Of a DNA stretch of 46,838 bases, positions 1 through 46,838 are shown in pieces; within the stretch, counting starts at the first letter, position 1; each line of letters opens with the position of its first letter. The stretch is taken from contig JAPUEH010000016.1 in assembly GCA_027492635.1 (NCBI GenBank), positions 10,965-57,802 on the forward strand. Reading direction: 5' to 3'. This DNA comes from Candidatus Saccharimonadota bacterium. Its GTDB lineage: Bacteria > Patescibacteriota > Saccharimonadia > Saccharimonadales > Saccharimonadaceae. The notes under the pieces were generated by a model. That model did no database searches and was not told the origin of the DNA. It saw only the letters and a list, made by a program, of their open reading frames with translations. A program made the position numbers and the translations under genes.

Positions 1-290
1 AACAAACCTATCAATCCCGCTTTGGCCGCGCCGAGTGGTTGCAGCCCTACACGCAGGTTGAGCTGCCCGAACTTCATAGTCAAGGGGTGCAGCGACCGCT
101 CATCATCGCGCCAGCTTTTACCACCGACTGCCTCGAGACTATCCACGAGCTCGGCATCGAGGGCGCAGAGCTGTATGCAGAGGGTGGTGGCGAAGAGAAA
201 AACCTCATGACGCTCAAATGCCTCAACGACGACCCGGCGTTTCTCGACTATTTGGCCCAAAAAGTGAGCGCACATGCCGGCGGCTGGTAA
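1..290 (+). CDS. hemH: Ferrochelatase, C-terminal part (5' end outside window)
   Basis: The open frame enters from the left edge (codons from base 3) and stops with TAA at 288-290. The visible 95 residues contain the ferrochelatase C-terminal signatures: YQSRFGRAEW near the start, then PLIIAPAFTTDCLETIHELG, which matches the family pattern of a pro-rich strand followed by (S/T)DCLET. Ferrochelatase inserts ferrous iron into protoporphyrin IX, the last step of protoheme synthesis. The residues seen are the distal half of the second Rossmann-like domain, so the catalytic His is off-window. The stop overlaps the next gene by 17 bases, suggesting translational coupling to a DUF454 membrane protein. 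Heme synthesis is unusual for Saccharibacteria but is reported for some soil lineages with terminal oxidases. Confidence 0.85.
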   Translation, partial: QTYQSRFGRAEWLQPYTQVELPELHSQGVQRPLIIAPAFTTDCLETIHELGIEGAELYAEGGGEEKNLMTLKCLNDDPAFLDYLAQKVSAHAGGW

Positions 291-678
291 AAAATTTCTT
301 TACGCGGTGCTCGGACTCGTCTGTACTGGTCTTGGCATTATCGGTGTATGGGTGCCCGGGCTACCGACAACGGTCTTTATCCTCATTGCACTTTGGGCGT
401 TTTCAAACTCAAGCACGCGACTCTACCGCTGGCTCACACGCATCCCTCTTCTCAAAACAGCCGTGCGCGAAGCCCATCGTTTTCAGCGCGAAGGCACGCT
501 TTCGACACGAGTAAAACTCATCTCGCAAGGCAGCGCCTGGCTGTCTTTCGCTATTGTCACCTTATTGACACACAGTTGGATGCTTGGCATCATCCTCGCG
601 CTTGTCGCCACATCGTGCAGCGTGTTTATGTATATCACCCCTACTACCCAACCCAGTTATCAAAAAGCTCAAAAATAG
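274..678 (+). CDS. DUF454 (YbaN-like) inner membrane protein
   Basis: This is a 134-residue protein with three to four hydrophobic helices. Its N-terminal helix carries LGIIGVWVPGLPTTVFILIA, the recognisable DUF454/YbaN pattern (LGxxGxxLPxLPTTPF), followed by a WAFSNSS segment typical of the family. The start codon lies inside the end of the ferrochelatase gene, so the two are probably translated together. The biochemical role of YbaN proteins is not established; the overlap with hemH suggests, as inference only, a link to heme handling. A bidirectional terminator follows directly. Confidence 0.8.
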   Translation: MPAAGKKFLYAVLGLVCTGLGIIGVWVPGLPTTVFILIALWAFSNSSTRLYRWLTRIPLLKTAVREAHRFQREGTLSTRVKLISQGSAWLSFAIVTLLTHSWMLGIILALVATSCSVFMYITPTTQPSYQKAQK

Positions 679-685
679 CGGATCC

Positions 686-716
686 TAAAATACCCCGACG
701 CCTTCGGGGTATTTTA
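686..716. terminator. Bidirectional intrinsic terminator
   Basis: A perfect 13-bp stem (686-698 with 704-716) closes a 5-base loop. The A-rich and T-rich ends make it usable in both directions, serving the hemH-DUF454 pair on the plus strand and gap on the minus strand. Confidence 0.85.
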
Positions 717-729
717 GTATGACTACATA

Positions 730-1743
730 TTATTTAATCGACTTGCCGACGTCAGCCACCAGTTCCACCAGCCGATTGCTGTAGCCCCATTCGTTGTCAT
801 ACCATACCGCAATCTTGATAAGATTGCCACCAACAACCTTGGTTAGCAGGAGATCGACTGTGCCCGAGTGACTGTTGCCAATATAGTCGCGCGAGACGAG
901 CGGCTCTTCGCTCACCGCCAGGATTCCCTGATAATACGGCTCTTTGGCAGCATTACGAAACGCATCATTGATTTCTTCTACCGTCACATCCCGAGAAAGT
1001 AGTGCAGTCACATCGCTAATCGACACAACGGGCGTTGGGACGCGAATCGAAAGCCCATCGAACTTACCCTCAAGCTGTGGCAATGTCTTCGTGACGGCAA
1101 TCGCCGCGCCAGTGGTGGTTGGCACCATATTCTCAGCGGCGTTGCGACCTTCGCGCAAATCTTTTTTCGGCGCGTCTTGTACCACCTGGCTGGCTGTGTA
1201 GCTATGTACTGTCGTGAGGAGTGATTTCTCGACGCCAAATGACGCATCAAGTACCGCCATCACCGCCGCGAGGCTGTTGGTCGTACAGCTTGCATTGCTG
1301 ATCACTTCTGTCGAGCCTGCGATCTTGTCGTCGTTGGCACCAAGGACAATAGTATCGACGCCATCGCTCTTTGTTGGGCCGCTGATGACAACACGTTTGG
1401 CACCAGCCTGCACATGTTTACTTGCGCCCTCTTTGTCGGTAAAGAATCCTGTCGATTCTATCACAAGTTCTACGCCAAGCGCCCCCCACGGCAGCGCCGC
1501 AGGATCACGCTCTGCAAGTACCTTGATGTGCTTACCATCCACGATAATACCCGCTTCGTCGCTCGATACCTCATGGTGATATGTGCCATAGTTACTGTCA
1601 TGCTTAAGCAGATACGCCAACGTCGCTGTATCTGTCAAATCGTTAATAGCAACAATTTCTAAATCCGATCGCTCAAATGCAATTTTAAATGCATTGCGAC
1701 CAATTCGCCCAAACCCATTGATGGCGATTTTTGTCTGACTCAT
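730..1743 (-). CDS. gap: Glyceraldehyde-3-phosphate dehydrogenase, type I
   Basis: This 337-residue enzyme oxidises glyceraldehyde-3-phosphate to 1,3-bisphosphoglycerate in cytoplasmic glycolysis. The NAD-binding motif INGFGRIGR lies at residues 8-16, an acidic residue follows the second strand (IND, around 34-35) as in NAD-preferring enzymes, the catalytic cysteine is Cys153 in SNASCTTNSL, and the assisting His180 sits in TTVHSYT. The length is normal for the family. The gene stands alone between a terminator and its own promoter (TATAAT at 1797-1792 read on the minus strand), with a GA/G-rich ribosome site upstream of the start. Confidence 0.98.
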   Translation of the reverse strand: MSQTKIAINGFGRIGRNAFKIAFERSDLEIVAINDLTDTATLAYLLKHDSNYGTYHHEVSSDEAGIIVDGKHIKVLAERDPAALPWGALGVELVIESTGFFTDKEGASKHVQAGAKRVVISGPTKSDGVDTIVLGANDDKIAGSTEVISNASCTTNSLAAVMAVLDASFGVEKSLLTTVHSYTASQVVQDAPKKDLREGRNAAENMVPTTTGAAIAVTKTLPQLEGKFDGLSIRVPTPVVSISDVTALLSRDVTVEEINDAFRNAAKEPYYQGILAVSEEPLVSRDYIGNSHSGTVDLLLTKVVGGNLIKIAVWYDNEWGYSNRLVELVADVGKSIK

Positions 1744-1791
1744 ATCTGTTATGCCCCCTCATTTGTCATAAGCATTAGTTCTTTGCTACCA

Positions 1792-1820
1792 ATTATAGTC
1801 CCGCACCCCCTATAACGCAA
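1792..1820 (-). promoter_or_regulatory. Promoter of gap
   Basis: Read on the minus strand, TTGCGT (1820-1815) and TATAAT (1797-1792) are separated by exactly 17 bases, a good sigma-70-type promoter. The 5' leader is about 45 nt. Confidence 0.7.
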
Positions 1821-1868
1821 CTACAAAACACTCCAAGGTTGGCTATTTCCCTCACGAGAAAACAGGAG

Positions 1869-1874
1869 TATAAT
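1869..1874 (+). promoter_or_regulatory. -10 box of the carbonic anhydrase-like gene
   Basis: A perfect TATAAT lies 41 bases before the ATG, followed by a purine-rich AAGGAAG ribosome site. No convincing -35 box is visible at the standard distance. Confidence 0.55.
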
Positions 1875-1914
1875 CGCAAGCTGGAGAAGAAAAAAGGAAG
1901 TAATTAGAATCATA

Positions 1915-2967
1915 ATGAGTAACCAAGAAATCCCTATGCACAACCCAGAAACAGAAGATACCCCAGCAACCGTCACACGTATCGCACCAGACGGCCTCGG
2001 CTTTGGCGAGGGCGGCATCAGTGTCAAATCACAGATAGAGCAAGGTATCCTCACATCCGAAACGCCCGGACACATCCACGAGATACTCACCAATGACCCG
2101 GAGGCATTTAAACACGTCGAAGTAGATGACGATGGCTGTGGCGACGGTCGCCCATGGACAAAGATCATCCAAAAATACACAGACGAAAATGGTGAGAAAA
2201 AAATTCGTCTGTTTGGTAACTCCAAACTACGTGCGAAAGTATTTGGTGGCGGCATGGTGACAGCTGCAAGTATGTGGCGTACAATTCACGGCACCCCAGA
2301 CGAGACACAGACTGTCGGGCAAGATCGCCACCTAATGGCCGATGCGCTTGCAGAACGTGGTTTTAGTCATGGTGCGCATAGTGATGATCATGCCGAAGGA
2401 GCAAACTGCGGCTGCGGCGCTATTGATAAATACCCCGTCATCACCGCCAATGCCGTCAAGTATCGTCAAGCAATTACCGATACACTCAAAGTAGTGTACG
2501 GCGAGGAATTCGCTGACAACGAAGCCGAGATAGAACAAGCATTTGGCGTCTATGACGCACTCGCTACTCGGGGGGGGTACTTTGCTGACGCCAGCGGCAA
2601 AGAATCAATGGACCAAATCCTTGAGTCGGGTGCAGTCGTCAAGGAGCTCGCGGGCCATCATATCGAAGAAACGATCGTAATAAACGATGTCGAAGGTACC
2701 ACACTCGATCAGCAATACTTCACCGAAAATGTCAAAAACGCCCATACTACAGACAAGCCGCGCATTGTTCAGGCTTTTTGCGTCGATACATGGCGCGGGC
2801 AGCAGATTGCGGAAATTGTCGCAGAAATAACCAAAGAGGAAAATCCAACCGTCGACACTGAACATGTTCGTAAGCTCGCCTACGCCGACTTTCTTATTCG
2901 AACACTCGCTGTTGCAAGCACGCTCACAGCGGGTGATTTGCCAGTCTATCGACGGCAGGTAGCATAA
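1915..2967 (+). CDS. Putative cadmium-type (CDCA-like) carbonic anhydrase
   Basis: This is a soluble 350-residue protein with no signal peptide. Two blocks stand out: DDDGCGDGRP (residues 71-80; Cys75, Asp77, Arg79) and GAHSDDHAEGANCGCG (153-168; His155, Cys165). A Cys...His...Cys set with His and Cys ten residues apart is the metal-ligand layout of the diatom cadmium carbonic anhydrase CDCA, and C-x-D-x-R echoes the Cys and Asp-Arg dyad of beta carbonic anhydrases. If correct, it interconverts CO2 and bicarbonate. The family assignment is from remembered motif layout, so it is moderate only. The gene has its own TATAAT box (1869-1874) and an AAGGAAG ribosome site, and stands alone between gap and the SpoT gene. 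Confidence 0.55.
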   Translation: MSNQEIPMHNPETEDTPATVTRIAPDGLGFGEGGISVKSQIEQGILTSETPGHIHEILTNDPEAFKHVEVDDDGCGDGRPWTKIIQKYTDENGEKKIRLFGNSKLRAKVFGGGMVTAASMWRTIHGTPDETQTVGQDRHLMADALAERGFSHGAHSDDHAEGANCGCGAIDKYPVITANAVKYRQAITDTLKVVYGEEFADNEAEIEQAFGVYDALATRGGYFADASGKESMDQILESGAVVKELAGHHIEETIVINDVEGTTLDQQYFTENVKNAHTTDKPRIVQAFCVDTWRGQQIAEIVAEITKEENPTVDTEHVRKLAYADFLIRTLAVASTLTAGDLPVYRRQVA

Positions 2968-3020
2968 GCACTTCCTAAAACCGAGACACATAACCAATAT
3001 CATAAGCGGGCTATTCTTGC

Positions 3021-3026
3021 TATACT
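3021..3026 (+). promoter_or_regulatory. -10 box immediately upstream of the SpoT start
   Basis: TATACT ends 9 bases before the ATG at 3036, so the predicted transcript begins only 2-3 bases before the start codon and there is no ribosome-binding site. This indicates leaderless translation. Confidence 0.6.
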
Positions 3027-3035
3027 TTAGCTAGT

Positions 3036-4571
3036 ATGAAAAAACGCGACATCCTCGACTTTGTCCAAAACCTCTACACCGAGGAGCAGGTGTTCGAGCT
3101 GGAACACGCTATCGACTACGCGACCGCCAAACACAAGGGCCAAAAGCGCAAAAGCGGCGAATCCTATATCATCCACCCGCTCGCCGTTGCGTTCAACCTC
3201 ATCGAGTGGGGCATGGATATCGACACCGTGCTCGCCGGAGTGCTGCATGATACGGTCGAAGATACCGACGCTTCGCTCGAAGAAATTGAGAACCTGTTTG
3301 GGCGCGACGTTGCCTTCCTCGTCGACGGTGTCACAAAAGTCAGCCAAGCTCGCGCCGGCATGCGAGACCTCGATAGCTACTTGCCGCAAACCAAAGATAA
3401 TCTCTCCAAGCTCCTCATAGCCGTTGGTCAAGATGTACGCGTCATCATTATCAAACTCGCCGATCGCCTTCACAACATGTCAACATTGCAACATATGCCA
3501 ATCGACAAACAACAAAAAATCTCACGCGAAACACTCGAAGTCTTCGCGCCAATGGCAGACCGCCTCGGTATGGGCCGCGTGCGGATGCAAATGGAAGAAA
3601 TGGCATTTAGCTATCTTGACCCTACCGAGTTTAAACGCTTACAGGCGCTCATGCGCAAACGTCTTGGGCGAAGCACGCGTAAACTCGGCATCGTACGCAC
3701 AGAAGTCGAGCGTGAACTTGCCAAACATGGTTTTGACTTTGAGATTAACGGCCGTGTCAAAAGCATCTATAGCCTTCACAAAAAACTCGTCAAAGTTGGC
3801 GGAAACATTGATGATATTTACGATTTGATGGCGCTGCGAGTCATTGTCGCAACCAAAGAAGATTGCTACCGCGCGCTCGGAATCCTCCATGCTATGTACC
3901 AACCAATGATCGCCCGTATCAAAGATTACATCGCTGTACCAAAGCCAAACGGCTACCAGAGTCTTCATACTACCGTCATCACGCCAAACAAACAAATTGT
4001 CGAGTTTCAAATCCGCACCCACGAAATGCACGACTACGCCGAGAGCGGACTCGCCGCCAGCTTTCACTATCATGAGCAAAAAAGTACCAAAAACTACACC
4101 AAGAAAAAACGCGGCAACGGCGGTTTACCCGCAGAGTTACAGTGGATCACTCAGCTCCAAGACGTCGCCACACGCCTGCGTGACGGTGAAGAAATCAGCG
4201 AGGATCAGCTTACGATTGACCTATTTGGCAATCGCATTTTTGTCTATTCGCCAAAAGGTGATATCTACAACTTACCCGAAGGTGCATTTCCGCTTGATTT
4301 TGCCTACCTTGTCCATAGCGATATTGGCAAACACGCCAATGGCTTTCGGGTAAACGGCAATATCCATGCGTTTGACAAACCGCTCAGCAACGGCGATGTC
4401 GTCGAAGTGATCACTCGCAAGCTTGCCCAGCCCAAAAAAGCCTGGCTCGACCTCGTCAAGACATCGCATGCCAAAAGCAAGCTCCGTATGCAGCTCAAAC
4501 AACTTGGTATCGTCGAAGGTATTTCACACGCTGCAGCGATTATCCGAGATAAAGCCTCGCGCAAGAAGTAG
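3036..4571 (+). CDS. RelA/SpoT family (p)ppGpp synthetase/hydrolase lacking ACT domain
   Basis: This 511-residue bifunctional alarmone enzyme has an HD hydrolase domain with intact metal ligands (His47, His-Asp 71-72, Asp143), then a synthetase domain with RVKSIYSLHKK (240-250), YDLMALRV (262-269) and EFQIRT (323-328), then a TGS domain (about 398-460). The chain ends after about 50 further residues, so the helical, zinc-finger and ACT regulatory domains of classical ~730-residue RelA/SpoT are absent. With both sites apparently intact it should make and degrade (p)ppGpp in the cytoplasm. The -10 box at 3021-3026 predicts a leaderless mRNA. Confidence 0.95.
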   Translation: MKKRDILDFVQNLYTEEQVFELEHAIDYATAKHKGQKRKSGESYIIHPLAVAFNLIEWGMDIDTVLAGVLHDTVEDTDASLEEIENLFGRDVAFLVDGVTKVSQARAGMRDLDSYLPQTKDNLSKLLIAVGQDVRVIIIKLADRLHNMSTLQHMPIDKQQKISRETLEVFAPMADRLGMGRVRMQMEEMAFSYLDPTEFKRLQALMRKRLGRSTRKLGIVRTEVERELAKHGFDFEINGRVKSIYSLHKKLVKVGGNIDDIYDLMALRVIVATKEDCYRALGILHAMYQPMIARIKDYIAVPKPNGYQSLHTTVITPNKQIVEFQIRTHEMHDYAESGLAASFHYHEQKSTKNYTKKKRGNGGLPAELQWITQLQDVATRLRDGEEISEDQLTIDLFGNRIFVYSPKGDIYNLPEGAFPLDFAYLVHSDIGKHANGFRVNGNIHAFDKPLSNGDVVEVITRKLAQPKKAWLDLVKTSHAKSKLRMQLKQLGIVEGISHAAAIIRDKASRKK

Positions 4572-4584
4572 CTACTAAAATCAC

Positions 4585-4995
4585 CTACAAGTAGAAATCC
4601 AAGGCAGTCCGCACCAGCACCTGAAACGGCGGCTCAAATCCTCGTAACGTCTCCTTGTCGACCCAGTCAAAGCTTTCATGCTCGCTGCTCAGTCGTATCA
4701 TTGGACGCGACGTCTCAAGTTTGAGCATGTAAAGGACCCGCGTCATCATACCTTCTCCAGGCTCATATTCAGCGTCAAACCCGATGTGAATCGCATCTTC
4801 GGTATTTAGTACGAGCCCCGTCTCTTCAAGCACTTCACGATCAAGCGCCTCCAAATCCGACTCACCTACGTCCGCCTTGCCGCCAGGCAAATCAAGTGCG
4901 CCCGGCTGATTCTCAAGATTGAACGATCGGCGCATGACCAAAAATTCACCATCGCCACTATGAATCAGCACTTTAATTGAGCGGACGTCTTGCAT
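4585..4995 (-). CDS. Nudix hydrolase
   Basis: This 136-residue protein carries a complete Nudix box starting at GGKADVGE, running through REVLEETGL (the GX5EX7REUXEEXGU pattern). Nudix enzymes cleave nucleoside diphosphate derivatives; the substrate cannot be predicted here, but the length and single domain suit a MutT-like or housecleaning enzyme. It begins only 2 bases after the ppa stop codon, so the two genes form an operon, which would couple a pyrophosphate- or phosphate-releasing enzyme with pyrophosphatase. It is convergent with the SpoT gene, 13 bases away, with no clear terminator between them. Confidence 0.9.
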   Translation of the reverse strand: MQDVRSIKVLIHSGDGEFLVMRRSFNLENQPGALDLPGGKADVGESDLEALDREVLEETGLVLNTEDAIHIGFDAEYEPGEGMMTRVLYMLKLETSRPMIRLSSEHESFDWVDKETLRGFEPPFQVLVRTALDFYL

Positions 4996-4997
4996 TG

Positions 4998-5528
4998 CTA
5001 GCGATTATTCCAGCGCTCGATAGATTCGTGAATAATTGCCTTTGCTTCAGCGATATCGCCCCAGCTTTCTACGTTGGTCGTGCCTGGCTTTTTGAGATCT
5101 TTGTAGTGATTAAAATGGAATTCAATTTGCTTGAGGAGTCGTTCTGGCAGATCAGCTAACGTCTGCACAGCATTGCCCGTGTTGCGGTCGTCCGCTGGTA
5201 CAACAACCACCTTGTCATCCACTTCGCCGTCATCGACAAATCGCATCACGCCAATCACGCGTGCTTCGAGAAAAATACCTGTCGGCAATGGCTCATCCGT
5301 GACAATCAGCGCGTCAAGTTCATCGCCGTCCTCATCAAGCGTCTGTGGGATGAAGCCGTAATTTGTTGGTTTTGCAAATACAGCAGGCTCCACACGATCA
5401 AGCTGCATCACTGCAAGTTCGCGGTTCCATTCAATTTTGTGGCTACTACCTTGCGGGATCTCTACTACAACATTAACAATACCACCGTCTACGTCGCCAG
5501 GTGTGAGAACTTGATTAAAATCTGCCAT
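4998..5528 (-). CDS. ppa: Inorganic pyrophosphatase (family I)
   Basis: This 176-residue cytoplasmic enzyme hydrolyses pyrophosphate to phosphate, pulling biosynthetic reactions forward. It contains the family I signature DGDELDA (residues 67-73) with its metal-binding aspartates, and KPTNYGFIPQT (53-63) typical of the family. The length is normal for bacterial Ppa. An AAGGAG ribosome site precedes the ATG, and a TATACT box lies about 40 bases upstream on the minus strand. It is divergent from the GDPD gene. Confidence 0.97.
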   Translation of the reverse strand: MADFNQVLTPGDVDGGIVNVVVEIPQGSSHKIEWNRELAVMQLDRVEPAVFAKPTNYGFIPQTLDEDGDELDALIVTDEPLPTGIFLEARVIGVMRFVDDGEVDDKVVVVPADDRNTGNAVQTLADLPERLLKQIEFHFNHYKDLKKPGTTNVESWGDIAEAKAIIHESIERWNNR

Positions 5529-5588
5529 TTTCTACTCCTTAGTGTGTCAATTATCTCTACCTACAAGTATATCATCTACCCATAGTGG

Positions 5589-5594
5589 TATACT
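5589..5594 (+). promoter_or_regulatory. -10 box predicting a leaderless GDPD mRNA
   Basis: TATACT ends 10 bases before the ATG at 5605, so the transcript should start 3-4 bases before the start codon with no room for a ribosome site. Confidence 0.55.
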
Positions 5595-5604
5595 AATAGT
5601 AACT

Positions 5605-6291
5605 ATGCTTGTATGGGGACACCGTGGCGCCAAAGGTACACACACCGCCAACACAATCGAGGCAATGCACGACGCTCTGCGTCAAGGTGCAGACGGCTTG
5701 GAGTTTGACGTGCGGCTCACGCGTGACAAGATCCCTGTCGTGATTCACGACAATACGCTTTTACTCACGAGGGGCATCAACCGCAGCGTCAGCAACCTAA
5801 CACTGAGCGAGCTCCAAAAGATTAGTAAAGAAACACCCGTGCCCACATTACAGGAAGTGCTTGACGTCTTTTGGCACAAAACATATCTCAATATTGAGCT
5901 TAAATCTGTCGGCAGCGGTGAATCGGTTGCTATACTGCTCGGCAATCACTATATTAAATCGTCAAAAGATTGGCAAAACTGCCTCATCTCATCTTTCAAA
6001 ATTAAGGAGCTACGCCGTGCACGCCAAGCCGCGCCGCATGCAAGACTCGCATTATTACACAACCGTACACCTTTTACATTCATCCTCTACCAACGTTCAC
6101 TCAAGTTTGCTGGACTCGGATTTCATAGGCTCTACGCTAGCGCACTAGCCCTTGCTATAGCACGCAGGCTGGGCATCTTTACCTATGCCTATACTGTCAA
6201 TAAGCCGGGTGGCGCTCGGCTACTTGTCGACAAAAAAATCGACGCAGTAGTCACTGACTATCCGCGTCGAATTCTCGATACCCTCAAGTAG
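5605..6291 (+). CDS. Glycerophosphodiester phosphodiesterase family protein
   Basis: The protein has 228 residues from the ATG at 5605. The GDPD barrel starts at once with WGHRGAKG (catalytic His7-Arg8), followed by GLEFDVRLTRDKIPVVIHDN (31-50), holding the metal ligands Glu33 and Asp35 and the catalytic His48. The C-terminal DAVVTDYP strand is also typical. Such enzymes hydrolyse glycerophosphodiesters to glycerol-3-phosphate and an alcohol. The frame is open to 5542 upstream, but those residues are not family-like and the TATACT at 5589-5594 lies between, so 5605 is preferred, giving a leaderless mRNA. There is no signal peptide, so it is probably cytoplasmic. Confidence 0.92.
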   Translation: MLVWGHRGAKGTHTANTIEAMHDALRQGADGLEFDVRLTRDKIPVVIHDNTLLLTRGINRSVSNLTLSELQKISKETPVPTLQEVLDVFWHKTYLNIELKSVGSGESVAILLGNHYIKSSKDWQNCLISSFKIKELRRARQAAPHARLALLHNRTPFTFILYQRSLKFAGLGFHRLYASALALAIARRLGIFTYAYTVNKPGGARLLVDKKIDAVVTDYPRRILDTLK

Positions 6292-6307
6292 CTTGGAGGA
6301 GCTCGGC

Positions 6308-7243
6308 TTATTTTCTCGCAAGCTCTTCCAGATATTCCCGAATTGAAAGTGCTGCTGTTGCACCTTCACCTACAGCACTCGCAATCTGCATTGTCGCACC
6401 ACTCCGCACATCACCACTCGCAAATACACCAGGCATAGTCGTTCGTAGCTTACTGTCGGTTTTTACGAGGCCTACTTCGTCGAGCTCAACACCGCTACCT
6501 TCTAAAAACGCAGTATTTGGTTTGAGCCCGATAAACACAAATACGCCGTCGGTCTCATAGCTAACCTTTTCGCTATTTTGCATTGCATCGACACGCACTA
6601 CCTTATTGTCTTCGGTGACAATTTCATCTGGCGCGACACCAAGATGCACCGTAATCTTACCTTCATCAACAAACTTTTGCAGTTCGTGCTGCAATACTTC
6701 GCTGGCTTTGATCGTGCTCCGCACCAGCAAGTCTATATGAGTAGTAAATCGTGTTAAAAAGATAGCCTCTTGAACAGCAGAGTTGCCACCGCCAACCACG
6801 ACAAGACGCTTCTCACGATAGAACGCGCCGTCACATGTCGCACAGTAGTGTACGCCGCGACCATAATATTCTGCCTCGCCAGGTATTCCTAGCTTTTTGT
6901 AATCACTTCCTGTCGCAACAAGTACGGATTTGGCGCGAACTGGCTCACCGTCAACGATCAATTCTATCTCATTACCATCTCGACGAATCGCCGAGATATC
7001 GCCAAAGTCAATAGTAGCGCCAAACCGCTCAGCCTGAGCTTGTAGCTGGCTGGCAAGTTGCATACCAGAAATACCTTCGGCAAATCCAGGATAGTTATCG
7101 ACAAGATCGGTAATCGCCGCAAGACCACCGATCGTCGCTTTTTCGTATAGTGTCGTGTTGATATCTTCGCGGGTTGTATATACTGCTGCTGCAAGTGCGC
7201 TCGGACCAGCGCCAACCATCACAACGTCTTTTATAGTACTCAT
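6308..7243 (-). CDS. trxB: Thioredoxin-disulfide reductase
   Basis: This is a 311-residue flavoenzyme from the ATG at 7243. The FAD motif GAGPSA is at 11-16, the NADPH motif GGGNSA at 151-156 and the redox-active CATC at 134-137; the chain ends with the second FAD motif GVFASGDVR. It moves electrons from NADPH to thioredoxin. The frame is open 8 codons further upstream, but that would run into the preceding FKBP gene, whereas the chosen start leaves a 4-base gap and begins with a normal Rossmann strand. It is co-transcribed with the FKBP isomerase. No thioredoxin gene lies in the window. Confidence 0.95.
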   Translation of the reverse strand: MSTIKDVVMVGAGPSALAAAVYTTREDINTTLYEKATIGGLAAITDLVDNYPGFAEGISGMQLASQLQAQAERFGATIDFGDISAIRRDGNEIELIVDGEPVRAKSVLVATGSDYKKLGIPGEAEYYGRGVHYCATCDGAFYREKRLVVVGGGNSAVQEAIFLTRFTTHIDLLVRSTIKASEVLQHELQKFVDEGKITVHLGVAPDEIVTEDNKVVRVDAMQNSEKVSYETDGVFVFIGLKPNTAFLEGSGVELDEVGLVKTDSKLRTTMPGVFASGDVRSGATMQIASAVGEGATAALSIREYLEELARK

Positions 7244-7247
7244 CACG

Positions 7248-7874
7248 CTATTCTGTCTTCTCTGCATCCGCAGCAGGTGGAATTGCCATCACAACAAATT
7301 TGAGAGGCGCACCTTCTTTAATATCCGCACTTGGCGCGAGCCCCTTGGCCAAATCACCAGGAATCGAGATAACACGCACACCGCCAATCTTCATCCCTTT
7401 GACACCCTGTACCCAACCTTCAATAAGTCCTGGGCCGCCTTCGATCGGCAGCTTAAGTCGATCGCCTTCTATCGAGCCATCAAATACCTTACCCTCAGAG
7501 TTCCATCCGATATAGTACGCCCTATATCGCGCATCATCACTTATCTCTTGACCATCACCTGCCTTAAGATCCTCTGTTTCAAGACTCTTCACCTTAGTGG
7601 CATCAAACGCCTCAGGCAGAGTGCCGTATTGCTTAAACTCATCATAGTATTGAGCCGAAAGCTTTTCTGCTTCTTCTTTTTGCTGCTTTTCCATCTCAGC
7701 CATTTGCTTCTGGTACTCTTTTTGAAGTTTCTCGTTCTGCTCTTGAGTCTTCTTCTGATCGGCCATACTATTATTGTTTGCCAAGATCATCACAAAAAAT
7801 GAACCTACCGTACCCACCGCCATCACTACGGCAATAACAATAATACCGATTCGTTGCTTTTTCGATGTTGCCAT
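7248..7874 (-). CDS. Membrane-anchored FKBP-type peptidyl-prolyl isomerase
   Basis: The 208-residue protein has a short basic N-terminus, one transmembrane helix (about residues 9-31), a long charged coiled coil rich in Gln, Lys and Glu (about 38-78), and a C-terminal FKBP domain recognised by VFDGS, GLIEGWVQGVKGMKIGG, ISIPGDLAKG and LKFVVMAI. The isomerase domain should face outside the membrane and assist folding of exported proteins. Some aromatic active-site positions differ from human FKBP12, so activity is not certain. It lies just upstream of trxB with a 4-base gap, suggesting a joint envelope or redox folding role. Confidence 0.9.
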   Translation of the reverse strand: MATSKKQRIGIIVIAVVMAVGTVGSFFVMILANNNSMADQKKTQEQNEKLQKEYQKQMAEMEKQQKEEAEKLSAQYYDEFKQYGTLPEAFDATKVKSLETEDLKAGDGQEISDDARYRAYYIGWNSEGKVFDGSIEGDRLKLPIEGGPGLIEGWVQGVKGMKIGGVRVISIPGDLAKGLAPSADIKEGAPLKFVVMAIPPAADAEKTE

Positions 7875-7916
7875 TGTCTCCCTCTCTTTTTACTGCTACT
7901 AATTATACCATAGACA

Positions 7917-9701
7917 TTACGCCTGCATATCGAACTTTGCGAGCTTGTCTTTAGCTTTTTCACTTGTCGCCATCTGCAAATCCAGCAGCTGCGCATAAAT
8001 ACCGCCAGATCTTGCGAGCTCGCCAGGAGTCCCAACTTCATCAACTTTACCCTTTTTGAGTGTCACAATAGTATCGACATGTGCGATAGTGCTGAGGCGG
8101 TGCGCAATGATAAGCACTGTGCGCCCTTTCATCAGCTTATCTAGCGCGTCTTGCACGACTGCCTCGCTACGACTATCCAGGCTGCTGGTTGCTTCGTCCA
8201 AAATCAAAATTGGCGCGTCTTTGAGTAGTGCGCGCGCAATCGCAATGCGCTGCTTTTGGCCGCCGCTCAACTTAATACCTCGCTCGCCTATCTCAGTCTC
8301 CAGGCCGTCGGGCAGCTCACGCACAAATTCCCATGCATTGGCAGCTCGTGCTGCTTTTTCTATCTCTCCGTCAGTCGCTCCAGGGCGAGCGTAGGCAATA
8401 TTTTCTCGCACCGTACCACTAAACAACGCCGCATCCTGAAACACGGTGGCAATCGCATCACGCAAACTAACTCGTGTCACATCTCGCGTATCGACACCGT
8501 TTATCACTACCTCGCCCTTGGTCGGGCTATAAAGACGCATGAGGAGATTAGCCAGTGTACTCTTGCCTCCGCCGCTTTCACCCACGAGCGCAAGCTTAGC
8601 ACCCGGCTCAATTGCAAATGATATAGTATGGAGCACTTGCTTTTTATCGTCATACGCAAAGCTCACATCGCGAAATTCAACCTTAGCCCGTGCTGCATCA
8701 AGTGTCGTTTTGTTGTGCTCATCTTGCACTTCTGGCTTCTCGTCCATTGCCTCTGCGTAGTCGCGACTATTAGCCGCCGCGCGCTGATAACGATCAATAA
8801 AGAAACTCATCGATTGAAGCGGACCGCTAATTTGCTGCACCAGTGCAATCAAAAGCACCATATCACCAATCGACAACATACCTTTTGCTGTCTGATAAAA
8901 AAGTGTGCCAAATACCAAGGCATAAATCACACCGAGCGCCACACCACGCACAGCATTCATACTATGCCAATAAATCGACTGCTTGCGAGTGATACCCACC
9001 ATACTCGTAAATCGTTTGTCAAAATCCTTCAGCTCACGCGTTTCGGTATTGAAACTTTTGACAAGTCGCACCTGTGATACCACTTCGGCAAACCGCCCGC
9101 TCGCGATGTCATACTGCTTGTTTTTCTGTTTTTCATATTTTTGCCATTTCACGCTCGTTTTTGCCGTTACATATACAAATATAGGTATAAGCAGTAACAT
9201 AAATACCGCAATCGGCCAGCTATAATACAGCATAATACCGAGTGAAATCAGCACTACAAGTAGCATACTCAGCAAGTTATTGGCAAAAAATTGAATAAAC
9301 TGCGTCACATCAGTAATAGCTCGATTAAGTCGATTGATAATCTTGCCCGTCAGCTCCGAATCAAAATAGTGCTGCGGCAACGACAAAATATGCCTGTAGT
9401 ACCGCGATGAAAGTTGTTTGCGCATACGCATCGCCAACATATCCCCGAGTACTCCCGCAGTATCACTTAGCGCAGTGCCGACCAGTGATACGAAGAGCAG
9501 TAGCACGACCAGTCCGACTACATACCCGATGTTTACTCCCGCGTCCGTACCGCTCCCTGCCACAATTGCATCGGTGGCAAGTTTCATGACAAACGGAGGA
9601 GCAAGATTAAGCAGTGCAGTCAAAACAGACGCCGCCGCAATCACTGTCAGTAACGTACCGAGGCCTTTTGTATAGGCAAAGAGTCGTACCAAATCACGCA
9701 T
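7917..9701 (-). CDS. ABC exporter, fused permease and ATPase
   Basis: This 594-residue half-transporter has a six-helix permease domain (about 1-310) followed by an ATPase domain: Walker A GESGGGKS at 374-381, Q-loop near 421, signature LSGGQ at 478-482, Walker B ILILDE ending in catalytic Glu503, and switch His534. All motifs are intact. It belongs to the MsbA/lipid and multidrug exporter group and would act as a homodimer or with a partner; the substrate is unknown. It starts 3 bases after pheT and is probably in the same transcript. A second, different exporter is at 33605-35419. Confidence 0.95.
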   Translation of the reverse strand: MRDLVRLFAYTKGLGTLLTVIAAASVLTALLNLAPPFVMKLATDAIVAGSGTDAGVNIGYVVGLVVLLLFVSLVGTALSDTAGVLGDMLAMRMRKQLSSRYYRHILSLPQHYFDSELTGKIINRLNRAITDVTQFIQFFANNLLSMLLVVLISLGIMLYYSWPIAVFMLLLIPIFVYVTAKTSVKWQKYEKQKNKQYDIASGRFAEVVSQVRLVKSFNTETRELKDFDKRFTSMVGITRKQSIYWHSMNAVRGVALGVIYALVFGTLFYQTAKGMLSIGDMVLLIALVQQISGPLQSMSFFIDRYQRAAANSRDYAEAMDEKPEVQDEHNKTTLDAARAKVEFRDVSFAYDDKKQVLHTISFAIEPGAKLALVGESGGGKSTLANLLMRLYSPTKGEVVINGVDTRDVTRVSLRDAIATVFQDAALFSGTVRENIAYARPGATDGEIEKAARAANAWEFVRELPDGLETEIGERGIKLSGGQKQRIAIARALLKDAPILILDEATSSLDSRSEAVVQDALDKLMKGRTVLIIAHRLSTIAHVDTIVTLKKGKVDEVGTPGELARSGGIYAQLLDLQMATSEKAKDKLAKFDMQA

Positions 9702-9704
9702 AGA

Positions 9705-12263
9705 CTACACTACCTGCGCACCGGTTGCGTTCACTACGCTCGTCGTAAGCTTTTCTAACAACGTGGCCACCCCATCCGACTCTAATGTTTTTGTATACGG
9801 TGTCATTGTGATGCGCAATGTGATAGTTTTACTATCCGCGCCATCTGCTTGGTAGATATCGAGCGGCTCCGCCGTAATTCGTTGTTCGTTGTTCGTGAAC
9901 ACTTCTAGACTCAGCGCATCATACACGTCCGCATAATTCACATCAGTGTCAATACGAAAGCTTACATCACGCTGCACCGACGGATAGCGCGAAAGAGGCA
10001 CATATTGCGACCCCGTAGTTCGCACAAATGGTGATATAAACAGCTCAAAACCACTGGTTTGCTTTGGCAGTTTAAATGCCTTCGCTACGCTCGCACGCAG
10101 CTCGCCAATCACACCCGCCAGCTTGCCGTCAATCATTATGACAGCAGTGCGAACTGGATCAAACGGCGTGAGCAGTTGCGTAAATGGCTTGAAATCTGGC
10201 GCGTTGTATTTATCGAGCCTCGTATAACTCAGTTTTGCGCCAGGTAGCACCGAACCGACAAGATACTCCACCGCACGCTTTGCCGCGTAATATGCCGCGT
10301 CGCGCTGCTCTTGTTTGTTGGCATATATACCTGCAATTCGCCCAAACTCCGCTGGCAATCCGTCATCGTCAAACACCTCATTGTGATGTGCCTTGCCAAT
10401 CTCATACAGCAGAAATTCATCATGGCCCGCCCGAATATTCATGTGTACATACCCGAGCAAACTCGGCAGTACGCTCAGGCGATAATATTGCAAATCCGGA
10501 CTCAGCGCATTAGAAAGCCCGAACGCCTGTGCTACATCCTGGCCAGCCTTTTTGATGACATTTTCGTGCACAAAGCTATAGGTCAACACTTCATTACCAC
10601 CCGCCCGTGCGAGTGTTTCGCGCACACGTTGCTTGGCGGCAATTTCTGCGTTGTGCGTAGCCGGCGCGCTGCTACGCTGCGGCAATTCTCGTGGCAATTT
10701 GTCGAAGCCATAGAGCCTGCCGACTTCTTCTACGATGTCTTCAGGAAGTTCGATGTCGGTGCGCCAAAAAGGTGGCTGAACAAGAAGCACTGGATATGAC
10801 TTAGTACCCTCAAAATGTTCAGGTAAGTTCCCCTCTTCATCCGACACAGAAAACTCAACATTTTTCAGAAGAGTCTCTACCTCTGCGAGCGTAAGCTCCG
10901 TACCCAAGCGACTATTAACGAAATGTGGCGTTGTATCAAGTGTCGCAATTAACGAATCCTGCATAAATATCGTGTCTTGCTCAACATTACGCAAAGTAGT
11001 CGTAAGTTCGCCACTTTTAAGATCACACACCGCGCTAGCTTCCACAGCATGCGATAGATCCTTCACACTCATCGTCAACAACTTCAAAATACGATCATTT
11101 TGCAGCGGTGACTGACCTTTATTAAATCGTGTCAACGCGTCGGTAAATACACCGTGTCGCATCGCAGACTTCCGCACCGCATACATATCAAAACTCGCCA
11201 CTTCTAACACAATGTTTTTCGTCTCACTTGATACTTCGCTCGTTGCACCGCCCATAATACCCGCAAGTCCTACGACACCTTCGCCATCAACAATCACAAT
11301 ATCATCGCTCGTAAATTCATACGTTTTACCGTTGAGCAATTCAGCTTTTTCGCCATCACGCGCCATGCGCACACCGAGTTTATTGCCGCGCAATTTATCA
11401 TAATCATATGCATGTGTCGGCTGTGCCGTCAGTAGCATTACATAGTTTGTCGCGTCCACGATGTTATTGATAGGCTTACCACCCATTGCGACAAGCGAGC
11501 ACTGAAGCCAAAGCGGACTCGGTTTCACGTCTACATTTTTTAGCGCGACGGCCATAAAGCGCGGTGCTTTGTCTGCAGCGTCATTGAAAACTTCGAACTC
11601 CAAGCCTTCGCCCGCACCAAATTCTGGCGCAGCTGTATACCACTCAGGACTTGTAAATTTGTGTCCCAAAATACCAGCGATCTCACGCGCCACGCCCAGT
11701 TGTCCAAATAGATCTGGGCGATGCGTAAACATCTTGTTTTCAATATCAATAATTGTGTCATCCAGCCCAAATGTTGCCGCAAAACTCGCACCTGCTTCGA
11801 GTGATTTTCCTGCAGAGACATCAGCTTCGGTGAGCTCCACAATACCTTCGTGATCGCTGCCGATATCCAACTCATCCGCCGCCGCCAACATTCCATGACT
11901 CATCACACCGCGCAGCTTGCGCGCACCCAGTACAAACGGCTCGGCGTCGCTATATGTCGCCGGCACGACAGATTCTGGCGGCAACCACACCGCCCACATA
12001 TCTGCATGCACATTTGGCGCACCGCACACAACCTGCACCAACTCGTCGCCACCAGCATCAACTTTACACACGCTCAAACGATCAGCATCGGGGTGCTTTT
12101 CGCACTCCACAACACGTACAATCTTCGCATCCTTGTATTTATCCGCCAGATCAATAACTTCTTCGACGCCACCCAGCTGCGCATTAATCCGTGCCACCAA
12201 TTCATCTACTGGTGGTAGTTCAAAATCGACATATTGTTTAACTTGATTGAGACTTACTTTCAT
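9705..12263 (-). CDS. pheT: Phenylalanine-tRNA ligase beta subunit
   Basis: The 852-residue subunit is slightly longer than the usual ~800. It has the N-terminal extra tRNA-binding OB fold (about 40-150, with HPDADRLSVCKVD and QVVCGAPNV), the B3/B4 editing core, B5 with FWRTDIELPEDIVEEVGRLY, and the C-terminal anticodon-binding fold. With PheS it forms the alpha2-beta2 enzyme that charges tRNA-Phe. The order is pheS, a flavin-fold gene, pheT, with gaps of 11 and 2 bases, so the subunits are in one operon but not adjacent as is usual. A tRNA-Phe array lies at the right end of the window. Confidence 0.97.
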   Translation of the reverse strand: MKVSLNQVKQYVDFELPPVDELVARINAQLGGVEEVIDLADKYKDAKIVRVVECEKHPDADRLSVCKVDAGGDELVQVVCGAPNVHADMWAVWLPPESVVPATYSDAEPFVLGARKLRGVMSHGMLAAADELDIGSDHEGIVELTEADVSAGKSLEAGASFAATFGLDDTIIDIENKMFTHRPDLFGQLGVAREIAGILGHKFTSPEWYTAAPEFGAGEGLEFEVFNDAADKAPRFMAVALKNVDVKPSPLWLQCSLVAMGGKPINNIVDATNYVMLLTAQPTHAYDYDKLRGNKLGVRMARDGEKAELLNGKTYEFTSDDIVIVDGEGVVGLAGIMGGATSEVSSETKNIVLEVASFDMYAVRKSAMRHGVFTDALTRFNKGQSPLQNDRILKLLTMSVKDLSHAVEASAVCDLKSGELTTTLRNVEQDTIFMQDSLIATLDTTPHFVNSRLGTELTLAEVETLLKNVEFSVSDEEGNLPEHFEGTKSYPVLLVQPPFWRTDIELPEDIVEEVGRLYGFDKLPRELPQRSSAPATHNAEIAAKQRVRETLARAGGNEVLTYSFVHENVIKKAGQDVAQAFGLSNALSPDLQYYRLSVLPSLLGYVHMNIRAGHDEFLLYEIGKAHHNEVFDDDGLPAEFGRIAGIYANKQEQRDAAYYAAKRAVEYLVGSVLPGAKLSYTRLDKYNAPDFKPFTQLLTPFDPVRTAVIMIDGKLAGVIGELRASVAKAFKLPKQTSGFELFISPFVRTTGSQYVPLSRYPSVQRDVSFRIDTDVNYADVYDALSLEVFTNNEQRITAEPLDIYQADGADSKTITLRITMTPYTKTLESDGVATLLEKLTTSVVNATGAQVV

Positions 12264-12265
12264 AA

Positions 12266-12697
12266 TTATCCTGCAGTAAAATACACCCTCTGCTCATCAG
12301 ACTTAGTCGCGTCAATCTCGCCTAGTTTCGCACGGTAGTAGCCCCACTCGCTCGCCTTACGCCCATCTTCATCACCAAACTTATCAGCAAACACGTCACG
12401 TGCCACCATCTCATCATCGTCGCTCAGCAATTCGGCACGCGTAGCAATATACACGCAGCGTCGCTGTGCCAAATCACTTACACTCTGCCCTGCGTCAAAC
12501 ACTGTTACAAACAGCTTGTCGTTCACTGCCAAATTGCGCGAATGCTCCGCATCCGCGGCGCTGAGCCAATACACATACTGCGTATCATGCGCAAAATGCA
12601 CTGGTGTTCCGCGCGGCACACTATCAGTACTCGCCGTTGCAAGCGTCATATAGGTGTTACTTTTCAAAACTTCTTGGGCAATTTCTGTAAATGTCAT
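12266..12697 (-). CDS. Pyridoxamine 5'-phosphate oxidase-like flavin-binding protein
   Basis: This 143-residue split-barrel protein has LATASTDSVPRGTPVHFAHD (18-38 region), YVYWLSA and HSRNLA, the pattern of the PNPOx-like FMN-binding superfamily. The small size and lack of the full PdxH C-terminus argue against a true pyridoxamine phosphate oxidase; F420- or FMN-dependent reductase-like or heme-binding relatives are possible. It is inserted between pheS and pheT with gaps of 11 and 2 bases, so it is expressed with them, although no functional link to aminoacylation is known. Confidence 0.75.
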   Translation of the reverse strand: MTFTEIAQEVLKSNTYMTLATASTDSVPRGTPVHFAHDTQYVYWLSAADAEHSRNLAVNDKLFVTVFDAGQSVSDLAQRRCVYIATRAELLSDDDEMVARDVFADKFGDEDGRKASEWGYYRAKLGEIDATKSDEQRVYFTAG

Positions 12698-12708
12698 ATT
12701 CTTTCTCC

Positions 12709-13752
12709 TTAAAATTGTTTCAAAAAGTCTAATTTTGCACTCTCAAAATGCCGCACGTCTTCAATGCCATATTTCATCATTACCAGTCGGTCGATGCCAC
12801 AGCCAAACGCAAATCCAGTGTATTCATTTGGATCGATGTCGGCCGCACGCAGCACGTTCGGATGTATCATGCCGCAGCCCAGCAGTTCGATCCAACCCTC
12901 GCCGCTACAGACTTTACAGCTTGCATCTTTGCCTTCACAAAAAGGACACGAAAGCGCAAACTCAAACGACGGCTCAGTAAACGGAAAATAAAATGGATTA
13001 ACACGCACTTCGAGCTTTTTGCCATAATACTCTTCCAGGAATTTTTGCAGCGTCGCAATCAACATGCCCGCATGCACACCCTTGGCCACATACACGCCCT
13101 CTACCTGATAAAACGTGTGTTCATGACGCGCATCCAAATCTTCGTTGCGAAACACACGGTCTGGCACAATAGCCGCGATTGGCTCGCCTGTCTCTAGACG
13201 GTCGCGGTATTTACGCAAGATACGGTTTTGCATCGTACTCGTATGCGCAGGGGCAATCAATGATTCGCCATCGCCATCTTTTTGTATCGTCATAAACGTA
13301 TCGTAATCATCACGCGCAGGGTGGCCAGCAGGAAAATTCAATGTCTCAAACATATGATACTGATCATCAATCTCGCGCGACTCTTCGGCGACAAATCCCA
13401 TGCGCCCAAAAATCTCAATCAGTGCGGCAATTTCTTGGCGTAGTGGGTGCACACTACCACCGTCTGTCGGCAAAAGCGCAGGTAGCGTGCCATTTATACC
13501 AAACGGCGCCGTTACATCCAGCGGCTCACTGACGGCGTCCTCGTCGGCAGATTCTTTGTCGCGCACGGCCTGTTCAAGCAGTTGCTTAAGTGCATTAATC
13601 TGCTGCCCAAACTCCTTGCGTTCACTCGGATCAAGCGCTGGTATACGCGCATACAATGCCTTTATCTCAGGACTTTTCAATACTTCACGCGGCTCACTAG
13701 AATCAGCAACGCGTCTCAAAAGTATCGCTTCTAGTTCTTGAATCTCATTCAT
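12709..13752 (-). CDS. pheS: Phenylalanine-tRNA ligase alpha subunit
   Basis: The 347-residue catalytic subunit has an N-terminal coiled coil (about 1-90) and a class II core: HPLRQEI, EIDDQYHMFETLNFPAGHPA, HTSTMQNR, RVFRNEDLDARHEHTFYQ (motif 2), and GFAFGCGIDRLVMMKYGI (motif 3). Between FTEPSFEFAL and the ELLGCGMIHP strand sits a four-cysteine ribbon, CPFCEGKDASCKVC, absent from the E. coli enzyme but found in several bacterial PheS, probably binding zinc. A TATACT box (13767-13762 on the minus strand) ends 9 bases before the ATG, so the operon can start with a leaderless pheS. Confidence 0.97.
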   Translation of the reverse strand: MNEIQELEAILLRRVADSSEPREVLKSPEIKALYARIPALDPSERKEFGQQINALKQLLEQAVRDKESADEDAVSEPLDVTAPFGINGTLPALLPTDGGSVHPLRQEIAALIEIFGRMGFVAEESREIDDQYHMFETLNFPAGHPARDDYDTFMTIQKDGDGESLIAPAHTSTMQNRILRKYRDRLETGEPIAAIVPDRVFRNEDLDARHEHTFYQVEGVYVAKGVHAGMLIATLQKFLEEYYGKKLEVRVNPFYFPFTEPSFEFALSCPFCEGKDASCKVCSGEGWIELLGCGMIHPNVLRAADIDPNEYTGFAFGCGIDRLVMMKYGIEDVRHFESAKLDFLKQF

Positions 13753-13773
13753 ACTGTCACCAGTATAACAACA

Positions 13774-14016
13774 CTAGCTAGACTGTACAATCAGATACAC
13801 AACCACACCGACAACGAGTAATCCAATCACGAGCCACACGCCAAGTAGCGGCGAAGAAGTATGAGTATCCTCTACAATCCCCGCATCTTCTGCGCCATCA
13901 TATTTTGGCCCCTCAATATCCGATTTCGCATTTTCAGCGGCCTTTGAACGCAAATCGGCAGCTATCTTCTCTTGCAGTTTCGTGCGCTGTTCGTCGCGAC
14001 GTACATATAATCCCAT
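13774..14016 (-). CDS. Small C-terminally anchored membrane protein, unknown function
   Basis: The protein has 80 residues from the ATG at 14016: a charged N-terminal half beginning MGLYVRRDEQRTKLQEKIAA, an acidic linker, and one hydrophobic helix at the end (about 56-78). This tail-anchor layout suggests a cytoplasmic domain attached to the membrane. The frame is open 21 codons upstream, but those residues are not protein-like and a TACACT box lies 6 bases before the chosen ATG. It is divergent from the aquaporin gene and sits directly upstream of pheS. I do not recognise a named family. Confidence 0.7.
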   Translation of the reverse strand: MGLYVRRDEQRTKLQEKIAADLRSKAAENAKSDIEGPKYDGAEDAGIVEDTHTSSPLLGVWLVIGLLVVGVVVYLIVQSS

Positions 14017-14042
14017 ACCAGCAGTGTAACACGATAAGCGTT

Positions 14043-14096
14043 TTGCCACTAGTCCGCAGATGGTGTATACTATAGCCATATTTCACTATAAGGAGG
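14043..14096 (+). promoter_or_regulatory. Promoter and ribosome site of the aquaporin-like gene
   Basis: TTGCCA (14043-14048) and TATACT (14066-14071) are separated by 17 bases. An AAGGAGG ribosome site (about 14090-14096) follows, before the ATG at 14103. This is one of the few genes here with a conventional leader and a strong Shine-Dalgarno sequence. Confidence 0.75.
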
Positions 14097-14102
14097 GAAT
14101 AC

Positions 14103-14978
14103 ATGGCAACTAAAAAAGCCGCTTCCGCGAAAAAGTCAGCAACGACTCCAGCGAAGCAAACCAAAACTAAAGTAACGACTGTCAAAGCGGTTGCTGCCGA
14201 TGCTACACCTAAAGCACCGTCTCGCAAGGCCGCACCCGGTCTATTTCAGGGACGCTCAGTATTGCTTGGAGCATTTATCGCTGAGTTTATCGGCACATTT
14301 GTTCTTGCTGCAGTCGCAGTACTCAGCCAAGGCCAGCCACTGTCAGTAGGATTTGCGCTTGTTGCAATCGTTCTGACAATCGGTGCGCTTTCCGGCTCAC
14401 ACGTCAACCCGCTCATCACTGTCGGTGCATGGGCAACACGCAAAATCAGCGGAAAACGCGCACTTGGCTATATCGTAGCTCAAGTCCTTGGTGCCCTGCT
14501 TGCATTTGTTGTCGCATCTGCCTACACCAGCGCAGCGCCGCAGCCAGATCAGCAGTCTGCAATGTTCGGTCAACAAGCCGTCAGCATCTTTAAGGCATCA
14601 CCAATCCCAGATGGCAAAGAATTCTATGTATTCTTCGCTGAAATGCTTGGTGCGGTCATCTTCGGTCTTGCGGTATCAAGTGCAATTCGCGAAAAACGTA
14701 ATCGTGCCGCACAAGCATTTACCGTTGGCTTTGGACTGCTTACAGCGCTCATGATTTCTGGCGTACTGGCAAGCTACATCGGTGGCAGCGCAGTGCTTAA
14801 CCCAGCAATCGCATTTACTGTCAGTGCTGTTTCACTCACGAGTCAGCTTGAGCTTTGGGCAGTACTTAGCTACATCGTCTCGCCAATCATCGGCGGTACT
14901 ATTGGATTCTTCCTCTATGACGTACTCCGTGGCGAAAGCGATGGTGGTGACGACAAGCTGGTTAAAGACGAGCTCTAG
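14103..14978 (+). CDS. Aquaporin-like MIP channel with atypical filter and basic tail
   Basis: This 291-residue protein has a 47-residue Lys/Ala-rich cytoplasmic N-terminus resembling histone-like tails, followed by six membrane helices. The two half-helix loops read SGSHVNPLIT (Asn102-Pro103-Leu104) and GSAVLNPAIAF (Asn233-Pro234-Ala235). The first NPA is therefore NPL, and the arginine that normally follows the second NPA is replaced by Ile, so selectivity may differ from water channels. It would pass water or small neutral solutes across the membrane. It is a single-gene unit with its own promoter and a strong terminator at 14993-15026. Confidence 0.9.
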   Translation: MATKKAASAKKSATTPAKQTKTKVTTVKAVAADATPKAPSRKAAPGLFQGRSVLLGAFIAEFIGTFVLAAVAVLSQGQPLSVGFALVAIVLTIGALSGSHVNPLITVGAWATRKISGKRALGYIVAQVLGALLAFVVASAYTSAAPQPDQQSAMFGQQAVSIFKASPIPDGKEFYVFFAEMLGAVIFGLAVSSAIREKRNRAAQAFTVGFGLLTALMISGVLASYIGGSAVLNPAIAFTVSAVSLTSQLELWAVLSYIVSPIIGGTIGFFLYDVLRGESDGGDDKLVKDEL

Positions 14979-14992
14979 TCATACTATAAATC

Positions 14993-15026
14993 AAAAACTG
15001 CGCCTATTTCACTAGGCGCAGTTTTT
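14993..15026. terminator. Intrinsic terminator after the aquaporin-like gene
   Basis: A 14-bp perfect stem (14993-15006 with 15013-15026) with a 6-base loop ends in five T residues. The A-run on the other side lets it also serve rmuC, which ends at 15038 on the minus strand. Confidence 0.95.
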
Positions 15027-15037
15027 ATATGCACCTA

Positions 15038-16111
15038 CTACTCATCTCGCTGAGGCTTGTCTACAAGCAACGGCTCCACCCCGGGACTTGTTTCTGCGAT
15101 CTTTACAATATCCTTGTCAATTTTTTTCAACTCTTTGTGTGCATTATTAAAATGATTAACCGTTGTACCCAAACTACCACCAAGCTTTTGCATGAGTTGC
15201 TCATACACCGAAATATGTCGACTCAATTGCCCTACGCGAGCCTGGATATCCTTTGCTTGTTTTTCAATCTGCAAACTCCGAAGACCCTGTAGTACTGTCT
15301 GGAGATACGCCATAAAACTTGTAGGACTCACAATAATTACCCTGCGATCACGAAACGCATACTCTACCAAATCACGCGCGCTCGCACCTGTTCCCACATC
15401 GCCAATCAATAAATCATAGTACAACGACTCACTTGGAATAAACATAAACGCAAAGTCCATCGTCTGCTCGGCGGGTCGAATATATTTACTCGTTTCGTCG
15501 ATTCTCAATTTCAAATCATTCCGCACTTTTACAAGCAGCAACTCACGCTCTTGTTTACTTTTACTCGCTACCATACGGTTATAATTTTCCAAACTAAACT
15601 TACTATCAACAGATAATAGCATCTCCCCCTCAAGGCGCACGACCGCATCCACAATCTCGCCATCTTTGAATTTGTGCTGCATCTCAAATTGCCCTGGAGG
15701 TAATACATTTTCGAGCACACTTTGCAAATAATACTCACCAAACACACCACGTTGCTTTGGATTCGAGAGCACATTTTGTAGTGTTTTTAGTTCGTCGGCA
15801 ACATCGACCACCCGCCTATTCGTCTCATCAAGTTTTGCGAGCCGCGTACTTACATCACTTACAAGTCTACTACTTTCACTCAGCTGACGTTGCATTGATT
15901 GCTGCATACGCAACGCGCTATTGTCGAGCTTATTACCTACATGCTGCTGTAGATTGCCGAGAGAGCGGTTCAGCTCTACGATATCGGCTTTTAACATTCC
16001 CGCTGCATCACGCTGCTCTAGTTTTTGAATTTTCTGCAGTAACACAAAGATTGTCAACGCAAATCCGCCCATCATCACTACCGCCAATATAACCATAATC
16101 ACTATATCCAT
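15038..16111 (-). CDS. rmuC: RmuC family DNA recombination protein
   Basis: The 357-residue protein has an N-terminal membrane helix (about 3-25), a long coiled coil (about 30-115) and the RmuC nuclease-like domain, seen as LQNVLSNPKQRGVFGEYYLQ (family pattern L-N-K-x-RG-x-GE), EIVDAVVRL and SVDSKFSLENY. RmuC relatives have the PD-(D/E)XK nuclease fold and limit inversions or recombination at repeats in E. coli; the exact reaction is unknown. It ends at the aquaporin terminator. There is no close upstream partner, and the next gene lies 80 bases away. Confidence 0.92.
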   Translation of the reverse strand: MDIVIMVILAVVMMGGFALTIFVLLQKIQKLEQRDAAGMLKADIVELNRSLGNLQQHVGNKLDNSALRMQQSMQRQLSESSRLVSDVSTRLAKLDETNRRVVDVADELKTLQNVLSNPKQRGVFGEYYLQSVLENVLPPGQFEMQHKFKDGEIVDAVVRLEGEMLLSVDSKFSLENYNRMVASKSKQERELLLVKVRNDLKLRIDETSKYIRPAEQTMDFAFMFIPSESLYYDLLIGDVGTGASARDLVEYAFRDRRVIIVSPTSFMAYLQTVLQGLRSLQIEKQAKDIQARVGQLSRHISVYEQLMQKLGGSLGTTVNHFNNAHKELKKIDKDIVKIAETSPGVEPLLVDKPQRDE

Positions 16112-16191
16112 GCATTCAGTATAGCACTAGGGGGCATGCGGGGGATAAACGCACTTCCAGAGCGATAGTCCAAGATAACCCTAGATAGCAG

Positions 16192-16677
16192 CTAGACTGC
16201 CATAGGTATGGCGCGAGTTGCAATCGCAACAAGTGCAAACAAAATAAGCACCACAACAGCGTGTCGTACACGAGCAATCCATACATAAAGTACATACGCC
16301 AACATATAAAGCACCGCACTCCATCCTGCCTGCTCAGGCAGGGACAGTGGCGCAAGCCATGCAGCAACGCCCCACAAGCTAATAGCACCGCCTAAAACAA
16401 TAAGCAAAGGACGAAACACACCCGCCCGTACAAGCGAAATAACACCGATGATCGCGACAATAACCGCAGCAATATTGCCCGCATACGCCGCAATATTCAC
16501 ACACTGCGCAGCAGACTCATCGCCACAAAACATTGCCCGCAACACAAAACGCTCTAGTAGCAATGCCAAGCCCCATGCAACAACTCCCAGCACAGCACCA
16601 ATAATGGCAATCTTGGCCATACCACGCCCATCTTGGTCAATAATCGCAGGTTTTGCTTCAGCTACATAGTCAACCAC
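16192..16677 (-). CDS. Conserved multi-pass membrane protein, unknown function
   Basis: The 161-residue protein has a short polar N-terminus and five predicted hydrophobic helices (about 21-45, 62-84, 88-108, 117-135, 138-156). Two cysteines in the first outer loop (around residues 51 and 59) could form a disulfide. It starts with GTG, chosen because a GTGGAG ribosome site lies 6-8 bases before it and no earlier start is open. I recognise no named family. It lies between rmuC and the PAP2 gene on the same strand. Confidence 0.75.
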   Translation of the reverse strand: MVDYVAEAKPAIIDQDGRGMAKIAIIGAVLGVVAWGLALLLERFVLRAMFCGDESAAQCVNIAAYAGNIAAVIVAIIGVISLVRAGVFRPLLIVLGGAISLWGVAAWLAPLSLPEQAGWSAVLYMLAYVLYVWIARVRHAVVVLILFALVAIATRAIPMAV

Positions 16678-16734
16678 GTTTTTACTCCACTTCGTTTCCT
16701 AATACTGTATATATCAATCATTATACACTATACA

Positions 16735-17211
16735 CTACTTTTTTGCAAGTTTTGGTACCTTTTCAAGGTACCACATGGCACCAATAGCCGCTGCTACAAA
16801 CCCGCCAACCACATCAAGTGGTGTGTGCACAAGTGCCAGTACACGACCTAAGCATACTCCCAAGGCTAAGCAGACAACCACAATAACAAGCCAGCGTCTC
16901 GTACGAGCAGCATACCACACAGCAAACACAATCACCCATACAAATAACGAATGGTCCGACGGAAATCCCGGATTATTCAAGTACGAAGCACCCGGATCAA
17001 CGCCCATAGCCTCAAAGGGACGCTCCGTCGTTGGTTGGTACACAAGTGACAGTAGCTTTGCCACCAGATATGATGTCAACCCCGCCACAAGCATGCGTGA
17101 ATATAGAGCAAACTTTTGCCGGTTTGGGATACATGCCAGCAACGCAATGATAGCAATGACCACAAGAGGAAAAACTAGCCCATCCGCGAGCAGTTTGATG
17201 ATAGTGTCCAT
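16735..17211 (-). CDS. PAP2-family phosphatase
   Basis: This 158-residue integral membrane phosphatase carries the three PAP2 motifs: a shortened first motif around YQPTTERPFE (Arg-Pro, residues 58-67), PSDHS in place of the usual PSGH (about 84-88), and GRVLALVHTPLDVVGG (SR-x5-H-x3-D type, about 122-137). The catalytic histidines are present. Such enzymes dephosphorylate lipid pyrophosphates; undecaprenyl-pyrophosphate recycling for peptidoglycan is a likely role but not proven. A TAAACT box ends 6 bases before the ATG, indicating a leaderless transcript. Confidence 0.88.
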   Translation of the reverse strand: MDTIIKLLADGLVFPLVVIAIIALLACIPNRQKFALYSRMLVAGLTSYLVAKLLSLVYQPTTERPFEAMGVDPGASYLNNPGFPSDHSLFVWVIVFAVWYAARTRRWLVIVVVCLALGVCLGRVLALVHTPLDVVGGFVAAAIGAMWYLEKVPKLAKK

Positions 17212-17227
17212 ATGTCTAGTTTACACC

Positions 17228-18091
17228 CTATTCTTCTTCGCCGCTATCATCACCCGAAAAGCGTATCTCATGAGCGTCAAACTCCTTCTTGAGGCGACGA
17301 CGAAACTCTCCCGCTACAGCCCATTGCTCAGCAGGCTCTACACGACCAAGTGATTTGATACGCATACCCGAAGAGGTAAAGCCGTCTATCCTCAGGAACT
17401 GAATTGGCTCAAAAATACTACGCGACCATGTATCCGAGCGAGCCATTTTTTGCCCTATCTCATTGATAACCTTCTCGACAAGATCAATATCAGTATCATA
17501 CGCCACCTCTACATCAATATTCACGTTGGCATACTTATAACTTAAGTTTGTGACAGACTGAGCGAGCCCATTACTCACCACATGCAAGTTACCGTCCAAA
17601 TCACGCAAACGGGTAATACGGATAGTGACATCCTCTACTGTACCACTCAGTTGTATACCAGCCACCTGTAGCTTAATGACGTCGCCGACCCGGTACTGAT
17701 TCTCACCCAGCACAAAAAGACCTGCGACAAAATCCCGGATAACACCTTGCGCCCCAAAGCCAATAATCACACCAACAAGGCCTGCGCTCGTCAAAAGTGT
17801 GCTCAGCTGAAATCCAACTTGTGTCAGCATCACTAGTACTGCGATAATCCAGATAATCACGCCCGCTGTCGTACTGAGAATTCCTCTCAATGTCTTCTCC
17901 TGCTTGCGTGCATCAATTTTGCCAGAATAGCGATTCCGCCGTATCACATTACGCGCAAACACGCCGATCAGATACCGCAACGTGAGCTGTATCATAAGCG
18001 TCGTGACAATCGTTAAAAGCACCTGCACTAACGTGTTTTTTGTCAGTATTTCATGCAGCGTTTCCCAGTCAATTTCGAGTAGTCGTTCCAT
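17228..18091 (-). CDS. MscS-type small-conductance mechanosensitive channel
   Basis: The 287-residue protein has two to three N-terminal helices, the pore helix with TSAGLVGVIIGFGAQGVIRD (about 111-130; Gly/Ala-rich packing followed by the conserved GFGAQ turn), and the beta domain with GDVIKLQ and GTVEDVTIRITRLRDLDG, typical of MscS. It would open under membrane tension and release solutes in hypo-osmotic shock, complementing the nearby aquaporin-like channel. A G-rich ribosome site sits very close to the ATG. The acidic C-terminal tail ends in a run of glutamates. Confidence 0.95.
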   Translation of the reverse strand: MERLLEIDWETLHEILTKNTLVQVLLTIVTTLMIQLTLRYLIGVFARNVIRRNRYSGKIDARKQEKTLRGILSTTAGVIIWIIAVLVMLTQVGFQLSTLLTSAGLVGVIIGFGAQGVIRDFVAGLFVLGENQYRVGDVIKLQVAGIQLSGTVEDVTIRITRLRDLDGNLHVVSNGLAQSVTNLSYKYANVNIDVEVAYDTDIDLVEKVINEIGQKMARSDTWSRSIFEPIQFLRIDGFTSSGMRIKSLGRVEPAEQWAVAGEFRRRLKKEFDAHEIRFSGDDSGEEE

Positions 18092-18162
18092 AGCCCCCTA
18101 AAAAAGTATGCTGGTTATTTCTCATCCCAGCATACCATACATCACTACACTTATGTTTTTTA

Positions 18163-18591
18163 TTACGCACCGACATTTCGAGTGTCAAAATCAACATACG
18201 CCACATACGTCTGCCATGCAGCAACATCATCAGCGGAAAGTTTCATAGCCTGATCCACCCATGTTTTCACAAGGCTTTGATTAAATGTCACCACCTGTCC
18301 TTCGTTGAGCTCTGGCCATCCAGCCGTCTCCGCGGCCTTTGTCTCAATTGCTACAATACGAGCATTGCCAATATTCTTTTTATTCTGGATACCATAGGTC
18401 TGAACCGCTTTGCGCACCATCTGCACATAGGTATCACCAGCTTGTGCAGTATACGAATATACCTTTTCTTTTGATGTATTAGTTGTTTTTTCCGCTGCGT
18501 ATGTCTCATTTGCTGCGCCCGTCACAGTAAATACACATGCCGCCATCACACCGAGTATTATTGCCCCACCGAATTTTTGGATAAACTTCAC
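18163..18591 (-). CDS. Secreted protein with LysM-like domain
   Basis: The protein has 142 residues from a GTG at 18591, chosen because AAGGAGG lies 9 bases upstream; the frame is open 88 codons further but that part is spacer. The N-terminus is a clear signal peptide (Lys-rich start, hydrophobic core to about residue 28, then ANETYAAE). The mature part has YTAQAGDTYVQMVRKAVQ and LNEGQVVTFNQ, resembling the opening and closing of a LysM repeat (Y-V-x-x-GDT ... L-x-x-GQ), which binds peptidoglycan or glycans. The match is partial and the rest is helical. A TATAAT box lies at 18630-18625. Confidence 0.65.
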   Translation of the reverse strand: MKFIQKFGGAIILGVMAACVFTVTGAANETYAAEKTTNTSKEKVYSYTAQAGDTYVQMVRKAVQTYGIQNKKNIGNARIVAIETKAAETAGWPELNEGQVVTFNQSLVKTWVDQAMKLSADDVAAWQTYVAYVDFDTRNVGA

Positions 18592-18853
18592 GTTTATTTC
18601 CCTCCTTAAAAACTGTATATGGTTATTATACACGGTTTTTTGCTGCATGCATAGAATATGGCAGAAACGAAGATAAAACGACTCCAGATGGATTCGTTTT
18701 TTGTGGCTGCAGCGGTGGAATATCGCTTCGCTCCTCCGCTCGTTTATAAAACAAAATAGCTCACGCCACTTTGTTTTATTGCACTCGCTACGCCGAACCT
18801 CTCGTTTTTTGCTCTGCAAAAAGTTCGGGGATTCGGATACCGCGGTCGCGGAC
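18592..18853. other. Intergenic region with stacked hairpins
   Basis: About 260 bases without a supported gene. Besides the LysM-gene promoter it holds an imperfect AT-rich inverted repeat (about 18746-18779) and a nested hairpin: CCGAAC (18793-18798) with GTTCGG (18823-18828), enclosing TTTTTGC (18806-18812) with GCAAAAA (18816-18822). A 19-base block at 18728-18746 recurs with three differences at about 20641-20659. No protein-like reading frame is convincing. Confidence 0.6.
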
Positions 18854-18889
18854 AAGATAAAACGAGACCAAAAGGTCTCGTTTTATCTT
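18854..18889 (-). terminator. Strong terminator after tRNA-Gln
   Basis: A perfect 16-bp stem (18854-18869 with 18874-18889) and a 4-base loop start directly after the tRNA-Gln CCA end on the minus strand. The stem itself ends in an AT-rich run and could act in both directions. Confidence 0.85.
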
Positions 18890-18891
18890 GG

Positions 18892-18963
18892 CTGGGATGG
18901 AGGGATTCGAACCCCCGAATGCTGGAACCAGAACCCAGTGCCTTACCACTTGGCGACATCCCA
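18892..18963 (-). tRNA. tRNA-Gln (anticodon CTG)
   Basis: A complete cloverleaf: acceptor TGGGATG/CATCCCA, D-arm GCC/GGC, anticodon stem CTGGG/TCCAG with loop TTCTGGT (anticodon CTG, reads CAG), T-arm with TTCGAATC, discriminator G. CCA is encoded next (18891-18889 read on the minus strand). It lies 133 bases downstream of a tRNA-Gln-like partial copy that sits behind the only visible promoter. Confidence 0.95.
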
Positions 18964-19014
18964 ATAAATCATGTAGGTGCAATTATGATATCGACAAATA
19001 ACGACAGGTTCTGA

Positions 19015-19096
19015 TTCCAGCAGCTGGAACTCATTCTGACGTTCTCGCGTCCACAGACGCTCAGACAGCCAGTGCCTTACCACTTGGCGACATCCA
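19015..19096 (-). ncRNA. tRNA-Gln-like element with hairpin in the anticodon loop
   Basis: On the minus strand, from 19096 to 19069, this repeats the 5' part of tRNA-Gln (acceptor strand with one base missing, complete D-arm, CTGG of the anticodon stem) and also about 7 bases upstream of it. The anticodon loop is replaced by 38 bases (19031-19068) that form a nested hairpin: GCGTC (19047-19051) with GACGC (19056-19060) inside TCTGA (19035-19039) with TCAGA (19061-19065). The 3' anticodon strand GTTCCAGC (19030-19023) returns and is followed by a TTCCAG/CTGGAA hairpin (19015-19029) instead of a T-arm. It is not a functional tRNA by itself; see findings. Confidence 0.7.
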
Positions 19097-19117
19097 ATAA
19101 ATTATTGAACCGCTATT

Positions 19118-19123
19118 AATATA
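19118..19123 (-). promoter_or_regulatory. -10 box upstream of the tRNA-Gln-like element
   Basis: TATATT on the minus strand ends 21 bases before the tRNA-like copy. The transcript would pass through the copy and then the true tRNA-Gln. Confidence 0.4.
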
Positions 19124-19128
19124 GCAGT

Positions 19129-19572
19129 TTAGCGACGTTTTTTCAATGGCCATACAGGCAGGCCAATCACCCATACGGATGCAAGCGCAAGTAGAAGGCC
19201 GCTATGCGCAAGCAAAATCGGCAATAAGCCCATACTCCGCCCCATATTTACTTCTACCCACCATGCGCCGAGTAGCCAGCCAGCAATTGCAACAAAGCTA
19301 CATACAAAGCTCGCGATACGCATAAGCGGGCTTACCGCCATGCGTAGCAGATAGGGTAGCGCAAACACACCCGTTGTAGCCGTTAGTAGCGCAGCGACAA
19401 CTCCGGCTCTCCCGCCCCCAATACCATAACGCACAACAATCTCTATCAGCGCATCAAGTTTAAAAAGCAATCCTAACGTTGCCGCAACAAGCAACACCAC
19501 GTACACAAGCACGATCCAGTACAGCGAAGGTCGTTGCAGTTTTTGTGCATGCATTGCCACAATCTTGTTCAT
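19129..19572 (-). CDS. Conserved membrane protein, unknown function
   Basis: The 147-residue protein has four predicted membrane helices (about 17-38, 55-78, 84-105, 116-138), a Gly-rich turn YGIGGGRAGVV, and ends in the basic KKRR, consistent with positive-inside topology. I recognise no named family. It begins near 19572 with no clear ribosome site. Its stop lies next to the promoter of the tRNA-Gln region. Short lineage-specific membrane proteins like this are common in Saccharibacteria. Confidence 0.7.
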   Translation of the reverse strand: MNKIVAMHAQKLQRPSLYWIVLVYVVLLVAATLGLLFKLDALIEIVVRYGIGGGRAGVVAALLTATTGVFALPYLLRMAVSPLMRIASFVCSFVAIAGWLLGAWWVEVNMGRSMGLLPILLAHSGLLLALASVWVIGLPVWPLKKRR

Positions 19573-19959
19573 ACATTTATTGTACTACGAAACACGGCGT
19601 TGTTAAATTTGCTTTTTTGCTTGTGCTTTTTTTGCGAGGCCTGTAGAGTAATGAATAGTGAAAGTTACAAAAACAAACATTTTGAAAAAACAAAAATAGT
19701 GCTTGTAGCATTTCGCTCTACGATATACCCACCACAACACTCTTTCCCCGCCTACCCAGCGGGGACCTTGTTTTTTGACCCAAAAAAATCCGCAGTTTTA
19801 CTGCGTAAAGAACAATCGCCTTTACGTGCACTCTGAAGCCTCCCGAGAAGTAGGGGCGCGAGTCTTTTGTTACTTTTCTACGATTAGAAAAGTAAGGATA
19901 AAAATAACTACATGATTATCTGGATTCTCCGATCAAGTCGGAGAATGACAAAACACAAC
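19573..19959. repeat. Intergenic block with a series of palindromes
   Basis: A 387-base spacer with four clean hairpins: 19746-19764 (CCCCGC/GCGGGG), 19791-19805 (CGCAGT/ACTGCG), 19871-19894 (10-bp stem TACTTTTCTA with TAGAAAAGTA) and 19924-19946 (9-bp stem ATTCTCCGA with TCGGAGAAT). Such palindromes resemble dispersed intergenic repeats of other bacteria. The open frame through 19534-19836 is low-complexity and not protein-like, so I do not call a gene. The last hairpin may terminate trmD on the minus strand. Confidence 0.6.
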
Positions 19960-20616
19960 CTACTCTGCCTTCCGTGAATTCTCTGTCCGCCACTTGGCAA
20001 TAGCCCCGTGATTGCCACTTAACAATATCTCTGGCACCTTCATCCCCCGAAATTCCTCTGGCCGCGTATACTGCGGAAACTCCAGTGTCTCACCATCAGC
20101 AAAACTCTCGATCTCGGTACTCGCGTCTCCACCAAGCACACCAGGAATCAGTCGCACAATGCTATCGATAACCGTCATAGCTGGCAGCTCGCCACCTGTT
20201 AGTACATAATCTCCTACGCGAATCTGTTCGTCCACTAGAGATACAATACGCTCATCATATCCCTCGTATCGCCCACAAATAAAAATATACCCCTGTTCGC
20301 TATCATCAGCGTAAGATTGTGCTGTCGCCTGCACCCACCGCTGGCCGCGCGCGGTCATGAGTAGCACCTTTGCGCCAGGGTCGTTCTCTTTGGCTTTCTC
20401 GACCGCCGCAAACAGTGGCTCGGGCTTAAGCAGCATACCATCACCGCCACCATATGGCGTATCGTCGACAGTCCGACGCGGGCCAATCCCAAACTCACGC
20501 AAGTCAATCGTACTTAGCTGCACGATATCGTCTTTTTGCGCCTTCCACATCATGGAATTCTCAAACACACCCGTAAACATTTCGGGGAAAAGAGTGATAG
20601 CTTGAATCTTTCTCAT
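19960..20616 (-). CDS. trmD: tRNA (guanine-N1-)-methyltransferase
   Basis: The 218-residue SPOUT methyltransferase makes m1G37 in tRNAs with G36, which keeps the reading frame. Diagnostic motifs are ITLFPEMF near the start, DTPYGGGDGML, ICGRYEGYDER, and the knot loop VGDYVLTGGELPAM. The length is slightly shorter than the ~250-residue E. coli enzyme, with a reduced C-terminal domain. In many bacteria trmD lies in an rpsP-rimM-trmD-rplS operon; here it is separate and rpsP is 2 kb away. A hairpin-rich spacer follows its stop. Confidence 0.97.
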   Translation of the reverse strand: MRKIQAITLFPEMFTGVFENSMMWKAQKDDIVQLSTIDLREFGIGPRRTVDDTPYGGGDGMLLKPEPLFAAVEKAKENDPGAKVLLMTARGQRWVQATAQSYADDSEQGYIFICGRYEGYDERIVSLVDEQIRVGDYVLTGGELPAMTVIDSIVRLIPGVLGGDASTEIESFADGETLEFPQYTRPEEFRGMKVPEILLSGNHGAIAKWRTENSRKAE

Positions 20617-20655
20617 CTGCTCATATTATACAGGAAGGGCTCGCCCCTCCGCTTG

Positions 20656-20676
20656 TTTTGGAAGTAAATTCCAAAA
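20656..20676. repeat. AT hairpin flanked by G/C-rich direct repeat
   Basis: TTTTGGAA (20656-20663) pairs with TTCCAAAA (20669-20676). The block before it (20641-20659) resembles 18728-18746 at 16 of 19 bases, and a related CTTCGCCCCTCCC follows at about 20678. This suggests a small dispersed palindromic element. Confidence 0.4.
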
Positions 20677-20724
20677 ACTTCGCCCCTCCCCCTAAAGCTC
20701 GCCAGCTCGTATGGCTACATGCTA

Positions 20725-20752
20725 TTGACTTTTTTTATATATCCTGTATAAT
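20725..20752 (+). promoter_or_regulatory. Promoter of the small membrane protein gene
   Basis: TTGACT (20725-20730) and a perfect TATAAT (20747-20752) with a 16-base spacer. The roughly 65-base leader that follows can form GCAAGG/CCTTGC and CTCAAG/CTTGAG stems (20767-20801) before an AAAGGAG site. Confidence 0.7.
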
Positions 20753-20824
20753 CTGCATTATCCTTGCTCAAGTACTCTAGGGCAAGGCGCCCTTGCTTGA
20801 GTGGCGAAAGGAGCCATCGTAGCA

Positions 20825-21169
20825 ATGAACTTCATTGGTAGTCTCATGGTGATAGGAGTGGTCATGGTGCTGATAGGAGCAGCGCTGCTCGCCGCCTCCC
20901 GTAGGCGCAAGCGCGGACAGCGGATCCCTCCTACAGAGACCACACCCGTGAAAGCAGTGACTAAAGTAGCTTGCCCCGAAAGCGGCAAGCTGCCCACGTA
21001 CTCGCATTTCGGTTTATCGTCTAAATACATATACCGCTATGTAGGGTCTGACGACACTTCCCTCTGGGTCTTCTGCGGATGCGGATTCAGCAAACCGCTG
21101 TTCATCTCAGTGAATCCACTCAAATGTGCGTCGGGAGGGTATGATCTCGAACTCCCCCGACACCCCTAG
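20825..21169 (+). CDS. Small single-helix membrane protein with Cys-rich domain
   Basis: The protein has 114 residues from the ATG at 20825; a GTG at 20801 would add 8 residues, but AAAGGAG (20807-20813) sits between them and favours the ATG. Residues about 4-24 form a membrane helix followed by RRRKRGQR, so the C-terminal part should be cytoplasmic. That part has cysteines in VACPES, FCGCGF and LKCAS, possibly a small metal-binding fold. I recognise no family. It is an isolated plus-strand gene among minus-strand housekeeping genes, with its own strong promoter and a complex terminator. Confidence 0.6.
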   Translation: MNFIGSLMVIGVVMVLIGAALLAASRRRKRGQRIPPTETTPVKAVTKVACPESGKLPTYSHFGLSSKYIYRYVGSDDTSLWVFCGCGFSKPLFISVNPLKCASGGYDLELPRHP

Positions 21170-21177
21170 TCCCCGCC

Positions 21178-21247
21178 GAAGAAAGCTCGCTGTTGAGCGA
21201 CGATATGTCACTCCAGCTCGTAGCTCTTCAGGGGGCTTTCTTCTTTT
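21178..21247 (+). terminator. Complex branched terminator
   Basis: GAAGAAAGC (21178-21186) pairs with GCTTTCTTC (21235-21243), followed by a T-rich tract. Inside it a second hairpin forms, TCGCT/AGCGA (21187-21200). The branched structure is larger than a normal terminator. Confidence 0.6.
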
Positions 21248-21267
21248 CTGTAATATATTTGAAACCA

Positions 21268-21376
21268 CAAAACCACCCATATTTCAGGGTGGTTTCGCAG
21301 ACATATAAGGCTCTCAACTCTTATAAAAGTTGCTCGCATAGAGCTCATTTCTCGCAGTTCATGTCTTTCTGAACTG
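21268..21376 (-). ncRNA. Candidate small RNA of about 110 nt
   Basis: On the minus strand, TTGTGT (21412-21407) and TATACT (21388-21383) with an 18-base spacer predict a start near 21376. The transcript then forms hairpins CAGTTCA/TGAACTG (21357-21378), GCTC/GAGC (21332-21344), CAACT/AGTTG (21315-21332), and ends at a terminator with a 9-bp stem (21270-21295) and a T-rich run. No downstream minus-strand gene follows directly and no good ORF lies inside, so an independent RNA is likely. There is no match to a known RNA class that I recognise. Confidence 0.5.
21270..21295. terminator. Bidirectional terminator of the candidate small RNA
   Basis: AAACCACCC (21270-21278) pairs with GGGTGGTTT (21287-21295), flanked by T-rich sequence on both strands. 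Confidence 0.75.
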
Positions 21377-21461
21377 ATATTTAGTATAGCACGCGACTTC
21401 TCCCAAACACAAGCGTTTTTTCTCCCAAAATACCCCTTGTGGAAGCACTGTGGACAACTAG

Positions 21462-21842
21462 CTAGATGTCTAAATCGTCGAGCTCTTCCAGCTCAGCACG
21501 AGACTTACGCGCGTAGTCCGAGCCGCCATCTTCAGCATCATTCGTCTGCGCTTCTTCGCGTGTCACGTCATCAGACGAGACCGTGTAGCCCTCACCATCA
21601 TTATTGACAATCTTGAGATTGTAGCGCGCATCGTTTTTTGTACCAAGCGCCCGCAGCAGCGTACGGAGACTCTGCGCCGTCACACCACGCTTGCCTATCA
21701 CGCGCCCGAGATCTTCTGGATTCACTGTGAGTGTGAGTAGCACGCCCTTTTCGTCGATCGTGCGTTCTACCACTATGTCGTCTGGATTCCCCACCAGAGA
21801 TTTTACGATATATTCTACAAATTGCTGGTCTATTGTCGACAT
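21462..21842 (-). CDS. khpA: KH-domain RNA-binding protein (KhpA-like)
   Basis: The protein has 126 residues from the ATG at 21842, preceded by GGAGG; a GTG 4 codons upstream overlaps that site and is less likely. Residues 8-80 form the KhpA/YlqC KH domain with DLGRVIGKRGVTAQSLRTLL (45-64; GKRG is the GXXG loop). The extra ~45-residue C-terminus is acidic and unusual for the ~80-residue family. KhpA binds RNA with KhpB and affects cell division and sRNA use in Firmicutes. In many bacteria it lies beside rpsP, as it does here (500 bases apart). Confidence 0.9.
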   Translation of the reverse strand: MSTIDQQFVEYIVKSLVGNPDDIVVERTIDEKGVLLTLTVNPEDLGRVIGKRGVTAQSLRTLLRALGTKNDARYNLKIVNNDGEGYTVSSDDVTREEAQTNDAEDGGSDYARKSRAELEELDDLDI

Positions 21843-21948
21843 ATTGCCCTCCACCGTTTTCGGTCTCTTCTCACTAATATCGTACCCTCAGTATACCACG
21901 ACAAGCACAAGCTTCGTTCTATTGACTTTAGTATTATTATGTGTCATC

Positions 21949-21981
21949 ATGATTCATGTCTTCGGAGTGTCCGAAGATTAG
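21949..21981 (+). CDS. Possible leaderless 10-codon leader ORF
   Basis: A TATTAT box (21935-21940) ends 8 bases before an ATG at 21949 that opens a short ORF of 10 codons ending in TAG. A perfect hairpin TCTTCGGA/TCCGAAGA (21959-21977) is contained in it. Eighteen bases later comes the next start codon (21999) with a GAGAGGA site. The arrangement resembles a leader peptide controlling the downstream ORF; the evidence is positional only. Confidence 0.3.
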   Translation: MIHVFGVSED

Positions 21982-21998
21982 ACGTCCCGAGAGGATAT

Positions 21999-22166
21999 AT
22001 GTCAGTGGGAAAAAACAAGAACGCCCGCAGGAAAATGTCCAGCATGAAAGCAAGGCGTCAAGCGCGGCGGGAGCGACGGCACGAAAATCACACCACAGAG
22101 AACGACACCAACCCCGTCAGTGCATTGATTCACCGACAGTCATACATCTCCGCCAAGCTTCGCTAA
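21999..22166 (+). CDS. Small, very basic protein of unknown function
   Basis: The 55-residue ORF begins MSVGKNKNARRKMSS and has a run rich in Arg and Lys (about residues 5-30), a polar middle and a basic end. It is preceded by GAGAGGA 4 bases before the ATG and by a perfect hairpin. The composition would suit an RNA- or DNA-binding peptide or ribosomal-type extension, but I recognise no family and the ORF may be a by-product of a structured RNA locus (hairpins follow to 22267). The plus strand here is opposite to its neighbours. Confidence 0.35.
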   Translation: MSVGKNKNARRKMSSMKARRQARRERRHENHTTENDTNPVSALIHRQSYISAKLR

Positions 22167-22185
22167 AAACAGGGGTAGTCAAAAT

Positions 22186-22267
22186 CGTGCATCTATAGCA
22201 CGTCCATCCCCCGTGGATGAGAGCTATATCCTAAAAGGATATAACAATACCCCGCAGCAATGCGGGG
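22186..22267 (+). other. Four consecutive hairpins
   Basis: Stems in a row: CGTGC/GCACG (22186-22202), CATCC/GGATG (22205-22219), TATATCCT/AGGATATA (22225-22243) and CCCCGCA/TGCGGGG (22250-22267). The last looks like a weak terminator. They could be the 3' structured end of the transcript carrying the 55-residue ORF or part of an RNA gene. Confidence 0.45.
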
Positions 22268-22290
22268 TTCACCCTTGTTACGTTATATAA

Positions 22291-22319
22291 AAAACACCCC
22301 GTCAACGTCAGGGTGTTTT
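22291..22319. terminator. Terminator between rpsP and the plus-strand small ORF
   Basis: AAAACACCC (22291-22299) pairs with GGGTGTTTT (22311-22319), with an 11-base loop. The poly-A and poly-T flanks allow use in both directions; it directly follows the rpsP stop on the minus strand. Confidence 0.85.
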
Positions 22320-22337
22320 AGTATAAAGTAAGCCTAT

Positions 22338-22700
22338 TTACTCTGCAGACTCTTCTGCCGAAGCCTCTTCAGCCACTTCTTCTTTTGGCTGATTTTTGCG
22401 CAATTTTTCTGGATTGCGGATAGACTTTTGCTTGCTTGCGTCAGCTTCTTTTACCCACTTTGGAAGCTTGACACCTGCGTCTTTGAGAAGTTTGACAACT
22501 CGTGGTGTTGGCTGCGCACCATTATCGAGGTATTTTTGCGCTGCTTCTACCTGAATATTAGCATCTTTTGTGTGTGGGTTGTAGCTACCAACGTAGGCTA
22601 CCACGCGACCGCTTGATGGGTGGCGCTGTGATTCTTGCACAGCCACGCGGTATACTGGATACGCTTTGCGGCCGATACGTTGCAAACGAATTGCGAGCAT
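22338..22700 (-). CDS. rpsP: 30S ribosomal protein S16
   Basis: The 120-residue protein begins MLAIRLQRIGRKAYPVYRVA, the strongly conserved S16 N-terminus, with SYNPHTKD at about residue 40. Residues beyond about 85 form a Lys/Glu-rich low-complexity tail longer than in the ~82-residue E. coli protein. S16 binds 16S rRNA and is needed for 30S assembly. It stands alone between its own strong promoter and a terminator, with an AAGGAAG ribosome site about 10 bases before the ATG. Confidence 0.97.
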   Translation of the reverse strand: MLAIRLQRIGRKAYPVYRVAVQESQRHPSSGRVVAYVGSYNPHTKDANIQVEAAQKYLDNGAQPTPRVVKLLKDAGVKLPKWVKEADASKQKSIRNPEKLRKNQPKEEVAEEASAEESAE

Positions 22701-22752
22701 GTAATTAAAACTTCCTTATCTCTCGTTAGATTTTTCTAGTAATTCTTGAACA

Positions 22753-22782
22753 AGTATACAGCAAATACCCCTGTCGTGTCAA
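22753..22782 (-). promoter_or_regulatory. Promoter of rpsP
   Basis: On the minus strand a perfect TTGACA (22782-22777) and TATACT (22758-22753) are separated by 18 bases. The -35 box abuts the rnc stop codon. The leader is about 45 nt. Confidence 0.85.
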
Positions 22783-23505
22783 TCACGCCCTGAAGTTTTT
22801 TTGCGAGTTATACGCTTCTAGTGCTGCGCGAGCCGCCGACTGCTGGGCACTTTGCTTGCTTGGCCCCGTGCCTTTGCCCATAAGCTTGTCACCCACAAAG
22901 ACGCCCAGAGTAAACACTTTGTCATGATCCGGACCAACTTCTTCGAGTACACGATAGCTTGGCGTGTGACCATCGACGCGCTGGCTTACTTCCTGCAGAT
23001 GCGACTTCGGGTCGCGCCAGCTGCCGCTTTCCAATATACCGTCGATCTTGCTCACGATGTGCTTCTGTATAAATGCATCGGCATCCTCGTAGCCACGCTC
23101 CAAATAGATCGCACCAATCACCGCTTCAAACGCATTGGCAAGGATTTGCTGACGAGCACGCACACTCCCCTGTTTCTCGCCCTTGCTCATGCGCACAAGC
23201 GGCTCATAACCAAGTGCGTCGCCTGCCGCACCAATACTCTCGGTACGCACGAGCGCTGCCCGCCAACTTGTCAAAATCCCTTCTGGCTCAGCATAATGGT
23301 TGTAGAGAAAATCTGTCACCGAAAGCTCAAGCACCGCATCACCCAAAAATTCCAATCGTTCGTTGTGCTCACTCACGCTTTTTTTATGCTCGTTGACATA
23401 GCTACGGTGCGTCAGGGCCGTGATGAGCAAATCAATATTCTCAAATTCAAACCCGAGCTTTTCGAGTGCAAAATCTTGGTAGGGTTGTTTTTGCATGCCT
23501 GTCAT
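22783..23505 (-). CDS. rnc: Ribonuclease III
   Basis: This 240-residue double-strand-specific endonuclease processes rRNA and structured mRNAs. The catalytic signature HNERLEFLGDAVL is at 47-59 with the active-site Glu and Asp, a second conserved acidic site lies in ANAFEAVIGAIYL (about 124-136), and the C-terminal double-stranded RNA-binding domain runs from about 165 to 235 (DPKSHLQE, GPSKQSAQQSAA). The ATG overlaps the stop of the Nudix gene (ATGA), so the two are translationally coupled. Confidence 0.97.
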   Translation of the reverse strand: MTGMQKQPYQDFALEKLGFEFENIDLLITALTHRSYVNEHKKSVSEHNERLEFLGDAVLELSVTDFLYNHYAEPEGILTSWRAALVRTESIGAAGDALGYEPLVRMSKGEKQGSVRARQQILANAFEAVIGAIYLERGYEDADAFIQKHIVSKIDGILESGSWRDPKSHLQEVSQRVDGHTPSYRVLEEVGPDHDKVFTLGVFVGDKLMGKGTGPSKQSAQQSAARAALEAYNSQKNFRA

Positions 23506-23999
23506 AGGTTTTCCTGTCGAATTTTTTTCATAGCCAGCAGCATTAATTTTCCTATGTCCTCGTATTCAATCTCCTCAAGCGCATCATGAAACTTGAACCA
23601 TCTAATGCCATTCATCCATTCTTCTTTTTGAATAGCATTTGTATCGCCCTTGGCGCGCACGAGATAAATCTGCGTCGTCATGAGGACAAGTTTGTCGATT
23701 CGGCGGTAGCGAAAATGAATCTTGCCGAGCCAGCCAAGCATCTCGACATCGTGCAGACCCGCTTCCTCGCCGATTTCTCTCCGGGCAGTCTGTTGCGCCG
23801 TCTCACCCTCTTCGATATGTCCTTTAGGAATCGTCCAGCGATCTTTTGCGTCCTGGATCAAGAGAATCTCGACACCGCCTTTTTCATCGCGGCGAAACAC
23901 TATTCCGCCAGCCGTTGGCTCTCGAACAATTTCTTGAATAGATGGACGTTTGCGGTTGAAATATTTTTTGAATTTATCAAACTTCGGAGGCGTTGCCAT
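23502..23999 (-). CDS. Nudix hydrolase
   Basis: The protein has 165 residues from the ATG at 23999. The frame stays open 79 codons further, but this part is the shadow of nusB; GGAGG 9 bases before 23999 and a normal Nudix N-terminus decide the start. The Nudix box is GHIEEGETAQQTARRE followed by IGEEAGL. It begins with a Lys-rich segment, then AGGIVFR, as in diadenosine-polyphosphate-type hydrolases (inference). It overlaps nusB by 23 bases and rnc by 4 bases, forming a nusB-nudix-rnc operon. Confidence 0.92.
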   Translation of the reverse strand: MATPPKFDKFKKYFNRKRPSIQEIVREPTAGGIVFRRDEKGGVEILLIQDAKDRWTIPKGHIEEGETAQQTARREIGEEAGLHDVEMLGWLGKIHFRYRRIDKLVLMTTQIYLVRAKGDTNAIQKEEWMNGIRWFKFHDALEEIEYEDIGKLMLLAMKKIRQENL

Positions 24000-24435
24000 T
24001 TGCCGGGTCCTCCACAAGCGTTCTGTAGGCAGTACCGAGTACACCATTGATGAACTTGCTTGAGTTATCAGAACCAAACGACTTGGCGAGTTCGACAGCT
24101 TCGTTGATGGCCACGCGAGCAGGGACATCGTTTTGGCGATACAACAACTCGTAGAGACCGAGACGCAGCACATTGCGGTCGATACGCGCCACCTGGGCAA
24201 GCGGCCAATCCGGGGCAAGCGGCTGCAACGTCGCATCCAGCTCTACTTGACGTTCAATCGTGCCGTGCACCAGCTTCGACACAAAGTCAGTGTCGCCAAT
24301 GTCATCTTTGTAGCGCTCTAGATTGCGCGTAATTACTTCGTCTACATCAACAGGAGTTTCGTCCGTATGACGAAATTCGTACTCATAGACGCTCTGTAGC
24401 GCTACTATCCTGCCGAGATGTCGGTTTGAAGCCAT
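23977..24435 (-). CDS. nusB: Transcription antitermination protein NusB
   Basis: The 152-residue all-helical RNA-binding protein is recognised by RHLGRIVALQSVYEYEF at the start, IDRNVLRLGLYELLY (about 94-108), VAINEAVELAKSFGSDNSSKF (about 116-136) and FINGVLG. With NusE/S10 it binds boxA RNA in rRNA leaders and prevents premature termination. The length is normal for the family. It is the first gene of the nusB-nudix-rnc operon, which groups RNA synthesis and processing functions. Confidence 0.96.
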   Translation of the reverse strand: MASNRHLGRIVALQSVYEYEFRHTDETPVDVDEVITRNLERYKDDIGDTDFVSKLVHGTIERQVELDATLQPLAPDWPLAQVARIDRNVLRLGLYELLYRQNDVPARVAINEAVELAKSFGSDNSSKFINGVLGTAYRTLVEDPANGNASEV

Positions 24436-24547
24436 GTCGTTTAATGTTCTTTCTTACTATCCGTTTATTTCATTATAGCATTAGCGAGGTATGAGACGCA
24501 AAAAATATTGATGCCACTTCCCTAGCTCATGCCGCCAAAGAGCAAAA

Positions 24548-24565
24548 CAGGCGAAATATCGCCTG
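24548..24565. terminator. Hairpin after the L32 gene
   Basis: CAGGCGA (24548-24554) pairs with TCGCCTG (24559-24565) around a 4-base loop. It lies 6 bases beyond the L32 stop; the following minus-strand sequence is only moderately T-rich. Confidence 0.6.
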
Positions 24566-24571
24566 AGATGC

Positions 24572-24712
24572 TTATTTCTTGCCTGTTTCGCGTTTGGTTG
24601 TTTTGACTTTTACCGGTGAAGTAGCATTCACGCGGCGTGCAAGTTTGAGCACGAGGTGGCTACGACGAAGACCTGTTTTACGAGGGCTGCTCTGTTTTTT
24701 TGGCTGTGCCAT
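24572..24712 (-). CDS. rpmF: 50S ribosomal protein L32
   Basis: This 46-residue ORF begins MAQPKKQSSPRKTGLRRSHL, which fits the L32 start (MAxPK..S..RR..RRSH). It is shorter than the usual ~57 residues, and the zinc-binding cysteine pairs found in many L32 proteins are absent; the tail is Lys/Thr-rich. It is read on the minus strand with CTCCTGA-type complement (AGGAG) upstream of the ATG. A terminator-like hairpin follows the stop. It would belong to the large ribosomal subunit near the exit tunnel. Confidence 0.85.
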   Translation of the reverse strand: MAQPKKQSSPRKTGLRRSHLVLKLARRVNATSPVKVKTTKRETGKK

Positions 24713-24787
24713 GTCAGACTTCTCCTGATTATTATTTTAAAACTAGTGATAATTGTACTATAGACTTGCGAATAGTTCAACAATGTA

Positions 24788-24816
24788 TTGACTTTTTATA
24801 ATGGTTATGCTATTAT
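24788..24816 (+). promoter_or_regulatory. Promoter placing the transcription start on the ATG
   Basis: TTGACT (24788-24793) and TATTAT (24811-24816) with an exact 17-base spacer. Only 6 bases separate the -10 box from the ATG at 24823, so transcription should start at or next to the A of the start codon. Confidence 0.8.
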
Positions 24817-24822
24817 GTAAAT

Positions 24823-25245
24823 ATGAATCCGAACAAGCAAAACCGACAACCAGCAACAACCCGCAAAGAATTAGATGAACATTTTGCACGAGCACGAGAA
24901 AATACAGCCAAACGCGAGCATAACCATACGAGAGCATGGGTAGGCGGCACTCTCGCCGTCCTTGCGTTAGGCGCAGGCTATCATGCAGCAGACACTCTCA
25001 CCTATAAAGATATCGGGACAGCCACATCGACCGTCGATAAAGGAGAGACCGTCTCCGAGGCGGTAGAAGCAGCAACAGTAAAGCTTGCCGAAGAACAAGG
25101 CATTGATCCATCGGAGATAGGCGGAATAGTTAGTACCGCCCAAAGCATCGGTGGCGATGTACAGCCCGGCTATACAGTAACAGTAGACCTTGAGGAGAAT
25201 ATACTCGGCAAACATCGCGTAAGCCCACACGAAGCCGAAGAATAA
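24823..25245 (+). CDS. Single-pass membrane protein with LysM-like outer domain
   Basis: The 140-residue protein has a charged cytoplasmic part (about 1-37), one membrane helix (about 38-56) and an extracytoplasmic domain with VDKGETVSEAVEAAT and VQPGYTVTVDL, spaced like the start and end of a LysM repeat and resembling the secreted protein at 18163-18591. It could contact peptidoglycan or host glycans (inference). The mRNA is predicted to be leaderless from a textbook promoter. It is convergent with leuS, 5 bases apart, without an evident terminator. Confidence 0.65.
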   Translation: MNPNKQNRQPATTRKELDEHFARARENTAKREHNHTRAWVGGTLAVLALGAGYHAADTLTYKDIGTATSTVDKGETVSEAVEAATVKLAEEQGIDPSEIGGIVSTAQSIGGDVQPGYTVTVDLEENILGKHRVSPHEAEE

Positions 25246-25250
25246 ATTTA

Positions 25251-27683
25251 CTATTTTATCACTACACTTACTAGCCGGCCAGGGACATAAATCACCTTGG
25301 TCGGTTGTTTGTCGCCCACAAACTGCTGCACGTGCTCATGCGCTAATGCTGCAGATTTAATATCATCTTCGGCCATATCTATTGCCAAATCTAACTTGGC
25401 ACGTAGCTTACCGTTTACCTGCACAATAATTGTCATAGTATCGGACACGATCTTTGCCTCGCTCCACTCTGGCCAAGCCACAAAGTCAAGTTGTGTGTCA
25501 TGACCAAGCTGTTGCCACAATTCCGCGCTCAAATGCGGCGCAAATGGCTGAACCAGCTGCACCAGGCTTTCGAGAGATGCTTGCCACTCTTCTGTAAACC
25601 CACCTGTTTTGAGTTTGTAAAGTTCGTTGACGCACTCCATGAGCGCAGCGATGGCTGTATTGAAGCTCAAGCGGTTGATATCACTTGTTACCTTTTTGAT
25701 CGTCTGGTGAGTCAGGCTCTCGAGTTTTTTGCTATCTACCTCACCAGATTTATCACTTTCGTTGTATTCTTGCACCAATGTCCAGAGGCGATTAAGGAAA
25801 CGATACACACCCGCGATACCCTTACTACTCCAGTTGCTATTTTCGTTGATCGGCCCTAAGAACAATTCAAATGTGCGCAGTGCATCAGCACCATAGCCTG
25901 CGTCTATCACCTCTAGTGGATCAACCACATTACCTTTACTTTTGCTCATCTTGGTACCGTCTTCGGCCTGAATAAGTCCATGGTACACCAGCTGCCCGAC
26001 AGGCTCTCGCTCAGGCACTAAGCCCATGTCATAAAATACGTGATTCCAAAATCGCACATACAGCAAGTGTGCTACCGCATGATCGCCGCCTATATACATA
26101 TCAACAGGGCTCCAATAACCGGCTTTTGCCCGATCCCAAGCCTGCTCGGCGTTGTGAGGATCAGTGTAACGCAAGAGATACCAACTACTGCAGGCATAGC
26201 CGTCCATGGTGTCTGTCTCGCGCTTAGCAGGCTTGCCACAGGTAGGACATTCGGTATTCACCCAGTCAGTTTCGTGTGCAAGGACAGATTTACCGTCGCC
26301 CTTTGGCGCATAATCCTCGACCTCTGGCAGCAGCACAGGTAGCTGCTCTTTTGGTACGACCACCGCACCATGCTCCTCACAGTGGATAACTGGAATTGGC
26401 GCACCCCAGTAGCGCTGGCGACTAATGAGCCAATCCCGCATTTTGTAGGTTACTTTACCACGACCTATACCCTCTTGCTCAAGCCATGCCACAATCTCTT
26501 CGCGTGCCTCGCTAGACTGCTGCCCATCAAATACACCAGAGTTTACCAATTCACCTTCACCTGTATAGACGCCCGGCTCATCGTCTGTCTCTGGCTTTTC
26601 AATCACCTGTACAATCGGCAGGTTATACTTTTCAGCAAACGCATAGTCACGCTTGTCATGTGCCGGCACTGCCATCACCGCGCCCGTACCGTAGCCACCT
26701 AATACATAGTCAGCCACCCAGAGTGGCACTTTTTTGCCGTTGACTGGATTGATTGCATAGGCACCCGTCCATACGCCTGTCTTTTCCTTGCCTTCGCTTT
26801 GACGTTCGATTTCAGACTTCTTGATCGCATTGGTCACATAGCTCTCGACATTCTCATGCATCTCGCTCGTAGTAAAGTTTTTGATGAGCGGATGCTCTGG
26901 CGCAAGCACGACAAATGTCGCACCAAATAGGGTGTCTGGGCGGGTTGAGAAGACAGTGATAGTATCGTCGCTACCCTCTACCTGAAACTCAATCTCCGCA
27001 CCTACCGAACGGCCAATCCAGTTTGTCTGTGCTGTTTTAATTTTTTCTGGCCAGTTGAGGTTCGGTATTTCTTCGAGTAATGAATCTGCGTAGTCGGTAA
27101 TCTTGAAAAACCATTGCTTCATCGACTTTTTCTCGACTTCGGTGCCGCAGCGCCAGCACTTGCCAGCTTCTACTTGTTCATTCGCTAGCACTGTTTTATC
27201 GACAGGACACCACCATTGTAATGACTCTTTTTGGTACGCAAGACCACGCTCGTACATCTGCGTAAATATCCACTGTGTCCATTTATAATATCCGGGGTCT
27301 GTGGTATTAATCTCACGAGACCAATCAATACTAGCTCCGACACGCGTCAATTGATTTTTAAAATTTGCGATGTTTTGCTTTGTCACCACACTCGGTGCGG
27401 TACCTGTCTTGATAGCATAGTTTTCTGCGGGCAATCCAAAGCTATCCCAGCCCATCGGGTAGACAACATTATAACCAAGTGCACGTCGAAACCGCGCCAC
27501 CGCATCCACAATCGAATGCTCAAAAAAATGCCCTGTATGCATACCCGCTCCGGAGGGATACGGGAACATGCCTGTTACATAGTACTTAGGCTTTACATCA
27601 AAGTCTTTTGCCTCGTAGCGCGCATCGTCGCGCCACGTTTGCTGCCACTTTGGCTCAATTTCTGTTGGATTGTAGCGTGTCAT
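25251..27683 (-). CDS. leuS: Leucine-tRNA ligase
   Basis: This 810-residue class I synthetase has the HIGH motif in PYPSGAGMHTGH (about 42-53), the CP1 editing insertion with FSTRPDTLFGATFVVLAPEH, MAVPAHDKRDYAFA, a leucine-specific region, and KMSKSKGN near residue 578. It charges tRNA-Leu; a tRNA-Leu(TAA) gene lies at 45582-45666. The zinc-type pair CPTCGKPAKRE and CWRCG are present. A TATACT box ends 9 bases before the ATG at 27683, so the transcript is probably leaderless. Confidence 0.98.
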   Translation of the reverse strand: MTRYNPTEIEPKWQQTWRDDARYEAKDFDVKPKYYVTGMFPYPSGAGMHTGHFFEHSIVDAVARFRRALGYNVVYPMGWDSFGLPAENYAIKTGTAPSVVTKQNIANFKNQLTRVGASIDWSREINTTDPGYYKWTQWIFTQMYERGLAYQKESLQWWCPVDKTVLANEQVEAGKCWRCGTEVEKKSMKQWFFKITDYADSLLEEIPNLNWPEKIKTAQTNWIGRSVGAEIEFQVEGSDDTITVFSTRPDTLFGATFVVLAPEHPLIKNFTTSEMHENVESYVTNAIKKSEIERQSEGKEKTGVWTGAYAINPVNGKKVPLWVADYVLGGYGTGAVMAVPAHDKRDYAFAEKYNLPIVQVIEKPETDDEPGVYTGEGELVNSGVFDGQQSSEAREEIVAWLEQEGIGRGKVTYKMRDWLISRQRYWGAPIPVIHCEEHGAVVVPKEQLPVLLPEVEDYAPKGDGKSVLAHETDWVNTECPTCGKPAKRETDTMDGYACSSWYLLRYTDPHNAEQAWDRAKAGYWSPVDMYIGGDHAVAHLLYVRFWNHVFYDMGLVPEREPVGQLVYHGLIQAEDGTKMSKSKGNVVDPLEVIDAGYGADALRTFELFLGPINENSNWSSKGIAGVYRFLNRLWTLVQEYNESDKSGEVDSKKLESLTHQTIKKVTSDINRLSFNTAIAALMECVNELYKLKTGGFTEEWQASLESLVQLVQPFAPHLSAELWQQLGHDTQLDFVAWPEWSEAKIVSDTMTIIVQVNGKLRAKLDLAIDMAEDDIKSAALAHEHVQQFVGDKQPTKVIYVPGRLVSVVIK

Positions 27684-27746
27684 AATATATCTAGTATACC
27701 ACTAGAGAAGTAACCGTCGCTAGCTTCATGGACAACCTAACGGCAA

Positions 27747-28781
27747 TTAATTTGTAGCCGGTGCGGCAAATACCTGGTTGATGACATCCTTCATCATCAC
27801 TGCGTCCGACGGAGCTGTCACGCTGACAGATTTATCGTATGAAAGCTTGATATCGACATTGCTCATTGCACCTGCATCGCCGGGCTTAGAATATTTAACA
27901 CGAGTTATGTTGTGAGAGAATCGATCCACCCAAATATCGGCGGTCTGATCACCAAGCGTATCAGCAACCCCAAGGGTCAGGATATCCGTGCCGCAATCAC
28001 CAAGCTTTTTCACCGATTCATTTGCCGCAACGGCAGATTTGAACTCTTTATATTTCGCCTGGTCGACACTCACTCGATAGCCCTGCGCGGAGCCGTCACG
28101 CTCAAGCTTTTCGTCAATCTTGAAGAAACGATTGCTACTGTATGCCTTCGCGAGCTGTTTACGGGCAGCAGCGTCATCTGCTAATTTCTGTGCAAAACTA
28201 ACATAGCAGTCAGAGCCTTTGTCTGTGCCGCCAAACGAGCGAAGATCATCTTGTGTGAGCTTAATCCATTTATTTTCGACCTTATCTCCAATGGCAGCAA
28301 AGTTGGCATCGACTTGTTTTTGCAACGCCTGAGCCTGCTCCTCTGAGGGCTTGGTTTCATAGTTAATAGGAACCGAGTTGATCATAGTCGTAGCATATGA
28401 TTCCATCAATTTCTTGGGCTGATCAATCTTGGCATACACAGCTCCGTCTTCAGCTACCGCTAGCTGTACTTTTGCATTTAATTTTGCCCCAGCAATAGTA
28501 GTCCGATTAAGCTGAATTTGACCGTCGGCAACTTTCTTATTTGTCACGCCAGACATGATCGTAGAAGACGCCCCAGATGCACCTGTCGTCTCAATCTTAC
28601 CATCGAAGCCAATCGTTTCGGACTTAATAAGATTAGCAAAGCCACTTGCAATCTGCTTATCCGGACTCTGCATAACGACGAACAAGCCAACTACTACCGC
28701 CACAAGCAGCGCAATCGCTACAATTATCGCAATAATTAACCCATTATTTACTGCTTTTGCTGTCGATTTCTTACTACTCAT
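27747..28781 (-). CDS. Membrane-anchored extracytoplasmic protein (paralog A)
   Basis: The 344-residue protein has a short basic N-terminus, one membrane helix (about 14-37) and a large outer domain. The order is: a Gly/Thr/Ser-rich beta region with DGKIETTG, a KWIKLTQDD segment, a CYVSF cysteine, SNRFFKIDEK, GYRVSVDQAKYKEF, a second cysteine in LGDCGTD, and a C-terminal beta strand series. This is the same order as in the next gene upstream, which indicates a tandem duplication. A lipoprotein-carrier-like (LolA/LppX) beta fold is possible but not shown. Confidence 0.75.
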   Translation of the reverse strand: MSSKKSTAKAVNNGLIIAIIVAIALLVAVVVGLFVVMQSPDKQIASGFANLIKSETIGFDGKIETTGASGASSTIMSGVTNKKVADGQIQLNRTTIAGAKLNAKVQLAVAEDGAVYAKIDQPKKLMESYATTMINSVPINYETKPSEEQAQALQKQVDANFAAIGDKVENKWIKLTQDDLRSFGGTDKGSDCYVSFAQKLADDAAARKQLAKAYSSNRFFKIDEKLERDGSAQGYRVSVDQAKYKEFKSAVAANESVKKLGDCGTDILTLGVADTLGDQTADIWVDRFSHNITRVKYSKPGDAGAMSNVDIKLSYDKSVSVTAPSDAVMMKDVINQVFAAPATN

Positions 28782-28847
28782 CCCGTCACCCTTTTCAAAT
28801 TTACCATTGCTTTATTTATATCACACTACTTATGCTTATACCAGATA

Positions 28848-29906
28848 TCACATCGCTCCGCTTTGCTGTGTCGCGCTTTGTTGCTGCGCAGCCTGAAGTT
28901 GTTCCTGCATAATACGTCCGAGAGAGGACATGTTCGACTGAAGTTCAGTATACTCAACCACTTCACCCTGAGGGTTTTGTAGCGGCTTGTTTTTTGCAAA
29001 GTTGAGCGATATGCGACTCGTGCTCATTTGACTATTAAGCGTAGAAGAGCTTGCGAGATTGACGATTTTTCCATCTTGCACTGTTAGCTTAACCGTGGCT
29101 GGTTCTGGCTCCTGCGCTTGACTAGAAGACTGTGTCTGCTGAGTTGACTCTGGCTCATTTGCAAATAATGTTCCTGCGTCTTTACATTCTTTGATCGATG
29201 TATAAACCTCATGCCGCTGCAGTGCTTTTATAAAACTCTTTAGTTTTTCGTCGTTCATATGCACCGTATATTCCCGAGCAGGGCTTTTATCTTCAACCTT
29301 TTCAACCTCTATAAAGCGATTGTCTTTGTAAATGTTGATGATTTTTTTTGTAGCGCCTTCATCACGAGCTACGACATCCGCAAGCTTAGAAGCACAGACT
29401 CCCGCGCGACTGTCTTTCTGCTCGATATGTAGCCATTTGCCGTCGATCTTGTCCGCCATTGCGGATAAATCAGCCTTAATCGCTGGTATATTCGCACCCG
29501 CCATATCAACGAGTGTCGTTAAGTTACTGGCGTGCACATAGACACTTGACGCCTTTAAATCACCGAATACTTGCAATGGAACATCGATTTTATGATTCTG
29601 CATTTCTCCTTCTAGCTTGGCGTCAAGGGAGACTTTCGCAAGGTTTTCAGACTGAAAGCTACCTTTTGCCTCCATCGTACCCGTCTGGCTTTGCTGAGCG
29701 AATGCAACCTGCCCATTGATATACGGCTCCTTGAGTGTTGCCACTAAAGCATCGGCAATCTTTTTTTCATCTCCACCAATCCCTCTGGCGATCATACTTA
29801 TTCCAGCAAATACCCCAATAGCCACGGCTAGACCTGCCACCAAGATTACTATTCGACGATACGGCGTATCCTTTGCAGCGACACTGCTCGCATGTTTTTT
29901 TGACAT
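28848..29906 (-). CDS. Membrane-anchored extracytoplasmic protein (paralog B)
   Basis: The 352-residue protein has one membrane helix (about 19-40) and an outer domain parallel to paralog A: QVAFAQQSQTG, KIDGKWLHIEQKDS, a cysteine in GVCASKLADV, DNRFIEVEKV, REYTVHMNDEKLKSF, a cysteine in IKECKDAG and a Gln/Ser-rich linker before the last strands. The two matching cysteines suggest a conserved disulfide outside the cell. It is 66 bases upstream of paralog A on the same strand. I recognise no named family; a role in envelope or host contact is inference. Confidence 0.75.
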   Translation of the reverse strand: MSKKHASSVAAKDTPYRRIVILVAGLAVAIGVFAGISMIARGIGGDEKKIADALVATLKEPYINGQVAFAQQSQTGTMEAKGSFQSENLAKVSLDAKLEGEMQNHKIDVPLQVFGDLKASSVYVHASNLTTLVDMAGANIPAIKADLSAMADKIDGKWLHIEQKDSRAGVCASKLADVVARDEGATKKIINIYKDNRFIEVEKVEDKSPAREYTVHMNDEKLKSFIKALQRHEVYTSIKECKDAGTLFANEPESTQQTQSSSQAQEPEPATVKLTVQDGKIVNLASSSTLNSQMSTSRISLNFAKNKPLQNPQGEVVEYTELQSNMSSLGRIMQEQLQAAQQQSATQQSGAM

Positions 29907-29958
29907 AAACCCTAAAACTCCCTCTCTTCTAAATTACTTATTATTATAACACTGTGCA

Positions 29959-31239
29959 TTAAAAGCGTGAGAAAAATTGCGCCTTTGCCTCGAGCCACTC
30001 AGGCGTCTGACGCACAAGCTTCTCATTATCATCAATAGAATGTAGGATAACCTTGATCGCCTCTTCTACAAAGATGCCGCCTTCAGAACCCTTCGCAAGA
30101 ACAATAGCGCCCGGCTCAATAAACTGATGAATATACGACCCTGCACTAATAGCATCAGCAAAGCTCTTTACCACGCAACCGTTAGCCTGAGCTGCTGGAG
30201 CAAGATACTTGGCAGCTTCTTCGCCTATAGTAATCACCCAGTCAATCTGATCCGGGTGGCACATACGGCCAATTTGCTCATGCTCCGCAGCCGAAGCGCT
30301 CCCAAGCTCATTCATACTACCCAATATGGCTATATGCTGCGGCGCAGGCAAATTGATCAGTGTTTGCAGCGCCATACGAGCTGCAGCAGGACTAGAATTA
30401 TAGGTATCGTCAATAATCATCGAGCTGTTTGCTCCATGCAGCATATTCATGCGACCTGGTACCGGCCGTATCATCTCAACTCCTCTAATAATAGCTTCTG
30501 GCGCCATTCCAAATCGAATCGCAGCCGCCACCGCCCCGACAACTGGCCGCACGTTATGCTCACCCAATACTTTTAATGTTGCATGTAGATTGTTGGCAAA
30601 CTCTGGGTTGGTGAAATAGCCCCTATGCCCGTCTTCGATCGTAAAATCTTCATCAACAAACGAATATTCCGCCGCTCCACTCGTACCATACGTGTCAATA
30701 TTTGGATTGTTCAGCAGCTGCGCAAACCTACCTTCTATATCATCACGATTTATCACCACAACTTTACTAAAGTTACCTAGACTCAGCTCCTCTGATGCAA
30801 CCGCATCAATCGTACCAAATGATTGCATGTGCTCAGGAGTGATAGCCGTAATGACGCCCACATCCGGCTGTAGGTAGCGACCGAAAGCAGGAATATCACC
30901 AGGTTTATCGGTTCCGAGCTCTTGCACGATAATATCCGCATCACTAGGCTGCTTGATGCGTCGTTTAGCAGCTCGAAACACTTTCGTCCAAGCAAATGGA
31001 TTCTGAATATTTTTTGGGTATTCAATACCCAAAATTGCAAGCGGAACACTCATTTCGGTATTATGATTGCCGTCATGCATGCGCACGCGATACTGCTGCG
31101 ACAGTACGGTTGCAATAGCAGTCTTGGTGCTCGTTTTGCCGACACTCCCTGCCACGCAAATAAGCTTGACGTCTGGGTGTGCCTGAAAATAGCGCACGAC
31201 GTACTTTTCCAGTCTTTTGCGAACGTAGTTTTTAAACAT
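29959..31239 (-). CDS. murF: MurF-type Mur ligase lacking the N-terminal domain
   Basis: The protein has 426 residues from the ATG at 31239; a start 7 codons upstream is also possible. The ATP motif GSVGKTST is at 31-38, followed by GNHNTEMSVPLAILGI, a MurF-like carbamylated-Lys-region TAITPEHMQSFG, and IIDDTYNSSPAAARMAL, typical of MurF. In E. coli MurF the P-loop begins after about 105 residues, so the first, UDP-binding domain is missing here. It should add D-Ala-D-Ala to UDP-MurNAc-tripeptide in peptidoglycan synthesis, though substrate binding may be altered; a MurT-like role is an alternative. Confidence 0.85.
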   Translation of the reverse strand: MFKNYVRKRLEKYVVRYFQAHPDVKLICVAGSVGKTSTKTAIATVLSQQYRVRMHDGNHNTEMSVPLAILGIEYPKNIQNPFAWTKVFRAAKRRIKQPSDADIIVQELGTDKPGDIPAFGRYLQPDVGVITAITPEHMQSFGTIDAVASEELSLGNFSKVVVINRDDIEGRFAQLLNNPNIDTYGTSGAAEYSFVDEDFTIEDGHRGYFTNPEFANNLHATLKVLGEHNVRPVVGAVAAAIRFGMAPEAIIRGVEMIRPVPGRMNMLHGANSSMIIDDTYNSSPAAARMALQTLINLPAPQHIAILGSMNELGSASAAEHEQIGRMCHPDQIDWVITIGEEAAKYLAPAAQANGCVVKSFADAISAGSYIHQFIEPGAIVLAKGSEGGIFVEEAIKVILHSIDDNEKLVRQTPEWLEAKAQFFSRF

Positions 31240-31312
31240 AGTACCTACCAGCATAACCAATATACGGCATAATTACCACTGATTTTCCTAGTATTTATGA
31301 TATCTAATATGG

Positions 31313-31386
31313 TGGAGCATAGCGGATTCGAACCGCTGACCTCTTCGCTGCCAGCGAAGCGCTCTAGCCAACTGAGCTAATGCCCC
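31313..31386 (-). tRNA. tRNA-Ala (anticodon GGC)
   Basis: A complete cloverleaf: acceptor GGGGCAT/ATGCTCC (one G-T pair), D-arm GCTC/GAGC with AGTTGGCTA loop, anticodon stem CTTCG/CGAAG with loop CTGGCAG (anticodon GGC), T-arm with TTCGAATC, discriminator A. CCA is encoded at 31312-31310. Unlike the Leu, Phe and Gln genes it has no tRNA-like copy upstream. Confidence 0.96.
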
Positions 31387-31409
31387 CTACTACATCTAGT
31401 ATAGCAGGC

Positions 31410-32141
31410 CTATTTTTGTTTTCGAGCAGTATGCTTGATGTTTTTTGCATCACTTGCAAGACGAGGCGTCACAGCAAAGAGTAGCACAGCAGCAAGCAGC
31501 ACAGCAAAGCCGCACATAATACTCGGGATACCTGCTATCGTCGTAGGGTCTATCATATTGACCGCAATGGTCGGGCCTATAAACGCTGCGTAGCCCACCC
31601 CCAGCCACTGGAGTGCTTCTCGACGCGGCTTTGATGGAATATCCCCAGCATAAAGAAATGCAGCCGCCATACCCGCAACAAGCCATGCATAGTAATATGC
31701 AGTGTAAATACTGAGGGCGGGCTTTGCGACTTCAAAAATTACATAATTACCAAGGCATACACTACTCTGGATACCATGCCCCACGGTTAGGAAAAAAGCA
31801 GAAAATGAAATAGCAATAATATAACCAAGCCAAATAAGCAATTTCTGCTGCTTACCCGCTATCATAAGCCCCAAGTGGATGCCAAGCGGCGGCAAAAATG
31901 AGATCGCAATCCAGCCTACCCGCGACCAGTCAAGACTCGACAAGCCAAATGCACTCACGCAAATCATATACTCCGCCAGTTGAAAAATTGCCAAACATAC
32001 AAGAACAGCAATAACAAGCTTGGCCTCTGGCAATCGTCGATAACGAATCAAGACGATGGCCGCAGCGACGATCTCAAATACAAATGTAAGAATCATTACA
32101 AGCGGTGAAAAACATTTAAGTGCAAGATTATTGTGCTTCAT
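31410..32141 (-). CDS. Seven-helix membrane protein, unknown function
   Basis: The 243-residue protein is almost wholly hydrophobic, with seven predicted helices and a basic C-terminal tail (KNIKHTARKQK). Conserved-looking features are the DWSRVGW turn, FLPPLGIHLGL in helix three, CLGNYVIFE in an outer loop and WLGVGYAAFIGP. The layout resembles the sensing part of 7TM histidine kinases without a kinase domain, but this is only a resemblance. A TATTAT box ends 7 bases before the ATG, giving a leaderless mRNA. tRNA-Ala follows 23 bases downstream. Confidence 0.7.
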   Translation of the reverse strand: MKHNNLALKCFSPLVMILTFVFEIVAAAIVLIRYRRLPEAKLVIAVLVCLAIFQLAEYMICVSAFGLSSLDWSRVGWIAISFLPPLGIHLGLMIAGKQQKLLIWLGYIIAISFSAFFLTVGHGIQSSVCLGNYVIFEVAKPALSIYTAYYYAWLVAGMAAAFLYAGDIPSKPRREALQWLGVGYAAFIGPTIAVNMIDPTTIAGIPSIMCGFAVLLAAVLLFAVTPRLASDAKNIKHTARKQK

Positions 32142-32298
32142 ACTAGAGATAATACCATAAAAGAGCTGCTACGCGCCCACCCGGGGCGCTTATTTGTGTT
32201 TTGACATTGTGTGTTTGTGTTGTCAGCGGCAAAAGGTCGCCCCCTTGCGCACCAGCTCACGTTTCATTGTAACAACTTGAACGCAAAACACAAGCATG
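32142..32298. other. Short intergenic region
   Basis: Between the PGPGW-family gene and the seven-helix protein gene. It holds a GCGCCC/GGGCGC hairpin (about 32177-32193) that may terminate the upstream minus-strand operon, and the -10 box of the seven-helix gene. Nothing else is recognisable. Confidence 0.5.
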
Positions 32299-32667
32299 TT
32301 ATTTGCCAGGGATAGGCAGTGGCGACTCAATCCAATCCCAACCAAAACCAAGCAACTTATTCATAAAGCCATAGCCGTTCAGAAGCCACAGCGTCACCAC
32401 AACAACAGCAGCCGTCATGCACCAAAAAAAAGCTTTCACGGCAAAGTGTTGCGCCGCCAACCACTCCTGCCATCGATCATACTTCCCTTTTGCAAATATC
32501 AGAATTCTCTTTGCCCAGTGAAATTCAGTACCCAGAATCGCAAGCGCCGTAAATACGATGAGCCATCCAGGGCCAGGATAGGGAATTGCGATGACGCCGA
32601 CAATAAGCAGCATGCCACCAACTATTCCTACGAGAGTTTTTTTTGTTCGGCGCTTTGCTTTGTCCAT
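32299..32667 (-). CDS. PGPGW-family transmembrane protein
   Basis: The 122-residue protein has helices at about 10-27, 33-47 and 76-95 and contains IPYPGPGWLIVFTALAILGTE, the motif that names the PGPGW family (Pfam 'putative transmembrane protein PGPGW', TIGR02611-like). The region after it, FHWAKRI, is also typical. The function is unknown; in Actinobacteria these proteins often follow other small membrane genes. Here it is the last gene of the minus-strand run that begins with the MazG-like fusion at 37182, starting 13 bases after the phosphotransferase. Confidence 0.85.
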   Translation of the reverse strand: MDKAKRRTKKTLVGIVGGMLLIVGVIAIPYPGPGWLIVFTALAILGTEFHWAKRILIFAKGKYDRWQEWLAAQHFAVKAFFWCMTAAVVVVTLWLLNGYGFMNKLLGFGWDWIESPLPIPGK

Positions 32668-32680
32668 ATTTATAATTGTA

Positions 32681-33571
32681 TCAAACTAAAAGCTGCGTAC
32701 GGGCCATCAAGAGATCATGGCAAATACTCACACTGCGCGCTTGCGAACGACGCGCGTCAGTAAGCTCAGCGTCACTCGTGCCAAGCACTTCAAGCCAATA
32801 GCCCATCGTAGAGATAACTGCGGACTCATCGAACAAATCCGGATAAGCATCATAGACATTATAGCCAGTACGCGAGATGCCTACGCAAAGTGATGCCATA
32901 TCGAGCGCATCATCGCCCACGCACAGCCACGTCCAATCAATCAACTTACCCGTACGAGTACGCGAATCGTAGGCAAAGTTATCGGCACGCAGATCACCAT
33001 GAACAAGCGTATCCTGGCGCACACGCCACACCTGTAATGCCGAAGTGCACCTGTCGCGAGCTTCTTCGCTTAGCCTTATCCCTTCAGTCTGGTAGAGTAC
33101 GTCGTTAGCTCGCGCGAAGATATCTTCATTGCGCAGCATCGGCCAACGATTTTCCGCGCCTACAACTTGACGCATCGAAAACTCTCTATCGCCCTCAAAC
33201 AAATAACGAAGTGACTTAAGAGTTTTGCGCGCACGCATGATAGCGTGCAACTTGTGCTCGTCCCATTTTGGCGCAAAATCATATCCGAGCAATGCCTCTA
33301 TCGCAAATGATGTTTCGTCCGGACTTACAGCGAGAAGTTTTGGCATGTGCTCATAGCCCGCATTTTGCAACAATCTATAGCTCTGCACCTCTTTTTTAGC
33401 CCACCGAGCTGAATTGTCATCCATGGCGCACTTTACAAATACCTGCGTGCCACCCACAAGGTTAATAAGCCCCGTGTACGCGTTTGTATAACCTTGATCT
33501 GACTGCTCTAAGCGAGGTATTCTCGGAAGAATATCCCGTTGCCAATCATAGCGATAATCAAATGTGTCCAT
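32681..33571 (-). CDS. APH-family phosphotransferase
   Basis: The 296-residue protein has the aminoglycoside/choline-kinase fold: a small N-lobe with VFVKCAM (ATP-anchoring Lys) and AKKEVQSYRLL, and the catalytic loop LVHGDLRADNFAYD followed by GKLIDWTW (metal Asp). The family phosphorylates small molecules such as aminoglycosides, macrolides, choline or homoserine; the substrate cannot be read from sequence. It sits 33 bases after an ABC exporter, so a linked drug-modification/export function is possible but unproven. Confidence 0.88.
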   Translation of the reverse strand: MDTFDYRYDWQRDILPRIPRLEQSDQGYTNAYTGLINLVGGTQVFVKCAMDDNSARWAKKEVQSYRLLQNAGYEHMPKLLAVSPDETSFAIEALLGYDFAPKWDEHKLHAIMRARKTLKSLRYLFEGDREFSMRQVVGAENRWPMLRNEDIFARANDVLYQTEGIRLSEEARDRCTSALQVWRVRQDTLVHGDLRADNFAYDSRTRTGKLIDWTWLCVGDDALDMASLCVGISRTGYNVYDAYPDLFDESAVISTMGYWLEVLGTSDAELTDARRSQARSVSICHDLLMARTQLLV

Positions 33572-33604
33572 AGTCTATCCTCTATTGTAGCAAACCGTAA
33601 GCAT

Positions 33605-35419
33605 TTACTCGTGGAGCTGACTTTTGAACATATGGTAGTAGGCACCCTTTTTAGTCGCCAACTCCTTATGCGTGCCTTGTTCAACAACTTTGCCGTGCTC
33701 GAACATATAAATGCAATCGGCTTTTTCGATAGTCGTGAGGCGATGACTGATCATGATAAGCGTCTTGTCCTTTTGCGTAAAAAGGTGGTTAAAGATTCGC
33801 GATTCCGCCAGCGCATCTATCGCGCTTGTCGGCTCGTCGAGAATGATAATGGGACTGTCGCGATAAAAATTGCGCGCGAGCGCGAGGCGCTGGTATTGCC
33901 CGCCGCTTAAATCCGCCGCCGTTGCTTCGTCATTATCCTCTGCCATCCAACGGTTGATATATGTATCGCCGCCATGCACAAGTCCTGTTATAACGTCATT
34001 AAATCTCGCGTTTTTCATCGCCTGTTCGATACGTTGCTTGTCTGGCTTTCGCGTGACGTCTCCCAGCGTGATATTTTCGTTGATTGTGGCAAAATAATAC
34101 GACACAAAATCTTGCACGAGAAGTGCGATATGGCGGTGCCACGATTCTGGCTGCACATCAGTGAGGTTTTTGCCATCAACTATCACTTGTCCCGATGTCG
34201 GAGCATATAATCCCATTATCAACTTAATAAGCGTGCTTTTGCCAGCGCCATTTTCGCCAACGATTGCGACATGCTGCCCGGCGTTAATTGTCAGGTTGAT
34301 GGACTGAAGTACCTCTTTGTCGGTCTTTGGGTAGGCAAAAGACACATTTTGTAACTCAATGCGCTGCGGTACGCTGCTGAGTTTATGTGGTCGCTCGACG
34401 TCGCTCGCGATTTCCATAAACCTCTGATAATCGACGAGATTTGCCAAATCCTCGTCCATGCGACCAAGCTGCCTAGCAAGATCATTTGCCTGATTCATCG
34501 CGCGCGCCACCATCTGCTGCACAAAGAGAAACTGCCCGACCGGCTGCGATCTATCGATAATCTGCACCACAATCCACACCAGCGCACCCAGCTCGACAAA
34601 CGCCTGTCCGATTTCGGCAACGGCTTGCTTCCAAATAGTTCGCAGCTCAAGCTGTAGCCGTTCTTTTTCGTCCATTTCACGGAGTCGTCTATATTCCGCA
34701 ATCAGCTTCTTCAAGACACCGTAGACCCGCATCTCCGCTATCGACCGAGAATCGCTCACGAGCCACGAAAGGTTCGCCATGCGTCGACGGTTCGTAATGT
34801 TACCTTCCCAATGACGCGATTGTTCGCGGGCGAGACGCAGCTGAATCACGACTACGGGCAAGATTGCCAAAAATACCACTACACCAAGCCACACATTCAC
34901 CACCAGCAGCGCAATCACCGATCCAACCGCACCAATACTACTCACGATCATTGAGCCGATTGTACTAAAGATATATCCAAATACACGGCTAAATCGCTCA
35001 GCTTTTTCTTTGAGATCGATCACCTCTTTGTCGTCGTAGAGCGCAAACGGCAACGATCCAAAATGCAGCTTCATCCGATCCTCGACCGCAGATTCGATCA
35101 CGTAGCGAGTTTTTTGCTCGACGTAATTACTTACGCTCGTCCATAGCAGCATAATGACACTGATGCCCGACGTCGCCAACACATACCAAAACACATGCCG
35201 TGCAGCCTGTTCATTACCGGCATATGCATCGGCCAGCGCCGTTGTCGTGAGCGCGGCAAAATACGTCGTTGCTATCGGCAAAATCGCCCGAATAACACTA
35301 TCGAGAAGTTGCACAATACCCGCGCTTGGCGACAAACGGAAAACTGTCGCACCCACATGGGCAATAGCGCGAGCGTACTCTGCGTAGCTAAGTTTCTGAG
35401 CTTTTCTGTAGCGCGACAT
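33605..35419 (-). CDS. ABC exporter, fused permease and ATPase
   Basis: This 604-residue half-transporter has a permease domain (about 20-330, six helices) with a long charged cytoplasmic linker near 200-265, then the ATPase: Walker A GENGAGKS at 388-395, signature LSGGQ at 504-508, Walker B IIILDE with Glu529 and switch His559. It differs strongly from the exporter at 7917-9701, so they are separate family members. The substrate is unknown; peptide or bacteriocin export is one option. It starts 9 bases after the rdgB-type gene and is followed by the phosphotransferase. Confidence 0.95.
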   Translation of the reverse strand: MSRYRKAQKLSYAEYARAIAHVGATVFRLSPSAGIVQLLDSVIRAILPIATTYFAALTTTALADAYAGNEQAARHVFWYVLATSGISVIMLLWTSVSNYVEQKTRYVIESAVEDRMKLHFGSLPFALYDDKEVIDLKEKAERFSRVFGYIFSTIGSMIVSSIGAVGSVIALLVVNVWLGVVVFLAILPVVVIQLRLAREQSRHWEGNITNRRRMANLSWLVSDSRSIAEMRVYGVLKKLIAEYRRLREMDEKERLQLELRTIWKQAVAEIGQAFVELGALVWIVVQIIDRSQPVGQFLFVQQMVARAMNQANDLARQLGRMDEDLANLVDYQRFMEIASDVERPHKLSSVPQRIELQNVSFAYPKTDKEVLQSINLTINAGQHVAIVGENGAGKSTLIKLIMGLYAPTSGQVIVDGKNLTDVQPESWHRHIALLVQDFVSYYFATINENITLGDVTRKPDKQRIEQAMKNARFNDVITGLVHGGDTYINRWMAEDNDEATAADLSGGQYQRLALARNFYRDSPIIILDEPTSAIDALAESRIFNHLFTQKDKTLIMISHRLTTIEKADCIYMFEHGKVVEQGTHKELATKKGAYYHMFKSQLHE

Positions 35420-35428
35420 ATAGCTCCA

Positions 35429-35986
35429 TTATACAGCGCGAGTCGCCAGAAACGCCCGCAGTTCTTCCACCGGGCGCACACCAAGATACACCTCGTCGTA
35501 TTCAGCCTGCGTCAGCTCTGCGCGAGTACGGCCGCCATATCCCGCTGGCTCAAAAATCATGTCTGTTGCGATGCCGAGTGTCCCGCGTGGATGACGTGCC
35601 ACGGTACCAACAAGTTCTTTAACGAATATCTTTGTCTCGTGCGCGTCTTTGTAGGCGATCGCACACACAACTTTTGCTGCTCGACTATCAAGCGAATCGG
35701 TAATGCGGCACAACTTCTCTAGACCATCCGTCGGCTCGACAAAGAATTTCGTAAATGGCCCGGGCAGACCATTCAGCTCATCGATGCCAAACCCAAAATC
35801 ATCGATGATAACTGGCACACCAGCTACGGCATACGCTTGGTCTATTTTGTGACGCGCAACCTCTTCAATACTAGCCGACTGAATCTCATCGAGGTTGATT
35901 TTTTGGTGCGCCAGCGGCATGCCAAGTAGCCTTGCATACTGATCAGCCTTGTGTTGATTACCTGTAACAAACGTCAATTTCGTCAT
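35429..35986 (-). CDS. HAM1/RdgB-type non-canonical purine NTP pyrophosphatase
   Basis: The protein has 185 residues from the ATG at 35986, starting KLTFVTGNQHKADQY with the HAM1 (S/T)GNxxK motif, then INLDEIQS, IIDDFGFGIDELNGLPGPFTKFF (the DDSGLxVdaLnGxPGvySa-like block with altered residues) and PRGTLG. The enzyme removes dITP/XTP from the nucleotide pool. The frame is open 29 codons upstream, but that part belongs to the paralog's coding region. It lies one base after the second HAM1-like gene. Confidence 0.88.
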   Translation of the reverse strand: MTKLTFVTGNQHKADQYARLLGMPLAHQKINLDEIQSASIEEVARHKIDQAYAVAGVPVIIDDFGFGIDELNGLPGPFTKFFVEPTDGLEKLCRITDSLDSRAAKVVCAIAYKDAHETKIFVKELVGTVARHPRGTLGIATDMIFEPAGYGGRTRAELTQAEYDEVYLGVRPVEELRAFLATRAV

Positions 35987-35987
35987 C

Positions 35988-36551
35988 TTATCTCTCTTCC
36001 TTATACCATTTGGCAAAATCGTACCAATGCTTATACTCATCCGGACTACTCGTATCCCATTCGCCTTTATCAAAAATCTCAGAGATTGTCATGTCATCAC
36101 TTTCCATTTGTACCAGTTTAGAAAAACTCGGGAGAGAATTTCCACGCGGTATATCCAGAAAGTACCCTAGTCTACGAAAAGTAAATACATTGAGCGAACT
36201 TTCGTCACAATACACAACCACTTCGTGCAAAAAAATCCGCTTGTCGTCCTTGTCGCTCATAAGCAGCTGAAAATCTTTGGTCGCGAGCCACGACGTGACG
36301 TCTTTCATGTAGCCGCCAGGAAATCCACCAAGTGCAGGTATTTCCCAGCTCGAATCATTTACCACCACTGGCTCGCCCGCACATTCATAGGCTCGACGTG
36401 CTTTTGCTTCAGCGATCTTGAGCGAGTCATGATGCTGAATTTCATCAATATCAATCGTTTTTTGTATCAGCTCTATATCAAAATTTTTGCAGATCTGCGA
36501 AGCTTCATAAAATTTATTGGCATTACCAGTGACAAAAAACACGTTACTCAT
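35988..36551 (-). CDS. Second, divergent HAM1-like NTP pyrophosphatase
   Basis: The protein has 187 residues from the ATG at 36551. VFFVTGNANKFYEAS opens the protein as in HAM1/RdgB, IDIDEIQHHD and VVVNDSSWEIPALGGFPGGYMKD follow, so the fold is the same as in the next gene, but several substrate residues differ (Ser-Ser-Trp in place of the Ser-Gly-Leu type) and the C-terminal half is distinct. A nucleotide housecleaning role with altered specificity is likely. The ATG overlaps the stop of the MazG-like fusion by 8 bases. Confidence 0.82.
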   Translation of the reverse strand: MSNVFFVTGNANKFYEASQICKNFDIELIQKTIDIDEIQHHDSLKIAEAKARRAYECAGEPVVVNDSSWEIPALGGFPGGYMKDVTSWLATKDFQLLMSDKDDKRIFLHEVVVYCDESSLNVFTFRRLGYFLDIPRGNSLPSFSKLVQMESDDMTISEIFDKGEWDTSSPDEYKHWYDFAKWYKEER

Positions 36552-37182
36552 CGACTTTCTCAAATCTCGGCATCATTTTACCATCCAACTCAACACTGGC
36601 GACAAACATATTATACGGCCTCACAAATATCTCGTACTTCGACTCATAGAGCGGCCTATACAGTACCAGTGGCTCATTAGTCTCGGTGTGAAATGAGACA
36701 TGTGTCAACTCATACAATTTACCACTTTTTGCATGCCGATATATTCCTTTTTCTAATGCTGGTAATTCAGGATTGACGTGACCAGATTGGTTTACTTCTG
36801 GATATTTTTCTGGCGACTCACGGCAGTACTGCGCCCATTTATCGTTTTCGTCCGCTATCGTCACCGTTTCGATATACTCTCCGTTTGCAAAACCGCCTTT
36901 ACGCTCGGCTTTTGACTTTTGTACTTCTGCGATTTCGGATTTTGTAATCTTTTCATGCGCACACAAGTCGTCTATAATCTGCTGCACATCAGCGATTTCT
37001 TCTATCAACTCTTTTTTTGTACTGGCGGTCGCGACTTCGTCGGCTTCTTCATGTAGTTTGCTCGTCAGCGCGCTGCGTAATACTGCGCCCGCAAGCCGAC
37101 GACCGTTCACTATATGACCGCTCGATTTATGAAATTCAGGAATATTGTCACGTACTAATTTTGCATATCGAAATGTTGGCAT
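36544..37182 (-). CDS. MazG-like NTP-PPase domain fused to DUF1653
   Basis: The 212-residue protein has two domains. Residues about 5-100 match the phosphoribosyl-ATP-pyrophosphohydrolase/MazG-like type (KLVRDNIPEF, KLHEEADEV, EEIADVQQIIDDL, KSKAERKGGF), a helical acidic-site nucleotide pyrophosphatase. Residues about 145-210 are DUF1653 (GIYRHAKSGKLYELTHVSFH, ETNEPLVLYRPLYESKY, FVRPYNMF, RFEKV). A fusion of these two is unusual to my knowledge. It is the first gene of an operon with two HAM1-type enzymes, all acting on nucleotides. Confidence 0.85.
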   Translation of the reverse strand: MPTFRYAKLVRDNIPEFHKSSGHIVNGRRLAGAVLRSALTSKLHEEADEVATASTKKELIEEIADVQQIIDDLCAHEKITKSEIAEVQKSKAERKGGFANGEYIETVTIADENDKWAQYCRESPEKYPEVNQSGHVNPELPALEKGIYRHAKSGKLYELTHVSFHTETNEPLVLYRPLYESKYEIFVRPYNMFVASVELDGKMMPRFEKVDE

Positions 37183-37232
37183 ACTTCTTATTGTACTCTA
37201 GCAGCTCAAGATATGTTACAGTGAAAATACTC

Positions 37233-38030
37233 ATGCAGAAAAAAGAACTTATCATTATCAAAGTCGGCACAAACACGCTCGTCGATCACGACTACGATAC
37301 ACTGCACAGCAGCGTATTTACACATATTGGCAACGAGATACACGCCTTGCAAAAAGCCGGGTACGCAGTTGTGCTCGTCTCGTCCGGAGCTATTAGTGCG
37401 GGCATCCTAGGTGCTGCCAAAAAGCGCGAGCACGTCGATAATACAATCGAGCTCCAGCGCTATGCCGCGCGCGGCTGGGACACGGTGGTACAAAACTGGA
37501 AAGAGCACATAGGTGCCGACCGAGTCAGCTCAACACTTCTCACCAAACGAGAGCTGCATGATGAAACCATGCGAACGCAAATCTGCAAAGTAATTCTCTG
37601 CTGCTTGTCGCATGGCGATGTGTTTTTGGTCAACGAAAACGACACCATTAGTAACGACGAAATTACCTTTGGCGACAACGATCAGCTCGCGACTGAACTT
37701 GCAGTCGCGATGCAAAAAGAAGACGCGTTTTCATCCATCAAGCTCATCCTACTTACCAACACCAATGGTCTCTACGCGGATATTCACGACGAGTCATCGC
37801 GCATCGAGGTCGTACATCCAGATGACAATGTATCCCGCTATATCAACGATTCGCAGGACACCCACTCGCGCGGCGGGATGGCGTCCAAGCTGTATGCAGC
37901 AAGACGGGCAGCCGCAAATAACATCGAGACGTTTATTGCCGATGGGCGAGCAGAAGAGGTGATTGCAGGTACACTATCGCACCAATCTGGGACACGCTTT
38001 ATCACTCCATCTGATTTACCTGTCGTGTAA
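37233..38030 (+). CDS. proB: Glutamate 5-kinase without PUA domain
   Basis: The protein has 265 residues from the ATG at 37233. The amino-acid-kinase fold shows IIIKVGTNTLV at the start, VLVSSGAISAGILGA, FLVNENDTISNDEITFGDND (about 130-150), LLTNTNGLY and GGMASKLYAAR, the glutamate 5-kinase pattern. It phosphorylates glutamate in proline synthesis. The ~100-residue C-terminal PUA domain of E. coli ProB is missing, as in several short ProBs. proA and proC are not in the window. No ribosome site is visible, and an upstream GTG (37221) is an alternative start. Confidence 0.9.
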   Translation: MQKKELIIIKVGTNTLVDHDYDTLHSSVFTHIGNEIHALQKAGYAVVLVSSGAISAGILGAAKKREHVDNTIELQRYAARGWDTVVQNWKEHIGADRVSSTLLTKRELHDETMRTQICKVILCCLSHGDVFLVNENDTISNDEITFGDNDQLATELAVAMQKEDAFSSIKLILLTNTNGLYADIHDESSRIEVVHPDDNVSRYINDSQDTHSRGGMASKLYAARRAAANNIETFIADGRAEEVIAGTLSHQSGTRFITPSDLPVV

Positions 38031-38070
38031 AATATGATACACCATCAACCAAAAGGCCAGTCCGTGACAC

Positions 38071-39051
38071 TTAATACTGAAGGCTGTCACGACCCATCGT
38101 GCCACCACGTGCCATTCCCGCCCGCCAATGCTTAAGCATTGCATTCGTGACAGTCTCTGCCGCACTGCGCTGCGCTTCAAGCGTCGAACCACCGATGTGC
38201 GGCGTCAATAGCACTCGCTGATCACCCTGAAACTCACTCACAAAATGATGGCCACGCTTTTTTGGCTCGTCAAAAAACACATCAAGCGCAGCGCCCGCGA
38301 GCTTATTCTGGCGTAACCTACTGGCGAGCGCCTGATAATCCACCGCCTCGGCGCGAGCGGCGTTTATGAGATATGCCTCGTTTTTCATGGCCGTAAGCTC
38401 TTCGGCGCCAATTGCCGGACCGCCCAGCCCACCCGGTATATGAACCGTTACGACATCCGCCTCTTCCAGCAATGCCCGTTTACCACGTGGTTCAGCACAG
38501 CCGCGAGGCGCGCGTTCGACATTATCGTAATAGATCACGTTCATACCATTGGCCTCTGCCAAATCGCCCACTTGCTGACCAATATTTCCATACCCCAGTA
38601 CGCCCATCGTTTTGCCAGTTAGTTCAAAACTGTGCGCCTCGGTCTTACTCCACGCACCCGCGTGGAGATTGCTATTATGTTCATGCAACCGTCGAAACAA
38701 AGAATACGTTGCGCCAATCACCAGCTGCGCAACAGACCTGCCATTATCGAACGGCGCATTGAATACCGCGACGTTTTGCTCCGTTGCTACTTGCTTATCG
38801 ATATGACTTGTGCCAACGCAGTAGCAGCCTATACCCACCAAATTATTCGCAACACGAATTGCCTCGCCACTAATCGTCGGCCCAGAGCGCACACCTAGAA
38901 ATTGCGCTCCCTGTAATTTATCCGCCAACTCATCGTGGCTCACATCTTTTGCAAACGTCTCAACCTCGACGCCAGCCTCGGTAAATAACTCTCTTGCATA
39001 TGGATGAATATCTTCTAAAATCACCGCTTTTGCTTGTTGTTTTTCGTTCAT
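38071..39051 (-). CDS. serA: D-3-phosphoglycerate dehydrogenase (short form)
   Basis: The 326-residue enzyme is close to the E. coli SerA type without the ACT domain: GCYCVGTSHIDKQVA (75-89), FNAPFDNGRSVAQLVIG (97-113), NAD motif GYGNIG (153-158) with acidic Asp176, catalytic Arg233, Glu262 and His285 in TPHIGGST. It oxidises 3-phosphoglycerate to phosphohydroxypyruvate, the first step of serine synthesis. An AAAGGAG ribosome site precedes the ATG. Directly upstream lies a terminator and a serine-rich leader ORF, so expression is probably controlled by serine-dependent attenuation. Confidence 0.93.
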   Translation of the reverse strand: MNEKQQAKAVILEDIHPYARELFTEAGVEVETFAKDVSHDELADKLQGAQFLGVRSGPTISGEAIRVANNLVGIGCYCVGTSHIDKQVATEQNVAVFNAPFDNGRSVAQLVIGATYSLFRRLHEHNSNLHAGAWSKTEAHSFELTGKTMGVLGYGNIGQQVGDLAEANGMNVIYYDNVERAPRGCAEPRGKRALLEEADVVTVHIPGGLGGPAIGAEELTAMKNEAYLINAARAEAVDYQALASRLRQNKLAGAALDVFFDEPKKRGHHFVSEFQGDQRVLLTPHIGGSTLEAQRSAAETVTNAMLKHWRAGMARGGTMGRDSLQY

Positions 39052-39074
39052 ACTCGCTCCTTTTTACATAAAAC

Positions 39075-39100
39075 AAACACCGCTCGATCGAGCGGTGTTT
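39075..39100 (-). terminator. Attenuator terminator in the serA leader
   Basis: A perfectly self-complementary 26-base block gives a 12-bp stem, followed on the minus strand by GTTTT. It ends only about 23 bases before the serA start codon, so it can only function inside the serA leader. Confidence 0.85.
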
Positions 39101-39125
39101 TATTGTGATACTATTTATAGGTTAT

Positions 39126-39203
39126 CTATGACACACACGAACTATCGATCGAACACATGCTTCGATCCGACGATGATGTTCCTGTTTTGTAGGTCATTTG
39201 CAT
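39126..39203 (-). CDS. Serine-rich leader peptide of serA (25 codons)
   Basis: Start ATG at 39203, stop TAG at 39128-39126. Of 25 residues, 8 are serine (positions 10, 11, 12, 15, 18, 21, 22, 25), encoded by TCA, TCG, AGC and AGT, and 2 are cysteine. The ATG lies 6 bases after the -10 box, so the peptide should be translated from a leaderless mRNA. Its length, Ser bias, overlap with the pairing segments and position 25 bases before the terminator all fit a leader peptide sensing charged tRNA-Ser. Confidence 0.75.
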   Translation of the reverse strand: MQMTYKTGTSSSDRSMCSIDSSCVS

Positions 39204-39209
39204 ATTGTT

Positions 39210-39238
39210 AGAATAGCACAGCTTGGTTGGTGTGGCAA
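39210..39238 (-). promoter_or_regulatory. Promoter of the serA leader
   Basis: Read on the minus strand: TTGCCA (39238-39233), 17-base spacer, TATTCT (39215-39210). The same TTGCCA/17 layout occurs at the aquaporin gene. The predicted start coincides with the leader-peptide ATG. Confidence 0.7.
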
Positions 39239-39245
39239 TTTTTAA

Positions 39246-39907
39246 TCATAGTAGCTGTCTTGCTTCGGCGTAGGATTTAACTATCCAGCGAGGACGCACG
39301 ACGACTAGTTCATCTGGCGTATGCGATGTCGTGACTGCGAGCACATTACACCCAGCCGCGCGACCCGATTCGATACCGCTTTTAGAGTCTTCGACGACGA
39401 TTGATTGACCAGCCGCGACACCGCTTGCATCTACCGAGCGACGGTACGGTTCTGGGTGCGGTTTGCCGTTCATCACGTCATCGCCTGTTGTGATATGGTC
39501 GAACAATCCAGCCAAACCAAATTTACCAATCAAACACTCTTGCACACGGCGATTACTCGACGTCACCAAATTCACGCGGTCAAATCGTTGCCGTGAAAAT
39601 TCCAAAAAATCCATAACGCCATCGATAGGCTCAGCTTCGTCGCGGGCTTTTTCAATAAAAAGATTTGTTTTGTGGCGTATCATTGCATCCGCGTTATGAT
39701 ACGACTCATCACCAAACTCCAAGATAAGATAATCAAAAATCGCTTTTGCCGTCATCCCCTTGAATCCACCCCATTTCGACTCATCAATCTCGATATGAAA
39801 ATCTCGGCATGTTTGAAGTTCTGCTTCGACATGAAACGGCTCGGTGTCAGCAATCACACCATCCATGTCAAAGTGAATTGCGCGTAGATGTTCAAGTGTG
39901 TCTCGCA

Positions 39908-39908
<1 letters not shown>
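39246..39908 (-). CDS. HAD-family phosphatase (beta-phosphoglucomutase-like)
   Basis: The 220-residue protein has motif I FDMDGVIADTE (about 13-23, nucleophile Asp), a helical cap, motif II NLVTSSN, the Lys of motif III in NGKPHPEPY and motif IV VVEDSKSGIESGRAAG. The subclass includes sugar-phosphate phosphatases and beta-phosphoglucomutase; an exact substrate cannot be given. It starts at the ligA stop and ends at 39246, upstream of the serA leader promoter. A link to serine synthesis as phosphoserine phosphatase is conceivable but the motifs are not SerB-like. Confidence 0.9.
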
Positions 39909-43112
<3,204 letters not shown>

Positions 43113-43134
43113 AATAACAGACAGTGGTCAATAA

Positions 43135-44010
43135 TTAGAATTTAGTAGCATTTTTCCTCAGTCGTGACACACGCTCATCAAGCGGCGGGTGCGAACTAAA
43201 CAGTTTATTGAAAAATCCTGACTTGAGTGGGTTGTTAAAAAATAGGTGCGCTGTTGCAGTACTTTGTTTTTGCATAGGCTTGCCATACTCCTGTAGTTTT
43301 TCGAGCGCGCTTGCAAGACCTTCACTATCACGAGTTGTCATCGCACCGGATGCATCAGCCAAATATTCACGCTGACGGCTTACAGCCATCTGTACAATAG
43401 CCGCCATAATCGGAGCTAGCACGACAATAACGATGCCGATCACATAGACAAGCGGATGCACGTTACGATTGTCACTGTTGCCAAAGAACAACATACGCAG
43501 CACTATATCCGACAAAATACCAATCGCACTCACGAGACCAAACGCAATCATAGAGACTCGTATGTCATAATTCTTCACGTGACCCAGCTCATGTGCCATG
43601 ACACCCGCCAACTCGCGGTCGTTCATGATATCTAGAATGCCTGTCGTCGCAGCCACGATTGCATGCTTAGGATCACGTCCGGTTGCAAATGCATTTGGGG
43701 CTGGATCATCAATAATATAGACTTTTGGCATAGGCATACCTTCGGTGATAGCCAGATTCTCAACAATTCGATATAGCCTGGGATTATCTTTTTTCTCGAT
43801 CTCTACAGCGCCCGTCATCGCAACTGCAAGTTTGCTAGCTGCAAAGTACTGAATCAATGCATAGATTGCAGCACCGCCCACCACCCAATAAGAGATAGAC
43901 GTATTGCCATACAGAGCACTCACAAACCAGCCAATCGCGCCAATAATACCAACAAACACCGCCATAATTAAGACGGTATTTCGTTTGTTGGCCGCTATTG
44001 CATTATACAT
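43135..44010 (-). CDS. htpX: HtpX-type M48 zinc metalloprotease
   Basis: The 291-residue membrane protease has two N-terminal helices (about 13-32, 40-58), the zinc motif HELGH at 140-144 with catalytic Glu141, two more helices (about 155-175, 185-205) and the downstream REYLADASG segment whose Glu is the third zinc ligand. HtpX degrades damaged membrane proteins under envelope stress. It follows lemA by 33 bases; lemA-htpX pairing is common. It probably belongs to one stress unit with the SPFH gene further upstream. Confidence 0.95.
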   Translation of the reverse strand: MYNAIAANKRNTVLIMAVFVGIIGAIGWFVSALYGNTSISYWVVGGAAIYALIQYFAASKLAVAMTGAVEIEKKDNPRLYRIVENLAITEGMPMPKVYIIDDPAPNAFATGRDPKHAIVAATTGILDIMNDRELAGVMAHELGHVKNYDIRVSMIAFGLVSAIGILSDIVLRMLFFGNSDNRNVHPLVYVIGIVIVVLAPIMAAIVQMAVSRQREYLADASGAMTTRDSEGLASALEKLQEYGKPMQKQSTATAHLFFNNPLKSGFFNKLFSSHPPLDERVSRLRKNATKF

Positions 44011-44043
44011 AGTTGTCGCGTATTTTCTCTTTGTAGCCTTGGA

Positions 44044-44613
44044 CTAAAACTTTACTTCTACAGGATTTTCCACAGTTGCCATATCTTCGACTTCGAAGAA
44101 CTCACGCTCTTTGAAACCAAGCATACCGGCAAATACATTGTTTGGAAAAACCTGAATCTTAGTGTTGAGATCGCGCACACCACCGTTATAGAAGCGGCGA
44201 GATGCTTGGATTTTGTCCTCTGTGTCAACAAGTTCGTTTTGTAGCTGCAAGAAGTTTTCGTTTGCTTTGAGGTCCGGATACGCCTCGGCTACAGCAAAGA
44301 GACTTTTTAGCGCGCCTTCGAGCATGTTTTCTGCATCAGCAGTTTCTTTGACACCTTTTGCGTCCATTACTGCAGAGCGAGCTTCTGTGACTTTTTGGAA
44401 CACGCCACTCTCGTGTGCAGCATAGCCCTTAACGCTATTGACAAGATTTGGGATCAAATCAGCGCGACGCTTCAGTTGTACAGTGATATCGCTCCATGCT
44501 TCGTCAACACGAATCTTAAGAGTAACCAGACCGTTATATGTCGCCCACAGAAATCCTCCGATTAGCACAATCAGACCGATGACGATCAACAAGATAATAA
44601 GACCAATTGACAT
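44044..44613 (-). CDS. lemA: LemA family protein
   Basis: The 189-residue protein has one N-terminal helix (about 3-25) and the LemA helical domain with TYNGLVTLKIRVDEAWSDI, QLKRRADLIPNLVNSVKGYA, AYPDLKANENFLQLQNEL, TEDKIQASRRFYNGGVRDLN and FPNNVFAGMLGF, all diagnostic. The helix should anchor it with the bundle outside or inside depending on topology; the function is unknown but it usually accompanies HtpX. A TATAAT box at 44659-44654 serves the gene on the minus strand. Confidence 0.96.
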   Translation of the reverse strand: MSIGLIILLIVIGLIVLIGGFLWATYNGLVTLKIRVDEAWSDITVQLKRRADLIPNLVNSVKGYAAHESGVFQKVTEARSAVMDAKGVKETADAENMLEGALKSLFAVAEAYPDLKANENFLQLQNELVDTEDKIQASRRFYNGGVRDLNTKIQVFPNNVFAGMLGFKEREFFEVEDMATVENPVEVKF

Positions 44614-44697
44614 GTATGAATTTCCCTTCTATATGTAAAGTTCTATGCTACTAATTATAGCGTAATCTCGCTATTTTTTCTACTGTCCTCTTAGAAA

Positions 44698-45447
44698 TTA
44701 CTTCTGCAAAATCCTTCCAACTGTCTCGGTAAGATCCGCCGGAAGCACAAACAGCGTCTTTTGGCTTGGTTCTGCGCTAATTTTTTCAAGAGTTTGGAGT
44801 GTACGAATACTGATACCACCAGGAATCTTGGCAAGCATTGCTGCCGCCTCTGCAACTGCGGTTGCCGCAGCCTTTTCACCTTCTGCAGTAATAATCACTG
44901 CGCGGCGCTCCCGCTCAGCTTCGGCCTGTTTGGCCATCGCACGTTTCATATCTGTGGGCAATTCAATATTTTGCACTTTCACAGCCTCGACATCAATACC
45001 CCATTGATCCGTCTGGCGATCAACGATATCTTTAATCTGCTGGCTAATCTCTTCCCGCTTACTCAGTAGGTCGTCCATATCCACATTACCCGTCACATCA
45101 CGAAGAGCTGCTTGAGCAAATTGGCTTGTCGCATAGATATAGTTTGTTGTTTCAAGTACAGCTTTTGGCGCATCTATCACACGGAAATACACCACCGCAT
45201 CGACGCCTACTGTGACATTGTCTTTGGTAATCACCTCTTGCTTTGGCACATCGATAGGCGTGCTACGCACATCAACGCGGATAAGGCGCTGAAACATTGG
45301 GATGACAATTCGAAGCCCTGGATTGCGAATACCCGTAAACTTACCGAGTGTCAGGACAACGCCACGCTCATACTGATTGACAACCTTAATACCACTTAGG
45401 ATAACCATTGCCACAATAATAATTAGAAATATTAGAAAACCGCCCAT
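44698..45447 (-). CDS. SPFH/stomatin-like membrane protein (slipin)
   Basis: The 249-residue protein has an N-terminal helix (about 3-19) and the stomatin/prohibitin domain: VNQYERGVVLTLGKFTG, NPGLRIVIPMFQRL, VDVRSTPIDVPKQEVITKDN, then the coiled-coil region with GIDVEAVKVQNIELP and AKQAEAERERRA. Such proteins form large oligomers that organise membrane microdomains and regulate proteases such as HtpX or FtsH. An AGGAGGTG site lies before the ATG. Bases 45448-45542 hold nothing recognisable. Confidence 0.95.
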   Translation of the reverse strand: MGGFLIFLIIIVAMVILSGIKVVNQYERGVVLTLGKFTGIRNPGLRIVIPMFQRLIRVDVRSTPIDVPKQEVITKDNVTVGVDAVVYFRVIDAPKAVLETTNYIYATSQFAQAALRDVTGNVDMDDLLSKREEISQQIKDIVDRQTDQWGIDVEAVKVQNIELPTDMKRAMAKQAEAERERRAVIITAEGEKAAATAVAEAAAMLAKIPGGISIRTLQTLEKISAEPSQKTLFVLPADLTETVGRILQK

Positions 45448-45542
45448 TTACACCTCCTATAGTTTGTATTCTGTGACACTTCTCGCATCTGTACTATTTA
45501 TAGTAGCACAATTAAAGCCTGTTAGGCTGTTACTACACAAAA

Positions 45543-45565
45543 AACCACTCGAATAAGGAGTGGTT
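45543..45565. terminator. Terminator after tRNA-Leu
   Basis: AACCACTC (45543-45550) pairs with GAGTGGTT (45558-45565). On the minus strand it is followed by a run of T residues. It lies 16 bases beyond the tRNA-Leu 3' end. Confidence 0.9.
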
Positions 45566-45581
45566 CTAAGAATCAACTTGG

Positions 45582-45666
45582 TGCGCAGAGCGGGAATCGA
45601 ACCCGCACGCCTTATTCAGGCAAGAGATTTTAAGTCTCTCGTGTCTACCAATTCCACCATCCGCGC
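45582..45666 (-). tRNA. tRNA-Leu (anticodon TAA)
   Basis: An 85-base class II tRNA: acceptor GCGCGGA/TCTGCGC, D-arm with GGTAGAC, anticodon stem AGAGA/TCTCT with loop CTTAAAA (anticodon TAA, reads TTA), a long variable arm, and T-arm with GGTTCGATTCC. The discriminator A and CCA are encoded at 45582 and 45581-45579. Exactly 100 bases upstream is a partial copy of its 5' part with a D-loop hairpin insert. Confidence 0.96.
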
Positions 45667-45766
45667 GTAGATTATTTGCAAAAACTCGCTCTATCAGAAA
45701 TAGTTATCTTCAGGTGGCACGAGCTTGTCTACGATTATTTGCGTTCACGCAGACCACCATCCGCGC
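45667..45766 (-). ncRNA. tRNA-Leu-like element with D-loop hairpin
   Basis: On the minus strand 45766-45754 repeats the first 13 bases of tRNA-Leu (GCGCGGATGGTGG). The AATTG of the D-loop is replaced by a 21-base insert (45753-45733) with the hairpin TGCG/CGCA, and GTAGAC (45732-45727) then resumes. No anticodon or T-arm follows; instead AAGCTCG can pair with CGAGTTT further down. The TATACT box (45781-45776) places the transcript start within a few bases of the element's 5' end. The insert matches that in the second Phe-like element almost exactly. Confidence 0.75.
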
Positions 45767-45775
45767 GTAGTTTCC

Positions 45776-45783
45776 AGTATACT
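45776..45783. promoter_or_regulatory. Palindromic shared -10 box for two divergent genes
   Basis: AGTATACT is its own complement. On the plus strand TATACT (45778-45783) ends 7 bases before the hydrolase ATG (45791), giving a leaderless mRNA. On the minus strand TATACT (45781-45776) ends 9 bases before the tRNA-Leu-like element. The two transcripts cannot be initiated at the same time. Confidence 0.65.
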
Positions 45784-45790
45784 AGAAAAC

Positions 45791-46381
45791 ATGAAACAAG
45801 TGGTAATTATTCATGGCGGAAGCAGCTTCAACTCGCATAAGTCATATCTCGACAATCTCAAATCAATGGAGATACATTATGAACGACTCAAGTACCAGCA
45901 AAAATGGAAACCCTGGATAGCCGAGCAAATGCCAGAAGCCGATGTATTGCTGCCGACATTTCCCAATGGATATAACGCGGTGTATGACGAATGGAGAATC
46001 TACTTTGAAAAATTATTACCATTCTTGGATAATGACGTACGGCTCGTTGGCCACTCACTTGGCGCAATGTTTCTTGCCATATATCTCCACGAAAATCCAC
46101 TACCAGCTCCAGTGCGCCAACTTATTCTTATTTCGGGTGCTTACGATGACGAAACCGCCGAAGAATTAGGCAGCTTCAAGGTATTGTCGGCGCAAAACGT
46201 CGTAAAAAGCGCCCGAGAAGTACACCTGTTTCACAGCAAAGATGACCCTGTAGTGCCGTTTTTCGAACTTGCCAAATTTCAAGCAGACTTGCCGAATGCA
46301 ACCTCGCACATATTCGAGGACAAAGGGCATTTCAACGATGCAACGTTTCCGGAGTTGCTTGCACTGCTCAAACAAAAATAG
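45791..46381 (+). CDS. Alpha/beta hydrolase (RBBP9/YdeN-like)
   Basis: The protein has 196 residues from the ATG at 45791. It shows VVIIHGGSSF at the start, the nucleophile elbow LVGHSLGAMFLAIYL (Ser in GHSLG), the acid loop in HSKDDPVVPF and the catalytic His in EDKGHFND, a complete triad of the serine-hydrolase type seen in RBBP9/YdeN proteins. The substrate is unknown. The frame is open 22 codons upstream, but this covers the tRNA-Leu-like element and the -10 box, so 45791 is preferred. Confidence 0.9.
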   Translation: MKQVVIIHGGSSFNSHKSYLDNLKSMEIHYERLKYQQKWKPWIAEQMPEADVLLPTFPNGYNAVYDEWRIYFEKLLPFLDNDVRLVGHSLGAMFLAIYLHENPLPAPVRQLILISGAYDDETAEELGSFKVLSAQNVVKSAREVHLFHSKDDPVVPFFELAKFQADLPNATSHIFEDKGHFNDATFPELLALLKQK

Positions 46382-46410
46382 CCTCTGGAAATCCAAAGAC
46401 CATTTTTTGG

Positions 46411-46481
46411 AGGCACGTACGGGAGTCGCACCCGTCTACGCGGTTTTGCAGACCGCTGCGTAACTGCTCCGCCAACGCGCC
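46411..46481 (-). tRNA. tRNA-Cys (anticodon GCA)
   Basis: A complete cloverleaf: acceptor GGCGCGT/ACGTGCC with one G-T pair, anticodon stem GCGGT/ACCGC with loop CTGCAAA (anticodon GCA), T-arm with GTGCGACTC, discriminator T (U73, a tRNA-Cys identity base). CCA is encoded at 46410-46408. A TATACT box lies about 15 bases upstream on the minus strand. There is no tRNA-like copy. Confidence 0.95.
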
Positions 46482-46528
46482 AAAGTTACATCTCCTAGTA
46501 TAGCAAAAAACCATTCTTTGCCCACCAC

Positions 46529-46557
46529 TTGTAGTTTTTGTATCTTTTCGGTAGAAT
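46529..46557 (+). promoter_or_regulatory. Promoter of the tRNA-Phe array
   Basis: TTGTAG (46529-46534) and TAGAAT (46552-46557) with a 17-base spacer. The predicted start near 46564 lies just before the first tRNA-like element at 46570. Confidence 0.55.
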
Positions 46558-46569
46558 ATACAGGAGCAT

Positions 46570-46655
46570 GTCTCTTTAGCTCATCGCCTGCGAAGCAGCG
46601 TCAGAAGAAATTGTAGAGCAGAGGCCAGGCCGAATCTCATTGACGGCATAAAATA
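46570..46655 (+). ncRNA. tRNA-Phe-like element 1 with D-loop hairpin
   Basis: CTCTTTAGCTC (46572-46582) matches the tRNA-Phe acceptor and D-stem. The D-loop is enlarged to 33 bases (46583-46615) with the hairpin CTGC/GCAG (46588-46598, GAA loop); GAGCAGAGGCC then resumes the tRNA sequence. The anticodon loop is missing and is replaced by GCCG...CGGC (about 46630-46648), followed by CATAAAA. It is the first of three units at 109 and 106 base intervals. Confidence 0.7.
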
Positions 46656-46678
46656 ACACATGAGCGCAACTATGTTGT

Positions 46679-46757
46679 GGCTCTTTAGCTCCTGCGCTGC
46701 GTGAAACGCAAATATTCGTAGAGCAGAAGCCAAGGCCGTCCCATGTGCGGCATAAAA
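46679..46757 (+). ncRNA. tRNA-Phe-like element 2 with D-loop hairpin
   Basis: GGCTCTTTAGCTC (46679-46691) is identical to tRNA-Phe. The D-loop is enlarged to 29 bases (46692-46720) with the perfect hairpin TGCGT/ACGCA (46698-46710, GAA loop), and GTAGAGCAGA follows. A GCCG/CGGC stem replaces the anticodon arm, as in element 1, although the loop sequences differ. The insert is almost the same as that in the tRNA-Leu-like element on the other strand. Confidence 0.75.
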
Positions 46758-46784
46758 CAAGTCATGAATCCATACATTTCGTGT

Positions 46785-46838
46785 GGCTCTTTAGCTCAGT
46801 TGGTAGAGCAGAGGCCTGAAGAGCCTTGTGTCCCCAGT
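46785..46838 (+). tRNA. tRNA-Phe (anticodon GAA), 3' end outside window
   Basis: The 5' acceptor GGCTCTT, D-arm GCTC/GAGC with AGTTGGTA loop, anticodon stem GAGGC/GCCTT with loop CTGAAGA (anticodon GAA) and the start of the T-arm CCCAGT are visible. The window ends before the T-loop. Two tRNA-like elements precede it in tandem. Confidence 0.93.

Follow-up and report, generated by a model that had tools for sequence, protein, structure and literature searches.

Many tRNA genes of Saccharibacteria are preceded by leaders that carry a copy of the tRNA's own 5' part, split by an inserted module. We examined this arrangement in a 46,838-nt stretch of Saccharibacterial DNA (the window), in the genome to which it belongs and in other genomes, mostly MAGs. 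The plan was seen before Gln, Met, Lys, Ile, His, Leu, Phe and Thr tRNAs in many Saccharibacteria genomes with a constant order of promoter, copy, module, antisense stretch and tRNA, so that the tRNA-like elements first noticed in the window do form a family, as the first-pass annotation had claimed. Read by sequence, each leader comprises a tRNA 5' copy including the acceptor 5' strand (1) and a module in its D or anticodon loop (M), followed in most leaders by an antisense stretch (2) and then by the 5' (1') and 3' (3) halves of the tRNA itself. Based on sequence comparison and modelled folds, we consider it fairly likely that these leaders are cis-acting structural switches of the tRNA genes that they precede. 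The wider proposal, that they represent a new form of gene control in which riboswitch-like leaders regulate tRNA folding and maturation through a decoy half-tRNA, interchangeable sensor modules and an antisense strand, with one signal tuning several tRNAs, seems to us to have slightly better than an even chance of being correct.

Saccharibacteria are ultra-small parasites that depend on a host and have very few regulators. In the usual view, the amount of tRNA in a bacterium is governed by transcription initiation, by processing and by decay; to our knowledge, the riboswitches described so far act on mRNAs. If true, the proposal would mean that these bacteria adjust their translation capacity directly and gene by gene, and it would bring new aptamer classes and a testable case of regulated tRNA folding.

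Leaders in the window

The window holds leaders of tRNA-Leu, tRNA-Phe and tRNA-Gln genes, composed of the following parts.

45579-45666, minus: tRNA-Leu(UAA) gene (ARAGORN; Rfam tRNA, 59.3 bits)
45776-45781, minus: Leu leader, -10-like box TATACT, 5' of the copy (sequence)
45754-45766, minus: Leu leader, copy of tRNA-Leu nt 1-13 (GCGCGGATGGTGG; identity with the tRNA 5' end)
45728-45753, minus: Leu leader, LF module in the D loop, P1 UCUGC:GUAGA flanking GUGAACGCAAAUAAUC (R2 model match, 47.5 bits)
45713-45726, minus: Leu leader, antisense AAGCTCGTGCCACC, complement of GGUGG and CACGAG of the real tRNA (sequence)
46552-46557, plus: Phe element 1, -10-like box TAGAAT upstream (sequence)
46570-46626, plus: Phe element 1, whole (sequence reading)
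46570-46582 and 46583-46612, plus: Phe element 1, tRNA-Phe 5' copy and unclassified D-loop insert
46613-46626, plus: Phe element 1, resumed copy, reaching the anticodon stem
46679-46731, plus: Phe element 2, whole (R2 model match, 38.7 bits)
46679-46691 and 46692-46717, plus: Phe element 2, tRNA-Phe 5' copy and LF insert
46718-46731, plus: Phe element 2, resumed copy, reaching the anticodon stem
46732-46737, plus: Phe element 2, short antisense AAGGCC against the anticodon-stem 5' strand (sequence; weak alone)
46785-46838, plus: tRNA-Phe(GAA), first 54 nt (Rfam tRNA, 3' truncated)
18889-18963, minus: tRNA-Gln(CUG) gene (ARAGORN and Rfam)
19118-19123, minus: Gln leader, -10-like box TATATT upstream (sequence)
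19069-19097, minus: Gln leader, tRNA-Gln 5' copy up to the anticodon stem (sense score 56, p = 0.000)
19044-19068, minus: Gln leader, module A (CTGTCTGAGCGTCTGTGGACGCGAG) in the anticodon loop (R1 model, 75.4 bits, seed member; P2 covariation)
19007-19020, minus: Gln leader, antisense CTGGAATCAGAACC, complementing the downstream tRNA-Gln anticodon arm with one G-U (duplex energies)

Reading of the upstream DNA, with the tRNAs called by ARAGORN or Rfam, confirmed the partial 5' copies and inserts that had been reported before tRNA-Leu and, as two elements, before tRNA-Phe. The tRNA-Phe gene is genuine; the contig stops at its base 54 (46838 is contig base 57802). Rfam recognises the truncated gene and ARAGORN misses it. 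The reported Gln copy with its insert in the anticodon loop was likewise located, at 19097-19044 on the minus strand. As had been noticed, the Leu insert (minus) and the Phe element 2 insert (plus) are nearly identical, sharing a motif of 24-25 nt, TGCGTGAA(A)CGCAAATA(A/T)TCGTAGA, with exactly two occurrences across the 1.01-Mb genome. The idea of one common insert holds for these two only, Phe element 1 and Gln carrying different ones. What had been missed is the antisense that follows the insert and precedes the tRNA (Leu 45726-45713; Gln 19020-19007). The same genome has two further leaders, one on contig 22 preceding Gln(UUG) and one on contig 7 preceding elongator Met.

Several contigs of the assembly (C16, at window position 46838, and C8, C18, C22, C24 and C6) end inside or a few bases from a tRNA gene, which suggests strain variation or repeats at these genes. 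In the same genome, tRNA-Glu, -Pro and -Arg (L019, L020, L026) lie behind long GC-rich hairpin leaders with no clear tRNA copy. Contig 23 (14813-15167, L024) has two tRNA-like genes whose anticodon loops are unusual; they look foreign and possibly derive from phage or contamination.

Sense copies and their distribution

Some 40 tRNA genes of the genome were locally aligned to their own upstream DNA and compared with 200 shuffles. None of the 200 shuffles scored as high (p = 0.000) for Leu(UAA), Phe, Gln(CUG), Gln(UUG) and elongator Met, and most of the remaining tRNA genes showed no upstream self-copy, barring matches into neighbouring tRNA genes. Of the upstream regions of 240 distinct tRNA genes, 44 scored at or above the sense-copy threshold; among 12,000 shuffles 8 did so, as did 8 of 2,400 alignments to the tRNA of another isotype.

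Searches across Saccharibacteria that started from the Gln and Met leaders returned leaders before tRNA-Gln, Met, His and Lys across many genera. The copied acceptor strand was that of the leader's own tRNA in 17 of 29 Gln leaders, the corresponding figure for non-own acceptors being 3 of 682. The distribution is patchy, with individual leaders missing from close relatives, and prevalence figures are those of a biased sample. Whether relatives would lack the copies, or hold them only as randomly decaying duplicates, had been raised by the first-pass annotation, and the outcome was mixed but on balance favourable: the Phe leader is missing from same-genus relatives, yet many other genera have leaders, in which modules are conserved, stems show compensatory changes and the antisense is matched to the local tRNA.

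Antisense stretches

Most leaders have, 3' of the module, a stretch that is complementary both to the last part of the copy and to the tRNA proper. Its target is the anticodon arm in Gln leaders and the D arm in Met, His and Lys leaders, those of Met carrying a perfect 15-nt D-arm antisense in several genera. In Leu and Thr leaders it is directed at the 3' strand of the D stem plus the 5' strand of the anticodon stem, and the Phe and Ile leaders have short antisense only. Overall, an antisense score of at least 20 was obtained for 29 of 44 leaders versus 5 of 196 other tRNAs.

The antisense is also fitted to the particular tRNA that follows. Duplexes of the Gln antisense reached -20.4 kcal/mol with the own arm versus -17.3 with other Gln arms (p = 4e-5), and the antisense tracks deviating arms too (GGUGCC, GGUACUG); for the Gln leader of the window the values were -30.8 kcal/mol with its own arm and a mean of -20.7 with other Gln arms. 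Leu antisense in a 17-gene set gave -13.9 with the own isoacceptor versus -11.3 with others (p = 5e-4), the Leu leader of the window being a weak case (-9.6 with its own tRNA versus -10.5 with other Leu tRNAs).

Such pairing could also serve a T-box-like feedback in trans, in which mature or uncharged tRNA would pair with the leader antisense and limit its own synthesis, the copy acting as a competitor. The Gln antisense is consistent with this, since it extends across the entire anticodon loop and changes in step with the isoacceptor, wobble-compatible substitutions included. In Met, His and Lys leaders, however, pairing with the D arm would require the tertiary core of the mature tRNA to be opened, and feedback of this type leaves modules A and LF unexplained; moreover, no Rfam T-box match and no general terminator at the leader were found. 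We regard it as unlikely.

Inserted modules

Module LF, the Leu/Phe insert, has the consensus UCUGC-GUGAA(A)YGCAAAUNAU-nGUAGA and takes the place of the D-loop AGUUG/AAUUG. The covariance model R2 gave 23 matches in 14 of 295 genomes, every one of them upstream of and co-directional with a tRNA, within about 190 nt. These tRNAs are Leu (four isoacceptors: UAA, CAG, GAG and UAG), Phe or Thr, and the distance from GUGAA to the tRNA is nearly constant, at about 80-90 nt, in most LF leaders. Tandem Phe leaders were seen in three genera (represented by G073, G102 and the window's genome). In viral contigs, 22 matches to the LF pattern were found, none of them near tRNAs and all with unrelated flanks.

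Module A, the Gln insert, has the consensus CUGUYYGAG-(4-5 bp stem)-CGAGURAAU. Among 295 genomes of the class, its model R1, which like R2 was built from its own best members, gave 15 matches above 35 bits, all 15 upstream of tRNA-Gln; seven of these are seed sequences or their loci. The strong matches span two families of the order, and weaker ones are mostly tRNA-Gln genes themselves. Module A was also found in the D loop of tRNA-Lys, tRNA-Met and tRNA-Ile copies. A scan for the exact core in 257 Gb of GTDB species-representative genomes yielded eight matches. Six are Saccharibacterial, and all of these precede a Gln or Ile tRNA; the remaining two, from other bacteria, are not near a tRNA. 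The exact matches include Candidatus Saccharibacteria UBA2951, UBA2952 and other Saccharibacteria MAGs, with leaders and tRNAs identical in sequence to ones from the window's own family. In 240 genomes from across the phylum, few of which are near known carriers, R1 and R2 at strict cut-offs gave no match beyond the window's family.

Compensatory change in the insert stem, which had been suggested as a check, is present in module A: among 19 modules from four tRNA isotypes the stem has 12 double-changed cells, and none of 500 shuffles matched its covariation score. In a hand alignment, 75 of 76 stem cells were paired, and the unpaired bases flanking the stem are nearly constant. Such patterns mark module A as a structured internal loop, which probably binds a ligand or a protein. 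A hammerhead-like identity (CUGUYYGA / GAGURAA) was considered and rejected, the CUGANGA/GAAA core being missing.

A selfish or neutral origin of the leaders was also weighed, namely tandem duplication of tRNA 5' parts with insertion of a small mobile hairpin, similarity being kept by gene conversion. The patchy distribution, the near-identical tandem copies within one genome in G073 and in G102, and the sharing of modules by unrelated tRNAs all fit such an origin, which we nevertheless hold to be very unlikely because of the compensatory changes in the module A stem and the tRNA-matched antisense. It is further opposed by the promoter preceding the copy and by the mobile-element test, in which no LF match (295 genomes) and no Saccharibacterial module A match lay away from tRNAs. 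Viral spread was rejected as well, module A being absent from viral contigs and the LF-pattern viral matches having unrelated flanks. The related suggestion of a tiny hairpin that merely targets tRNA loops is disfavoured since both tested modules were found only before tRNAs, always with a sense copy.

Transcription and predicted folds

Boxes resembling -10 elements precede the copies, in agreement with the earlier claim that these sit between promoter and tRNA. Such a box was found before the copy in 59% of cases and before the real tRNA in 20%, control tRNAs giving 78% and background 8%. Since the boxes mostly precede the copy, leader and tRNA are probably made as one transcript, and the leader would thus probably belong to the primary transcript.

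Minimum free energy (MFE) folds of leader plus tRNA, predicted without tertiary structure or modifications, were strand-swapped in most precursors, with the 3' strand of the tRNA paired to the leader acceptor copy and its 5' part to the antisense. The mean gain from joint folding was -7.7 kcal/mol for 50 leaders versus -2.8 for 154 control tRNAs, and -2.6 kcal/mol when leaders were joined to non-cognate tRNAs. Under a loose criterion, 'swapped' pairing was also seen in 37 of the 154 controls, and a plain upstream duplicate would likewise permit some strand swap. The MFE fold of the window's Leu leader had no swap. For the tRNA-Phe of the window, whose own 3' part is missing, the 3' part of the gene from G001, of the same genus, was used in folding.

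These folds bear on the possibility that the leader, or the strand-swapped full-length RNA, is a stable tRNA-like decoy or sponge acting in trans on RNase P, a modifying enzyme, a synthetase or a tRNA-cutting toxin. The copies do retain acceptor and D-arm identity, and in many MFE folds the leader acceptor strand closes onto the CCA-bearing 3' strand. Modules, however, always lie in cis with a tRNA of the copy's type, to which the antisense is fitted, and an RNA acting in trans would need neither cis placement nor matched antisense; a decoy in trans is thus distinctly unlikely in our judgement.

A scan of 45500-46838 for terminators returned none in the leaders. Intrinsic attenuation was rejected as a general mechanism, an obvious U-run being present in the Leu leader only. 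Given the terminator-like CGAGUUUUU in that leader, attenuation could act in some leaders. Positions 45727-45682 (minus) of the Leu leader, AAGCUCG...CGAGUUUUUG, form a long-looped terminator-like hairpin that includes the antisense stretch.

Proposed switch

Returning to the cis-acting switch, we propose that two folds compete for antisense strand 2, whose partner would be the decoy copy in one and the real tRNA in the other. The productive fold would consist of a 1:2 helix, which encloses or adjoins the module, and of 1' paired to 3 as in a normal tRNA, so that RNase P could release the tRNA. In the blocking fold, 2 would invade the real 5' half while the acceptor strand of the copy takes the 3' acceptor strand of the tRNA, giving a strand-swapped pseudo-tRNA lacking a usable anticodon. 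For several Gln, Met, Lys and His leaders the computed ground state is the blocking fold, since the antisense is complementary to a longer part of the real tRNA than of the copy. The module, once bound to a small molecule or protein, would tip the balance. We infer the use of two folds, the tipping of the balance by the module and the direction of the response.

Sensing of the cognate amino acid is unlikely, with module A serving Gln, Lys, Met and Ile, and LF serving Leu, Phe and Thr. Because each module serves several amino acids, the signal is probably a general one, such as growth or nutrient state. Four roles had been suggested for the elements by the first-pass annotation, among which a leader that senses fits best.

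Comparison with known systems

Rfam cmscan (gathering threshold, and E <= 5) returned only tRNA and chance matches, with no match to the T-box covariance model, and full-text searches of freely readable journal articles found no description of tRNA-gene leaders with such a plan. The claim that this RNA class had no prior description thus stands for Rfam families and the articles searched.

The T-box riboswitch (RF00230) is likewise a cis leader RNA that base-pairs with tRNA, including the anticodon. Complementarity to the anticodon is found in Gln leaders and is absent in Met, His and Lys leaders, which address the D arm. T-boxes precede aminoacylation or amino-acid genes, read the tRNA in trans and have a conserved T-box bulge, whereas the Saccharibacteria leader precedes a tRNA gene and holds a sense copy and a long antisense. 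A terminator/antiterminator or ribosome-binding-site switch before a protein gene is not seen, the downstream gene being a tRNA. Because both the model match and the protein-gene context are lacking, the leaders were not filed as T-box.

Metabolite riboswitches with 1:2 / 2:3 strand exchange resemble the leaders in having a conserved module in a 5' leader, beside competing helices that for the tRNA leaders are predicted from computed folds, in tandem arrangements and in the use of one module before several genes. A structured module with compensatory changes in a 5' leader, a general trait of riboswitches, is found here in module A. The leaders differ in that the product is a tRNA rather than an mRNA, strand 3 is the tRNA itself, no Rfam aptamer is matched and the ligand is putative.

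Operators such as the E. coli thrS leader mimic tRNA to bind the synthetase on the mRNA. The leaders share with these a tRNA-mimicking element for cis regulation, but here the mimic lies 5' of a tRNA gene and is split by a module. Scars of integrative elements and attachment-site tRNA fragments also place a partial tRNA copy next to a tRNA; in contrast to these, the leaders hold a 5' (not 3') copy within about 100-200 nt, with a conserved module and antisense and no intervening integrase or element.

Further insert classes

Other inserts were observed in tRNA-Gln leaders. Class B inserts (L080, L049, L042, L057, L061, L081, L134) are long hairpin arrays that start GUGAGAACUGCC..GGCAGUUCGCAAGGCCGGAAGCC and lodge in the D or T loop of the copy, that of L080 being a chain of at least seven hairpins. 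The class C insert (L040, L052, L058, L156), GGCCGY-stem-(G)CAAGA, lies in the anticodon loop of the tRNA-Gln copy and is followed by antisense to the Gln anticodon arm. Further inserts were seen in Met and His leaders. In some genera, Met leaders (L095, L101, L110, L111) have an extra conserved structured stretch 5' of the copy, AGUGCCAGCUUU-hairpin-AAGUGAGAACUC..GAACGCCGACGC, which may pair with the start of the copy.
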